A stretch of DNA of 64,000 bases, from the NCBI GenBank assembly GCA_030063045.1, contig JAQSEB010000108.1, forward strand, positions 186,001-250,000, in the 5' to 3' direction. The DNA comes from Pratylenchus scribneri. Its lineage: Eukaryota > Nematoda > Chromadorea > Rhabditida > Pratylenchidae. The notes under the pieces are model-generated. The model made no database searches. It was given only the letters and a program-made list of their open reading frames with translations, and was not told where the DNA came from. Positions 1 through 64,000 of the stretch are shown here, piece after piece (position 1 is the stretch's first letter; each line of letters begins with the position of its first letter). A program made the position numbers and the translations under genes.

Positions 1-67
1 TTAGCATCTTTTAAAATTGTTTATTATTTTCATTATTGAATAAAAATAAAGGAGCTACAAAAAATCA

Positions 68-3000
68 TCAAAATCTAATATATTTAGCATTGTTATCATC
101 AACGGCAATATTACCTGGCCTTTTTAATATTTATTCAAAATATTAATAGTTTTAAAAGAAAATTTTCTGACCGGTATACCATTCATAATAATAATCATCT
201 AAACTCTCGATATCATAAACTGCATCGCCTTTCAATGATTGCATCAATTCATAAACAAAACGACATATCTAAATAATTATTTTTATAGGAAAAATCAAGA
301 TTCATGATAAATAAAAATAAAATATTAAAAATGTTAACCATGAATTTTAATTAAAAATTTTTTTTTATTAATTATAATTTTTGTGATATTGAATTTAATT
401 ATGCAACTTCATAACTTGAAATTTCCTTAATTCCCTTTAAATATAATTTACATTGCTACTAAAAGTGCAAACAACAAAATCACACCGCGAAAGAATGTTA
501 ATTTCTGCAATCAGTCCACAGAGAGCATCTTCTTCATAACGTGTATTTTTTTTCTCAGCTTCTAAATTACAAATTTTTATATAAATATATATCCACATAT
601 ATTAGATCGAAGGATAACTTTTTGCACTCTGTTCTAATGCATAAATTTGGTATCCATTAAAATTCTCTAAACCCCAGCGACTTTTGGCTTCAGCAATGAC
701 AGCCGGTTCATCAGTTGCAATGAAAAGTTGTTTTGTTGTGATATTAGTACTTTTTATTTCATACCATAATTCAGTCCATTTCTGATAAATTTTAGGAATT
801 TATTTATAATTTATTTTTTATCTAAAACATTATTTTTTACAGATTGTTTTAGCTATTATAAATGTATCGGAAATTATCTGTTAACCTTTATAAATTGTTG
901 GGATTCAGATCAAAACAAAAAAATATGCTTGAAAGATTTGCATGCACCAAATTAGGAAATTCTAAGTCTGAAGCAACATATCTCAAATCGAATTTCATAA
1001 CGATTTTATTATGGTCTAAACTACTTAAAGAAGTTTTTAGTTTCTTTTTTCAGAAAATAAATTTGATTTCTCAAGAAAACAATTTAAATCTTTGGACATT
1101 CTATAAGTCTTTTTATGTAATTATTGTTTTATTAATATAATATATACCATATAATCGTCTAATAAATGATAATCAGCTTCTGCAATTTTATCAGTTCTGC
1201 GTATTTGTATTCCAAGGATTGGGCCTGTAAGAAATTTCAAACATTATAATAATAATATAATTTATATAAATGAGATATTATATTATTATTAAATAAAATA
1301 GACCTTTTCCAATTGGAATTTGTGCTTGCAATTTGCTGGTGCATTGTAATATCTGCTTTGAATGCTTCCAAATATATTTTATAAACTTTAAAAAAAAATT
1401 ATAGGTAATTTCAAATTGTAAAAATTACCTGGCCCATAAACCATAATGGTGGATTTGCATGATATAAAAATAGTAATTTTTCATATTTTTGTGGAATTAT
1501 CAGTGGCTTATTTGGTAAATCTTTATAATGTTCGCGACTATCATTTACTGGAATCGTGACAATTCGAGCAGATTGCAATGGTCCATTATATTGTGGGAAT
1601 GGAGGGGAACTAGGGTGAATCTGTATAAATAAGAAAGTCAAATATAAATGTATTTAAATAAGAATTTATATGGAACCGTTATATTTAAATTGTAACATTT
1701 TACGCAAGTTTTTTGATATCAAAATCACCTTTTATTTCCTCCAAAACTATTCATAAATTTAAGTTTCTGACAATTTTTTCATGGTTTTAAAAAAAAATAT
1801 GAATAATAAAATAAGAAATAAAAAGAATTCAAATCTGACGACAGATAAACGATAAGTAATTTTATTTTTTTCATTATGAAAATATTTAATGAAAAATTTA
1901 CAGAATCTTTATATTTGCATTTAGTGAGTGGAATAAATATGCCATTCCATCCAGAATTGCCATAGAGCCAGTTTTCACCATCATTTTCCAAAATCAATGT
2001 TCGATTAGCGGCGGCTGCAATTGTTAACCAAAAACTTGAAATAATCATAATTTAAACAATTATATATATAAATATGATCATGCATTTAAAGTAATTAATA
2101 ATATAAAAAATTTTTTTTACCTTATATGATGTAAATAGCAAGTAAAGCCACAATATAAAAATATTGACTGAAAAATATTTATTTAGAATTTTAAAACACT
2201 TTGTTAAAATTTCGAAATAATGATATTTTCAATAATTCAGTATTTAATCAAAATATAGTAAAAAAATTGATAAATTTTAAAAAGATAATTGCTATCCTTC
2301 AAAATATCTGAAGTAAGATAAAAAAAAATAAATGTTATTATGTATAAAAAAGATCTAGGGCTCATCGAATTTTCTGAAAATTAAGAAAATTTTATTGCCC
2401 TTTTCGTCATATTTTCCTTAATATTTCATTTTAAAGTTTGATAAAATTTATAACCACAATAAATTTTTAATATTGGTTTACCTTACAAACAAGTAATCGC
2501 GCCTTCAGACAATCCCCAGGATTTTGAAGTCGCTGAAGTGCTAATTGAAAATGATCACTCAATTTCATTAATTCCCTCTGGTATTTTTTAGTATTTTTTA
2601 CTAAATACTGTCGCGAATTCGAAAGCAAATGGATTATCTTTAATTAAAAATCAAAAAATATTAACAATTACTTATACATTTAAAATCTATTTATTCTTTT
2701 CGAATTTTTTAAAGGAATTATTGGATATTTTTTCCGATTATAAAATCATAGGTAGCTGTGTACGAAAATCATTTCAACGATTTTTTTCAAATCGCTTATT
2801 CCGTGAATGGAATGCTTAAAAGTTTAAAAATTTTCTGTAAATTTTGGTTGAGAAAAAAAATCAAAGATCTTAAAAATGTAATGACGCCTTATTAAAAACA
2901 GAAAATATGGATTTTTATGAATTTATATATATATATATTGATTGATTATAAAATAAATAATTTTTTAATTTACTTGATATTGAGTTTTCTCTTGACGATT

Positions 3001-4208
3001 CAATATATTTCCAAAGGTTTGATTATACTTAATATTATTATTAATATTGCTATTTAAAGAATAGAAAAGTTCGAGCAAATGATGATATAGCTTTCGATTA
3101 TGCATCATTAGTTCTTCTTCACGTAAATCAATATTCTATAAATTCTTTTATTAATTGAAATAATTTAATAATCAAAATATTTAATATAAAATTTTTAGTA
3201 AAAAATTTTTTTAGTTTTAAATTTTTATATGTTGCAAAAACAATTTTATACATTTATTTTATTAATGCAGATAAATTCAATTTTTTAATAATACAGTTTG
3301 TTCCCCACCTTTTTTTACAAAAAATTTTCTATTTTATTTTATGCTAAAAGTGTATTTATGGGCTATGGATGATGGAGAATCTGATTTTGCTTTAGTTTTT
3401 CACTAACTGCATTGGATGAACACTCTTCTGTCACAAACTCTTTTGGAAAAAAATTTTAACTTTATTATATTGCTTCATATATTTACAAATCGACGCATCT
3501 TGATGTGAAGAACATGAAATTGAAATTTTTTCCCGAAAAATTTGAAAATAAAATAGTTTTGGTAATTTTAGTTATGCAGCTTATACAAAAGCACAATGTG
3601 AAAATTTAAAAAGTCTTAAGCCATAATTTTTTATTTGATTTTTTTGCGAAATCGATTGCAGATTCATGTTCTCTACGCATAAAGACGCATTGATTAATTA
3701 ATAATATGACAAAAAAAAGTTAAATTTTTCAAATCCAATTTATATATCGTTAACAGCTCAGTCAATGCAGAAAATGAAGAAATAATGTCATATTCAGCTT
3801 TTCAATCATCGGAAACCTATAAATACACGTTTTTAGATAAAATAAAATACAAATTTTTTAATAATTAGGGGGGGGGGATTAGCACCTTCAATTATTTTAA
3901 GTAATAATAAGGCATTATAGAGTATAGACTAAAATTAATCTTCATTTTGGAAATTAAATGTTTTGAGTCAAAAAGTATATCAAATATATTTATTACTGTA
4001 TATGAAGATTTATATGTTATATAAAAATATTTAATTTAATTGTTTTAAAGAGTTTAATGTTTAGCCATTAAATATTACACACTTTCATTTTCCAAGATTT
4101 GCGTAGATTTTGATTCTTTTTCTTCTGAATTCCTAACAAAGTATAAATAATTATTGTTGTAATAAAAATAAAGGAAATATAAATGATTCTTTTTCTTCGA
4201 GATAACAT
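68..4208 (-). CDS. FUT8-like core alpha-1,6-fucosyltransferase, 12 exons
   Basis: Transfers fucose from GDP-fucose to the innermost GlcNAc of N-glycans in the Golgi (family knowledge). Exons: 4083-4208, 2974-3135, 2482-2637, 2121-2167, 1902-2034, 1429-1620, 1304-1385, 1148-1224, 619-781, 452-561, 172-268 and a short last exon near 68-120; all phases fit. Exon 1 encodes a basic tail and hydrophobic anchor (RRKRIIYISFIFITTIII). Then come a coiled region, NPGDCLKARLLVCK, CGFTCYLHH, NRTLILENDGENW, the GDP-fucose-binding motif IQIRRTDKIAEADYH, LFIATDEP, and DFVVCTFSSNICRFVYELMQ, all in FUT8 order. Odd points: the His of the usual HVRRTDK motif is Gln here, and the C-terminal SH3 domain looks cut short. 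The last exon reads to a stop at 68 or 55 depending on the acceptor chosen. About 450-460 residues, shorter than animal FUT8. The family call is secure; the 3' end is not. Confidence 0.9.
3302..3881. mobile_element. Non-autonomous TIR element in FUT8 intron 1
   Basis: The ends form an inverted repeat of roughly 60-80 bp with mismatches: TATTTTATTTTATGCTAAAA on the left matches the complement of TTTTAGATAAAATAAAATAC on the right. The right end carries a run of nine G. No transposase reading frame is visible. A related sequence lies at the right edge of the window (about 63626-64000), sharing motifs around GATGATGG and GCAGATTCATG. Confidence 0.65.
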
Positions 4209-4390
4209 TTGTTATATTTTTAATTGCTACAATTAAATTATTAAATTATTTAAAATTATTTTTTAAACAATTCAGATTATTCCACCAAAAAAAAGTGAAA
4301 ATTCCTATCAGCTCAATATTTTACTTATAAAAATTCCTCGGATCGCAATTAGAATTATTTTCAAAGGTCTATTTATTTTTTAAAAACTCA

Positions 4391-4878
4391 TTGAGAAAAA
4401 AGAAATATATTTATTTGCAAAATGGAAAAACAAGCAATGCAGTTATTCCTTTAAATCTTTATCACATAACCCAATCTTCGAATCCGCTTTCGATAATTAA
4501 AATTTTTCTGCAATTATTGAAGAATTCTTTTGAAGTTGTTATTATAGAAAAGCCCTTGGATGGACATTTGGAGAATATCATATAATGCTGATTTATACAT
4601 GATATAAATTTTTAAATTAAAATTATCGTAATTATATTCTCTTTTCTAGGAATTAAGGTTTATTTTATATATAATAATCATTAGTATATGCTCTGAAAAA
4701 ATTAATTATATTTTTTTTCGTAAACAGATATTCACTGCTACCTATTTAGTAAAAAATTTAATTCATAAAAAATTTTTCAAAAAGCCATAAAAAATTTATT
4801 TTTTTAGTTGGAAAGATCATTTTTTCCTGACCAATCAATTACAAGTCCTGGTGTTTTGCTCTATGCTTATAGAGCTTA
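4391..4878 (+). other. Possible gene remnant, unrecognised
   Basis: A 64-codon open frame (4391-4585) is followed by a second open stretch after an AG at 4807, ending GVLLYAYRA and a stop at 4878. The first part reads like coding sequence (IIKIFLQLLKNSFEVVIIEK). I find no clean donor to join the two and recognise no family. It could be the 3' end of a lost gene or chance. Confidence 0.2.
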
Positions 4879-4963
4879 ATTGATCATATATAATTAATAA
4901 TCTATATATTATTTTCTTATGATTTATTAAAAAAATTATCTGATATATTTTAGAAATTTTAAT

Positions 4964-6915
4964 ATGATTATGCGCTTAAGAAAATTCATTTTAATAATAA
5001 TAATTTTATCCATTATATTGCTATTCATACGAATTATTAAAAATTTTCTTCAATACAATTTATTTTGCTTTAATAATTGGTTTATTTTAGACGAAAATTG
5101 CAAAGAAAGAGAAACGACTAAAGTATTTATTTATTATAAACTTTAAATAGTCGATAATTATTTACTAACATATTTGGTGTCCATGATTTAAATAAGATTG
5201 GTTAAATTATAAATAATTATTATTTTTATTATTATATATTTAAATTGGCACTTATGTATTTTAGAGGATAAATAGATCGGAGATTTAAAACTATATATTA
5301 AGCATTATTATTATTAGATATGTTTAATTATGCTTAAAAAGGACTTTTTAGGAAAATAAAGATCCTAATTATTTTTTTCAATGGCTTGAATATGATGAAA
5401 ATGTACAAGTAATGCCTCAATTTGATACATTTATTCTATCAAATGCAATGGATGGGAGATTGGGAAATCAGGTTAATCTAAATTGTAATAAAGATTTTTT
5501 GAAAGATGCATTAACTTAAGAATAAATATCAAAGGAATATTATATAATAGAAATTTTCCTTGTTATATAAATTATAGAATAATAAAAAATTACAAAAAAT
5601 TAATATCCTAATAATATATTTGTTAAGGATTATACAGGATTTGATATATTTTTTAAGAGCCTGAATTTTTGTACGAATTTTTGATATAAAAAATTTTTCT
5701 GTAAATTATATTTTCTTCATCTGTTAATTTAAATTAAATTACAAATTTAATTACAAATTATTAATATAAAATAAAGATTTTAAGTTGTTTCGCTATGCTT
5801 CACTTTTTGCTCTTGGTCAAATGCTTAATCGTACGCCAATCTATATAAATGAAGAAGAGACAATCCGAAAAATGGATAGGGAATTGAGTTTTGGCTTTCC
5901 AAATCTACACAAAAGAATTTATTTTTTGGTAAAATTTGTAAATTTTAATCTTTAAAAATATAACATGATTAAGAAATCTAATAACTCATTGAATGCTGAT
6001 GTTGTTGAATTCGGAAAAGATTGTTGCGATTATGTGGATCCTAAAATGTTTTTTAAATAAAAGAATTAATAATATTCAATTTTATTTATCATAGACTTTT
6101 ATTACATAATCATTCACGAATTTTAAAATTGGATGGACCTGGAAATTTTCAAAATTACAAATATTTTCATCATATAAAACAACAAATATCCGAGTTATTT
6201 TCATTTGGCAGGGAGATAATTGAAAATGTGACTACAATAAGAAAAAGAATATTAAGTTACATTTTTGTATAATTTGGTTGTAAAAACCTAGTAATCTTTA
6301 TATTACAGAAATGAAGATGATTTATTTTTTTGTGTACACACAAGGAGTGGTGATTTCAAACCACTCGGCCCTTCTAATGCAAGCCAAGTTAGCCTAGCTA
6401 TTGACCGAATAATTCGCTATTTATTAAGATTTGGGGTAATTATTATTATTTAATTATAATTAAATAAATAATTTTATTTGTAGTGGAAAAAATCGAAAAA
6501 TACCATAATGTTACTATTTGGCGAAGATAAACCATTGTTGCAGTCTTTGAAATTTGGAAAAGGGGTTGGACAAATTTAATTAAAATATAAAATAAGGAAA
6601 AATAATTAAGTATGTGAGCAATATATATTACATAATCGACTATAAAATGAGTCGAATTGAGGAACTGCATTTTGCTCAGACTACCTGTGAATTATTTTTG
6701 AACACGGCTCCACTCTCATCCTACGCATTTTGGATGGGCTATTTGATGCCGACAGTAAATTCATTTCAAATTCTTAGATTAATTTTTTTCAGAATCGACC
6801 CATCTTTTTTATACGCAAATTTATTTTAGAACATAAGGTTGACACTTTCCAACAATTACCTTTGGATTGGATTCCATTGGAGGAAGATTGGTTTAATCTC
6901 GAAGGAATTATATAA
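4964..6915 (+). CDS. GT11-type fucosyltransferase, copy 1, 374 aa
   Basis: Predicted Golgi type II membrane enzyme of the alpha-1,2-fucosyltransferase (GT11) group expanded in nematodes. Exons: 4964-5122, 5352-5471, 5785-5928, 5974-6047, 6095-6255, 6317-6435, 6484-6564, 6611-6754, 6793-6915, totalling 375 codons with the stop. The anchor is FILIIIILSIILLFIRII. Family landmarks are DGRLGNQ-LFRYASLFALGQMLNRTPIY, FGKDCCDYVDP, FFCVHTRSGDF, IMLLFGEDK and SSYAFWMGYLMP. Against copies 2 and 3 the donor-binding motif is altered: HTRSGD instead of H-x-RRGD, and the C-terminal signature is SSYAFWMGYL instead of STFAWWIGYL. The exon 5/6 join is the weakest: a phase-1 donor at 6256 needs an acceptor at 6316 rather than the stronger-looking AG at 6308. 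Exon 4 uses an unusual GTTTTT donor. The frame is intact, but activity may be changed. Confidence 0.85.
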
Positions 6916-7488
6916 TTTTCATTATTATTCAATATTTTTTTTTATAATTCAAAATATTATTTGAATTAAACATTGTAATATTTTCAATTGGTTATATTTT
7001 AGCATAATTCTAAAAGAGACTATCTATTTATGTCTTGCATGTTACTCGGGTTGCTATATAATAATGAAATTAGATCCGTGAAAAATAATAATATAATTTT
7101 TTCTGAATTATTTAACAAGTAATTTGATTTTTATGTCGATATTAAAATCGTATAGAAGCTTTGCTATTATTTTACATTTTTATTTTTGTTCGACTACTAG
7201 CTAATGTTCACTAAATCAAATTATTTTCATCACAGAAGCATAGAAAAAATTAAATATAGGGTTAGGCTTGGGATCAGATTAGGATGAGCAAGGGTTAATA
7301 ACTAGAGTTTATAGTGAGATTTAGGATTTGTGTCTAGCTTCTTCGGGGAAATATATACAATAGTCAAATTTAGCTGGTATATCTATATTAATACCAATAT
7401 CTTTCTAATATTGAATTTGAATTTAGTGATAAATCTTTTGTCAGGTTAATTTTTACGGTTAATGCAATGAATTTCGACGGCTATTGAA
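6916..7488. other. Intergenic, no gene seen
   Basis: AT-rich spacer. Positions 7258-7328 carry loosely repeated TTAGG-like words (GGGTTAGGC, GATTAGG, GATTTAGG), too degenerate to call telomeric. The flank at 7445-7470 contains a GTTAATTTTTACG word that recurs inverted near 8915, so the following minisatellite may sit inside a larger inverted-repeat element. Confidence 0.4.
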
Positions 7489-8852
7489 ATGAGGGTGGCG
7501 GTCAATGGAATAAGGGTGGCTGTCAATGGAATGAGGTTGGCGGTCAATGGAATGAGGGTGGCGGTCAATGGAATGAGGGTGGCGGTCAATGGAATGAGGT
7601 TGGCGGTCAATGGAATGAGGGTGGCGGTCAATGGAATGAGGGTGACGGTCAATGGAATAAGGGTGGCTGTCAATGGAATGAGGGTGGCGGTCAATGGAAT
7701 GAGGGTGGCGGTCAATGGAATGAGGGTGACGGTCAATGGAATAAGGGTGGCTGTCAATGGAATGAGGGTGGCGGTCAATGGAATGAGGGTGGCGGTCAAT
7801 GGAATGAGGGTGACGGTCAATGGAATGAGGGTGGCGGTCAATGGAATGAGGGTGGCGGTCAATGGAATGAGGGTGGCGGTCAATGGAATGAGGGTGGCGG
7901 TCAATGGAATGAGGGTGGCGGTCAATGGAATGAGGGTGGCGGTCAATGGAATGAGGGTGGCTGTCAATGGAATGAGGGTGACGGTCAATGGAATGAGGGT
8001 GGCGGTCAATGGAATGAGGGTGACGGTCAATGGAATAAGGGTGGCTGTCAATGGAATGAGGGTGGCGGTCAATGGAATGAGGGTGACGGTCAATGGAATA
8101 AGGGTGGCTGTCAATGGAATGAGGGTGACGGTCAATGGAATGAGGGTGGCGGTCAATGGAATGAGGGTGACGGTCAATGGAATAAGGGTGGCTGTCAATG
8201 GAATGAGGGTGGCGGTCAATGGAATGAGGGTGGCGGTCAATGGAATGAGGGTGACGGTCAATGGAATAAGGGTGGCTGTCAATGGAATGAGGGTGACGGT
8301 CAATGGAATGAGGGTGGCGGTCAATGGAATGAGGGTGACGGTCAATGGAATAAGGGTGGCTGTCAATGGAATGAGGGTGGCGGTCAATGGAATGAGGGTG
8401 GCGGTCAATGGAATGAGGGTGACGGTCAATGGAATAAGGGTGGCTGTCAATGGAATGAGGGTGGCGGTCAATGGAATAAGGGTGGCTGTCAATGGAATGA
8501 GGGTGACGGTCAATGGAATGAGGGTGGCGGTCAATGGAATGAGGGTGACGGTCAATGGAATAAGGGTGGCTGTCAATGGAATGAGGGTGGCGGTCAATGG
8601 AATAAGGGTGGCTGTCAATGGAATGAGGGTGGCGGTCAATGGAATGAGGGTGGCGGTCAATGGAATGAGGGTGGCGGTCAATGGAATGAGGGTGGCGGTC
8701 AATGGAATGAGGGTGGCGGTCAATGGAATGAGGGTGGCGGTCAATGGAATGAGGGTGACGGTCAATGGAATAAGGGTGGCTGTCAATGGAATGAGGGTGG
8801 CGGTCAATGGAATGAGGGTGGCGGTCAATGGAATGAGGGTGGCGGTCAATGA
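7489..8852. repeat. 21-bp minisatellite, array 1 (about 65 units)
   Basis: Tandem copies of a 21-bp unit, consensus GGGTGGCGGTCAATGGAATGA, in head-to-tail register. Variants are GGTGACGG, GTTGGCGG and a linked type where AATAAGGGTGGCTG replaces AATGAGGGTGGCGG. The AATAAGGGTGGCTG type nearly always follows a GGTGACGG unit, so units were copied in blocks. Because 21 is a multiple of three, frames on both strands stay open for hundreds of codons (MRVAVNG on +, PLTATLI on -). These are shadows of the repeat, not genes. The plus strand is G-rich with repeated GGG and GG runs. Confidence 0.95.
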
Positions 8853-9459
8853 ATCAGTGATGGGCGCCATGGCGTTTGGCGTTATTTTTAGCCCTTCTTG
8901 GGCGTTTGGCGTCTGACGTAAAAATAAGAAAATTAACGCCAAAAAAGCCAAATTTGGATAATTTTTTATGGATGAAAGAGGAAAGTAGATGAAGATACAA
9001 TGGAAAGATAAGAGATTGTGTATGGAGCCAAATTTTTCGCTGCGTGGCCGTTTTTGAGCCAAATTTTTCGCTGCTTCATCATCATCATCATCATCTTGAT
9101 CATCTTCTTCATCATCATCTTCATCATCTTCTTCATCATCATCTTCATCATCTTCTTCATTATCATCTTCATCATCTCTTCTGCATCATTGTCCTATATA
9201 ATATATATAATATCTATTATAGATCCCCCCCCCCCACAATAATCACTTTGCCCCTTACCCGAAAAAAAAACTGGAAAGTATCAAAACCTGTTGTAATTGA
9301 CTTGTATAAAATTGAACAATTTGGACGATTTCACATTGGCAAACATATAAATTACTTTATAATTTCATAATAATTTATTTATCAGTAAAACGAAAAATTA
9401 TTTAATTAGTCAATTCAATATTATCAAATTTAGACCATCATTCATCCAACAAATTTATA
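8853..9459. repeat. Spacer with GCC/GCG inverted words and a CAT/CTT microsatellite
   Basis: After the minisatellite come repeated GGCGTTTGGCGT words, then two copies of CCAAATTTTTCGCTGC (9028-9074) that belong to a dispersed AT-rich repeat also seen near 10390 and 16210. Positions 9075-9180 are a CAT/CTT trinucleotide tract; open frames there are shadows. A C-run at 9227-9236 is followed within about 50 bp by GGAAAGTATCAAAA, an arrangement that recurs at 49315-49350. Confidence 0.6.
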
Positions 9460-12400
9460 TTAACTCAATTTCTTTTTACAACAATTGACTATATCGATGA
9501 ATATTCGTTCATCTGTTTCATTCAATTTTTCGTTTCTTCTCACTTCATATTTTTTATCAATTAAGCCTTTTCTTGGGTGTCTTGCATCTGGATGTGGCAA
9601 AAAATTGATACCTTAATTATGAATTCATTTATATTGATTAATTATAATTACTATTAAATTTTATAATAATAATAATAAGAGTCAGAACAAAATAGAAATC
9701 AATAAATAATTAACATTATCATCAACCTTTATTATATAATTTATCATATTCACTATTGACTGTCAAAATTGTAAGTATGCTTTGATCCATTCGATTGCAA
9801 TGACCATTTTCATTGCGAAATCTTATGTCACATTTCGAATCTAAAGGAGAACCGGTTGGCTCGATACACTCTCTTGTTGCTGCACAAAGTAGTGACCTAT
9901 TAATTAAAACATTTTAGAACATTTAAAAGTGATTTAACGTTTTATGAAATTTTAAAAGAAAAATTGCCAGCTAAGAGTAGGAAATTTGATTTAAAAACTC
10001 ATGGAATGTAAAAATAATGGATTTTAATAAAAAAAATTTTCCTGGATTAATTTTTAAAAAGAATTGGGTCTAGTGACAAGATGAACGTCAATTTTAAAGC
10101 TATTTAAATAAATATTTTATATTGCAAATTATTTAAAAGAATAGCCAAAAAATTAGCCTTATAAAATTATTTTTACTGATCATTGAATATAAATGAAATT
10201 TTGTCATTTTTGCAAATAATTTATGATTATTTGTTATTATTATTTTTTATTATTCTACAGAAGTCGAAAAATATGGAACTTTTCAGTGAAGCATACCGGA
10301 TGGATTCTCACTATGTCGGGATAATTTTTAAGAAAAAATGGAGCATTTTAGGGACATTTTTAAAAAGTCAAAAATATGAAAAAAAATTATCCAAATATGG
10401 CCGCGCAGCGAAAATTTTAACAAAAAATGGCATAAAAAGAGAAAAATTCTGCCAAAAATACTCTCATCACAATAGAAAAATTATAGCCAAAAATACTAAA
10501 AAAGCAAAAATGTTAAAATTTTAAAAAGGGGGTATTTGGGGGGGGGGCATCTTTGTTTTAGGGGCAAAAAAGTGGACAAAATTCTAAAAAGGGACAAATG
10601 CCCCCTTGGGGAGCAATCTAGCATCCCTGCTTCGGATATGTCTATATTTATTTAAATTAACATTATCATTATTATCAAAGAGCAAGCAAAAAATTGATTT
10701 TTGGATTATTATTTTCTTAAATTTTAAGAATTTTTGAAAATTACCATTTAAGCATTTTTCTTGAATATTCACTTTTATGTACGATGAAAACATTTGATTC
10801 CCATTGAATTTTTTCCCATTCTTCTATCAATGGAAACCAATCAGGTGCAAATGGCAAAAAATTGTACATTCCTATTTGATTAAAAAATTGAGTAAAAAAA
10901 ATTATTTAATTAAAAAAAATATAATAGATTAGAATCTAATCAGATCCAAATCATTAGAATTTGCAATTTATATTATATTTATTTATTAAAAAAATCAAAT
11001 CCAAAAATTAAAAAAACTTAAATATTTTTTTTATAAATTTTTAATTTATTTGATTTTTACGGTGTACAGATAAATATGTTTTCTACTATAATAAACCCAC
11101 TTGGGTTTGTCGCAAATCTCATTCCATGAGCATTTTCTTAATGAAATAATATATTAAAATACTCAAAATAAATGCGGTAAACCTCCTGGCATAATAAGTT
11201 CAGATATTTCATTCTTTTCAATTGCCACAAAAATTGGTTCAAAAAGTTTTGGATCATGAAATACAATTGAAGTGTCAATCCAAATCCATGTGTCATATTC
11301 AGAAAAGGATTGCTAAGATATTATTAATTTGCATTATAATTTGCATTAATATATAATAATAATATAACCGAAAAAACAATAAATTTCCATGCAAAAATTT
11401 TTGTTCGTTCCGTAACTTCTACAGGAAGGATAGACCAATTGAATTTGCGCAATTCCATACCACAAACTGCATTTAATGGCTCCATCGTTAAATGGAAATT
11501 ATTTATAAAATGTATACATCTATTCGTTTATGATTATCTTATTTAAATTTTAATAATTTAATCGTATTAATTTTATTGCAATATAAACAGAATTTACAAG
11601 ATTAAAAGTTTGGAAATTTTTATGATTAATAGGTATATATATATATAAACTATTGGTATAATTATAGATTTAAAAAATACGTTGCAACATAAAAGATTCC
11701 CTCCCCCAAAAATTTGGTTGAAAACAGAGATTACTATATAGTTCAGGAAAAGCTTGAGTTCAAAATTGACCTGGATATTGAGCTCAAGATCAGGTGAAGA
11801 TCAATTTGAAAATAGAAGGGCAGCTCTAGCCCAGGTACAGATGGATCTACCAATCTCTGGTCGAACGAATTTTAAAAATGCAAAAAATATTTATTTTTCA
11901 TAAGTCAACATATTAAAAAATAATTAAATAAAAGATAATTTAAAAATTTAATAAACATAAAATATTAATTTTAAAAATGTATGCTTAATGAGATTGCATG
12001 TATATGTATGAAATGAATATTATCATGTAAAAATATTAAAAATATTAATTATTATTTCAAATTATTAATATCTATTAATTTACCATTGTTTTATCCTCAC
12101 TAAAGCCATCCAAATCATAAACAATTATTCTTTGACGACAATCAAATTGCTTTTTGAATTTGTAAAGAAGTGTTTTTAGATATGGGTAATATTTAGTGTT
12201 GGCCGCCGTTATAAAATGAAAACCATGCTCTCCAGGTCGTTTCAACTATTAATTTTGATAACTCAAAAATTCTTATTCTATAATTTTTAATCAAATAAAG
12301 AGAAATTGAGTAATCTAAATTATATAAATAGATATAAATCGATTACGATATGACTAAAATAAATGCTAGCATAACACCAAAATGATAAACTAGAATATTT

Positions 12401-12861
12401 TTAACTCATACAGGAATTTGATTTCGAATTGCATATTTATCCGAGAGTTTATATTTATCTAATAGCCAAGTGAGTGCACAATTAAAACGGCGGCCTTTTA
12501 TTAAATTATCACTGAGATTTCCATGTGATCGGATTCGTAGAAAATATCGCATCTATTAAGTAAAATGTTAATTAAGATAAACAATTATATACCAATTCAT
12601 TTCCACAGTAATCAGAACCATCATCATTACTAAATATATAAAATAAAATTATATTAATTATATTTATTTTTAATGCTAAAATTTTTACATTGTGAAGGGG
12701 AGAAAAATATTGTGATCGAGTCGGTTATAAATATTGCCATCTTTTACAGATAATAAATTCAATATAAGCATGTAAATAAAAAAAGAAAGTACAATGAGTA
12801 ATAATAAGCTTTTGATTTTGCCTTCACATTTTGATGAATATAGAGAATATTTTAATGTCAT
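9460..12861 (-). CDS. DUF1647 family protein, 400 aa, 9 exons
   Basis: Member of the nematode-expanded DUF1647 family, biochemical function unknown. Exons: 12689-12861, 12593-12629, 12412-12552, 12084-12245, 11369-11479, 11183-11312, 10745-10871, 9727-9896, 9460-9611, totalling 401 codons with the stop and all phases matching. The N-terminus has a hydrophobic anchor (SLLLLIVLSFFIYMLILNLL), suggesting a type II Golgi protein. Recognisable family blocks are FHFITAANTKYYPYLK, IIVYDLDG, CGMELRKFNW, TWIWIDTSIVF, NVFIVHKSEYSRKMLKW, LLCAATRECIEPTGS and NRMDQSILTIL. The layout (an ITAAN start, a WIDTS acidic site) resembles glycosyltransferases, but that is inference. The intron 9897-10744 holds a dispersed TGGCCGCGCAGCGAAAATTT-type repeat with a G-run near 10540. 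The intron 11480-12083 holds a small palindromic element at 11724-11860. Confidence 0.88.
11724..11860. mobile_element. Small palindromic repeat in DUF1647 intron
   Basis: Starts CAGAGATTACTATATAG and ends GGATCTACCAATCTCTGG, imperfectly inverted. The interior contains GACCTGGA and GAGCTCAAG words. A cleaner copy lies at 50346-50454, so this is a dispersed family of short foldback elements. Confidence 0.55.
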
Positions 12862-13371
12862 CTTAACTTAAATGTTTTGATTAAAAAAACATATGCTCTA
12901 TACATTTGAAAATTTTTTTGATGATTAAATCTTGCTTATAAAACTAGTTTCGTTATATTTTCTATCAAATTTGAACTATTTACTAAATTCATTTAAAGAG
13001 AAAAAGCGAGATTTTATGAATGATAATAGTGAAATTCCTATGAAATAAATAAAATATAAAAAAGCAAAAAAGACTGATGAATATCTATTTAATTTGCTAG
13101 CAAATGCTTTTCGAGAAATTAGCTCGGATGAAAATTATGAAGAAAATATTTTTAAAATTTTAGGGATCTGTGATGTAATAATACCGACTTTTTATAAAGG
13201 ATCTTTGAAGTTTTAATCGAGCTTTAAATTTGTATATAATTTTAACTTTTTATATGATTCGGTTATGGATATGGAACAATGAAAAAATATTTTTAAATTT
13301 TTAAAATACTTTTAAATATTATTTGAACTAGTCTGTAATCTGCTTTGTTTTCGATCCTAGGACCAAAATTT
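12862..13371. other. Intergenic, no recognised gene
   Basis: AT-rich. A short open stretch on the plus strand (about 13060-13215) reads KTDEYLFNLLANAFREISSD and ends at a stop near 13215. I do not recognise it and see no partner exons. Confidence 0.3.
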
Positions 13372-13760
13372 TTGTATTACGACATTTGCGGATGCGAAAA
13401 TTGCGGTGAAACAGTCCTGGTGTTGATGGTTGTAAAGTTGCTCTAGCATTGTTTATAGCATTTTATTAGGCATAAAATTAGGTATGAAATGATAACAAAA
13501 GCATTAGACAATATTGTATGTGCACTAAGTTATGGCCAAAAACGACCGGAATCAAAATTTGAATTAAACCAATGATTTTTTGTTCTTATATTAAATCGAT
13601 AAATTCCCAATAATAACAATACTTCTAATATCATTTTAATTAATTTAATGCTTAATAAAATGCTAGAAACAATGCCAGAGCAGTTTTACCACCATCGATA
13701 CTAAACCATTTCATCCGCAATTGTCGCGACACAATTGTCGTAGCCGAAATGATTGTGTAA
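13372..13760. mobile_element. TIR element (MITE-like)
   Basis: Long imperfect inverted repeat. The left arm contains AAGTTGCTCTAGCATTGTTT and TAGCATTTTATTAGGC; the complement of the right arm contains AAACTGCTCTGGCATTGTTT and TAGCATTTTATTAAGC. There is no coding capacity. One arm alone recurs at about 60539-60685. Confidence 0.7.
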
Positions 13761-13879
13761 TTGAAAAAAAATAATAGTTAAAATTTTGTAAAAATTGGAA
13801 CATTATCTTATTAGAGATAGTCAATATCAATACAATAATAATTATATTTCCAATATGTTTATTCGTTAAATTTCTATTC

Positions 13880-15671
13880 TTAACATAAGAATTTCGTAAT
13901 GCAAATATTGTCTACTACATTCACGAAAAACATTCGATGCATTGTGTTATTTGAGGGAGGCAAAGAATTCATGGGATCAATATTCATTATTGCATATTTG
14001 CCCAATTTTATGAAGCGATCAAAAGTACGAAAAAAAGATTTGTGCATATGTGGATTTATGAGAAACTCATGATGATGCACTTCAATATTTATTTGACATA
14101 TTATAGGTAATTGGTCAAAATGTTCTGAAATATGTATTGTAAAAAAAATTTTAAGGCAATATAAGGATTTAAAAACTGATTTTTAAGCATTTTCAAATTT
14201 TTAAAATTTTGTTAAAAAAATAAATCTGCAAAAAATATTTATAAAATCTAAAATTAATAAAAGATTCTAAAAAATAATTTTAAATTTTTATTAGCAAAAA
14301 ATTCGAACCTACAAACTGTTCAAGAATTCCAAATTCTGCACCTTCTACATCAATTAACATTAGATCAACTGGTCTTCTCGAGTTATATAGGAATAAAAAA
14401 TCAAAAATACTCAATTGTTGTTTAATTTTCTTCTCAATTTTTCCACCATCTTTAAATAATAAGAGAATTATTAATTATATAGTTGAGTTGAATAGAAAAG
14501 AGCTGATTTCATTTTCAGAAAATCTATACAATTAAAACCGAAATTGAAAATTTTTGATAATAAACCGAAAATTAATTATCCAAACTGAAAGCGATATTTT
14601 TGAAAAACGATTAACCAGAATTTAAAACCAATTCTTTTCTTATCTAAAACCGATTCTGTCCTCCTACTTAATAATAAATTTTACAATTTCGCGTTTATAT
14701 TTAATATTTCACAAAAATTTTTTTATAATATTTATATATTTCTTATTCACAAAATTTACCTAAACTATAAACATTTTCTATTTGCTGATCTGTTGTTTCC
14801 GATCCAACTGAAGCTTGTACAAATTCACCACGAAGCTGATCCTTTACTAAATCCTCATTAATTTCCACTGTTGGATCGACTGCTAGGAAATGGCATTCCG
14901 GATAGAAATTGCTCAAATTTGTTTCCACCCAAATTAATTGTCCCACTCCTATAACAAATAAAAAAAAACAATTGTGATTAATGGAATTAGTAACAAAATA
15001 GTAAAATAAAACTTTAAATATATATCTTTAAAGCGTTGAATTATCAAATTAAATTTTTAAAAAATTGCCTAATGTAATGATCGAACACTGATATGGTTTT
15101 GATAATTTTTTTGAAAATGTGGCAAAATATTTTATTTCACCAGATGCATCGGCAAGCAGTTTCAATGGCTTTAATTTGACCAATTCAGGAAGCCAAATAT
15201 CCTGTTTAAATTTATATTTATGAAAATTATTTTGTATTTTATCCGATAATAACTAATTTTTTGATCAATTATTTAGAAATGCAATTCGAATAATATATGT
15301 GTTCCTGTTCCTATTTAAGAATTATAATTAAACATTCATTCAATTATTTTAAAATCATATTAAAAAATATAAAAATTACATTAAAATGTTCAGGAATTTT
15401 TTTTAATGTTGCTACCAGATCAATTGTTCCATTCATAAATTTTCTTAAAGGAAGACCTTCCATTTGCTTTTTCAATGCATTTTGAAAATTATATGTTTTT
15501 GCTAAACAAACATCGGAACGCTGAAAATTATAGATCACATTGAAAAAAATTATATCTTACAAAAATTTTATCGCAAGCAAACAATACTATTAACAAAATA
15601 ACAATTAGCCAAAAGTAAAAATAAATTTTATTGATATTATTAAATTTGATTAGTATATTTTTTCTCATCAT
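13880..15671 (-). CDS. FkbM-type SAM-dependent methyltransferase, 319 aa
   Basis: Predicted membrane-anchored O-methyltransferase of the FkbM family, which is expanded in nematodes. Exons: 15561-15671, 15380-15520, 15069-15201, 14760-14948, 14309-14449, 13880-14124, totalling 320 codons with the stop. The anchor is IYFYFWLIVILLIVLFAC. Family blocks are CSIITLGVGQLIWVETNL (SAM-binding glycine region), YPECHFLAVDP, FVQASVGS, VDLMLIDVEGAEFGILEQF (the hallmark D-x-EGAE) and ICQINIEVHHHEF. The intron after exon 3 begins with GC, not GT (exon ends at 15069): reading through SIITL-GVGQ requires it, and phases agree. Substrate unknown; sugar O-methylation is plausible given the neighbours. Confidence 0.9.
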
Positions 15672-16445
15672 GAAATTAAATTTTCAAATTGTTAAATAAT
15701 TCATTAAATTGTCAATAAATAAAGTACTAAAAATCTTTTTGAATTCTTACTTAAAGAAACAATTTATTATCGTTTGACTCATCTCCCAGTTAATCATCAG
15801 CTTCTAAGAACTACTGATTTTCTTTATATATAAATCCTGTTTTTCATCTCTTGATGATTTTCAATTAAAATTAGCTTAAATTATTTTTTCATACCTTCAC
15901 TCTCTCACTCCTTTTGAAAATTTGATTCGAATTTCGAATCCCTTGCTAGATGGGTGGGTAGGGGACGGCTAATGCCAATGGAATGAGAAATTTGATAAAA
16001 AAATATGTAAAATTCTCTTTAATAGTAATTAATGGATAATTAATGGCTTAAAATTAGAGATCGAAAAGAAGCAAAATCTCGCGAGAGGATATATCGTCTC
16101 GCAAACATGCAAAATCTCACAATCGAGATCTTCTTGTTGGAACTTTTTTTGTGAAATTTTTGCAATATCTCGCTAGAACTTTCCTCAAAATCATTCTCGG
16201 AAAAAATCTCACACCAAGAAAAATTTTTGCTACGTGGCTATTTTTGGCTAAATTTTTCATTGCGCAGCCATTTTTGGCTAAATTTTTTTTAAAATTTTGT
16301 CCTATATGGCCATTTTTAGGTAACATTTTCATTGTGGGACAATTTTTGACTAAAATTCACTATTTATGGATTATAAAAAGAAATATTTTATTTAACAAAT
16401 ATTTATATTCAAATTTCAATGTGCATCATTAATCGTCAAATTTTT
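15672..16445. other. Intergenic with dispersed repeat words
   Basis: Positions 16070-16140 carry clusters of ATCTCGC-like words. Positions 16205-16340 carry repeats of TTTTTGGCTAAATTTTT alternating with ACGTGGC or GCGCAGCC, a family also present near 9030 and 10390. Near 15969 there is a minisatellite-like word, GCCAATGGAATGAGAAA, possibly a fragment of the 21-bp unit. No gene seen. Confidence 0.5.
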
Positions 16446-19400
16446 CTATAAATAAGGTGATAATGATATATTTCCAAATTTATCCATTTTCAGTGGCAAC
16501 CATTCATAGGGGAAAAAATCGTGAGGGTTAACATGAAGACAGCGGTTGCCACAAATTTCGCTTTCACACATATTTTCGCAATCCGGATAATAAATACGGC
16601 TATTATCAGGCATTAAGTAACCAATCCACCATGCAAATGTTGAAGCATGTGCTGTGATAATCATTGTTTCACAATTTGAAACAGCAAAACAAAATTCTTC
16701 GCTGCGACTTTTAAGTTCAGATATGGAAAATCTTCTAATTGACTGTAATATTTCAAATTAATTTATATAAAAAAGCGAGGCCATAAAATTTTGAATAATA
16801 TTCTTAATTTTGGAATTCGAAATTAATTGAATTTAGTAATGTTTTCTTTTGCAATTTTCAATAAAGTAATTATATAAATAAAATAAAATAATTATATAAA
16901 TTTTTATATTTTATGTTTAGCTTTAGTTATTGTTCCTTTAAAAATAGTACTATTTTTATTTACCAAAAAAATCAATTTTATCACTCATCAGACATTTAAT
17001 TTTTAAAAATTTTAATTTGTTAAATTTTTATATTGCAAAGGACACTCTATATCTTCGAAGTAATTGAGCAATAAACCAAATAGCTAAACTATTTAGAATT
17101 TATATTCGATAGTAATACTACTCAACTCTCAATTCATCAAGCATCTATATATTTTTATTTTCGTGTAACTTTTAAGATATTCTATTTTGGTTTATTATTT
17201 TAATAGCTTACATTATCAATTATACGAATTTCTTCGATGAAATTTTTATCATCGCCAAATAAAATTATAGATATATTCGAATATTTTATCTAAAATTTTT
17301 ATAATTTTCTTTAAAATATTTCAAATACTTTTAAAGTAGCCAGAACATAATTTATGGCTGCTTCAGTATGAATAATTTTCGAATGGATCCCCATTTGAAT
17401 AAAATCACCTCGCCTAATATGTACACAAAGTTTATGGGATTTTAGATCATTTCTAAAATATAAAAATTTATAAAACATTGTTCAAACTTAAATTAATAAA
17501 TAAAATTCTTTAATATATTTTTAAATAACCTGAATAAATTTGTACGGTAGTCAAGCATATTTTTCTTTAATGTATCATTAAAATATAATATTTCGCGCAC
17601 AATATTTTTAAAGCCCGTAAAATATTTTGGTGATTGAAAATAATCCCCGGATAATTGTATATATTTCGCCGTTTCATTCAAAAGTCTATAAACAAAATTT
17701 TAATAAATTTCATTTATGAATTTTTATTTTTTGCAGGGTTAAATTATTTTTTCTAATTGCCTTATTCAGAATATGGGGATCAATTAGGTAAATCAAAATC
17801 GTATTATTTTAAACTCAAAAATATTAAAACTTTTAAATATAACAGAGATTATTTTTAATATTGAAAAATTTGACCCGGTAGAAAACCTATTCCGGAGATT
17901 TTTGTTTTTCTTTCGAAATTATCCAAAATTAACTATAGATATAAATGTATTTGCTTAAAAATCAGTTCTCGATATATGGAATAAAAGTACAAATCGGCAA
18001 TAATTACATAAATGAAAGGCAACCATTTATTTAAAAATGACGGAAATTTAAAAAAATATTCTGCAGAAATTTTATTTTTTTTATCAAATCGATTAGAATT
18101 ATTAGAATGAGCTCTGTAAAATATTTATTTATAACAATAGTAAATTTTTCTTTACTGCTGGATGGGTATGAATTAGTTTGTTTTTATAGTTTAGGAATAC
18201 ATATTGATTAGTTTTTGAAAGACATGATTACCTAATAAATAACATAGAATTTTTTCCTTTCATTTAAAAATAAATAAAATTAATAGATTAAATTTACTTA
18301 AAAGGATTTTCATATTGGCAACAATGATTGCCAAATTGAACAAGCTTTAAGTCTTCTTTTCCAATTTTCTAAAATAAAAAAAATTTAATAAAATTTCGTT
18401 AATTATTTTACCTTGAAATTAATAATTTTCGAAATATTAGGGAAAATATTTTCAAATTCATCTTTATATTTTTGTAAACATGCTGATGGTTGAAAAAAAA
18501 CTGTTCGATTCAATCGCAATCCAATAGTGTACAAGGAAATAATTCGCCAAATCTAACAATTTGTATTAAATTTTTTGAATATTTTTAAATATTTTTGACC
18601 ATATTTCCAAATCCAGAACAATCCGATTTTAAACGATAACTTCTTTGATAATCATCAAAATAATCCGCAAATGTGGTTACTGCAATTGGTCTTCGGATCA
18701 TTGTGTCTGTGAAGGTCGATGTGAGAAATCTTTCTTCACCATTTGCTTAAAAATATTCCAAAAATTAAAAAAATGGCTTAAATTTGCATCCACTAATTTA
18801 AATAAAAAAATAATATTACAATTATCGATCACAATTTCTTCTTTATGAAAATATTTAAATAAAAAAATAATGAAGATTGTTATTTTACATCGTAAAGATG
18901 GGGATATCTGGCGGTTGTATGATTGCTAACCGCGACCAACAGAACTATATTGGCGGCGACCGGCGAATTGACGACTACGATTGGAATTTGGGAGCGTGTA
19001 AAGAGGAAAGATTGAAAGTTTGGAACACTATTTTCTTCCCTTACACTTTTCACTACCTTTCGAGCTCTTATTCTAACCGTAATTAACCTACTCTTTAAGC
19101 TAATATAAAAATAGCATATACATACATGCTTAATTGTTCTCTTTACACCACCATTGGTGGCAGTGAGTCGACCGGTTATACTATTATACTATGAATTAGG
19201 GTTGCAACTCCGTCCCCGCGAGGGTCACCCCCGACGGGGATTCCCGAGGATTTTGGGCCTCAACTTCGTCCCCGTCCCCGAAGGTCCACCCCCGTCAATC
19301 CCCGTCCCCGAAAGTTCACCCCCACGGGGGTACGGGGGTGAACATTCACCCCATATTATTGGATTTTTCAAGGAAAATGGGATATGATAAGGAAATTTTT

Positions 19401-21243
19401 AGTAGATTTTTGTAGAATTTTGTTAATTTTTTCGCTGAGCTGCTCTTGATGATCTTGTGTTATGGATCCTAGACCTAACAAAATCATTTCTTATGGTTAA
19501 TTTAGGGTGCTAGTCAAGAATCTGACATCCTTTTAATGATGACCTTAGGGCTAATTGATATCCCTTTCCAGGTGTTGAACTGTGAGAGTACAGTTGTTCC
19601 TAGATTAATTCCGCTATTTGACTAAGTTTTAATTCCGCCTGCTGGTCAACTAAGAATAACGCCTTTTCTTAGATTATTCCGCCTGCTTAGTTTATTGGAT
19701 AATTCCACCTGAGTAAAATAAAAGAAAGGGAATCCTAGTTACCCTCGGACATTACAATACAGTACACCCTATTATTGAATACAAAAATACACCGAATTTC
19801 ATATTATATTATAAATAAAAACATATTTCAAATGACCGAATGTGTAAGGTGTAACTGGCGATGGACAATAGCATCTCGCCAATAAAGTCAGTGATTTTGA
19901 CGAGCCTTAGCTCATCAGCCAATTAACCAATTTAAATGACTTAAAGTACATTTAATAGTCCCAAATGTTGGCTATCCAAAGGTATATTGAACATCCAAAA
20001 CTGAAAGCTTTGACCAAGATTTGGCCAAAAATTTAGAAAAATTGCTTTTGATTTTGCAACTAGGCATGTAGGGACATATTTTTGCCAAAACATTACATTT
20101 TTGGAATATACTACTAGATAGCCGATACTTAGAGCTAATAAATGCAACTTAGATTATTTAAATTGGTTAATTGACTGATGAGCTACGATTTATCAAAATC
20201 ACTGAGACGCTACTGATCGATACGCTAATGATAAATATCCCAATTCCCAACCTTGTGTAACTGGCACCATCACCTTAAAACGATTCAGAACAGGAAGAAA
20301 TTGGATAGGAAATTGGAATAAATGACGATGTAAAATAAATTTACGTTAATAATTTAGTGAAATTTTAGTAAATTTTTCTTCAGAAATTTTTTTTTAAAAA
20401 TAAGATCTTTTAAAAAATTTTGCTCATCCCCGTACTCCCGCGAGGATCCCCGTGAGGGCCCCGTGAAGGTCACCCCCGTCCCCGTCCCTGAGGTTGCCAC
20501 CCCCGATCACCCCCGCCCCCGTGCATCCCGCCCCCGACCTTCGAGGGCGCAACCCTACTACGAATCCCCTTCCTAAATCACGAAACATCGAATAGGGGAA
20601 AATCACGAAAGATCGAAAATTTTAATTTTTTATTTTGATATATTCGACGCGTCTCGATGAGTTGATCACGAATATGCACACAAAAAAATGGCCATTTTAA
20701 TAAAATACGTAAATCTTTTGAAATTTTAAATGGTTATAACTTTTTTATTTTTTTGAATTGTGCGAATTCAATAGAATATTTGGGATCAGCAGCTCATCGA
20801 GACGCGTAGATTTCGAAATAAAAAATGTATCCACAATTTCAAATTTTCAATATTTGGTGATTTTTTTCCTATTCGAAGTTTCGTGATTAGGGGTTTCGTT
20901 ATAACGCGCGTCGGCCGGCTGCCATATGTCCTTTTCCATAAAAACTGCTTTTTAAAATAATAATATTCTTAAAAAATTGCGTAATTAAAAGTGACAGAAA
21001 AAATTTATAACCTAATTTAGAAAATAACATTTGAGTTTGCTTTTTGTAATCCATTATCTCTTCAAAAGATTGAATATGGTTGATTTTATTCTAAAATAGA
21101 TAATTTTTATTTTAATTAGATTAAATTTTTACCTTCTCATGGAATTGATATAATAATTTGACAGCATTAAAAATGAATAGTATAATTAAATAAATTAGCC
21201 ACATTTTGGCTGTTTTCTTTTTCCATTTAAATAATTTAGACAT
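16446..21243 (-). CDS. GT11-type fucosyltransferase, copy 2, 400 aa
   Basis: Predicted Golgi alpha-1,2-fucosyltransferase-type enzyme. Exons: 21133-21243, 21012-21090, 18600-18745, 18412-18552, 18298-18368, 17530-17685, 17329-17452, 17212-17289, 16446-16742, totalling 401 codons with the stop. Exon 1 encodes a KWKKK tail and the anchor MWLIYLIILFIFNAV. Landmarks are SDCSGFGNM-IWRIISLYTIGLRLNRTVFF, FGNHCCQYENP, LCVHIRRGDF (intact GDP-fucose motif), SIILFGDDKNF and ASTFAWWIGYLMP. Exons 1-2 are separated from the rest by a 2.27-kb intron packed with transposons. Joining them rests on matching phase (1 to 1) and on the need for an anchor, and is slightly less sure than the rest. Exon lengths 71, 124 and 78 are identical to those in copy 3. 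Confidence 0.9.
19197..20557. mobile_element. 1.36-kb element with GC-rich inverted ends
   Basis: Begins TAGGGTTGCAACTCC and ends GCGCAACCCTA. Both ends run into about 100-150 bp of CCCCG-rich sequence that contrasts sharply with the AT-rich surroundings. The interior contains a nested inverted-repeat element (19851-20240). A shorter relative lies at 33490-33922; both share CCCCATATTATTGGATTTT. No transposase frame is seen. Confidence 0.7.
19851..20240. mobile_element. TIR element nested in the GC-ended element
   Basis: Inverted arms: TCAGTGATTTTGACGAGC with AGCTCATCAGCCAATTAACC on the left, and their near-complement ending around 20240 on the right (GGTTAATTGACTGATGAGCT). It lies entirely inside 19197-20557, so it probably inserted later. 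Confidence 0.6.
20559..20901. mobile_element. TIR element with GACGCGTCTCGATGAG arms
   Basis: The ends are CGAATCCCCTTCCTAAATCACGA and the complement of TCGTGATTAGGGGTTTCG. Internal arms contain GACGCGTCTCGATGAG and its inverse CTCATCGAGACGCGT. It abuts the previous element. The GAGACGCGTC core also occurs in the element at 44599-44902. Confidence 0.65.
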
Positions 21244-21482
21244 GAAGTTAAAAGAAAAACAATTAAAAGTTAGCAAACAAATTAAGATACTGATGCATTC
21301 TATGATAATTAAATCAAGAATTTTATTAAAATTCGATTTTGTTTATTTGCCATTTCTTAAGCTTTATTCACTAAATTTAAATCATTTATTTTGTTAAGAT
21401 TAATTATTCTATATTCTGGCATAATCTCAGATTTATTTAAAAATTTTGCTAGTAAAAATTCTTTTTTATAGAATTTTAATTA

Positions 21483-23340
21483 TCATAGCATATGAACTAT
21501 AGATTGTAATCTATTTAAAAAATTTGGTAGTAAATATAGTACAAAAAATAATGATTCCATACAATTTGATCCTATCTATATAGTATAAAAATATCTATTT
21601 ATTTATTTATATTTATATAAAACAAAAAACCTACCATAAAAATTCAAAAAATTATGATGTACTATTATTTTGTAAAATTGTAAAATGGGCCAATAGTATA
21701 AATAAATGCAATAATATGATTTGCCAATTTTTTTCCATAGAATATCAATGAAATTTAAAGGCAATTTAAAAGATTCATAATCAACAAATTCAGCATATTT
21801 AATCGTTATTAAACAAATAACGATTATGATAATTTCAAAAATTGGTTGCAATGGCTGAAAAAATTTAATAATAATTTTACATATTAAATTCAATTCTAAC
21901 TTGTAAGAAATATTATTATTTTTCATTTTTCACATATTTTAATACCATATTATTTATTCCATTAATTGACTTATAATTCATCAGGAAAGAATTATTTTTC
22001 GGCAAATTTTAAGAAATTATTAATGATGATTTAATTTAAAAAGGATATATTTTATTTAAAAAGAATACTTTACAAAACATACCTTAAATGGCAAATTTAT
22101 GAATAGTAATATCACTGAATAAAAAAAAATGCATATTATTTTTGCATTTTTTATATAAAATGTTGCTTTAAAATTGATTGTAATTTCTGTATTTCCAAAA
22201 TAAAAGCCAATAAGAATTTGCCAAAAATATGCAAAAGTGAAGAAAAGAACCGATTTTTCAGCAATATATTGTAATAATATACGGAAAATAATCGAAATTA
22301 TTATGATTGTAGTGAATATAATTGTTGTAGAAATTTTCTCAACATCTTTTCTCTTTTTAACATCGTTGAGTATTAACATAAATGCATAAAAATGCATTTC
22401 CACAGAAACTAACCATGTAGTTGAAAAGTAATTGGGTGATGATGGCTAGAATTTATAATGGAATTTTAAAATTCGAATCATTATTTTTCTTAAATAAATA
22501 GTTTTTTGGATCATTGGTGTAGACTAAATAAAATTTGTAAATTCCTATAATAAATGATTGAAGCGATTTGTTAGAAATAGCCACTAGATAAGGAGAAATT
22601 ATATGATTTTACATTTTACTAATTATCAATTTAAACAGTGAACACTTTTTTTAATAAAAATAAGGTTGTATTATTGTCGCTTTCAAATCGAAGAACGAAG
22701 AGTTCTTTTGCGGTTCTTCTATTGATTCGACTTCCTTTTGATTTCATTTTTTTAAAAATTTTCCTTTTTATGATTCGATTTTAAAGTTTATTTGTTTTAC
22801 CATTTATTGAATAATAACTAATAAAATATTCTAACAATAATGCAGTGATCTGACTTCATTCAGAGATCAAAAAATTTGAATCAAAAAATAAAATAATAAA
22901 AAATATCTATAACATTTTTAAATTTACCTTTAATACATTCTGTATGTTTGTTTGAAAGAAAAATGCCATGAAAGCATTTTCAATCAGCTCATCAAATTGT
23001 TCATTGTTCAGAACAAAATAGCCAATAAAACAAGTCAATAAAATAAAAATTGTATATATTATTAGTCTCTTTGAAGTTCTATAAAGAATTATTTGAGAGA
23101 GATCCGTCAAAGTAAATTGTTCTATATTCATTTGTTGTCCAAATTCATAGCCGATAATTAATAGAATACTAATTAATAAAAAATAAAATACTAAAAAATC
23201 AATAAAAGATTTAAGCATATTTACATATTTATCCCGTAGTCACCATTTGCAAAGATAAGGTCATTGGATGATTTTAATAATATACAAATGACTATTGGTG
23301 TCCTTATGAGTTCAATAAAAGCGCAATGAAATTCTTTCAT
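21483..23340 (-). CDS. Acyltransferase-3 (OafA/OAC-like) membrane protein, about 342 aa
   Basis: Multi-pass membrane protein of the acyltransferase-3 family, which moves acyl groups onto sugars or lipids. Exons: 23225-23340, 22928-23168, 22083-22445, 21635-21854, and probably 21483-21571, giving 343 codons with the stop. If the fourth exon reads through instead, the stop is at 21603. Family landmarks are ANGDYGIN (usual NGYLGVD), a basic stretch YRTSKR after the first helices, TWLVSVEMHFYAFML (usual SWSLSVEEQFY) and GKSYYCIYLYYWPIL (usual GKISYSLYLWHWP). The conserved His expected in helix 1 near FH is not evident (ICILLKSS there), so catalysis is doubtful, or the N-terminus is incomplete. 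The start at 23340 is the first Met before the homologous region. Confidence 0.75.
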
Positions 23341-24365
23341 AAGTGCAATTTAAAACTATAATTTAGAAAAATTATTTTATATTTTATTAATTAAGTATTA
23401 AAAACGAAAAAATTCATAAACAAAATCAATTATTAACATTTAAAATTCACTTTGAATTCTCAGAGATATAGATCGGATAAGAAGATATAAAACAAGAATA
23501 GAAAGCGAGAAGAATATTTTAAATTGTTTCTAAAGGTCTAGCTAACTAGGTAGTCTCATAAAAATATTTCAGTATAATTTATATTTTCCATATTTCAATT
23601 ATTTTGACAAAGTATGCTATTGTAATTAAATCTTACTAATAAGATAACGAAAAATAAAATTTAAATAATATCTAAATTTTTATTCAAATCAAATTGCTTA
23701 ATGCCTGAAAAATATTTTTAAATTATATGAAAAAAAAATAGATAATTTTAATTCATTAATTTCTCTACATTTTTTTCTTAACCATAATTCTATTAATTTC
23801 TTTGTTATCTTTTTTGTTATGAGAGAATCTCGAAAACGTGAAAAGTTAAAAGAGTTGGTTGAATTCGAGTTTTCCCTGTGGGTAAATTTGAATAACATTT
23901 TAATTTTTAACTAACAGGTGAATGTTCTGAAATTTTTCCTCTAAATGATTGGATAGTTTCTAAATTTCTATTTGGATTCATGTCATCCTTCCATTTTAAT
24001 AATTTAGACTCACATAAAATTTTGAAAACTACCTAATATTTAGAACTACGTCCTTTTACATAAGATAACGAAAATATCAAGAAGCATTCAATTCATCTAT
24101 TAGGAAAAAATTATTTACATTTAATTTACCTGAGGGAAAAATTCGAAATCGACCAACTACTTACTATTTCTAGTTCTATTCTCCTTCTTATATGCTTATT
24201 AGTAAAGAAAGAATAATATAAATAGGATTTAGTATTTAAAGATGCTATTGCTATACCTCAACTCTTGATTATCAAACGGAATATTGATTTCCGCTATATA
24301 ATATGTTTAGGAGAGATTGCGGAAGTAATTTATTCAATAAAATTAAAATTAATTATTATTTAGAT
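23341..24365. other. Intergenic, no gene seen
   Basis: AT-rich spacer between the divergently oriented acyltransferase-3 (-) and GT92 (+) genes, so it should hold both promoters. I see no recognisable coding exon, RNA gene or long inverted repeat. Confidence 0.4.
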
Positions 24366-26651
24366 ATGAAATCCAAATTCTGTCGCAACAAATCAATTAA
24401 TCGGATTACAATTTTTTTGCCATTATTTCTTTTATCATTGGGCTTCATTTTAAAAAATATTAATTTTTATAAAAAGGATCATATATTTATTTTACGTTCA
24501 TTTTATTATCGCAACAGTAAAATGTTAGAAAATTTACAATAACTAAAATATTAATTCAAGATAACCGATAACTTATTGTTTTAAAAATTAGTCTTAAGTC
24601 TTATAAATTTTTTTTATAATTATGACAATAAAATAAAAGATAATCTATATATTGGATGCATTCCTTTGGACTACTGATCAAAAAAATGACAAACTGGGAT
24701 TTTAATTTACAATTCGAAGTCTACCCAACTATCTTCTCAAATTTTCCTCCTTGATTTTATTAAACTTTCTCAAATTACAAATTAGTTAGTAAAATTTTTA
24801 CTAATTATTTTTAAAGAAAAATCAATCGAAAATAAAATCATGATTTAGGTTTACGAATAATCCAAAAGATACAATCGTGGTGCTTTTTAATATGGAAGAG
24901 CATGTTAATATGGAAAAAGTTCATCCTATATGTATATCTAACACCGGAATAATGTCAAAAAAGAACAATGCAAAGATTGTTCCGCTTTTCCTAGGAGAAG
25001 TAAAATGTAAACTTACTGTTTATCGTTTACATTGTCACCCTACCGATTTATATGAGCCAAATGCGCTCAAGATTGGGGGATCACTTCCAATCGAGGTAAA
25101 AATATAAATAAATAAATAAATTTGTTTTTTTAACATTTTTAATTTCGAGATATTTATTTGATTATGGAAGTCAGAAGTGTTTTTATATAATATTTAAATA
25201 TTTAAGAATAATAAAAATTAAAAGATTTATAATTTAGTCACTTTCCAAATTAAATTGTTTGTTTAAAATTTAGCTAAAACTTAAAAAAGCTGACCATGGT
25301 CAAAAAGATATTGTTGTTTGTCCTGGGCGGATGTTTGCTTTCGAGCAATGGCATTTATTCATCACGGCAATGGAATTACATCGAATCCATCATGTTGATT
25401 TAATCGTCATTTATATCCAAAGTGTTGATGTAAATGTATTTAAATTGGTGAAACTTTATCAAATGGATGGTTGGGTAAAAATTCGGAAGAGTTTATTGAT
25501 GCCATCAAAATTAAATACATTAAATTATGATCCCAATAGTGAAACTCAATGGAATACACAGGCATATAATTAAACAAAGATTAAAATTTATTTTTTTATA
25601 ATTTAGATTGTTAATTTTCAAGAATGTCTTTATGAGTTTCGAGAAAGTGCCGACTTTATCGCCTTTCCAGATTGGGATGACCTAATGATGACGACAAATT
25701 TTATGCCTTTGCCTAGCATTTTAAACCAACTTCGTAAAAAATATCCGCATGTATGCTCATTCGTTTATGGTCGCTATCTTGGTGCCATTGAAACCTTAGG
25801 TATTTAATTTGAGTATGCTCTTTTAATATAAACAAATTTTTATTAAAAATTTGGCATCGATTTTAAAAAATTTTAAATAATTCTATTATAGAATCATTGA
25901 ATGAAAAGAAATATGGCATTAGAAAAATTTGGAATGTTGGTATTGCATTCACTAGAAATCAAAGTGTTGTTCAGTTTGTGGGTAAAGTATTAGCGAGGCC
26001 AAAAATGGTGACTGCAATTCGTTTTCATGATGCAAATCTACCAAATAATTGCCAACAAATGCATGTTCCAATGAAATGGGCTCAAATGATTCATGCGCGA
26101 AATTATTTTGTATTATTTTATAATTGCTGAATCAAAAATATTGCAATTCCATTTAAACATTGACCAATTTTTACATATATTTTAAAAATTTATCTAGGAA
26201 TTTTTATGCAATTTAATAGTGAGAAATTAAATAAATAAATTTTTATTATTTAAAATTATTCATTATATAATTTATAAAGGATTATTCATTGGAATCCAAA
26301 TTGGATAATGTGACACAAATGATTACGAATTTTAATAAATTTATTATTTCATCACATCATTGGAAGAAAATTATGAGTAGTTTGCCAAAGAAGGATTCAG
26401 CGTTGGATCAATTTTACAATTGCTTGGGTTTTTCTGGCACGCGAGATATGTGGGGACATATTTTCAAAATTGTTCAAGATTCGACGGATTCCAAATGTTA
26501 TTCTTACGCGCGTTGCAATATTAATAGAGTGAAATTGGCTGGAAGATGCATGAATGTTGACAACTATTGGGAAACAAACATATCTGCAAAATACAGTATT
26601 TCTATCCTAAAATCGAGTTCATTTATTGAAGAAGATTCTTGCATTGTATAA
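24366..26651 (+). CDS. GT92 (DUF23) glycosyltransferase, 482 aa
   Basis: GT92 family; in C. elegans the member GALT-1 adds galactose to core fucose. Exons: 24366-24516, 24869-25095, 25274-25561, 25607-25799, 25892-26109, 26280-26651, totalling 483 codons with the stop. The anchor is ITIFLPLFLLSLGFILKNI, followed by HIFILRSFYYRN, the stem start typical of the family. Core blocks are IVVCPGRMFAFEQWHLFITAMELHR, VDLIVIYIQS, VKLYQMDGWVKI, FQECLYEFRESADFIAFPDWDDLM (DWDD at the DxD-like metal site) and PLPSILNQLRKKYP. The 45-nt intron 25562-25606 begins with GC. Exon 2 needs the acceptor at 24868 to keep phase; the AG at 24848 would break the frame. Closest relative in the window is the decayed copy at 30.4-33.2 kb. 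Confidence 0.9.
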
Positions 26652-27296
26652 AATTTATATTTCTATTTATAGATTATATTTTTTGCATGATAAATTTTAA
26701 TGATTATAAAGCTTATTTTTTAATTGATATTTGATAACAATTAAAATATATATATTGGAGGAGTAATACATCGAAAATATATTATCGATTCAATTTTTTT
26801 TTATTTTAAAGATTTAGTTAAAATAAAGTCATAAATAAAAATTTTTTTTCAATAATCTAGGTGATTTGCTTTAAATAATTAATATTTGACTTTATTTTAG
26901 TTTTGATTTTTAAAATTATCAATTTAAGTGATCCCAAATTGTAGATAGATTCACTATTATGTAATATGTATATAGGCACAGTTAATAAATTTCTTTTTTC
27001 ATACAATATATTCTATAATTTATCTAATAATTTCCATATTAATTAGAAAAAGAAATTCGTAAAAGATTTGTTAATTGAAATAATCTAAACGGATCTTTAT
27101 AAAAAAAGCATAAACGAGTTTTTTGAAATCGAATGTTTTTGAATCGTAAAGCCTTTTAAATAAAATTTTCATAAGATTAGTCCATGATATAATTAAACCA
27201 GATTAGAGTACATTTAATATGCAAATGTATAAAGAGAAAACTAGAATCAACTTTATTCAAAATATATCGCAAAATCCGAAAATATTTCGTAAGCGA
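26652..27296. other. Intergenic, no gene seen
   Basis: AT-rich 3' flank of the GT92 gene. It contains AATAAA-type words after the stop but nothing else I can support. Confidence 0.4.
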
Positions 27297-27411
27297 TCAA
27301 TGGAATAAGGGTGGCGGTCAATGGAATGAGGGTGGCGCGTGGCGGTCAATGGAATGAGGGTGGCGCGTGGCGGTCAATGGAATGAGGGTAGCGCGTGGCG
27401 GTCAATGGAAT
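27297..27411. repeat. Short minisatellite related to the 21-bp family
   Basis: About four units. The first is 21-bp-like; the following three are 28 bp because GGCGCGTGGCGG replaces GGTGGCGG. The core GGTCAATGGAATGAGGGT is the same as at 7.5 and 42 kb, so this is a third, young or seed-sized locus of the same family. Confidence 0.85.
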
Positions 27412-27719
27412 GAATCAAAATTTGTCCTTACTACACTTCACACTGTGCAACCGAATTCATTGTATGATCCAATAAGAACCAGCGGGCGAGCCCGCTGGTT
27501 CTTAAAGCGATGTCGGAAGGAATACGCGGGGGAAGTTAGGGGGGAAGCGCTATCGCGCTTTAAAGATTCCTAGGAGGGTTATATTTCGTAATAGAATCCA
27601 TTCCGCATTTTTTTTGATCAAAATTCAACTCGCGCACAACCGGTTTAAACCTTTAAACCGGTTTAATTCTCAAAATAAACTTCAAATTCGTAATCCCCAT
27701 CATCGAAAACCTCTAAAAA
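27412..27719. repeat. GC-rich insert with a 30-bp hairpin
   Basis: TAAGAACCAGCGGGC, a 3-nt loop, then GCCCGCTGGTTCTTA (27470-27502) is a perfect 15-bp inverted repeat. At 27637-27664 ACCGGTTTAAA is repeated in inverted form. Higher GC than the surroundings suggests mobile DNA, but no full element ends are seen. Confidence 0.5.
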
Positions 27720-27721
27720 AA

Positions 27722-27810
27722 TTATCTGCCCATGGTGGGATTTGAACCCGCGACCTCCGTCCAATTCCTCCCCTCTTACCAAATCGGGCTACAAATGAAA
27801 AAGTGCCGAC
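27722..27810 (-). other. tRNA-like sequence (tRNA-derived SINE head or tRNA pseudogene)
   Basis: On the minus strand the T-arm is nearly perfect (GGTCGCGGGTTCAAATCC, with a B-box), preceded by an A-box-like TAGCCCGATTTGG and followed by a T-run terminator. The 3' acceptor half ATGGGCA has no good 5' partner, only G-T pairs, so the cloverleaf is broken. Open frames here are shadows of the tRNA-like strand. Confidence 0.6.
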
Positions 27811-28147
27811 TTGGCCAATTTCTGCAGCGTGTAGGACCAAGGGGTTTGAGAATTGACCCCACAAACCATATATTTTTGGAAAGCCCACACTCTTGCGGAG
27901 TGCCCTTTCTCCCAGCCCAAAATCCAAAAATCAAAAGGAAAAAAGTTTTACATGGGCAAACGAAAAAGTTCATTTTTTTAAACCGATTTGGCTAAATATC
28001 TCGAAGCAACTTTAAGTTTTTGAAAAAATTGGAATTTTCTAGTATATGCCATCGATAGAGGAAACTTTTCAGAAAAGATGGCTAAAAGTGGCTTGCTAGA
28101 TTTTCGCCAACTTGAAATAATTAACGAATTTCAAATTTTTTATATAT

Positions 28148-28554
28148 ATATGTTACAACGATTATGGGGAATTGACGATTCCGCGGAATCGGCGTTGACG
28201 AATTTCGGGAATCTCGGCTTCTAGGTGTCGTACAGACTCGAGAGTAGGCTCAATCGATTCGGCATGGTCGATTTACTATATGAAATTTCAATTACAGACC
28301 CCTAAACCCTAACCTTAGCCCTTAACCCTAGCCCCAAACCCCTAAAACCCATGCCGCCCTGAACCATAGCCCTAACCCTAACCCTAGCCCATAATTCGGT
28401 CTGTAATTGAAATTTCATATAGTAAATCGACCATGCCGAATCGATTGAGCCTACTCTCGAGTCTGTACGACGCCTAGAAGCCGAGATTCCCGAAATTCGT
28501 CAACGCCGATTCCGCGGAATCGTCAATTCCCCATATTCGGCGTAACATATATAA
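28148..28554. mobile_element. Large palindrome (foldback) with telomere-like loop
   Basis: Two arms of about 153-157 bp (28148-28300 and 28398-28554) are nearly perfect complements, including GATTCCGCGGAATC, CTCGAGAGTAGGCTCAAT and ATTTCAATTACAGACC. The 97-bp loop (28301-28397) is made of degenerate CCCTAA/CCCTAAC units. There is no coding capacity. It is markedly more GC-rich than its flanks. Confidence 0.85.
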
Positions 28555-28559
28555 CATTA

Positions 28560-29240
28560 CTACAGATATCTCAAATCTCAATGTTGTTTTGACCTATAGG
28601 TCAAAGCAACAACTGTTCAGCACCTGATGAACTCCGAAAATAGCATCCTAATTTTTCATCTCATTACTCTTTAAATTAAAAAATCAATGGAAAAAATTTA
28701 TGCAAAAATTCTATTCCCAATTCCCATCATCCCCACCATCGCCCCAATTAAAAATAAAGAAACAAAGGGAACAGAGTAACAAAGGAAAGTCCCATATCCG
28801 TCTTCTATAATGAATAATGATGAAAATTGGAAAAGAAAGTGTCTATTATTTGCAAATTTTTTGAATTTTTCAGGAAACGATAAAAAGTTTTTCTTTCTTT
28901 TCTTTCCTTTTGTAATTTTAATATATAATCAAGGAATTACAAATAAATATTTGCATCTGATAATATAAATTATTAAAAAATTATTTTATTTCATTCTATT
29001 AAAAAATTGGGTTGTATTTAATAATATGCAAAAAAACATTGAAAAAATTACAGAAAAATTTTTCATCTCGTAAAATATTTTTAAGCATTATTATAACTTG
29101 AATAAATCATATATATTTTTATTTTAATTACTTATTCTAACTAGCCTAGCCTTAAATAAACCCGTCTTTATCCAACCTAGTTATGGACTAGATATAAAAA
29201 GATTGCTTTTCAAAAATTAAGATTTTTCTACAAAATACAA
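28560..29240. other. Intergenic, no gene seen
   Basis: AT-rich sequence with no recognisable coding exon, RNA gene or inverted repeat. Confidence 0.4.
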
Positions 29241-30174
29241 TATAAAAAGTGCGTAAAAAGTTCCCGGACAGATTTTAATATGAAATTTTACCTTTTTACA
29301 TTCAAGATTTTAAAATTTTCTTTTTAAAATCAAATTCTCCAATCTTTTTTACCCTTATATCAACTATGATAGGCATGTTAATAATTAACTAAATTATTTT
29401 ATAATTTTTTAAAAAAAGGTCCATTCATATTAATCCTGAAAATCCCTTTTTGATGAAAAATTCTTTAGGGCATAACTCAAGAATGGGAAAATAAAAATTT
29501 ATCAAATTTACAGGATTAATAAATCCACATCTTGGCTTCATAAATTGCTAAAAATCTTGAACTCCACTCATATTATAAAAAGTGGCATTGAAAAATATTG
29601 AAAAAATCGTGCGGACTGGAGGAAACCCAAAAATCGGCCTAAAAATCCCCTTCAAAAATAGTCTCAAAATACGATGGCTTGTCTCAAAATTTGCCTTTTT
29701 CATAAAAATAGATAGAAGAGTAATATTTAGGCAGAAAGAACACAAATGGTCAAAGAAATTCAGAATTTGAAAATTTTGATTTTTCAAATCATCGATTTTT
29801 GCATTTTGGTATCAAAAAATTCGTCTAGGCTAATTTGTTTCATTTTTAATAATTCTATTTTATTTTTTTATATTATTTGGCCCTTCTTTAAGCTATTAGA
29901 AAATATAGTTAAAAGTTTTTAATTTGCAATTTAAAAAAGGGAAAAAATTAAAATACCCCTAAAAAATGAGCGGACATTTCAACCTTGAGGAGGACATGTA
30001 TTCAAGTCCGCCTCCCAAAGGAGAGTCTTCAAATTCCCAAATCTTTTAATAATTCCAATAAAGGGCATAATAATTTATTATTATACCAAAAATGAAAAAA
30101 TTTTATTCATCCAAAAAATTTTTATAATGAAAAAACCGTGTCCGGGAACTTTTTACGCACCCTGTATATTGATG
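29241..30174. mobile_element. Mariner/Tc-like non-autonomous element, about 0.93 kb
   Basis: The inverted ends share GTGCGTAAAAAGTTCCCGGACA, flanked by TA-containing sequence (TATAAAAAGTGCG on the left, complement TACAGGGTGCG on the right). The ACAGGGTGCG-type start and TA flanks suit the Tc1/mariner superfamily. The interior lacks a transposase: the longest frames are about 60-80 codons with no D,D-type motif that I can see. Confidence 0.65.
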
Positions 30175-30499
30175 TAAATTATTTCCTATATAAAATTTCA
30201 TTTTCCAAGAATATTTGACTTACACAAATTTAATTTATTATTACACTTCATTTTTAGATCAATTCAATTTAAAAATGACATTTATTATTTTTTTTTTATA
30301 CAAATTATATCTTTCGTTTCTATCAGAAGCTTATTCCATTTTCTTATGCATATTATATAATCGCTATGCTTATTATTATAAGGCAACAATTTTGGATTGC
30401 AGCTAATGATAATTATATAAAGAAACATTTTAATAGAAAGGAAATTGGCATCGTCATTCTTCGATCATTTTATTTGGATGAGCATTGGTCGTAAGCATC

Positions 30500-30935
30500 T
30501 TAAATATTAATAATTATCCATCCCACCTACCCGTCCCGCATTTCTTACATTATCCTTTATTCGTGTTTCCATTATCTGCTACCCATCTACACGCAACCCT
30601 TATTTTTTACCTGATTTTTGCCATTTTTTGAACCATTTGCTGGACTTTGTAATTTTGTAGATGTTAACTATGCCCAACATGGTCATTTTAGAAACAAATA
30701 AAATAATTAAAAAGATTTTACTAACGAAAAAAAAGATATATTTTTTATATTTTGGAAATTTTTTAAATTTGAATAAACAAATTTCAAAAAATGTACAGTA
30801 TACCAAATAAGTACGGGACGGGTAGTATCGAGGATATTTTTCGAAAATGGCCTATCGTCCCTTATCCATGCCATGATTATCCGCACTACCCGTTACTCGT
30901 GATTTCCTTATCCGCGCACGGATAATTAACACTAA
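30500..30935. repeat. Dispersed repeat in the decayed GT92 intron
   Basis: Contains CTACCCGTCCCG near 30530 and the inverse CGGGACGGGTAG near 30815. Its right part, with CCCGTTACTCGTGATTTC and ATTAAC (about 30890-30930), recurs at 52607-52655 next to a hAT transposase remnant, so this may be a hAT-derived fragment. Confidence 0.5.
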
Positions 30936-31124
30936 ATTAGAGCGCAAATTTCAACAATTCAAAAAAGTGGGAATTTTCTCAAGTTTTGCTGATAGGTTAT
31001 TAAAAATCTTTTGAATGGATTTTTTAATGTAAACTTTTTAATATTTCATATTTAATATGAATTTATTTTTTAAAATTATTTTTCCATTAAAAATATATTC
31101 GTATAAATATACTATTTAAGCCAT

Positions 31125-31420
31125 AAGCTCGTCTGGGTCGCCTGGAGGCGGAACACACGGAAGGGTCCAGTCTGAAATGCCCACCCAGCAGTTCCAATCC
31201 GTATTTCCTTTGCGCGACTTAATTCAAGATACTGTATCTCAGCCCCTGAGGGGTTTTTGGATTTCATCCACCCCTAGATCGACTCAGTTTTCGAGCTCTT
31301 TCGAATGAGCTATCACTTACCCGAATCGGTTCAGAAATAAAAAAATGCCCCCATACGTCCCTAGATTCAATAATTCATATCGCTACTCAAAAACTAAGCA
31401 AATGTACTAACAATTCTTTC
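31125..31420. other. GC-richer insert of unknown type
   Basis: About 250 bp (AGCTCGTCTGGGTCGCCTGG onward) with clearly higher GC than the surroundings. No open frame or clear terminal repeat is visible. Probably mobile DNA. Confidence 0.3.
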
Positions 31421-31470
31421 TATCCAAGTTACTTTACAATTAGTTAAAAATCGTATTAACAAATTCATAT

Positions 31471-31647
31471 GTGGGCGCTAAAACTGAAACCCGCTAAAAC
31501 TGAAATTAGCTAGCTAAAACTGAAATTCACACACTATTTCTCGCTTTTTTGGTTAGAGATGCAGAGAAAAGTGAGAGTTACATAGGAAATATAAAGAAAG
31601 AAAAAAGTGTGGCAGACGGTTAGAGAAATTTCAGTTTTAGCGCTAAC
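31471..31647. mobile_element. 177-bp MITE
   Basis: The inverted ends GGGCGCTAAAACTGAAA and TTTCAGTTTTAGCGCTAAC match over about 17 bp. A second GCTAAAACTGAAA copy lies just inside the left end. The interior is short and non-coding. Confidence 0.7.
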
Positions 31648-33489
31648 ATATTATTTCTTATAATTAAAAAATTAATAGAATTAATGGAATTGCCTATCCT
31701 TCAAATGATAAGAAATACGCTGCAGAACAATGGACAACAGTAACTTTGTTGAACATGGAAATTGTTCATTTTGAATCGATTAAAAATAATATTCGTTGTG
31801 CACATAATACTGCTGCAGGGAACGAAAAATGGTGGAATGGAGGACTGACAAGGACAAAGCCCGCACAAATTGCTTATTTGACTGGAGGGCAACATCGATG
31901 TCAAATCGCCCAATATGCCGTTTTTTGTCATGGAAAATCCAATAAATTAGATTTAACAAGCATCCCCATCCTCAGCTAACCGTTCAACTTGGTTTCTTCT
32001 ATGATTTTAATACCAAACGACAAACTAGAATAAAATCAACAAATTTAGCAACGGTTAAATAAATAATTGATTGACATTTAATAATACATTTAATAAGATA
32101 TAATATAAAATAATTTACAAATTTATTTGATACAAATCGTGTCTAATTCTTTTGCTTTTTTTAAACAATGTATATATTAAGTATAATTGTACAACTTCTT
32201 TCATCTTACAAATTTACACCATTTTTTTGAATTAGAATTTTTAAAAAAAATTTGCTATGATCGATCTGCTTGATTGGATATTAATTCAAAAATTTTCAGT
32301 CTACAGTTATTTCTCCTCCAACTAAGCGACGTGATCTTATATTTTGCATAAGCCGAATGTTTTTCTTCACAAATTTCCAACTTTTCACTTTGGCAATGGA
32401 ATTATATCGTCTGCAAGGGGTCAATTTGATTGCGGCTTATGTGCTTGTTGATTCTGTCATTTTCCAATTAATGCAACTTTATGAACGTGATGGGATTCTA
32501 ACATTTCGGCATAATCTTGAAATGCCTGAACAAGTTCACGGCATCGGATATAATCCAAACCTAGAGACGGAGTGGGTGAACCAAGTGATCGATTTTAATG
32601 TAAGTATGCACAAAAATTTAAATCTTCAATTTGTGTATTATAAAAAGAACAAATTTGGATTTATTAATATTTTAAATTATCTATTTTTTACATTTATTAG
32701 TCCTATTTTCAATATTGAAATAAATATACTAGAAAAATGAAGTCAAAAAATAAATAACACTTTTAAATATTAAATAAATATTTATCTCTTTTAAAAGGAT
32801 TGCTTTTATGAATTCCGGAGTAGGACAAAATTTATTACATTTGTGGACTGGGACGACATTATTGTATAATTTTTTTATTTTCTAAATCAATTTATATTTT
32901 TATATGAGTAATGACCTTGATGCACGTCCATTGCCACAAATTTTCACTGAAAAGGCTAATTTATTGGAAAAATTAAACAAAACTGGAATGTTCTTATTGC
33001 AAGTTCAAGATGGTTTTATACAACAAAACGGTGTCAATTTTATAAAAAATAATTAATAATGAACTTAAATTGCAATAATTATAATATAAATATATTTAAT
33101 TAAATATTTTACAACAAATAAGGATTGGAAAATATGACAACAGCATGTTGAAGAAAATGATTTATTTTCCATTATTTTTTTCAGAAGAGAAATTTGATTG
33201 ATATAATAAATTTTTAAATCAAAAAACGAATTATATTTAGTAAAAATGAAAAAAAAAATATAAAATTTTAATTTATTCGTATTATTTTCATTTTAAAATT
33301 GCTACTTGATCCTCAAGACAAATTCCTTATCCAGAATATTTTGAAAAGTATTCAGAATCAATTCTAATTTTAATGAAAAATTGTTTAATCTCGAAGAAAA
33401 TGAACAAACTAAAATGTCGAGAAACCTTTAGATTTTCTTAGTTCATTAAAGCTCTACAAAATTCAACATAATTTGTTAAACATATTCAT

Positions 33490-33922
33490 TAGGGTTGGGC
33501 CCCTGCACTGCGGGGCGGGTTGTGCTTGTGGGGTGGGGGGGGGGGGGTGTCGGGGTTTGCGGAGTTGGCAGCTGCGGGGACGAGTGCGAGGCTGACCCTT
33601 GCGGTTGCCACGGGGATCTCCGCGGAGACGGGGATAGTGTAAATTTGTTATTTTTCACATAAAAAAATTTTTGAAGAGAAATTTCAGCCCAGAAATGACC
33701 GCGAAACGAAAAATTTTAATAAAAAAAATTTATAAATCATTTAAAAATTTGCTCTAAATCTCTTTGGCATTTCCAATTTTCCTGGAAAATCCAATAATAT
33801 GGGGTGCATGTTCATGTTCACCCCCGCATGGGTGCAGGGGCGCGTGGTTGGCATATTTGGGAAGGGGACATGGGTGAGACCCAAAAAGTGCAGGGAACCT
33901 CGTCGGTGTCGCCCCAACCGTT
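33490..33922. mobile_element. Short GC-ended element related to 19197-20557
   Basis: Begins TAGGGTTGGGCCCC and ends GCCCCAACCGTT, flanked on both sides by ATTCAT, a likely 6-bp target duplication. G-rich and C-rich ends surround an AT-rich middle. The complement near 33800 shares GGGGGTGAACAT and CCCCATATTATTGGATTTT with the larger element at 19.3 kb. Confidence 0.7.
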
Positions 33923-34317
33923 ATTCATTATTTGAATTAGGCCTATAACTCTAATTTCCCACATTTTTAAGTGGTTAAAATTAATCACCTCTAGAGCTAG
34001 AGTATTAACAGAGATTAATACGGTAGAGTTTGGCGCTAGATCACGTAAAAAGTTTTGAATGGCGGATGTTCTTTGTGAGAATATTTATCGAGAGTCAATT
34101 TCTACTGAATCTCCATTTAGTTTTTCGGGATTAGGTTTATTCGTATCGTAATTGTTTAAGAGATTTCTTTATGGAATACTTTTCCGAAGTTAAACTTATT
34201 ACTTTAATTATTTTTAATTTAAATAAATTGAAATAATATATTTTATTAATATAATTTTAATTAATCGAATAATTTTATATTGTTAGAAATTGAAAAAATT
34301 TTCCCTATTTTATTATA
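33923..34317. other. Intergenic, no gene seen
   Basis: 3' flank of GT11 copy 3. A short mixed-composition patch (33960-34060) contains AGAGATTAATACGGTAG; nothing recognisable. Confidence 0.35.
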
Positions 34318-36547
34318 TTATCCATCATCGATACTAACTTTGTTTTTCTTTTCATTCCATTTCAAAGGGATCCAACTATGTGGATAATAGTCCGATTTTA
34401 CAATATGATAGCATTTAGGGCAATTATGATAGAAAACAATGCCTTCTTCATCTTTTTTTAAATAGCCAATCCACCAAGCAAATGTTGATGGACCTGAGGT
34501 GAGCAAAAGTGAATTGCAAAAATTAATGGCGAACGGAAATTCCAAATTTCGATCAGTTTCATTGAAGATATAAACATTTTTGATCAACTTTAAATTATCA
34601 AAAAATAGAAAATTTATTTGTATTATAATTTTAACTGCTGAATCTAGAATTTTTGTCTATAATTAAGTGCAGTCAATGAAAATTTCTCCCAAGATGGATT
34701 ATTGAATGGAATCCTCGATAGAATTACAAATGTTGAATATAAATATTACTTTACTCAATAATCAAAAAAGCTGTTTGAGACTAGAATGGGTTCGATGACT
34801 CAAAAAATCGAAATTTCGAAGGGTTAAAAAATTTTCCGAAATCGAAAAACAACATTGCCGTCTGAAAGATGAACGAAAATTGACATGACATTAAATCGAA
34901 AAAATCGAAAATCGAATCAATCCCTTTTTTCGACCTATATCTTTAAAAAATATAATTGATTTAAGGCAAGTCTATTCTTTTGCTTTCTCATTCTATTTGT
35001 AACATTACATTTTTATCAATGTCCAAAAATGTCAAAAAATTTTTATCATCACCCAAAAGTATCAATGAAGGTGTCTTGAATTTTCTCTAAAAATAAATTT
35101 CAATTATAAATTTTATGAATTATATTTTACAGACCAATAAAAGTTTATAAGCATAATGCATTGCTTGTTCCGTGAATCCTTTGCGCGAATAGTGCTCTGA
35201 TTCTAAATAATCTCCACGCCTTGTATGTACACAAAATTTATGTGTTTTGGTGTCATTTCTTTTGTAGGAAATTATGAAAAAACATTTATAAAAAATTTTT
35301 TGAACCCGAAGATAATTTTTGCGAGATTGTCAACATTTTTGCGCACTTTACTCGAGAATTGCTGTAATTTATATTTAATATCAAATCTCTCATTTTTAAA
35401 AAATTTATGAGATTGAAAATAATTGCCATGCATTTTTAAATATTTCACATGAATTTGGAATAACCTAAATTTTTTCAATAATTTAGAATTAGAATTTAAT
35501 TGACTTATCGGGATTTTCATATTTGCAGCAGTGTAACCCGAAATCCACAATCAGAGAATCAATTTCTGGCGTTTTCTAAAAACTAATTTAATATTTCTTA
35601 TTCTAAATAAATCTGAATTTATATTCTAAGATTTTATGAAATTATTTGTTTCTTTTTAAGGTTCAAAAAATAAGTTTTCTTGAACAATTTGAAATAGATA
35701 TCATTATTTTGTTCATAAAACAAAAAAGGCAACAATGTATGTATTTAGGAAGAAAATCATATTCTAAATTATTTGCTTTTTCAAAATCGAATATGAAGTT
35801 AAATCAATTAAGATTTAATTAATTTCGCACAAATATTTTAAGATTCTTATTAAAAGTTTTTTTAGTATTTCTATTTTATCTGATTATTTACAAAAATATT
35901 AAATCATAGAGATAAAAAATTTTTTACCAATATCGGAATCTTGAAATTACTTGAGAACAATTGTCGCATTTCTTTATTGAATTCTATCAAACAATCAATT
36001 TTTTCAAAATATGCAGTTCTATTCAAATAAATTGCAAGCGATTGCAAAGCGGCAAAACGAAAGAGCTTTCATAAAGAAATTTGTAAATAAATTTTCATTT
36101 TATTATAAAATACCATATTTCCAAGTCCACCACACGATGATATTGAAGTTTTTATATCAAAAGTGATAAAATGTGGACCATTTTTCTCCGAAATATTTAC
36201 ATTAATTTGATTAAATTTTATAACTAAAATTTTAAAATAATTAACTTAACTGAAAGTTATAGAAATTAAAATTTTTGAAAATTTTGATTATAATTTATTA
36301 ACAATAAGAAAAATTGAATCCCAAGTTAACGAGTAAATTTTGTTTCATAAATTATTTTTTCTTTTGATTATTATATAATATTTTAAAATTATCGTCTAAT
36401 GTTACTGTTTTTAAAACATATTTTTAAAATTACTAAAATATTCATACCTTTATTTTTACTCTTGAAAAGTGTTGTGCAAAAATAAAAAATAAAAACAATT
36501 AAGAACAAAATAAATATGTTAAGAATTTTTATTTTATTCAATAACAT
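34318..36547 (-). CDS. GT11-type fucosyltransferase, copy 3, 349 aa
   Basis: Predicted Golgi alpha-1,2-fucosyltransferase-type enzyme. Exons: 36448-36547, 36114-36223, 35928-36065, 35505-35575, 35306-35464, 35135-35258, 35009-35086, 34318-34587, totalling 350 codons with the stop and matching phases throughout. The anchor is ILNIFILFLIVFIFYF. Landmarks are SSCGGLGNM-LFRFAALQSLAIYLNRTAYF, DFGLHCCKYENP, FCVHTRRGDY (intact motif), SLILLGDDKNF and GPSTFAWWIGYL. Exons of 71, 124 and 78 nt are the same lengths as in copy 2, so the two share one ancestral structure. One donor is GTCTGT (after 35135), forced by the frame. The C-terminus is shorter than in copy 2. Confidence 0.92.
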
Positions 36548-37314
36548 CTAAGTAAATATATTTTAAAATTAATAAATTAAATCAAATAATTAAATTAATT
36601 ATTATTAGAATATATTTTTTAAATAATAAAATCGATTAAACATTGGGAATTTAAAAATATGTATATAGAGGATGGAACTGGAATTTTTATTATAATATTC
36701 TGATAATATCTATATTAAAACGGGATGCATCTGTTTCGCTCGTAAAAAAATTAATTGAAATGAAATACAAATTTATTAACTTTTAAAATCAATCAGAAAA
36801 TCAGATTAGACCCCGAGCACCGACACACTATGATTCTAGAAGGACATTTTCATAGATGAATGAAGAAAATAATAAATATTTTGGCAAAAAATGATCGATA
36901 AAAGCTTAAAAGACTTGATTCTATAAGAAAAAATCTATTATTTTTATAAAAATCCTAATATTATTATTTCTTTATTTTAATTATTGCTAAGTGTCTTTTC
37001 TTTTTTCAGAATCAGAATTAAATATAAAATCGTTTAACACTTTGGCGTTGATTCCTCTGTTCATGTCAATTTTCAGTTATTATAATTATAATATAATATT
37101 GGGCTTCTCCATATTATTAAATACCCATCTCATATTTTTCATTTTCTTTCATGTTATCCCATGCAAAAACTAGTTTTTTTCAAATTTAATATTTGTAATC
37201 CGTTGAGAATGATAAATATCTGACCCATAAAATGCTATTTGTTATCCCTCATATTATATTTAAAATAAATTTAGAATTCTAATTAAATAATATTCACCAT
37301 AAAATTTGAAAATA
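36548..37314. other. Divergent intergenic region, no gene seen
   Basis: Lies between GT11 copy 3 (-) and the METTL24-like gene (+), so it should contain both promoters. A hydrophobic open stretch at 36991-37173 is AT-driven and unsupported. Confidence 0.35.
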
Positions 37315-40300
37315 ATGAAAATTTATAAATTAAAATTTTGGAAATGCATTGCATTTTTTATAATTATAATATTATTTTACTTTTTATTTAAAAAAAAAAG
37401 AAATGATGAAGCACTATTGGAATATGTGGTCACTGAAGATGTTTTTCCAAATGATGTAAGATTTTATTTATTTAAATTTACTTTTTTATTCAATACATAT
37501 ATATTCAAGTAATAACACATTTAAATTAAGAAATTTGAAAATAAAGGAATAAAATCGCATTTAACCTAAGGTCGACTGCTTGGTGGAACAGAATTTAGCC
37601 GAGACAAAATATATTGCTGGTTATTCTTTATGTCATATTTCAGAACTTGTTGTGCTGTATAAAAATGATTGCATAATATATTCGATCGAAAACGACAGCA
37701 ATCGAGATTTTAAAAATGCTCTTAAAGCATTGGACGAAAAAAAATTTGAGCAATGTCCAGTGAAATATTTTAAGGTTTAAAATTGGAAAAAATAACTATT
37801 TGTGATAATTGATTTTGCAAGGGAATAGAAAATGGACACTCTTCAAAAAAGTTGCGAATTTTTTTTGCTGAAAGATTTATATTCTTTTGCTGAAAGGTTG
37901 GTTTTTTGATTATAACTTCTTTGTGCTGGATCCTAGACCTCCAAACTTTATACCTTTTTTATAGTGCTCACAATCAGTCAGTGAGATGCAACAATTGAGT
38001 TATAATTTGTCACGATTTTGCCAAAACTCAAGGTATTATACCATCTAAACGATATTTTGGCTTTTGGTTTATAATTTTTTTAGATTTTGGTTTATACCCC
38101 AATAAACTTTACATCATTCGAAGCGTTTCGATTAGCTCTATAAAATGAACGTAACGTTAGGTGGTCATGAATCCAGCACAAAAAAATTATAATCAAAAAA
38201 CCAATCTATTGGCAAAAGAATGCAAATCTTTCGACAAAAATGTTATCTCGTTCAAAATATTAAAAATCACATATTCACAGAGGTTAGTAAATATAGTGCA
38301 CTGAATTGAGTATGAATCTGACTCTGACACACTTATAGTATCTTTATATTTGCAAATTTGATAAATAATTAAAATTTAAAAATGACGAATTTTACTAGGA
38401 TAAGAAAAGGAGGAACAAGAGGTAAAATTTTATTAAATTTATTAAGGAATAAGGATGGAATCAAATGGTATTTAACTAATTTAATTTTGTGTTATAAAAG
38501 AAAAAAATAATACCAAAAGAATAAAAAATTTTCTATGACGAAGTGATTCACAGCGGAATCACTAAGGTAGGCCTTTGTCTCGAATTACTCAGCGGAGAGG
38601 AAAGGAAAGAAAAGGGCAGAGTGAAAGAAGGGAGGCCCGCTGCCCGGCCTCGACCCATAGAAGGGGGAAGAGAAAGAGGCGTTGGGAGGGAGAATGCTCG
38701 AAGGAAATATGGAGAAGATGCGAGGGCATTTCATTGAATTTATAAATAAACCCGGTTTTGAACTAAAAGTCCTAGAACTTTCTTGAAAGTCCTAATATCT
38801 TAATGAAACCTAGCCTATCTTGTAGCCGAGAGTCTTTAGCACAAAATAGACGGAGGAAATTAAAATCCAACGTAGGGGAGCTGAGATAGCCTGGGGCACC
38901 CTAATCGACCTTTTTTTGGGATGATATAGAATGGAAAAATGAGAGGAAATATGCAGACGCGCTGCAAATTGCTGGATAGAATGATTTGAATTCCAGACAA
39001 AGGCCCCCCTTAGTGATTCCGCTGTGGTGATTAGGGATAATTCATATTTTTAATCTCTGATGACTAGGAGTAAATAAGAAAAAAAGGACTATGCCGGTAC
39101 CGGTATATAAGGATGAGGAAGATCAACAAAAAGAAAAGGAAATCGAGTGATAAATTAAAAGACAGAAAAATTTTTATTTTCAGTTTGAAAATAATTTTTA
39201 AATTTACAGATAATGAATAAAAAACAAATTCATGCATTCAATTATTCAGATGTAGATTTAAACAGGCAAATGAAAAATATGAAAAAGTCAATTCCCTTAC
39301 TTATAATTAATGCGGAAGGTAAGATTATATTTGATTTAAGAAAATTTATTTAACAAAATATTCTTGTATTTCTAAATAATTAATTTTTAAGTAATTATCA
39401 GTGTTTCACAAAATTCGAAACATCCATCCTCTCGTCCGTCCTTTTTTTCTATTTTTCGCTCGTTAGTCGTTATTTTTCTATTTTTCTCTCATGCGTCTTC
39501 TCTTCCTCCCTATTTTTTTCCAATTTTCTCTCATCCGTCCTTTCATCCATCCCTATTTTTTTTCAATTTTCTTTCGTCCGTCCTTTCACCCGTCCCTATT
39601 TTTTCCAATTTTCTCTCATCCGTCCTTTCATCCATCCCTATTTTTTTTCAATTTTCTTTCGTCCGTCCTTTCACCCGTCCCTATTTTTTTCAATTTTCTT
39701 TCGTCCGTCCTTTCACCCGTCCCTATTTTTTTCAATTTTCTTTCGTCCGTCCTTTCACCCGTCCCTATTTTTTTCAATTTTCTTTCGTCCGTCCTTTCAC
39801 CCGTCCCTATTTTTTTCAATTTTCTCTCGTCCATCCTTTCGTCCGTTCCTATTTTTCATTTTTCTTATGTCCGTCCTCTCGTCCGTCCCTCTTTTTCAAT
39901 TTTTCTCTCATCCGCCCTCTTGTTCATCCTTTTAAGGAAAAGACGAGGACGAGAAGATAGGACGGACGAAGGAAGAAGATGATTGTGCAACACTGGTAAA
40001 TTACCCATTAATTAACATTATATAAAAATTTTACATTCTTGAGTAGTGTTGAAAATTAATTCCTCATTTTGAATTAATTAATAGAGCATATAAGTTACAG
40101 AAAATATTGGGCATTAGTAAATTTCAGAATTTTATTTAATGTTAAATAGGAAATTTTGGAAATCTCGACTAGATCTTATATCCTCTATAGTTGATAAAAT
40201 AAATCTTATTAAATTTTTAAAATATTTAACAGGAGCTGGCGAGAAGATTGCATTTGATGCAATTGGAAAATATCGAATACGACCCTGTCTTCTGTTGATC

Positions 40301-41132
40301 AGTTTGCCTGGACCAATTGAAAATTTAAAGAAATTTGTTGGCAAAATGAAATCACGAGAAAATTATTTTCTCTTCAGAATACGCTCGTGGATTAGTGATC
40401 AAAAAATATTAAAACAAATTGAGAAGCAAAAAATATGGAAAGAATTAAATGACTATGTAAAATTGGAAATTCAGGTATTCTATAAATTTATTTAATTAAT
40501 ACAAAAGTAATTTACATTTTGAAAAATATTACATTATAATATTACGCATTTTATGGAAACTTTTTTGATATTAAAAACTTTACAAACATTTTTTCATGAT
40601 GAAAATAAAAATCCAAATTTTTTTAATGATTTTATCCTAAAAATTAATATCTTGGTTTAGGGAATTAAGTCATTATTCTAGGGCTATGATAAACAGAAAT
40701 ATGGAAATTAGATGAGTATTTTTATTTATCTTAATTTTAAATAAATAGTTAAAGTTTACGATGAAAACTTATGTTGAATAATTTTATACTATTTATATAA
40801 ATATAATAATGTTCAAATAATCTAATTTATAAAAGAATAAAAAATTTTAAATAGATAATTTATATCTTTTGTAGAATTTGATTAAACATCAAAATCAAAG
40901 TGAACAAATTGCTAAAATGATGGAAGTAACAAGTCCAAATCAAAATCATAAATATTTATTGAAAAAATTACTCTATAGAGATATCTATTATGTAAATGAA
41001 CCACGTGTGCATATTCGTTCCAAAAAATACAGATTGAGTTTTGTTGATCGCAATTGCATCCACAAAAGTAACAATGAATATAGCTATACAGGAGCTTGGA
41101 AGTATAATTTTTATTTCGATCAAGATGCATGA
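37315..41132 (+). CDS. Divergent METTL24-like protein with lost SAM motifs, 317 aa
   Basis: Exons: 37315-37455, 37571-37774, 39210-39318, 40233-40474, 40875-41132, totalling 318 codons with the stop. It has an N-terminal anchor (CIAFFIIIILFYFLF). Aligned with the two METTL24-like genes at 44 and 53 kb, the block NDCIIYSIENDSNRDFKNAL matches their NCVVYSFGISNEISYEQDF, and LLIINAEG-AGEKIAFDAI matches LKMDIEG-AEEKVIDQI, with the intron at the same codon and phase. The SAM-binding Gly of SFG and the acidic D-x-EGAE residues are replaced (SIE; N-x-EGAG), so it probably does not methylate. The C-terminal 130 residues are not recognised. Introns 2 and 3 contain three mobile elements. All phases close, so I call an expressed-type gene, perhaps a pseudoenzyme, rather than a pseudogene. 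Confidence 0.7.
37855..38245. mobile_element. MITE family A, copy 1 (intron)
   Basis: Long inverted ends: GGTTTTTTGATTATAACTTC with GTGCTGGATCC on the left, and their near-complement on the right (ATCCAGCAC, TTATAATCAAAAAACC). No coding capacity. A second copy is at 44599-44902. Confidence 0.75.
38549..39026. mobile_element. 478-bp MITE with 6-bp target duplication
   Basis: The inverted ends CACAGCGGAATCACTAAGG and GGCCTTTGTCTCGAATT match their complements at the right end (CTTAGTGATTCCGCTGTG) over about 38 bp. It is flanked by GTGATT on both sides (38543-38548 and 39027-39032). The interior is purine-rich. Lies in intron 2 of the METTL24-like gene. Confidence 0.85.
39399..39995. mobile_element. 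hAT-like element filled by a 42-bp minisatellite
   Basis: The ends are CAGTGTTTCACAA and the complement CAGTGTTGCACAA, a CAGTG-type start common in hAT elements. Flanks GTAATTAT and GTAAATTA could be an imperfect 8-bp duplication. The interior is a pyrimidine-rich tandem array, unit 42 bp, built on CGTCCGTCC, TTTCACCCGTCCC and TATTTTTTTCAATTTTC, with the last five or so units nearly identical. Long open frames in the array are repeat shadows. Lies in intron 3 of the METTL24-like gene. Confidence 0.75.
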
Positions 41133-41946
41133 TATTTTTTAATATATAATTTAAAAATTCAATTTATCTAATTATATATTTTTGTAAAAAATGCAATTTT
41201 AAATAAATTTTATTTCTACATTGTTACTTTTTTTCTAATATTTCTCAACTCAAAATAAGCAACAACATAAAAATTAAAGAAATAGGGAACCTATAGTAGT
41301 AAAACCAATGCTAACAGTTAACATCTATGATTTAAATTAAATGGAATTGGACCTTTACTAATTAAGCGAACTCTATAAATTTTTAATTTTTTTATAACGT
41401 ATACTAGTAAAAATTCATCCTGCTGATGGGCCAGTGGCCTGTCTAATTATTTTACGCTTATAATTTAGAAAGATATTTTTAAAAAATATAAATTATTTTG
41501 TTTGTGCTAAAATTAATGTATGACTTTCTCGAAAATCTAACAAAAGTCGATGCTGGATTTGGGATTCCGAAACCAGTCGCAAGCGCGCCTGGTTTAAATT
41601 TGTACTTCCGCGTCGGAAAAGCGCGGGGCGCTTTAAAGTAGAATCGGTTTCTGCGCGACCCTGAACCCATCAGAAAAAATCTAGTTTTTTGAGATGTGCA
41701 CTGAAAAGTTGCCCTTATGATGTGCATCTCCCAAAACCTAAAAAATCCCTGGAAAAACCGCTAAATTTTTTGAAGTGAAAATGTCGAAAGCATCTTTATA
41801 TATATAACCAAAAGCTAAAAATCCCTAGAAATGCTCAAATTTGATTTAATGTGCAAATGTCGAAAGCATCTTTTTATATATAACATGGGATGTTCCTCTA
41901 TATAAATATGTTATTATTCCTCTAACGCATTTGTGGCCGATCACTA
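41133..41946. other. Intergenic, repeat words only
   Basis: A GC-richer patch (41525-41680) and a direct repeat AATGTCGAAAGCATCTTT at about 41782 and 41857, just before the second minisatellite. No gene seen. Confidence 0.4.
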
Positions 41947-43362
41947 AAATGAGAGTGGCGGTCAATGGAATGAGGGTGGCGATCAATGGAATGATGGTGG
42001 CTGGTGGTCAATGGAATAAGGATGGCTGTCAATGGAATGAGGGTGACGGTCAATGGAATGAGGGTGGCGGTCAATGGAATGAGGGTGACGGTCAATGGAA
42101 TGAGGGTGGCGGTCAATGGAATAAGGGTGGCTGTCAATGGAATGAGGGAGGCGGTCAATGGAATGAGGGTGACGGTCAATGGAATGAGGGTGGCGGTCAA
42201 TGGAATGAGGGTGGCGGTCAATGGAATGAGGGTGACGGTCAATGGAATGAGGGTGGCGGTCAATGGAATGAGGGTGACGGTCAATGGAATGAGGGTGGCG
42301 GTCAATGGAATGAGGGTGACGGTCAATGGAATGAGGGTGGCGGTCAATGGAATGAGGGTGACGGTCAATGGAATAAGGGTGGCTGTCAATGGAATGAGGG
42401 AGGCGGTCAATGGAATGAGGGTGACGGTCAATGGAATGAGGGTGGCGGTCAATGGAATGAGGGTGACGGTCAATGGAATAAGGGTGGCTGTCAATGGAAT
42501 GAGGGAGGCGGTCAATGGAATGAGGGTGACGGTCAATGGAATGAGGGTGGCGGTCAATGGAATGAGGGTGACGGTCAATGGAATAAGGGTGGCTGTCAAT
42601 GGAATGAGGGTGACGGTCAATGGAATAAGGGTGGCTGTCAATGGAATGAGGGTGACGGTCAATGGAATAAGGGTGGCTGTCAATGGAATGAGGGAGGCGG
42701 TCAATGGAATGAGGGTGACGGTCAATGGAATGAGGGTGGCGGTCAATGGAATGAGGGTGACGGTCAATGGAATGAGGGAGGCGGTCAATGGAATGAGGGA
42801 GGCGGTCAATGGAATGAGGGTGACGGTCAATGGAATGAGGGTGACGGTCAATGGAATGAGGGTGGCGGTCAATGGAATGAGGGAGGCGGTCAATGGAATG
42901 AGGGAGGCGGTCAATGGAATGAGGGAGGCGGTCAATGGAATGAGGGTGACGGTCAATGGAATGAGGGTGGCGGTCAATGGAATGAGGGTGGCGGTCAATG
43001 GAATGAGGGTGACGGTCAATGGAATGAGGGTGACGGTCAATGGAATGAGGGTGACGGTCAATGGAATAAGGGTGGCTGTCAATGGAATGAGGGAGGCGGT
43101 CAATGGAATGAGGGTGACGGTCAATGGAATGAGGGTGGCGGTCAATGGAATGAGGGTGACGGTCAATGGAATAAGGGTGGCTGTCAATGGAATGAGGGTG
43201 ACGGTCAATGGAATAAGGGTGGCTGTCAATGGAATGAGGGTGACGGTCAATGGAATAAGGGTGGCGGTCAATGGAATGAGGGTGGCTCTCAATGGAATGA
43301 GGGTAGCGATCAATGAAATGAGGGTGGCAGAAAATGGAATGAGGGTGGCGGTCAATGGAATG
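41947..43362. repeat. 21-bp minisatellite, array 2 (about 67 units)
   Basis: Same 21-bp family and orientation as array 1, with an extra variant (GGAGGCGG). Variants recur in a fixed order: AATAAGGGTGGCTG, GGAGGCGG, GGTGACGG, GGTGGCGG, GGTGACGG. This makes a higher-order unit of about 105 bp that repeats several times. Frames on both strands are open for over 450 codons purely because the unit is 21 bp. Edge units are more diverged, as expected of a tandem array. Confidence 0.95.
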
Positions 43363-44423
43363 TGATGTCGACAAAAATTTAAATGCTAATTGCTAATTCA
43401 TATTCTCTAGATTTTTAGGTAATGCTGACATAGTTGATCAATATTTACTTTCTCCTCCAAAAGTTACAAACTACATCAAAAAAATGTTATTGAGGAAATT
43501 ATATATTATATAAATATTTAAATATAAAATAATATATAATTGTGGTTACAGTATTTTGTCTATTAACTAATATATATCAAAGCAATCCTATAATTTTATA
43601 AAATTTTTAAAACATTTTGCTAAATTCTTCGTTTCATTAGAGCAATTTTTAATCGATCTATCAACCATTGAAATTTACCACTCATTTATGGCCAAGAAAT
43701 TAATAATGCTCTTTTTTTATTATATTTTGCTTCTTTTTAATTATAATATTTTCCAATTTCTGTTTTTTTCTTTCTTTTCATTTCATCCAAATATTTAAAT
43801 AAATAATGGTATAAAATTTGCAATATTATATATATTCCAAAAAATTGATTTGATGCTAAAAATTCTGGTTCGCCAATATCGTTTCATCTATGGAAAGAGC
43901 TAAAAAAATTCAGCAGAGTTCTCTCCGCTATCACTATCTCATTTTTATTGGTAAAATTGAATAAAAAAAATATACGACTAAAAGCGTATGAGCTGGTTTT
44001 AATTTTATTAAAAGAAAAATTAAAGTGATGCAAATTTTCATGAGCGAATTGTGATGAATGGCGAAAGAAAAAGAAGATATCTATTTTGATTTAATCTATT
44101 TATATAAATTGGATGAAAAGAGAAAAATGAAATCGAGTTTGCATTCTCTATAAATCCTATTTTATTCCTAAGAAAAAATTTTCAAATTCTCTGGAAAATT
44201 TTGTTGACCAAATTATTTGTATCAATTTTTATCCAGCATTTTGTTGCTAACTTGCTAAATATTCAACAATGGCAATGCTTTTTATTTCATTTTTAGCTAA
44301 TTTTGTCTTCAATAAAAAGAAAATTTTTATAACAATGTCACTAGTCTTTATTTATAATTAAATAAGCACATTTTTTTAAATTAATATTTTAGCTCTTTTT
44401 TTCATCACAATTATATTTTAAAT
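43363..44423. other. Intergenic, no recognised gene
   Basis: AT-rich upstream region of the METTL24-like copy A. Positions 43417-43515 could be read as a short exon (ADIVDQYLLSPPKVTNYIKK then stop), unrecognised and without partners. Confidence 0.3.
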
Positions 44424-47400
44424 ATGGTTACAAATGAAATAAAAATATTTTCAATTTTATTCTTCATAATAATTATTTTCCTGTTTCTCACAGTGCATCA
44501 TAATAATAACAATAATAAAACAAACTTTGTTAAATCTGTTACCGTTGGTTTTGTTGTAAACAAATGTGAGTCAAATTACATATTTTTAAGGGTGCCAATT
44601 TTTTGTCCATAAATCAGTTTTTTAATTATAACTTTTTTGATTTAAATTCTAGACCCGCAAATCTTATACCCCTATTTTATAGAGCTCGTTGAGACGCGTC
44701 TTTGTCACGGTTTGACCAAAATTCAAAATATTAAACCGTTTAAACCATATTATGTTTTTTTTAAATTTTGAATCAAACACAGAGAAACTATATATCAATC
44801 GACACGTTTCGATGAGTTCTATAAAATGGGTATAAGGTTTGTGGGTCTAGGATCTAATAGAAAAAAGTTATAATCAAAAAACTGATTTATGGACAAAAAA
44901 ATATTTTCTCTATTTTTTAAATTTAATTTATTCTTTTTTTAAATTTAATCAACATTTATGAATGAAAATTTTTATATGATGGATGAAAATTCTCAATAAA
45001 TCTCGAAAAATTTCTAAATAACAAGCATAAGTTTTCAGAGTAAATTTTTGCATATTTTCATGATAATATTTTTAGTAGTTTAGAATTTTTTTGCATATTT
45101 TTGTTATCTTCAATTAAAATGAAATATAAAATTATATATTTATTTTATTTTTTAGCCATAATTATTTTAAAAATTAATGCACAAATTTGTTAAGCATTTT
45201 TACATGGTATTTTTTTAATAAAATCTCTATTCGCGATTGAGAACAATTATCCATTCGAATTCGAAATGATATAAAAATTTTAATTTATTCTATGTTATTT
45301 ATTATTATTTAAATAATAATCAATCTATGTCTCATTTATAGCCGATATAATGTCGCCTAATTATGGCGAAAAATTGGTATTGGAACATTTTATGAAAATT
45401 ACACCAGAGCGAAGGAAATTAATTGATGCAATTGTACCTAACCCTCCATTTAAAGAATTTAATTTTATCAATCTCCACCATGCCCTTCAAGTTCCTGAAG
45501 TAATCATTTAAGTTTATTATTTTAGAGCATTTTTAGGATAAAATAATACTAATTTTGCTTTTAGAATCAATTTTAATATTAAAATTAAGCTACTAATGGA
45601 ATTTAGCTAATTTTATAATAAAGAATTATAAATTCCCGACTGCGGATAATTTATTAAAATTATTTATTAAATTTGATTTGATTGTAACTCAAAAAATTAA
45701 GAGAATTAAATAAATTAAAATTTTACGTGTTTTGTGTTAAAAGGATTGATCAGTAAATAAAATTTGGACAATTGATAAATTTTTATCCAACTTATAATTT
45801 AATTTTTATTAGCTTTTTCTGGCAACAATTATATTTCAAATTTTCCCAAATTAACTAAATATCAATCTAATCATAAAATTATTAAATATATTTTTTATTT
45901 CTATAGATACGTTGTGTGAATCTCCCCCGTCTTGGAACAGTTCATGATAGTGGAAAATTTATTTGTAATCCGGCGAGGGCAAGGGAAGTACAAAATTGTG
46001 TCGTTTATTCATTTGGCATAAGTAATGAAATATCATATGAGCAAGATTTTCAAGAAATTAGTGGAAGAAATTGCAAAATCCGTGCCATTGATCAGGTAAG
46101 CCAATTTAAAAATTTTATGAATTAAGTAAATAATATTTAAATTTATTTTCTTATTAATATTAAATGACAATAATTAAGGAATATAGGGTATTTTTTACTT
46201 ATAAAAATAATTAATAATGCATAAAATTTTGAGAAAATTCAAATAAGTATAGGATTAATTTACTCATATATAAATAATGACAATGAAGAATGAAATTTTT
46301 ATCAGAATATGTATAAACTAATTTTTTCAAGTAATAAACTAACATATGAGAAGTTGTTTCATTTTAAAATTTTTTGTTCCAACTTGGTGCTCATTTTATA
46401 TATATCTTTTTAAATGATGTTTTTATTAAAATCAAATCATTTTATCCAAATTCCAAATTTATGGAGAAAATTTGGAAACATTTTTAAAATATTGTACAAA
46501 TAGATACTTCTCTCTTTTCCTAGCTAATAAAAATAAAAAATAATTTTTTAAGGGACCACTTCAACCGCATATTATCAAGAGATTGCAGGATTTGGGTGCC
46601 GATGTTTTGCAAACAATTGTGGATTCCAGTACAAATTCAACTGCAAACACCACTTCCTTCACACATATTGTGAATAAATATGGTGATAAAACGATTGAGA
46701 TACTCAAAATGGATATTGAAGGTAAATTGATATGTGCTATATGAATTAATTTACTGCTCAAAAATGATTTAAAATAAAAGTATTAAATTATTATGGATTT
46801 ATTCAAAAATTATTAAATATAAGAATATGAATATTGTATTAAAATTAAAAATAAATATTTTTTTGGAAATAAGTATGTACCGGTTTAGGAAGAAACAAAT
46901 GATTTTATCAACTCTTATGGCATAATTAAAACAGATTATGATAAAAAGATTTAAAAAGACATTTTTATGTTAAACCGATATAAATCATAATATCGTAATA
47001 AAAAAATCATGAATAAAAAACCATCTATTTATAATTTTTGAATTGAACATTTGGAATTCGTAGAGTTTAAATACAGTATATCCGTAACTACAAAAAAGTG
47101 TAAAAAAATGTTGGGTAAATATAAAGCTTATTTTGCGTGTCTCAACTAATTGAACTCGAATCTATCAATTATTTTGTATAAATAGCAAAAATAAAAAAAA
47201 AAGATTTATCCAATTTGTATTTTTTTCGTATTATGCATAACCAAAATAATTCTCAATCATTTCGAAAAAACCCGTCGATTTAATCAATAAATGATTCATT
47301 ATATTTTAGGAGCAGAAGAAAAAGTCATTGATCAAATTTTCCAAATTCCAATATGCCAAATTTTGATGGAAGTTCACATTGAAGATGTTTATAAAACTGT

Positions 47401-47554
47401 ACAATTACTCAAGAAATTCTCGGCCCATGGATTTTGGCTTTATTCCAATGAATTGCATCCAACAGTTTGGAATGTTCGTGAATATTCTTGGATTCATCAG
47501 AATTGTATGGAACGATATAGAGTGAATACAATATTAGGAAAATATATTGTCTGA
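44424..47554 (+). CDS. METTL24-like methyltransferase, copy A, 300 aa
   Basis: Predicted SAM-dependent methyltransferase of the METTL24-like (Methyltransf_22) group found in many nematode copies; substrate unknown. Exons: 44424-44565, 45342-45499, 45907-46095, 46553-46721, 47310-47554, totalling 301 codons with the stop. The anchor is FSILFFIIIIFLFLTV. Core blocks are RCVNLPRLGTVHDSGKFICNP, NCVVYSFGISNEISYEQDF (SAM glycine), EILKMDIEGAEEKVIDQIF (D-x-EGAE), ICQILMEVH and WLYSNELHP/EYSWIHQNCM. The five exons and all phases match copy B. Exon 5 lacks a 21-nt segment present in copy B (residues HGYYFTKEV region). Intron 1 contains a family-A MITE. Confidence 0.92.
44599..44902. mobile_element. 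MITE family A, copy 2 (intron 1 of METTL24-like copy A)
   Basis: The inverted ends TTTTTTGTCCATAAATCAGT and ACTGATTTATGGACAAAAAA are followed inward by TTATAACTTTTTT and TCTAGACCC words and their complements. It shares the ATTATAACTT and GGATC core and an overall foldback layout with 37855-38245, and the GAGACGCGTC word with 20559-20901. Confidence 0.8.
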
Positions 47555-48860
47555 ATTAGTGAGATGAGAAAATATGATTAATTTGATAAATTATTTTTAT
47601 TCAAATTTATTTTTATATTTGACTAATATATATTTTATCAGAATATTAAAATAGTATATTTTTGTTTCTATCTTCAAACAAATTTTCTGACATTTACTAC
47701 TAAATTCTAGAATAGAGAGCAGCAAGGCACTGGACAATCTAGTTTAGCTAGAGACCATAATTTAGTATTTTGTGCCAAGAATTAGCATATGTATGATAAA
47801 TTATACTATTCAACTCGAAGAACTGAATACGAAACGACAATGAAATTCCAAAATCCTCCAATGACCGTGACGCAATAAATTCGCCGATATCACACCGAAT
47901 TCTCCAAATCCTATTTTATTTAAATTTAATTAAATAATTTTATTTATTTTATTCATTTTAATTAGTTAATATTTTATTTGTTTTATTAATTATTTAATTA
48001 ATGTTTTATCTGTTTTATTCCTTTTTAATTAAATATATAATAAATTAGTTTTAGCCGATAATACTCTGAACTAGCCAGTCTGGCTTATTAATTAATATTT
48101 AGTTAATTAGTCGGCATTAGCAAAATTTTAGAGTCAAAAGCCGACATTGCTTAATTTGTTATTTAATTATTTAACTTAATTCTTAATCAATTAATTTTTA
48201 TTCTAATTTTCTCTTAATGCCCTATGCATATTCTTACAATTAGAGCGAAATTTACAGATTGTAATCTGCTTGCCGATCATCGTCCACTACCATTATATAC
48301 TTGCGTAGAATTATCGAAAATTTGCATCTATTAAAAAAAGAGAATAAAGTGCGAATGATGCTTTACCCATTTTGAAGAAATCAGAAAATAACAATAAATC
48401 GCTAACAAATATATTGTCTGAAAAAATTAATTGAAAAAATTTTAAAAAATTTTTATGTAGTTAAAGAAACTAAGATTTAGAAATCGGATATTTTGAAAAG
48501 GTTGTTCTGAATCATAATTGTTCAGATAATGAAAGCCGTCACCCTTTGAATGGCGTTTTGTCAGTATAATAATTTATAAAGGATGAAGGTAGAGGTCGGC
48601 CATTGGAACAGAAAGTGATCTTGGTCTGAGAATCATGAAAAAATTTCGAGAAATCCTCAGTACAAAAATCCAGAGATCTCGGCTGATAATCGAGAATTAT
48701 TGATAACATTCCGAAAACTGTAAATTTTTATTATTTATTTTTGAATAATAATTTTAAAAAATATAAAAATAAAATATGTGAATTTTAAAATTTAATAATT
48801 AACATTGAAAAATTTTGCAATATTATTTGAAATATATGAAAATATTTATGTGTCTCATCA
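47555..48860. other. Convergent intergenic region, no gene seen
   Basis: 3' ends of METTL24-like copy A (+) and the class I methyltransferase (-) face each other here. Very AT-rich (runs of TTTAATTAATT near 47930-48200). A slightly GC-richer patch at 48520-48720 has no recognisable feature. Confidence 0.4.
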
Positions 48861-51351
48861 TCAATCATTTTCTTCACAGAATTCCGTCTTCTGAATCACA
48901 ATAGTAAAACCAATTGCTGGCTTTCCAAAAAGGGTGGTTTTGTCATCCTCATTTCGCCATTCGACAACTTTCCAATTGAAATAGTTGCACAATTCCAACA
49001 CTAAAAGCGTAGTTTCTGTTCCGCCATTTATGTCCCGACCATTTGGTCCCAGCCATTATTGTAGCGATTTTTTGAATTTTCTACCATTTATTTAATAAAT
49101 TTATTAATTTCTTTTTTTAAAATCGTGTAAAAAATGTATTTGGCTTCATTATTCGGTTGCTACCAGCAGCAATGTTCACTCCTTTACATCTTGTTTATTG
49201 AAGTAATTTGAGTGATTATTTGCTTATTATTTCATCGATAAGCGTTGATTTTTATATTATCAGAGGTTTACAAAAATTTCCGTACCTAGCCCGGCTCAGC
49301 TCAGAGCTTACAACCCCCCCCCCCCCCAATAATAGGAAAGTATCAAAATGCTCTATTGTGAATGAATGGTGAGGTCCGATTTATTTCGATTTTAGTTCCA
49401 GTTTGTTAGTTAGTCCGCTATCAATTGGGGAAGGTGGGTCGGTCCTTGCAGACATCTCAATATTATTTAAGTAATTAAATTTAAAACAAAGGGCACAAAA
49501 TTAAAAAATATCCATTTCATAAGTATCAGAAATGACACGAGACAGAAATGGTGGGATAGAAATGGCGGAAGAAATGATACAAATACAAACCATCTTCTGT
49601 TATCCAGACAGAATGATGAAATCCTTTATCAATATTTGGTTCTGGTTGTTTTTGGCGCTTCAATAGTTCTGCCAGAGTTGTTCGATTTCTAATATTATCA
49701 GGAGTCCTATCCTTATGGGGAATATCCATATAAACATAGCCATCTTGAAATTATCAGGTTATTTTTAACCTTATTTAGCATTAATTAATAACATTTTTAT
49801 GGATTAAAAATTTCATTTTCAAAAGGCAGATTTTTGGGAATTTCTATGATTTGCTATTATTATTATAAAAATACATTTTAAATAATTTTTATATATATTA
49901 TATAATATCTTTCTCACCACATTTTACCACACGTAACCATTCCTTAATTGCTTTAATTGGATCAAAAAAATGTTCTAGCACATGGGAATTAATCACAAAA
50001 TCGATGGAATTATTGGTAAATGGTAATTGATCACCGGGAGAAACGATGTGAACTTTGGCGAGCTCTTTGGAAAATGATAATTGATGGGCCTGTAAATTAT
50101 AATATTTATTTTCTTGACCTATATTTTCTCAGATAATATGATTTTCAATGTTCAGAATTCGACTGTTAATGTGGGATAATTAAAATTTCATCTTAGCAGA
50201 ATGGAAGCAAATAAAATACACTTGTCATTTTAAGAATATTTTTAAAATAAACTAGAAAATTATTGATAAAAATGAAAAAAAATATATTAAAAAAATATTA
50301 GCCTCTTTTGCCGAAAAGTCCTAATATAAAAATAGGAAAGGAACCATAGATTGGTAGACCTCAGATTTTTCCAAATTGACTTGACCTGGACCTTGAGCTC
50401 CAGGTCCAGATCGACATGGAGCTCAAGCTCTAACTTAAGGTCTACCAATCTCTGAAAGGAACTAAAAGAAAAAAATTTACTTGAAATATAGTTTTTTCCG
50501 CGAAATCAATGTTCAAGGTATCCAAACCGTAGGGGTTGTGCGCAGAGGCACCAATTTCCAGTCCTTTTAGACCATCCAATAATTTATGGGCCAGACGGCT
50601 TTCTTTGTAACGGACCAAATTTTGACCCTTTGTGATTGTCTCAAAGCGATCTGAATTGACTTAATGCTAACTTCAATTATTCCCATTTCTCTTATTCTCT
50701 TATTCTTATATTCTATTAAAATAAAATGTTGAGAGATGATTGAGTATTCCCGATTATATCTGGTTATTTTTGACTTATTCTATAGTATGGCAATAATAAA
50801 GATAAAAGAAAAACAATAAAAAATATGCTAAAACAAAGGTCGGAATTCATCTTTAAAATGGCTAGGTATCAATAGATACTAAAAAAAATATAAAAATCAT
50901 ATTCTAAATAAATAACTTGAGTTTTTCTAAGAATATTTGTTTACAATAATCAAGTTGTAGAGTTTTCTATCGTGTCATTGATAAATTCCAAATAAAAGTA
51001 TATTCTAGTAAATATTTAATGAGCAATATTTTATAAAATAGTCTTGGTCTTTTTCCTAAAATTAAACAACAGGCAATCTATTTGGCTAGATTCTCAAACC
51101 TTCATTTTCTTTTATCCTAATTCCATTCCTTACTCGATTTGGATAAAATTTTAAACGGTGAAAAATCTTTTAATAAACAACATACCAAAATATTTCTTTT
51201 CTTCTTTGTAATTTGTTTTTGGACATTTTGATATACTTTCTTCTTCATGATCTTGAATTGTTTCTTTTTCCTTTCGCATTACAATTATTAAAAATATAAG
51301 GAATATAATAGTTGATAAAAAATAAAAAATTTTGGTTCTTTTTAGATTCAT
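48861..51351 (-). CDS. Class I SAM-dependent methyltransferase (type 11-like), 271 aa
   Basis: Predicted membrane-anchored methyltransferase. Exons: 51186-51351, 50481-50650, 49918-50089, 49591-49743, 48861-49015, totalling 272 codons with the stop. The anchor is IFYFLSTIIFLIFLIIVM after a basic start. Motif I is GLEIGASAHNPYGLDTLNID, close to the LEIG-x-AHNPF form of bacterial-like methyltransferases. Then come DQLPFTNNSIDFVINSHVLEHFFDP (motif III region), VYMDIPHKDRTPD and HHSVWITED-ETTLLVLELC, with GFTIVIQK near the end. The last intron (49016-49590) is almost wholly a TIR element. Splicing GATG/GTTTGT to AACAG/AAACT restores the continuous WITED-ETTLL reading. Substrate unknown. It lies between two METTL24-like paralogues on the opposite strand. 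Confidence 0.88.
49013..49575. mobile_element. TIR element making up the last intron of the methyltransferase
   Basis: The left end (+) GTTCCGCCATTTATGTCCC matches the complement of the right end GGGATAGAAATGGCGGAA, and a second matching segment (ACCATTT) follows inside both ends. It fills nearly all of the intron 49016-49590 and its left edge abuts the splice acceptor. No clean target duplication is visible. A C-run at 49315-49326 lies in the interior. Confidence 0.65.
50346..50454. mobile_element. 109-bp foldback element in an intron
   Basis: ATAGATTGGTAGACC at the left is inverted as GGTCTACCAATCTCTG at the right, with GACCTGGA, GAGCTCCAGG and GAGCTCAAG inside. Same family as 11724-11860. 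Lies in the intron between exons 2 and 3 of the methyltransferase. Confidence 0.65.
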
Positions 51352-52599
51352 CGTTTTTGAATCTAAAAATTTATTGATTAAATTAAAACCTGAACGAAAA
51401 ATTTGTAAAGAAAAAATAAATTAAAAATTACAAATGTTTAATTTATATCCATATCCACATGCACAACTACGCCCATTATTACTTTCTCTATTAATCGAAT
51501 TAATAATATGAACATGAATAAACAATGCATATGTTCGTGTACACAAGTGCGAGTTTTTGGGAAATTAGAACTCAAACTCCCAGTTCCAACTATTTTCATC
51601 GCGGCTCTGTATCTGTAGCCAATAATTTTTTTCCAAAAACTAAAACGCACACACTGGAAAAATTAAATCTGATTGCAAAAGGCATCTATTTTTTATAGGA
51701 TTAAATAAAAACACGAAAGATTTTAGCATCCTCAAATTAGATATGGGATCTTAATTTTTTGGAGAAAAAGTGAATCCCGGATATAAGATTTTATCTCTTT
51801 TATTTCTATAAATATAAAATATTGTAATTCACTATTTCTTGCAATTAAAATTAATGGAGCATCATATGAATTGTGAGTTAAATTAATTTTAATTATTTAA
51901 CTTTTTAGGGATTTTCTGATTTGGAATTTGCATAATATTGAGCAACATTAGTATGGATTCTGGATAATTATTCATTTTTATTTGGGTTTAGAGTTGAGCA
52001 GAAATCCATTCAAAAAGTGATCTATTCTAGTAAATTTTTTTTGCTGGGACCTTAAAAAATTGTAATAAAAACGGCAACTAATTTTGCGTTAAAAAGGATT
52101 CCATTAAATGAAATATGAAGGTGCCTCCTATCTTTGCATTTCCGCAAAACGTGATAAGCAAACGGGCGATGGGCCCCAATTGAAATAATAATGGGCTGCT
52201 GATTGTGAGGCTGGAAAATAACTAGTAAAAAAAAAGACAAAATGAATTAGATGAAAGGAAAATATAAAATTTAAAATTATAATGAAAATAGTATATTCTG
52301 AATTTTATTTTTGCTAATTTTTTCAAACCTACTCGAAACTATTATTTTAAAATTGAATCGGTTTATTGTTTGATGATTTATTTTTAACCTTTTATTGTTT
52401 CTCATTAATTACGACAATAAAATTCGGGCAATTGATAGTAAAGAAATTTAGACATAGATCAAAAATAGAATAATTGATTGGAAATAAATAAATGGAATTA
52501 TAAGAAAAATTATTGAAATTATAGAATAATTTGGAATTATTGGATTAATAAAAATATAAAATAGAATTAAATTAAAGTTCGCGATCCGCGACATTGATC
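51352..52599. other. Intergenic, no gene seen
   Basis: Upstream of the class I methyltransferase. A moderately GC-rich patch (51440-51640) holds an open frame with no recognisable features. The rest is AT-rich and featureless to me. Confidence 0.35.
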
Positions 52600-52985
52600 A
52601 ACAGCATTTCCCGTTACTCGTGATTTCATTATCAACACACGGGGAATTAACCTTAATTATAAATGTATCCCTTCATTCTTGTGATATTGAACGGTTTTTC
52701 TCGATTTATAATTATAAATCTGTGCTTTCCGCTAATCTAATGTCCTTTACTCCTGAATGCAACGGAAATATCTCATATGCGTTTGTAATTCCAAAACGAT
52801 TTTTGAACCTATTTTTTTCTCAATTTTATTTACATTTTTTATGCATATTTAATGCGCATGTTTTGCTATATTTTAATGCACAAAGCCTTATTAGAATACC
52901 TGTTTTAGCGCCAAATAGCCTAATTAAGATGAGTGGCAAGAGCAAACAAGATTTATCATCGTCAATCGGCAAGGAAAATTATTAG
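52600..52985 (+). pseudogene. hAT transposase C-terminal remnant
   Basis: An open stretch reads HSCDIERFFSIYNYKSVLSA followed shortly by MSFTPE, the pattern of the hAT dimerisation domain (S-x-x-xERxFS followed by a conserved leucine/asparagine helix). It is only this fragment; the catalytic part is absent and the downstream part reads as AT-rich noise. The preceding CCCGTTACTCGTGATTTC is repeated at about 30890. A relic of an autonomous hAT. Confidence 0.55.
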
Positions 52986-53386
52986 ATTTAATCTATTAAT
53001 TTTGTTAAAAAGAAAAATTCAATCTTGTTTCCATTTTATTTGTAGAATCCCAAATAAAAATTCATTATTTTTGAAAATATTTTAAAAAAAAATTTTCCTG
53101 ATTTGAGAATTTTGCAGAGTAGAATCATGGGTATATGAACATAATTCAATTCTTCAATTTATTCTTCTATACTTAAACTAAAATGAATATTAATTATTTC
53201 GGAGATTATTATAAATTTGACAAATAAAATTAAATTTGGAATAAGCTGATCAAATATTTTGGTTAATATATGATAAATGATACATATGATAATATTAATC
53301 CCTACGAATCCGGTCTGACGCCGGTCTCTTTTTTGTATCGTTGTATTATTTGAAAATCAATATGTTTAAAATTTTTAGCTATCAAC
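52986..53386. other. Intergenic, upstream of METTL24-like copy B
   Basis: AT-rich; should contain the promoter of copy B. Nothing recognisable beyond a GACGCCGGTCTC-containing patch near 53310. Confidence 0.35.
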
Positions 53387-56300
53387 ATGTTGTTTAAAAA
53401 AATTATTATAAATGAACTAAAAGTGTTAACAATTTTATTGTTTATAATATTTGTTTTCTTGTTTAATAAGAACATGAATATAAACTTTGATGAATATATT
53501 GCGAACAAATGTGAGTTTAAATATTTATAGTATAAATTTTTATCTTTTATTAATTTGTTTTAATTAAAAAAATGTTTTATTCAAAAGAATTCTAAGGGGA
53601 ACATTTTTGAAAATTCTTAATTTGCTGCAAATCATTTTTAAAATTAATTTTTATAGCAGACATTACATCTTCCGATTATGCAAAGAAATCAGTTCTAGAA
53701 CATTTCTTAAAAAAAACACCAGAACGAAAGAAATTGCTTGATGGAATCGTGCTAAACCCTCCATATAAAGAATTTAATTATTTCAATTTGCATCATGCAC
53801 TACAAGTTCCAGAAGTAATTTTTTATTCTGATTTTTTTTTAATAATAACAAAACTTCTATAGAAATAAAATAAAATATTATTAAATATTATTGGGATGCT
53901 GTATTTTTTATCAATATTGAATTTTCGAAAATATAAAAAATAAAAATATATTTCAAAAATCTAATTTTTGGATTATAATATTCTAAAGAAAATGTTTATG
54001 TGGTTATGTCTTATGTGTCTTTAAATTCCTTTCATTTCTTTATATTTGTAGGTACGTTGTGTGGACTTGCTCCGTCTTGGTTCAGTGCATGATGGTGGAA
54101 AATTAATTTGCAATCCGGCAAAGGCAAGGGAAGTAAAAAATTGTGTGGTATATTCATTTGGCATAAATGCTGATATATCATATGAGCAGGATTTCCACGA
54201 AATCACTGGTCGGAATTGCAAAATTAGGGCTATTGATCAGGCAAGTCAATTTTTTGCCATGTTTACACTTTTATTGAAATAAATACAATATTGTAAAAAG
54301 AGATAGTGAAAGAAATATTTATGATTTTTTTTAAATTTTACCGGATTGTAAGCTGATTATTGTGATGAATTCAGTAATTCAGGCAGCTCTACAATGTTTA
54401 TTCCTGAATGAGAACTGAAATTTTTAATGGTATATAAATTCACAAATAAAAAAATGATATATTTAGTATTTTTAAAAAAATTCAAATTTTGAAAATATTT
54501 CACTATATTTTCTGGATAATACTCATGAATATTTCATCAAGAATATTTGATAAATAAATAAGAAAAATGGAAGTTAGTTAGCATTGTCAAAAAACCATAG
54601 ATAATTTTTTGGATCACAATTTCATTAGGATATAAAAAACTCATTCCCTCGTCATAATTCATAATACCCACGCAAAGAAAATATGGACACACTAAAACAT
54701 CAGAATTCTATCATATTTTGAAAATATTTTAAGTTATCCATATTCTCAAAAATTACTAGAATACGTGAATTCTGAAATTTTATCTTAGAATATGCTATAT
54801 TTTCAAAATATATATATTTCCGACTTATTCTGATGAGAATAATCTCAGATTATGTGAACAAAATATGCTCAAAATATGGTATAATATCATAATATTTTCA
54901 AATTCTATATATTTATAAAATATCCTGAGTATACGATGAATTCCTAAAATATTCTCAGAATGTGTCATGATCTTAAAATATGCTGAGAATGCAAATATCT
55001 TGACAATTTATTTTAAGTCTTATTTTGAAAATATTCTCATCAGATTAAGCGAATAAAATATGTTCAGATTATAGCTAATTTTCAGCATAATTTCAGAATT
55101 CTGTGAAACTTGAGAATATTCTGGAGAATTCTGTTTTATTGACCTTTCTCGTTTTGACTTTAGCCTAAGGCAATGGAAGAAATAAATAAAAGTTTTAATG
55201 AAGCAGAATGCATAACCCCCTTAGCTCAATGTTAATGTTGCTGACTTTGGGTCTTGACTACTCGGGTTCGAAGCCCAGCTGCGGCAAATGATTATATGAG
55301 TGGAAATTAGAATCAGGAACAAGGACAGGGGCCAATCCAAATTAACACTCGACAAACGACAAAGATAAACGACAAATAATTTCTCGTTTGTCTATTGGGA
55401 ATGTCGAGTAATCGTCAAACCAATCCAAATTAACACTCGACAAACGACAAATATGCTATTTGTCGTGCAAATTTGTCGGGCGTAAAAAGCGGTCTCTCAA
55501 ATTTGTCTTTAGGGTCAAAATGAAGTCAAAAAATTTTTTAAAAAAGATTATATGAAAATATAGAGTGTTTTTAGCCTCCCCTAATTTTTTTCGGATTTTT
55601 TGGGCGTACCCCTGATTTTTAGTGAATTTTTGAAAAAAGGTACTCCTTTTGAAATGAATTGTCGTTTGTCGAGAGCAGACAAATCTAATTTGGATTGAAT
55701 TTTCGACAATCGACAAATTTTCTTTCCGGTTTGTCGTTTGTCGGGTGATTTGTCGTTTGTCGAGCTTAATTTGGATTGGCCCCAGGGAAAAAATCAGAAT
55801 AGTGCGCGAGAAAAATCAGATAAAGTGCGCGATAAAATAAGTTCAAGTGAAGTCAGATTTTTTCCCCATATTCTCAGAATATTCTGAGATTATTCCATAT
55901 TTTGATGATATTTTTTGTCCATAATGTGAGAATATTCTAAGAATATTTTGAAAATATGAACTGAGAATATGATATTCTCAAAATATTTACAAGATTTTTT
56001 CATATTTTTATTCTCAGTATATTCTACGAATTTTTTTTTTTGATAATCTGAGAATATTTTCAGATTGTTTCATATTTTCATCATATTCTCAGAATATCGT
56101 GAATTCCCAATCTCTGGTATATTTTGTCAAAATATGTGTTATCTCAGAATATTCTCAAAATATGTTACAAAATCTACGACCCCGGGCAGCATTGAAAATC
56201 TTGACTCTTATCATTTGTCCAAAAAGAAACCGATAGGATCTATTCAACTATCCCTATAAAATAAAATATATTTTTGGAACAGCTACAATTACAACCCAAT

Positions 56301-56908
56301 ATTGTGGAAGGGTTACTGGATTTGGGAGCCGATATATTGCAAACAACTGTGGACACTAATACAACAGAAAAGACTACTTCATTCACGGATATTGTGAACA
56401 AATATGGTGATAAGGAGATTGAGATTCTCAAAATGGATATTGAAGGTAAAATGCTGTTTTTAAATATTGTGAATAAAATATTATTATCCTGGATTGATAA
56501 AAATATAAGTTACCCGATTCAGTACATTGATCAACATGCTAATATTATCAGCTTAAAATTTTTGTAATAATTAATTGATAAGTTTCAAAAACAGTCGAAT
56601 TTTTAATTTTATTGCTCCAATTAATGCCAATTTATTTTTTAGGAACGGAGGAAAAAATCATCGATCAAATATTTCAATTTCCCATATGCCAAATTTTGAT
56701 TGAAATACATGGGTATTATTTTACAAAGGAAGTAGAAGATGTTTATAAAACTGTACAAATACTCAAGAAATTCTCGGCCCATGGATTTTGGCTTTATTCG
56801 AATGAATTGTATCCAACATTTTGGAATGTTCGTGAATATTCTTGGATTCATCAGAATTGTATGGGAAGATATGGAGTGAATACAATATTGGGAAAATATA
56901 TTGTCTAA
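53387..56908 (+). CDS. METTL24-like methyltransferase, copy B, 299 aa
   Basis: Tandem paralogue of copy A. Exons: 53387-53510, 53657-53814, 54052-54240, 56283-56445, 56643-56908, totalling 300 codons with the stop. The anchor is VLTILLFIIFVFLF. Core blocks are RCVDLLRLGSVHDGGKLICNP, NCVVYSFGINADISYEQDF, EIEILKMDIEGTEEKIIDQIF (GAE changed to GTE), ICQILIEIHGYYF and EYSWIHQNCM. The donor after exon 3 is GCAAGT where copy A has GTAAGC, so this intron is GC-AG. That intron is 2.0 kb (458 nt in copy A), swollen by repeats at 54.7-56.2 kb. The 3' exon is far more similar to copy A at DNA level than exon 1 is. Confidence 0.92.
55210..55290 (+). other. tRNA-like segment (SINE head or tRNA pseudogene)
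   Basis: An A-box-like TTAGCTCAATGTT and a B-box GGGTTCGAAGCCC lie about 40 bp apart, as in tRNA genes. Acceptor and anticodon stems do not fold convincingly, so it is probably a tRNA-derived short interspersed element rather than a working tRNA. Confidence 0.45.
55328..55791. mobile_element. 464-bp TIR element with ACGACAAA subrepeats
   Basis: The ends are GGGGCCAATCCAAATTAA and its complement TTAATTTGGATTGGCCCC. Just inside both ends are repeated CTCGACAAACGACAAA words in opposite orientation, and the CCAATCCAAATTAACACTCG end is itself duplicated internally at about 55421. No coding capacity. Confidence 0.8.
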
Positions 56909-58080
56909 TTGAAAAAATTCAACATTAAATTTTTATTTATATTTTAATAAATTAAGCAAAGAAGAAAATTGAATAGAACATGGAGATAAGATATTACATA
57001 TAAAAGCACCTCTCAACTCTCAAAAATCGTTTTGCCAATCGAAAATCATTTTACAAGAAAAAAAAAGTAGTAAAAAAATAGGTAAAAAATTAGTTAAAAT
57101 TTTCATGAGATTATTTTCTTCTCCATCGGTTCATCGTCGCTGTTTTTAACAACATGCACATGTTATTTTTATTTGCTTTGCATATATAGATGTCTCAAAT
57201 AAAATTTGGATAAATGTACATTTGCACTCATATAGCATTTATATTCAAATAAATGATTGGTTCCATGATTTTTTGGCACAAGTGACTTTTTTGTGCACCA
57301 TGAACTATAGGCATCAGCTTATCAAAATTGGCTTAAAACAATATAAAATGGTTTCTATAAAATTTATTAGTTATTAAATGAATTAGATACACAACTTATA
57401 CTATTTTAAAATTTTATTCGCCTTATTTTACTCCAGATGAAGCATGTCGATAAGTAAAAAATGAAAATAATTTTATATATTAAATATTACATATTTTTAA
57501 TTTTTTCGATTAAAGAAGAAAATTTTTTATATTGAAAGCTATCCTTCCCTGTCTAAATCCCAATCTATACCAAATTAAATTTCTAACTATTGATAATATA
57601 AATTTTTTTTCGAATTTTGTGGGAAAATGGTAACAGATTCTTGCTCAGCTCATGGAAAAGCTGAAATTTGAATAAAAATTTAAATTAGTTTCTTTCGTAT
57701 CCCAATTCATTTAATAATTAATAAATTTTATAGTAACCATTTTAGATTATATTTTAAGAAAATTTTCATATGCCTCGTGCCCATAATTCGATGTGCCCAA
57801 AATTCATGGTGCCCATATTTCTTGAGTCGTGGCACGAAAGAATTAAATTTTAATGGATATTATTGATTTTAGCTGATTAGAAATATTGAAATTTGCGAAA
57901 AACTTTACTGTCCGAAATTTTTTTTGTGTCCCCATATATTGTTGCCCAATTTTGTCCGAATCCAAGCCCATTAAAGTTTAGAGAATTGAATATTAAATAA
58001 ATTTGGCTAAGAAAAAAATCGACTTCACTAGAAATAATCATCTTACTAAAATTCAATATAATTTTGATAATATTATCAAG
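56909..58080. other. Intergenic, no gene seen
   Basis: AT-rich 3' flank of METTL24-like copy B. Around 57775-57840 the word GTGCCCA recurs several times. No exon of the broken GT11 copy is recognisable here. Confidence 0.35.
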
Positions 58081-58209
58081 GAACGATAATAAATCAACTA
58101 AATTCTGTGTGCACACTCGGAACTGGATATTTCTGTAATTATGGTCCATCGAATGCTGAAGAAGTTGGCCCAGCAATTAATTGGATACTCGGTTTAGTGC
58201 CAAGAATAA
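58081..58209 (+). pseudogene. Broken GT11 fucosyltransferase exon (copy 4)
   Basis: One frame reads NDNKSTKFCVHTR (copy 3 has NDTKTHKFCVHTRRGDY), then reaches a stop. The neighbouring frame continues with TGYF and GPSNAEEVGPAINWILG, matching GPSNASQVSLAID of copy 1. The switch falls at about 58118-58122, inside the GDP-fucose-binding motif. A GTAAAT donor follows at 58210. No convincing neighbouring exons were found; 58846-58905 (NKIVGDVRDIEMPSLPNQIKK) could be another degraded exon but is unsupported. Confidence 0.75.
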
Positions 58210-59851
58210 CGGTAAATAAGAAAATTAAAAAATGAAAATTTGAAGAATTTTACTGACAAAATTTTGTAAGGAAATATGTACAAAGAAAAATTTAATTCGA
58301 ATTTATAATTATAAAATTTAATTCTAAAAATTAAAAAAAAAATAAAAAAATATACACAAGGCGGGACTGGCAATTTTGTGGTGATGAAATTTTAACTATA
58401 ATCCATTTTAGACTGACCATTTTTTATGTTTTAAAGTGGATTTGATACGACAAGGAATTGTTTAACGAATGAAATAAAAATCATTTTTTATATTTTAATG
58501 AGAAATCTATAATGACTTGAATAAAAAAGGGTTGAATAATGAGAAATCGGAAGATTTTTGAATAATAAAAAATTAGAAATAAATTTTAAAAATTGAATTT
58601 AATTTGAACTGTAAAATCATTTAAAATTTTTCCAAATATTCATTTAAAAATGTGATTCGATGCGCAAAATTATTTTCTCATTTTATATAAATTGAAAATC
58701 AAAATAATTTAAATTATTTGTAGTTTTTAAAACACGTTTTATGCTCAAAAACTATTATACTGATATTTTTCAGACATTTTTCAGTAAATAGATTATTTAT
58801 TAATAGAAAATTCTTCGATCCATATGAATTTGCGTAAGGTGAATAAAATTGTTGGTGATGTCCGGGACATTGAAATGCCTAGCCTTCCAAATCAAATTAA
58901 AAAAGTAAAATTTTTGAAAAATTTAATAGAATAAATATTAATATTTTATTAATAATAAATTTCTAAAAATTTTTAATTTATTCATAAATTTTTTATTTTT
59001 AAAATCGAGTGAATCTTGTTATTCTTTCTAAACTCGAGGTCAATTTTAGGTCATTATAATCATGATAAATAAATTTCAATTTAAAATTTACTAAATCATA
59101 TTTAAAAATTGACTAAAATTCGATTCGATAAAAATTCAATTATAATTTTTCTGATAATAAAAATGATATTACAAATTAATTTTTAATAAATCTGAAAAAA
59201 TTTACCCAAAAATTTTTTGTTATTAATACAATGAATGAAAAGAGAAAACTGAGGAGATTGAACATTTTAAGAATTTCCTCCTATCTATTTTCCCTTAGGC
59301 ATCAAAACAGAGCGAAAAAATGCAGTTTATTTATCTTATTAGATCTCCCATTTCACGTATTCCACGGTGCTGTTGCAATTAAAATTTAAGCGATACATTT
59401 AACTTAAGGTAATCGGCGATGGCGAAATGCAGATATCCTAGTTTTCTCAGCTACCAATTTTCCTCCTAATTGAAATTTTTTTATTTCATTCCTTAATATT
59501 AAATACATTTAACTCATTTTTGGCGTATAATCATCGCATCTACGATTATATATATTTAGGAAAATCATATTTTTATTAGAATTATGTGAAGATTCAACTT
59601 ATTATCAATCTTATTTTGAATATCATTTTTATGATGTAAAATGACATCTAATATTTATATTAATTCTCTAACAGCTTCATATCATATGAATCGTCATCGA
59701 ATAAGAATAACATAATCATATCGTTGATATGAAATTTTATAGACACATTTGCTGATTTAAAAGTTTGTTTGATGCGTCTATTGCATTAAATCAAAAGAAA
59801 TGAATGATAATTTAAAAAATATTTATAATTAGCAATCAATCTATATTATAG
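58210..59851. other. Intergenic, no gene seen
   Basis: Very AT-rich. Apart from the possible degraded exon at 58846-58905 nothing is recognisable. Confidence 0.35.
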
Positions 59852-60307
59852 ATGAAAAATTCCTCAATAATTTCAAGTCATTATCGTCAAAAAATAGTCC
59901 ATCAAAATTATGCATATTTCCACGATGGTAAAAATAAGGACGGGAAAATTTTATTTTGGCGCTGCGATCGAGCGAATATTAAATGCCCTGGACGTATTTG
60001 GACAACAGTGGATGGGGAATTCATTCAAATGAGAACTGAACATCGCTGTACTTCATCTGGAGATCATATTGAACTACAAAAATTGAAAACATTTGATAAA
60101 ACCATTCCAATTTTGGCCACTCTCAGAAATATATCATTTCTCTTATTTTTTCGCCCCTTACATTTTTGGGCCAAAAATATTGCCCCACTTAATCCTTTCA
60201 TTTTGTTCATATTTTGCCCATTTTCCCATTTTGTGCCCTTCATTTTATGTATATTTATAGCCACTTTGAGCATTCAGTCGATGCTCTACAATTTTTTAAA
60301 ATCATAA
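59852..60307 (+). CDS. FLYWCH-type zinc-finger fragment
   Basis: The first 75 residues show the FLYWCH-like pattern: YAYFHDGKNKDGKILFWRCD, then IKCPGRIWTT and TEHRCTS. This is aromatic-rich, with Cys at WRC and KCPGR and a terminal His, as in domains found in nematode transcription regulators and MULE-type transposon proteins. An AG acceptor-like ATAG directly precedes the ATG, so this may be an internal exon. The second half (after about residue 85) is low-complexity and probably not coding; an unlabelled donor may end the true exon earlier. Whether it is a host gene or transposon remnant is unclear. Confidence 0.5.
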   Translation: MKNSSIISSHYRQKIVHQNYAYFHDGKNKDGKILFWRCDRANIKCPGRIWTTVDGEFIQMRTEHRCTSSGDHIELQKLKTFDKTIPILATLRNISFLLFFRPLHFWAKNIAPLNPFILFIFCPFSHFVPFILCIFIATLSIQSMLYNFLKS

Positions 60308-61317
60308 ATAAAATCAAATTTTCGAATCGTAATGATTTATATAGAGTAATCATAATATTTGTTAATTAATGTAATTATGGTAATTGTAGGCTGGGTCCTC
60401 CTTTTTCAACAAGAAGGAAAAAGTAAGGGAAAAGTGAAATAGAGATTAGGGTTATATGAGATGATTAATCCAATCATATCCGGAGCCCAACCCTGTAACC
60501 CTACTTCTGATGGTTGGCAGACAACTTGAGGAACCGACACTTGCGGACGAAACGGTCTGGGGCCGATGATGGTAAAGCTATTGTGGAATTGTTTATGGCA
60601 TATTATAAGGAGTAAAATTAGCTACAAAATGGCATCAAAAGCATTGGTCAATGTTGAATATTCACCGAGTTATTGCCAAAAAACCGTTAGTTTAATTAAA
60701 ACTAAAAATAACAATATTGGATGGAATGATTGAAAATAGAAATAATAAAAGGAAAATTAATTGTAACAAAAATTTAACAATTCATTTATGAATAAAATAA
60801 ATGTCAAAATAACCACCTTTCATAATCTTTAATCAATAAATCAAATAATTTTGATAAACAAGAAACTAAATAATATAGGAAGAAAAATAGCAATGAAATC
60901 GAAGTATTTATTAACTATTGACAAGATGAGGAAAAATGAATTTTAATCAAATCGCGCCATTTTTCCTCCTTTTTTCATTTTATTTTGCGCAGGATGAAAC
61001 AATAAATTCTGGATTTGAAATTGATGCCAATAACCAATTATTTTAGTTTAACATATATTCTCTAATAGAAGTTGTATCTATAATTAAATTAAAAGCTTAC
61101 TAAGAAAGCTCTGAATATTAAAAATAAAATAAATTATTTTCTATATTTTATGATAAGTAAATTATAAGCTATAGCAATTGGTTTTTTTCATATACAAGTT
61201 TTACATATATTAAATACATAACGAATTTTAACATTTCGCAATTAAAATCACACAAAAAATTCTCCATATAAATTTTAATTATTTTTACAGATGAATTGAT
61301 AATTATTTTTAAAATTC
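60308..61317. other. Intergenic with half a TIR element
   Basis: Positions 60539-60685 match one arm of the element at 13372-13760 (GATGGTAAAGCTATTG, TTGTTTATGGCATATTAT, AAAAGCATTGG); the other arm is missing, so this is a solo or truncated copy. A mixed-composition patch at 60390-60500 precedes it. The rest is AT-rich. Confidence 0.5.
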
Positions 61318-63566
61318 TTAAATTTTTCTCAAAGCAAAAACATAATGCTTGGAGAATTCTTTATAAAATTCTTCCAAATCTAATTTAATTGGCATTTCAT
61401 CCATATAAAATGTGTTGACCAATTCATAACCTGAATAATTTGCTTTAATAAATTTTTAAAATAATTAATCAAAATTATTTTTTTCTTATCTAAAATTAAA
61501 AAAAATTCAATGGAAATATTTAATATTTAACTGATAGGATATATTGGATTCTATTTATTTTGTATACTTAAATATTACTCGGAAGCGGATTTTTAGGTTG
61601 CAAAAATCGTAAAATAGGTGGTTTTTTGGAAAATTTACTCAAAATAGATTTCAAACCCCTAAAATAGGTAATTTTTGCAATTTTTAATGCATTTTTAATA
61701 TGAAATTTTCTCTCAAAAAAGTGCCAAAATAGGTAAAATTGGTCAAAAAAATTTTATCAAAAAAGTAAAATAAATGCTCAAAAATAATATTTTTGTGCTT
61801 TTCACATCAAATCTGATGCATGAAAAAAATAGGTAAAACCTAAAAATCCGCTCCCTAAATATTATATCAATTAATCCTTTTTGAATTTTCTAAAATAATT
61901 CAATATAAATTTGCTTTTAATAGTAGAATGATTAATTAAATATTTTTATATTTATCTTCGATTAATTTAACAATAAATTAATCTCAAGCAAATAATTTCA
62001 ATATACTAAATAACAATAAAATATGTTAATATAATAATTTAATAAAAATTATTTTTTTTTAACTCAAAAGTTCTTAATAAAATTCAAATGACTCACCAGC
62101 AAACATCATCGGTAATCTTATTCTTCCATAAGTTCTATGGCAATTATATCCAACATCATCCCAGCCAATGGGTATTCCAAGAAATAAAAAACCTCCTCGT
62201 TTCAATATGCATCTAATTTTTTGGTAATCTTTCGGAATTGTAGTCCCAAAATTTTTTTTTTTTTGGATTTTTCTTCAAAAGTATAGAAGATGTATCTGTG
62301 ATCCTTTTTGTCATATCTTATCATCTTGTATTGTAAGATAATGCCGACCTTTACCAAGAAAAGGCCAATTTGGAACCAAGGTCAATTTTCAAAATATTTT
62401 TAAAATAGACATAGGTATTATAGCTCAATCTACGCGGCTCGCCGAGCTGAATTCAATGTTACTGCTTTTATTTGTAAATATTGCAATATAACCAAAAACC
62501 AAGTTAAGTCCAAAAAATATTTGTCATGATAAGATATTTTGACTTTTAATTTGGTAGTAATTTAATATTTATAAATAAAAAATGGTAATACCAAATACCC
62601 TAGGATTCCGATCGCAGAACTGCGTCAATTGAGCTATAAGATACCTATTTTAAAAATATTTTGAAAATTGGTTTTGGTCCCACCTTGGCAATATCTTGGT
62701 AAAGTCGGCATTATTTTATCACAATGAAAAGATATGACAAAATGGATGCCAGATTCGTGTTCGATGCCCCTGAAAAAACGCAAAAAAAATTTTTTAAAAA
62801 TCCGAAAAAAATTTTATGAGACCGCAATTCCGAAATACCTAATTTTTTGCATTTCCTTTATATCGCCAAAAGGATCAATTAGATCGCCATAACGACCGAG
62901 GCCACTGTGTTCAATGCTCGAAAAACTTACAATGAAATCAAATTTCTCATTAAATCTAAAAAAAATATAAAAATTTCTAATAAACTACAAATTATATTAC
63001 GATTCCCAATTCTTGGCCAAATCTGTGGCCAACATAAAAGTGATGTCCGGATGTTCAATTTTAAGCTGTTGATAGTCAATTGTTGTAAGCGATTTGGCTC
63101 CATTTGCCAAACATAATATTTCCACCCATGGAGTTTGTGACCCAATTACGGCACCACTCTTTCCAGCAATGCTATGAAATTTGGTAGCATGATAAACAGC
63201 CACTACAAAAAATTACTCATTGAAAAATGTTGTTTATATAATTTGATAGTTTTTTTATTCGATTAATATTGTTATTGATTTATTATAATTGAAATTCTAT
63301 TGATATTTTTTCTTACATGAATCACTGTAGGAATACTTGGAGAATTGCTTTGCCTTGGCCTTATTGACTTCGTCTTCAATATGTTTTTTGCTCCACAACC
63401 TTTCTTTACTAAGTTTTTCAACATTAGAAGGTTCATTGTTGAATTTTTCATCGATAAAGCAATCAGACATTGTTGTATAGCCATTTAGGGTATAATTTGT
63501 ACGCAACAAATGCTTCGGATCACCATCCGCAGGAATATCAGCAACTTGTTGCCATTTTTGGAAAAT
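61318..63566 (-). CDS. DUF268 family protein, 5' end missing
   Basis: Nematode-expanded DUF268 family; the fold resembles SAM methyltransferases (my reading), function unknown. Exons seen: 63317-63566, 63001-63202, 62839-62955, 62097-62212, 61318-61430, all in phase. Family blocks are GSQTPWVEILCLANGAKSLT, TIDYQQLKIEHPD, FDFIVSFSSIEHSGLGRYGD, DPFGDIKEMQKIRCILKRGG and FLFLGIPIGWDDVGYNCHRT, with RLPMMF and the C-terminus HYVFALRKI. The first visible exon begins in mid-protein (IFQKWQQVADIPADGDP), so at least one upstream exon with the membrane anchor lies beyond 63566 or outside the window. The intron 62213-62838 is exactly a transposon plus one target-duplication copy. The last intron carries another transposon. 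Confidence 0.88.
61578..61855. mobile_element. 278-bp MITE with 9-bp target duplication
   Basis: The inverted ends GGAAGCGGATTTTTAGGTT and AACCTAAAAATCCGCTCCC are flanked by TAAATATTA on both sides (61569-61577 and 61856-61864). A 9-bp duplication is typical of Mutator-like elements. The interior repeats AAAATAGGT. Lies in the last intron of the DUF268 gene. Confidence 0.85.
62224..62838. mobile_element. 615-bp TIR element that forms an intron (introner-like)
   Basis: The ends are GTAATCTTTCGGAATTGTAG and the complement of GACCGCAATTCCGAAATAC, with T-rich stretches and TTTTCAAAATATTTTTAAAA-type arms further in. It is flanked by CTAATTTTTTG on both sides (62213-62223 and 62839-62849), an 11-bp duplication. 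On the gene's strand the element starts GTATTTCGG (donor) and the duplication ends TTAG (acceptor), so the intron 62213-62838 is exactly the element plus one duplication copy. Inner palindromes include GCCGACCTTTACCAAGA and its inverse. No transposase is present. Confidence 0.85.
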
Positions 63567-63625
63567 CTAAATTATTTATTAATAGTGTAATTTATCTCAA
63601 AACTTTTTTCAAAAAATATTTTATA

Positions 63626-64000
63626 ATATTATTTTTAGCTTATAACATGTATCTAGGGGTTTTAGATGATGGGGAATTTGAATATGGTATTAGTTTTTTA
63701 TTAAATAAATAGCTTGAACCGGTACAGGTTAAAAAACCGGTTTCGAAAAATTTGAACTTTCTAATTATCAGACAATTTGTAATCCATTCAGTGAGCCTCG
63801 ATGTGCAGAGAATGAATTTGCGATTGGTTAAAATTAAGGCAACTGAAAAAATTATTAGTTAATTATCTGACTTGTATGACTATAATGGCCATAACTTTTT
63901 TAGATTTGAATTTAATGAAAGACTGATGGCAGATTCATGCTTAGTAGCCCATCATATAATGTGTCATCTTAATCAAAAGTCTGGAAATTACTAAACCAGT
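63626..64000. repeat. Partial copy of the element at 3302-3881
   Basis: It shares GATGATGGGGAATTTGAATATG-like sequence near 63668 and GGCAGATTCATGC near 63927 with the element in FUT8 intron 1, in the same relative order. It runs to the window edge. Confidence 0.45.

Follow-up and report, generated by a model that had tools for sequence, protein, structure and literature searches.

The window that we analyse is the whole 64,000-nt stretch of Pratylenchus scribneri contig JAQSEB010000108.1 (here C108), positions 186,001 to 250,000. On its minus strand lies a DUF268 gene that runs from at least 63566 down to a stop codon at 61318. The five exons that we read contain no stops and no frameshifts. 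When the insert at 62838-62213 is removed, they join into 265 residues that match Pfam DUF268 with an E-value of 4.1e-60, and the best protein match of the joined product is DdX_11222 of Ditylenchus destructor, at 67% identity. The insert splits the frame between the codons for QKIR and CILK. Joined, the exons read DIKEMQKIR followed by CILKRGG in one continuous DUF268 frame; if the insert stays in, the frame runs into a stop within the element, 46 codons from the start of the exon at 62955. This bears out the preliminary description, in which GT-AG removal at the edges of an inverted-repeat element in this exon restores the codons. The features of the locus are as follows, in window coordinates.

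63001-63202, minus strand: next DUF268 exon upstream; it is followed by the intron 63000-62956, which the paralogous loci C159 and C112 have in the same place
62839-62955, minus strand: exon before the new intron, ending in a G that is also base 1 of the element
62840-62848, minus strand: target site duplication, exonic copy, AAAAAATTA
62223-62839, minus strand: element classed as a Merlin MITE, 617 bp, GG...CC, a near-full-length inverted repeat; ends placed against 24 other copies, arms 24.9% different
62213-62838, minus strand: inferred new intron of 626 nt, with donor GT (element bases 2-3) at 62838-62837 and acceptor AG at 62214-62213
62273-62274, minus strand: competing acceptor AG (exon start 62272), which would add 60 nt with the frame kept
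62214-62222, minus strand: intronic copy of the target site duplication, AAAAAATTA, ending in the A that begins the acceptor AG
62097-62212, minus strand: exon downstream of the new intron
61318-61430, minus strand: last exon, with the stop codon, intact; preceded by the intron 62096-61431

Read along the minus strand, exon 62955-62839 ends with ATGCAAAAAATTAG, the insert opens with GTATTTCGGAATTG and closes with CCGAAAGATTAC, after which comes CAAAAAATTAG, and the downstream exon begins at 62212 with ATGCATATTG. A separate inverted-repeat element, at 61581-61855 with arms GGAAGCGGATTTTTAGGTT and AACCTAAAAATCCGCTCCC, occupies the interior of the next intron; the donor of that intron is kept in C159, which makes it a natural contrast to the new intron. 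Elsewhere in the window, two long tandem arrays (7446-9185 and 41850-43385) have similar units with several frames open on both strands, and translate into repeats of the QWNEGGG and LIPLTAT type. An ORF at 59852-60307 encodes a FLYWCH zinc finger (Pfam E-value 4.8e-9), a domain that often accompanies transposons.

The element belongs to a family dispersed in the genome. Searching with the insert gives at least 96 matches, merged into at least 40 places, a lower bound on the copy count, with 40 of 760 first-look candidates scored. The family end pattern occurs at 305 ends in the whole genome (156 forward and 149 reverse) and at none in the control, which corresponds to about 150 copies if most ends are paired; the ends of the window copy itself have changed too much to fit the pattern. 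We read 30 copies, chosen for their likeness to the window copy, such that the nearest kin of the others may be absent from the sample. Both ends were found in 25, and the other five loci had no end pair. The 25 copies are 606-637 bp long, consist mostly of inverted repeat, and start with GGTAATCCTTCGG or close variants. Their ends, located by a motif beginning G[GT] (the duplications fit the ends so placed), start with GG in 49 of 50 cases, the exception being one end of copy L043, which starts with GT, and with GGT in 48 of 50. The duplications are a perfect 8 bp in 23 copies, carry a single mismatch in one, and measure 9 bp in the window copy.

This comparison moves the edges of the element. 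Identical 11-bp repeats stand at 62839-62849 and 62213-62223, and the preliminary description took them for the target duplication, flanking an element of 615 bp whose first two bases were the donor GT, with the acceptor AG as the last two bases of the second duplication copy. The inverted repeat does lie between identical 11-bp copies. The 25 copies place its edges at GG and CC, so that the element is 617 bp and an 11-bp duplication is rejected in favour of one of 9 bp, AAAAAATTA; the C and G at the outer edges of the 11-bp repeat coincide by chance with the element's own terminal bases. The donor becomes element bases 2-3, and the acceptor AG takes its A from the end of the duplication and its G from the target base that follows. 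The run of A in AAAAAATTA makes slippage from 8 to 9 bp plausible, and Merlin makes 9 too. Judged by eye, the ends of the window copy differ by one 3-bp gap and three changes. In a search for a subfamily with a GGTAATCTTTCGG-type end, only the window copy matched, so we find no closer source of the element.

Merlin elements are described in a passage of PMC8101967 as having 5'-GG ends, 8-9-bp duplications and a transposase of the DDE_Tnp_IS1595 type, and an excerpt of PMC11118728 places them among the predominant transposon superfamilies of the plant-parasitic nematodes studied there. The genome has 62 matches to PF12762 (DDE_Tnp_IS1595). Among the end pairs listed, drawn from 100 of the 305 ends, at least two of the 62 matches lie inside longer elements with family ends:

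C15:18863-19054: PF12762 match within end pair C15:18117-19716
C16:2152791-2153009: PF12762 match within end pair C16:2152050-2153585

A third, C124:951340-951558, has one family end nearby, at C124:950752. The window family has all three of the Merlin features, namely GG ends, duplications of 8-9 bp and an IS1595-type transposase enclosed by family ends, and we therefore classify the element by sequence as a Merlin MITE. The Mutator-like origin first proposed does not hold: duplications are 8 bp in 23 of 25 copies (9-11 bp in Mutator), and the partner transposase is of the IS1595 type. Among the end pairs listed, none encloses any of the 39 MULE matches. Of the IS1595-type matches, 17 of 62 are clustered within 30 kb (C64:1999880-2029413), 16 of these with internal stops.

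Three other DUF268 loci were found in the genome, on contigs C159, C112 and C97, and all three read ATGCAAAAGATTAGATGC through the site, free of an intron. The upstream intron (63000-62956) is in the same place in C159 and C112, which argues that the paralogues did not simply lose introns here; in C97 only its last bases were read. The donor of the downstream intron is likewise kept in C159. The 255 bp read in C97 are the same in C112, and we therefore count the two as one lineage. C159 differs from the window gene by 7.4% (26 of 351 nt), and the two contigs are collinear: they share the order and orientation of an acyltransferase-like ORF (66% protein identity), relatives of ORF 56582-56908 (72%), DUF268 and one further relative. 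The names acyltransferase-like and FkbM-like rest on sub-threshold Pfam matches, of 18.5 and 19.4 bits, and ORF 56582-56908 itself has no Pfam match. The divergence of C108 from C159 and the identity of C97 and C112 may go back to an old duplication, of a segment or of the genome, together with haplotypes left uncollapsed. Because three other DUF268 loci, one of them on a collinear contig, have no intron at the site, the intron most likely represents a gain rather than an insertion into an old intron. The birth of an intron from a DNA transposon, as originally put forward, is well supported by the empty sites in all three paralogues; the check that had been proposed, for an intron at the same codon in paralogues lacking the element, was run and found none.

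Taking C112 as the outgroup, we count on the window branch, after its separation from C159, 9 synonymous changes and 2 non-synonymous ones over 117 codons (P for neutrality 9.6e-5), and on the C159 branch 6 and 7 (P 0.067). If anything, the copy bearing the insertion is the more constrained of the two. The dN/dS of the window gene against C159 is 0.13, and the selection estimate spans the time before and after the insertion. The window protein has Leu at position 176, where at least 90% of 21 sequences have Pro, a hint of relaxed constraint.

The window element is the most decayed of the 25 copies. It diverges by 21.6% from the family majority, and the others by 5.2-15.3%, a comparison in which those 24 look slightly closer, as the majority was built from them with the window copy excluded. 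Its arms differ from each other by 24.9% (2.4-22.0% in the others), its terminal branch is 0.29 (at most 0.11 in the other 24), and its arms carry 36 changes found in no other copy read (0-14 in the others). We do not use arm divergence as a plain clock: other copies with arms 17-22% different keep perfect 8-bp duplications, so in those copies much of the arm difference predates insertion. Arm difference being no clean clock, the age argument is based on the private changes, which point to roughly 0.06 or more changes per site after the insertion, by our estimate from 36 changes in about 580 arm sites. In simulations with a frame of 795 nt, made by repeating a 351-nt stretch, the probability that an unconstrained frame stays intact is 0.039 at 0.05 changes per site, 0.002 at 0.10 and 0 (0 of 4000 runs) at 0.15. 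The arm differences of the window copy could be mostly inherited from its source copy, as is seen in other copies; the insertion would then be younger and the argument from constraint weaker.

Of 389 GT-AG pairs tried at the locus, 8 keep the frame and one restores the exact codons. The exact acceptor, AAAAAATTAG, has 3 of 8 matches to the TTTTTCAG consensus; the acceptors of the three remaining introns in the gene have 6, 7 and 7. The exact acceptor has no T-rich tract, and a section of PMC9169325 reports such a tract in all 168 new Caenorhabditis introns. The acceptor before 62272 scores best of the eight frame-keeping pairs (12 of 16 consensus matches, versus 9 for the exact pair), and the acceptor before 62122, which would delete 90 nt (30 residues) with the frame kept, also scores above the exact pair. 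An AG near the element's far end (CCGAAG in the family, CCGAAAG in the window copy) would, when used with the element donor, add 16 nt and break the frame by our hand count, and it is absent from the frame-keeping pairs with that donor. In a model of the locus at birth, built from the family majority element with 9 bp duplicated, the 62272 acceptor is missing and the exact pair is the sole frame-keeping pair without codon deletion; if 8 bp are duplicated, the model also permits in-frame additions of three sizes, 102, 123 and 150 nt. We infer that the spliceosome removes the element, mainly at these edges.

We think it probable that a non-autonomous Merlin insertion in a DUF268 coding exon became a precise intron. 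An IS1595-type transposase encoded elsewhere in the genome would have mobilised the MITE, which would have inserted in the coding exon of one DUF268 copy at AAAAAATTA/G. With family ends that read GGT both ways, the element would have brought along a 5' splice site, G/GT, whichever its orientation, and the target would have given the 3' splice site, the duplicated bases ending in A and the next target base being G. The element's first G would stand in for the target G, such that the removal of 626 nt returns the old codons exactly. The coincidence of splice sites and element edges would then take one chance event, at about 4-5% per exon insertion, followed by survival of the spliceable one.

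The insertion may instead have killed the gene, which would now be a dead copy with a GT-AG fit due to luck. By chance, about 4% of insertions would have an AG where it is needed (AG makes up 3.75% of the dinucleotides in the window and 4.7% in the two exons). The weak acceptor and the change of a conserved Pro to Leu fit a dead copy as well. We hold this to be unlikely given five exons read without a stop or frameshift, a window branch under purifying selection, though a late insertion is possible, and an element that as the most decayed of 25 is no fresh insertion. Imprecise splicing, from the element's own donor to the acceptor before 62272, would add 20 residues, alone or as an alternative form, and is compatible with the precise reading. 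That pair keeps the frame open and tops the eight frame-keeping pairs by score, against which stand the absence of extra residues there in all 20 aligned homologues and the absence of the acceptor from the at-birth model with the 9-bp duplication, which would make it a later addition; we regard imprecise splicing as somewhat improbable. It would be very surprising if an old intron had been replaced or filled by the element and then lost by the paralogues. Intron loss is commoner than gain in nematodes according to a portion of PMC9169325, but separate losses would be needed in the C159 lineage and in the C112/C97 lineage, and the duplication would have to sit exactly on both exon edges with no remnant of the old intron.

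A wider claim is that the Merlin family is an introner proper, the maker of many introns in this genome. The locus itself has what defines an introner case, as far as sequence can tell: a transposon in an exon, splice sites at its edges, and a site that is empty in relatives. That part of the introner label first given to it stands; the part that implies an intron-making family finds no support in the copies read or in the AG counts. A ready donor, GGT, is present in 48 of the 50 ends, and an AG follows ten ends, of which one locus has been read. Genome-wide, an AG at the acceptor position after 10 of 305 family ends is 3.3%; AG makes up 3.75% of the window, and the family therefore shows no preference for AG sites. 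Among the 24 other end-resolved copies, none has an AG at the needed spot together with a long open frame, the exactly restoring position being the one tested, and so none is an exact coding intron. One of the 25 copies read reaches the splice boundaries as an intron, and elsewhere in the genome the search for a group of similar introns consists of AG counts. An introner proper therefore seems quite unlikely to us. The ten AG-flanked ends are candidate introns: C8:2090673, C28:25203, C47:887148, C48:379355, C63:422140, C90:1162881, C108:347257, C124:950752, C138:1053074 and C202:63152. At C108:347257 (copy L014), the one read, there is no long open frame.

Giroux, in 1994, reportedly described a de novo intron from maize Ds, a single non-autonomous hAT element in a plant exon; the present case is a Merlin in a nematode, and both are single non-autonomous elements in exons. 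Rushforth and Anderson, in 1996, are said to have found C. elegans Tc1 insertions in exons to be spliced out, mostly imprecisely, in laboratory mutants. These too are nematode DNA transposons in exons, whereas the insertion described here is natural, old and apparently retained. Transposon insertion is a recognised route of intron gain in a passage of PMC3443670, and introners are its mass form in the pages of PMC9860276 (Gozashti et al. 2022) that treat them. There, introners insert in exons with one splice site carried and the other from the target, as here; many families have terminal inverted repeats and a target duplication and usually restore the coding sequence, like the window case, and those of Chrysochromulina carry the 5' site and co-opt the 3' site in the same way. 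The window case differs from these introners in being a single intron, with no set of similar introns and no AG preference. Among animals and land plants, the same pages report introners in only two groups, both of them animals, and the string 'nematod' is absent from the main text. In the literature searched, which covers few subscription journals, we recognised no nematode introner or Merlin-derived intron among the matches listed; in the available text of PMC6444547, 'Merlin' and 'intron gain' both occur.

Sources of new introns are rarely found. In PMC9169325, which covers 104 nematodes, the portion on gains traces the source sequence for none of 168 new Caenorhabditis introns. Here source family, footprint, empty site and surviving gene come together. 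We suggest, tentatively and with more doubt than conviction, that Merlin elements with a GG end followed by T are pre-adapted intron makers that supply a 5' splice site in both orientations, and that decayed Merlin MITEs may account for some of the nematode intron gains whose source is unknown. If this is true, any exon insertion with a duplication that ends in A and is followed by G would yield a precise intron, and the rule, a GGT end with AG at the duplication border, is searchable in any genome with Merlin elements.
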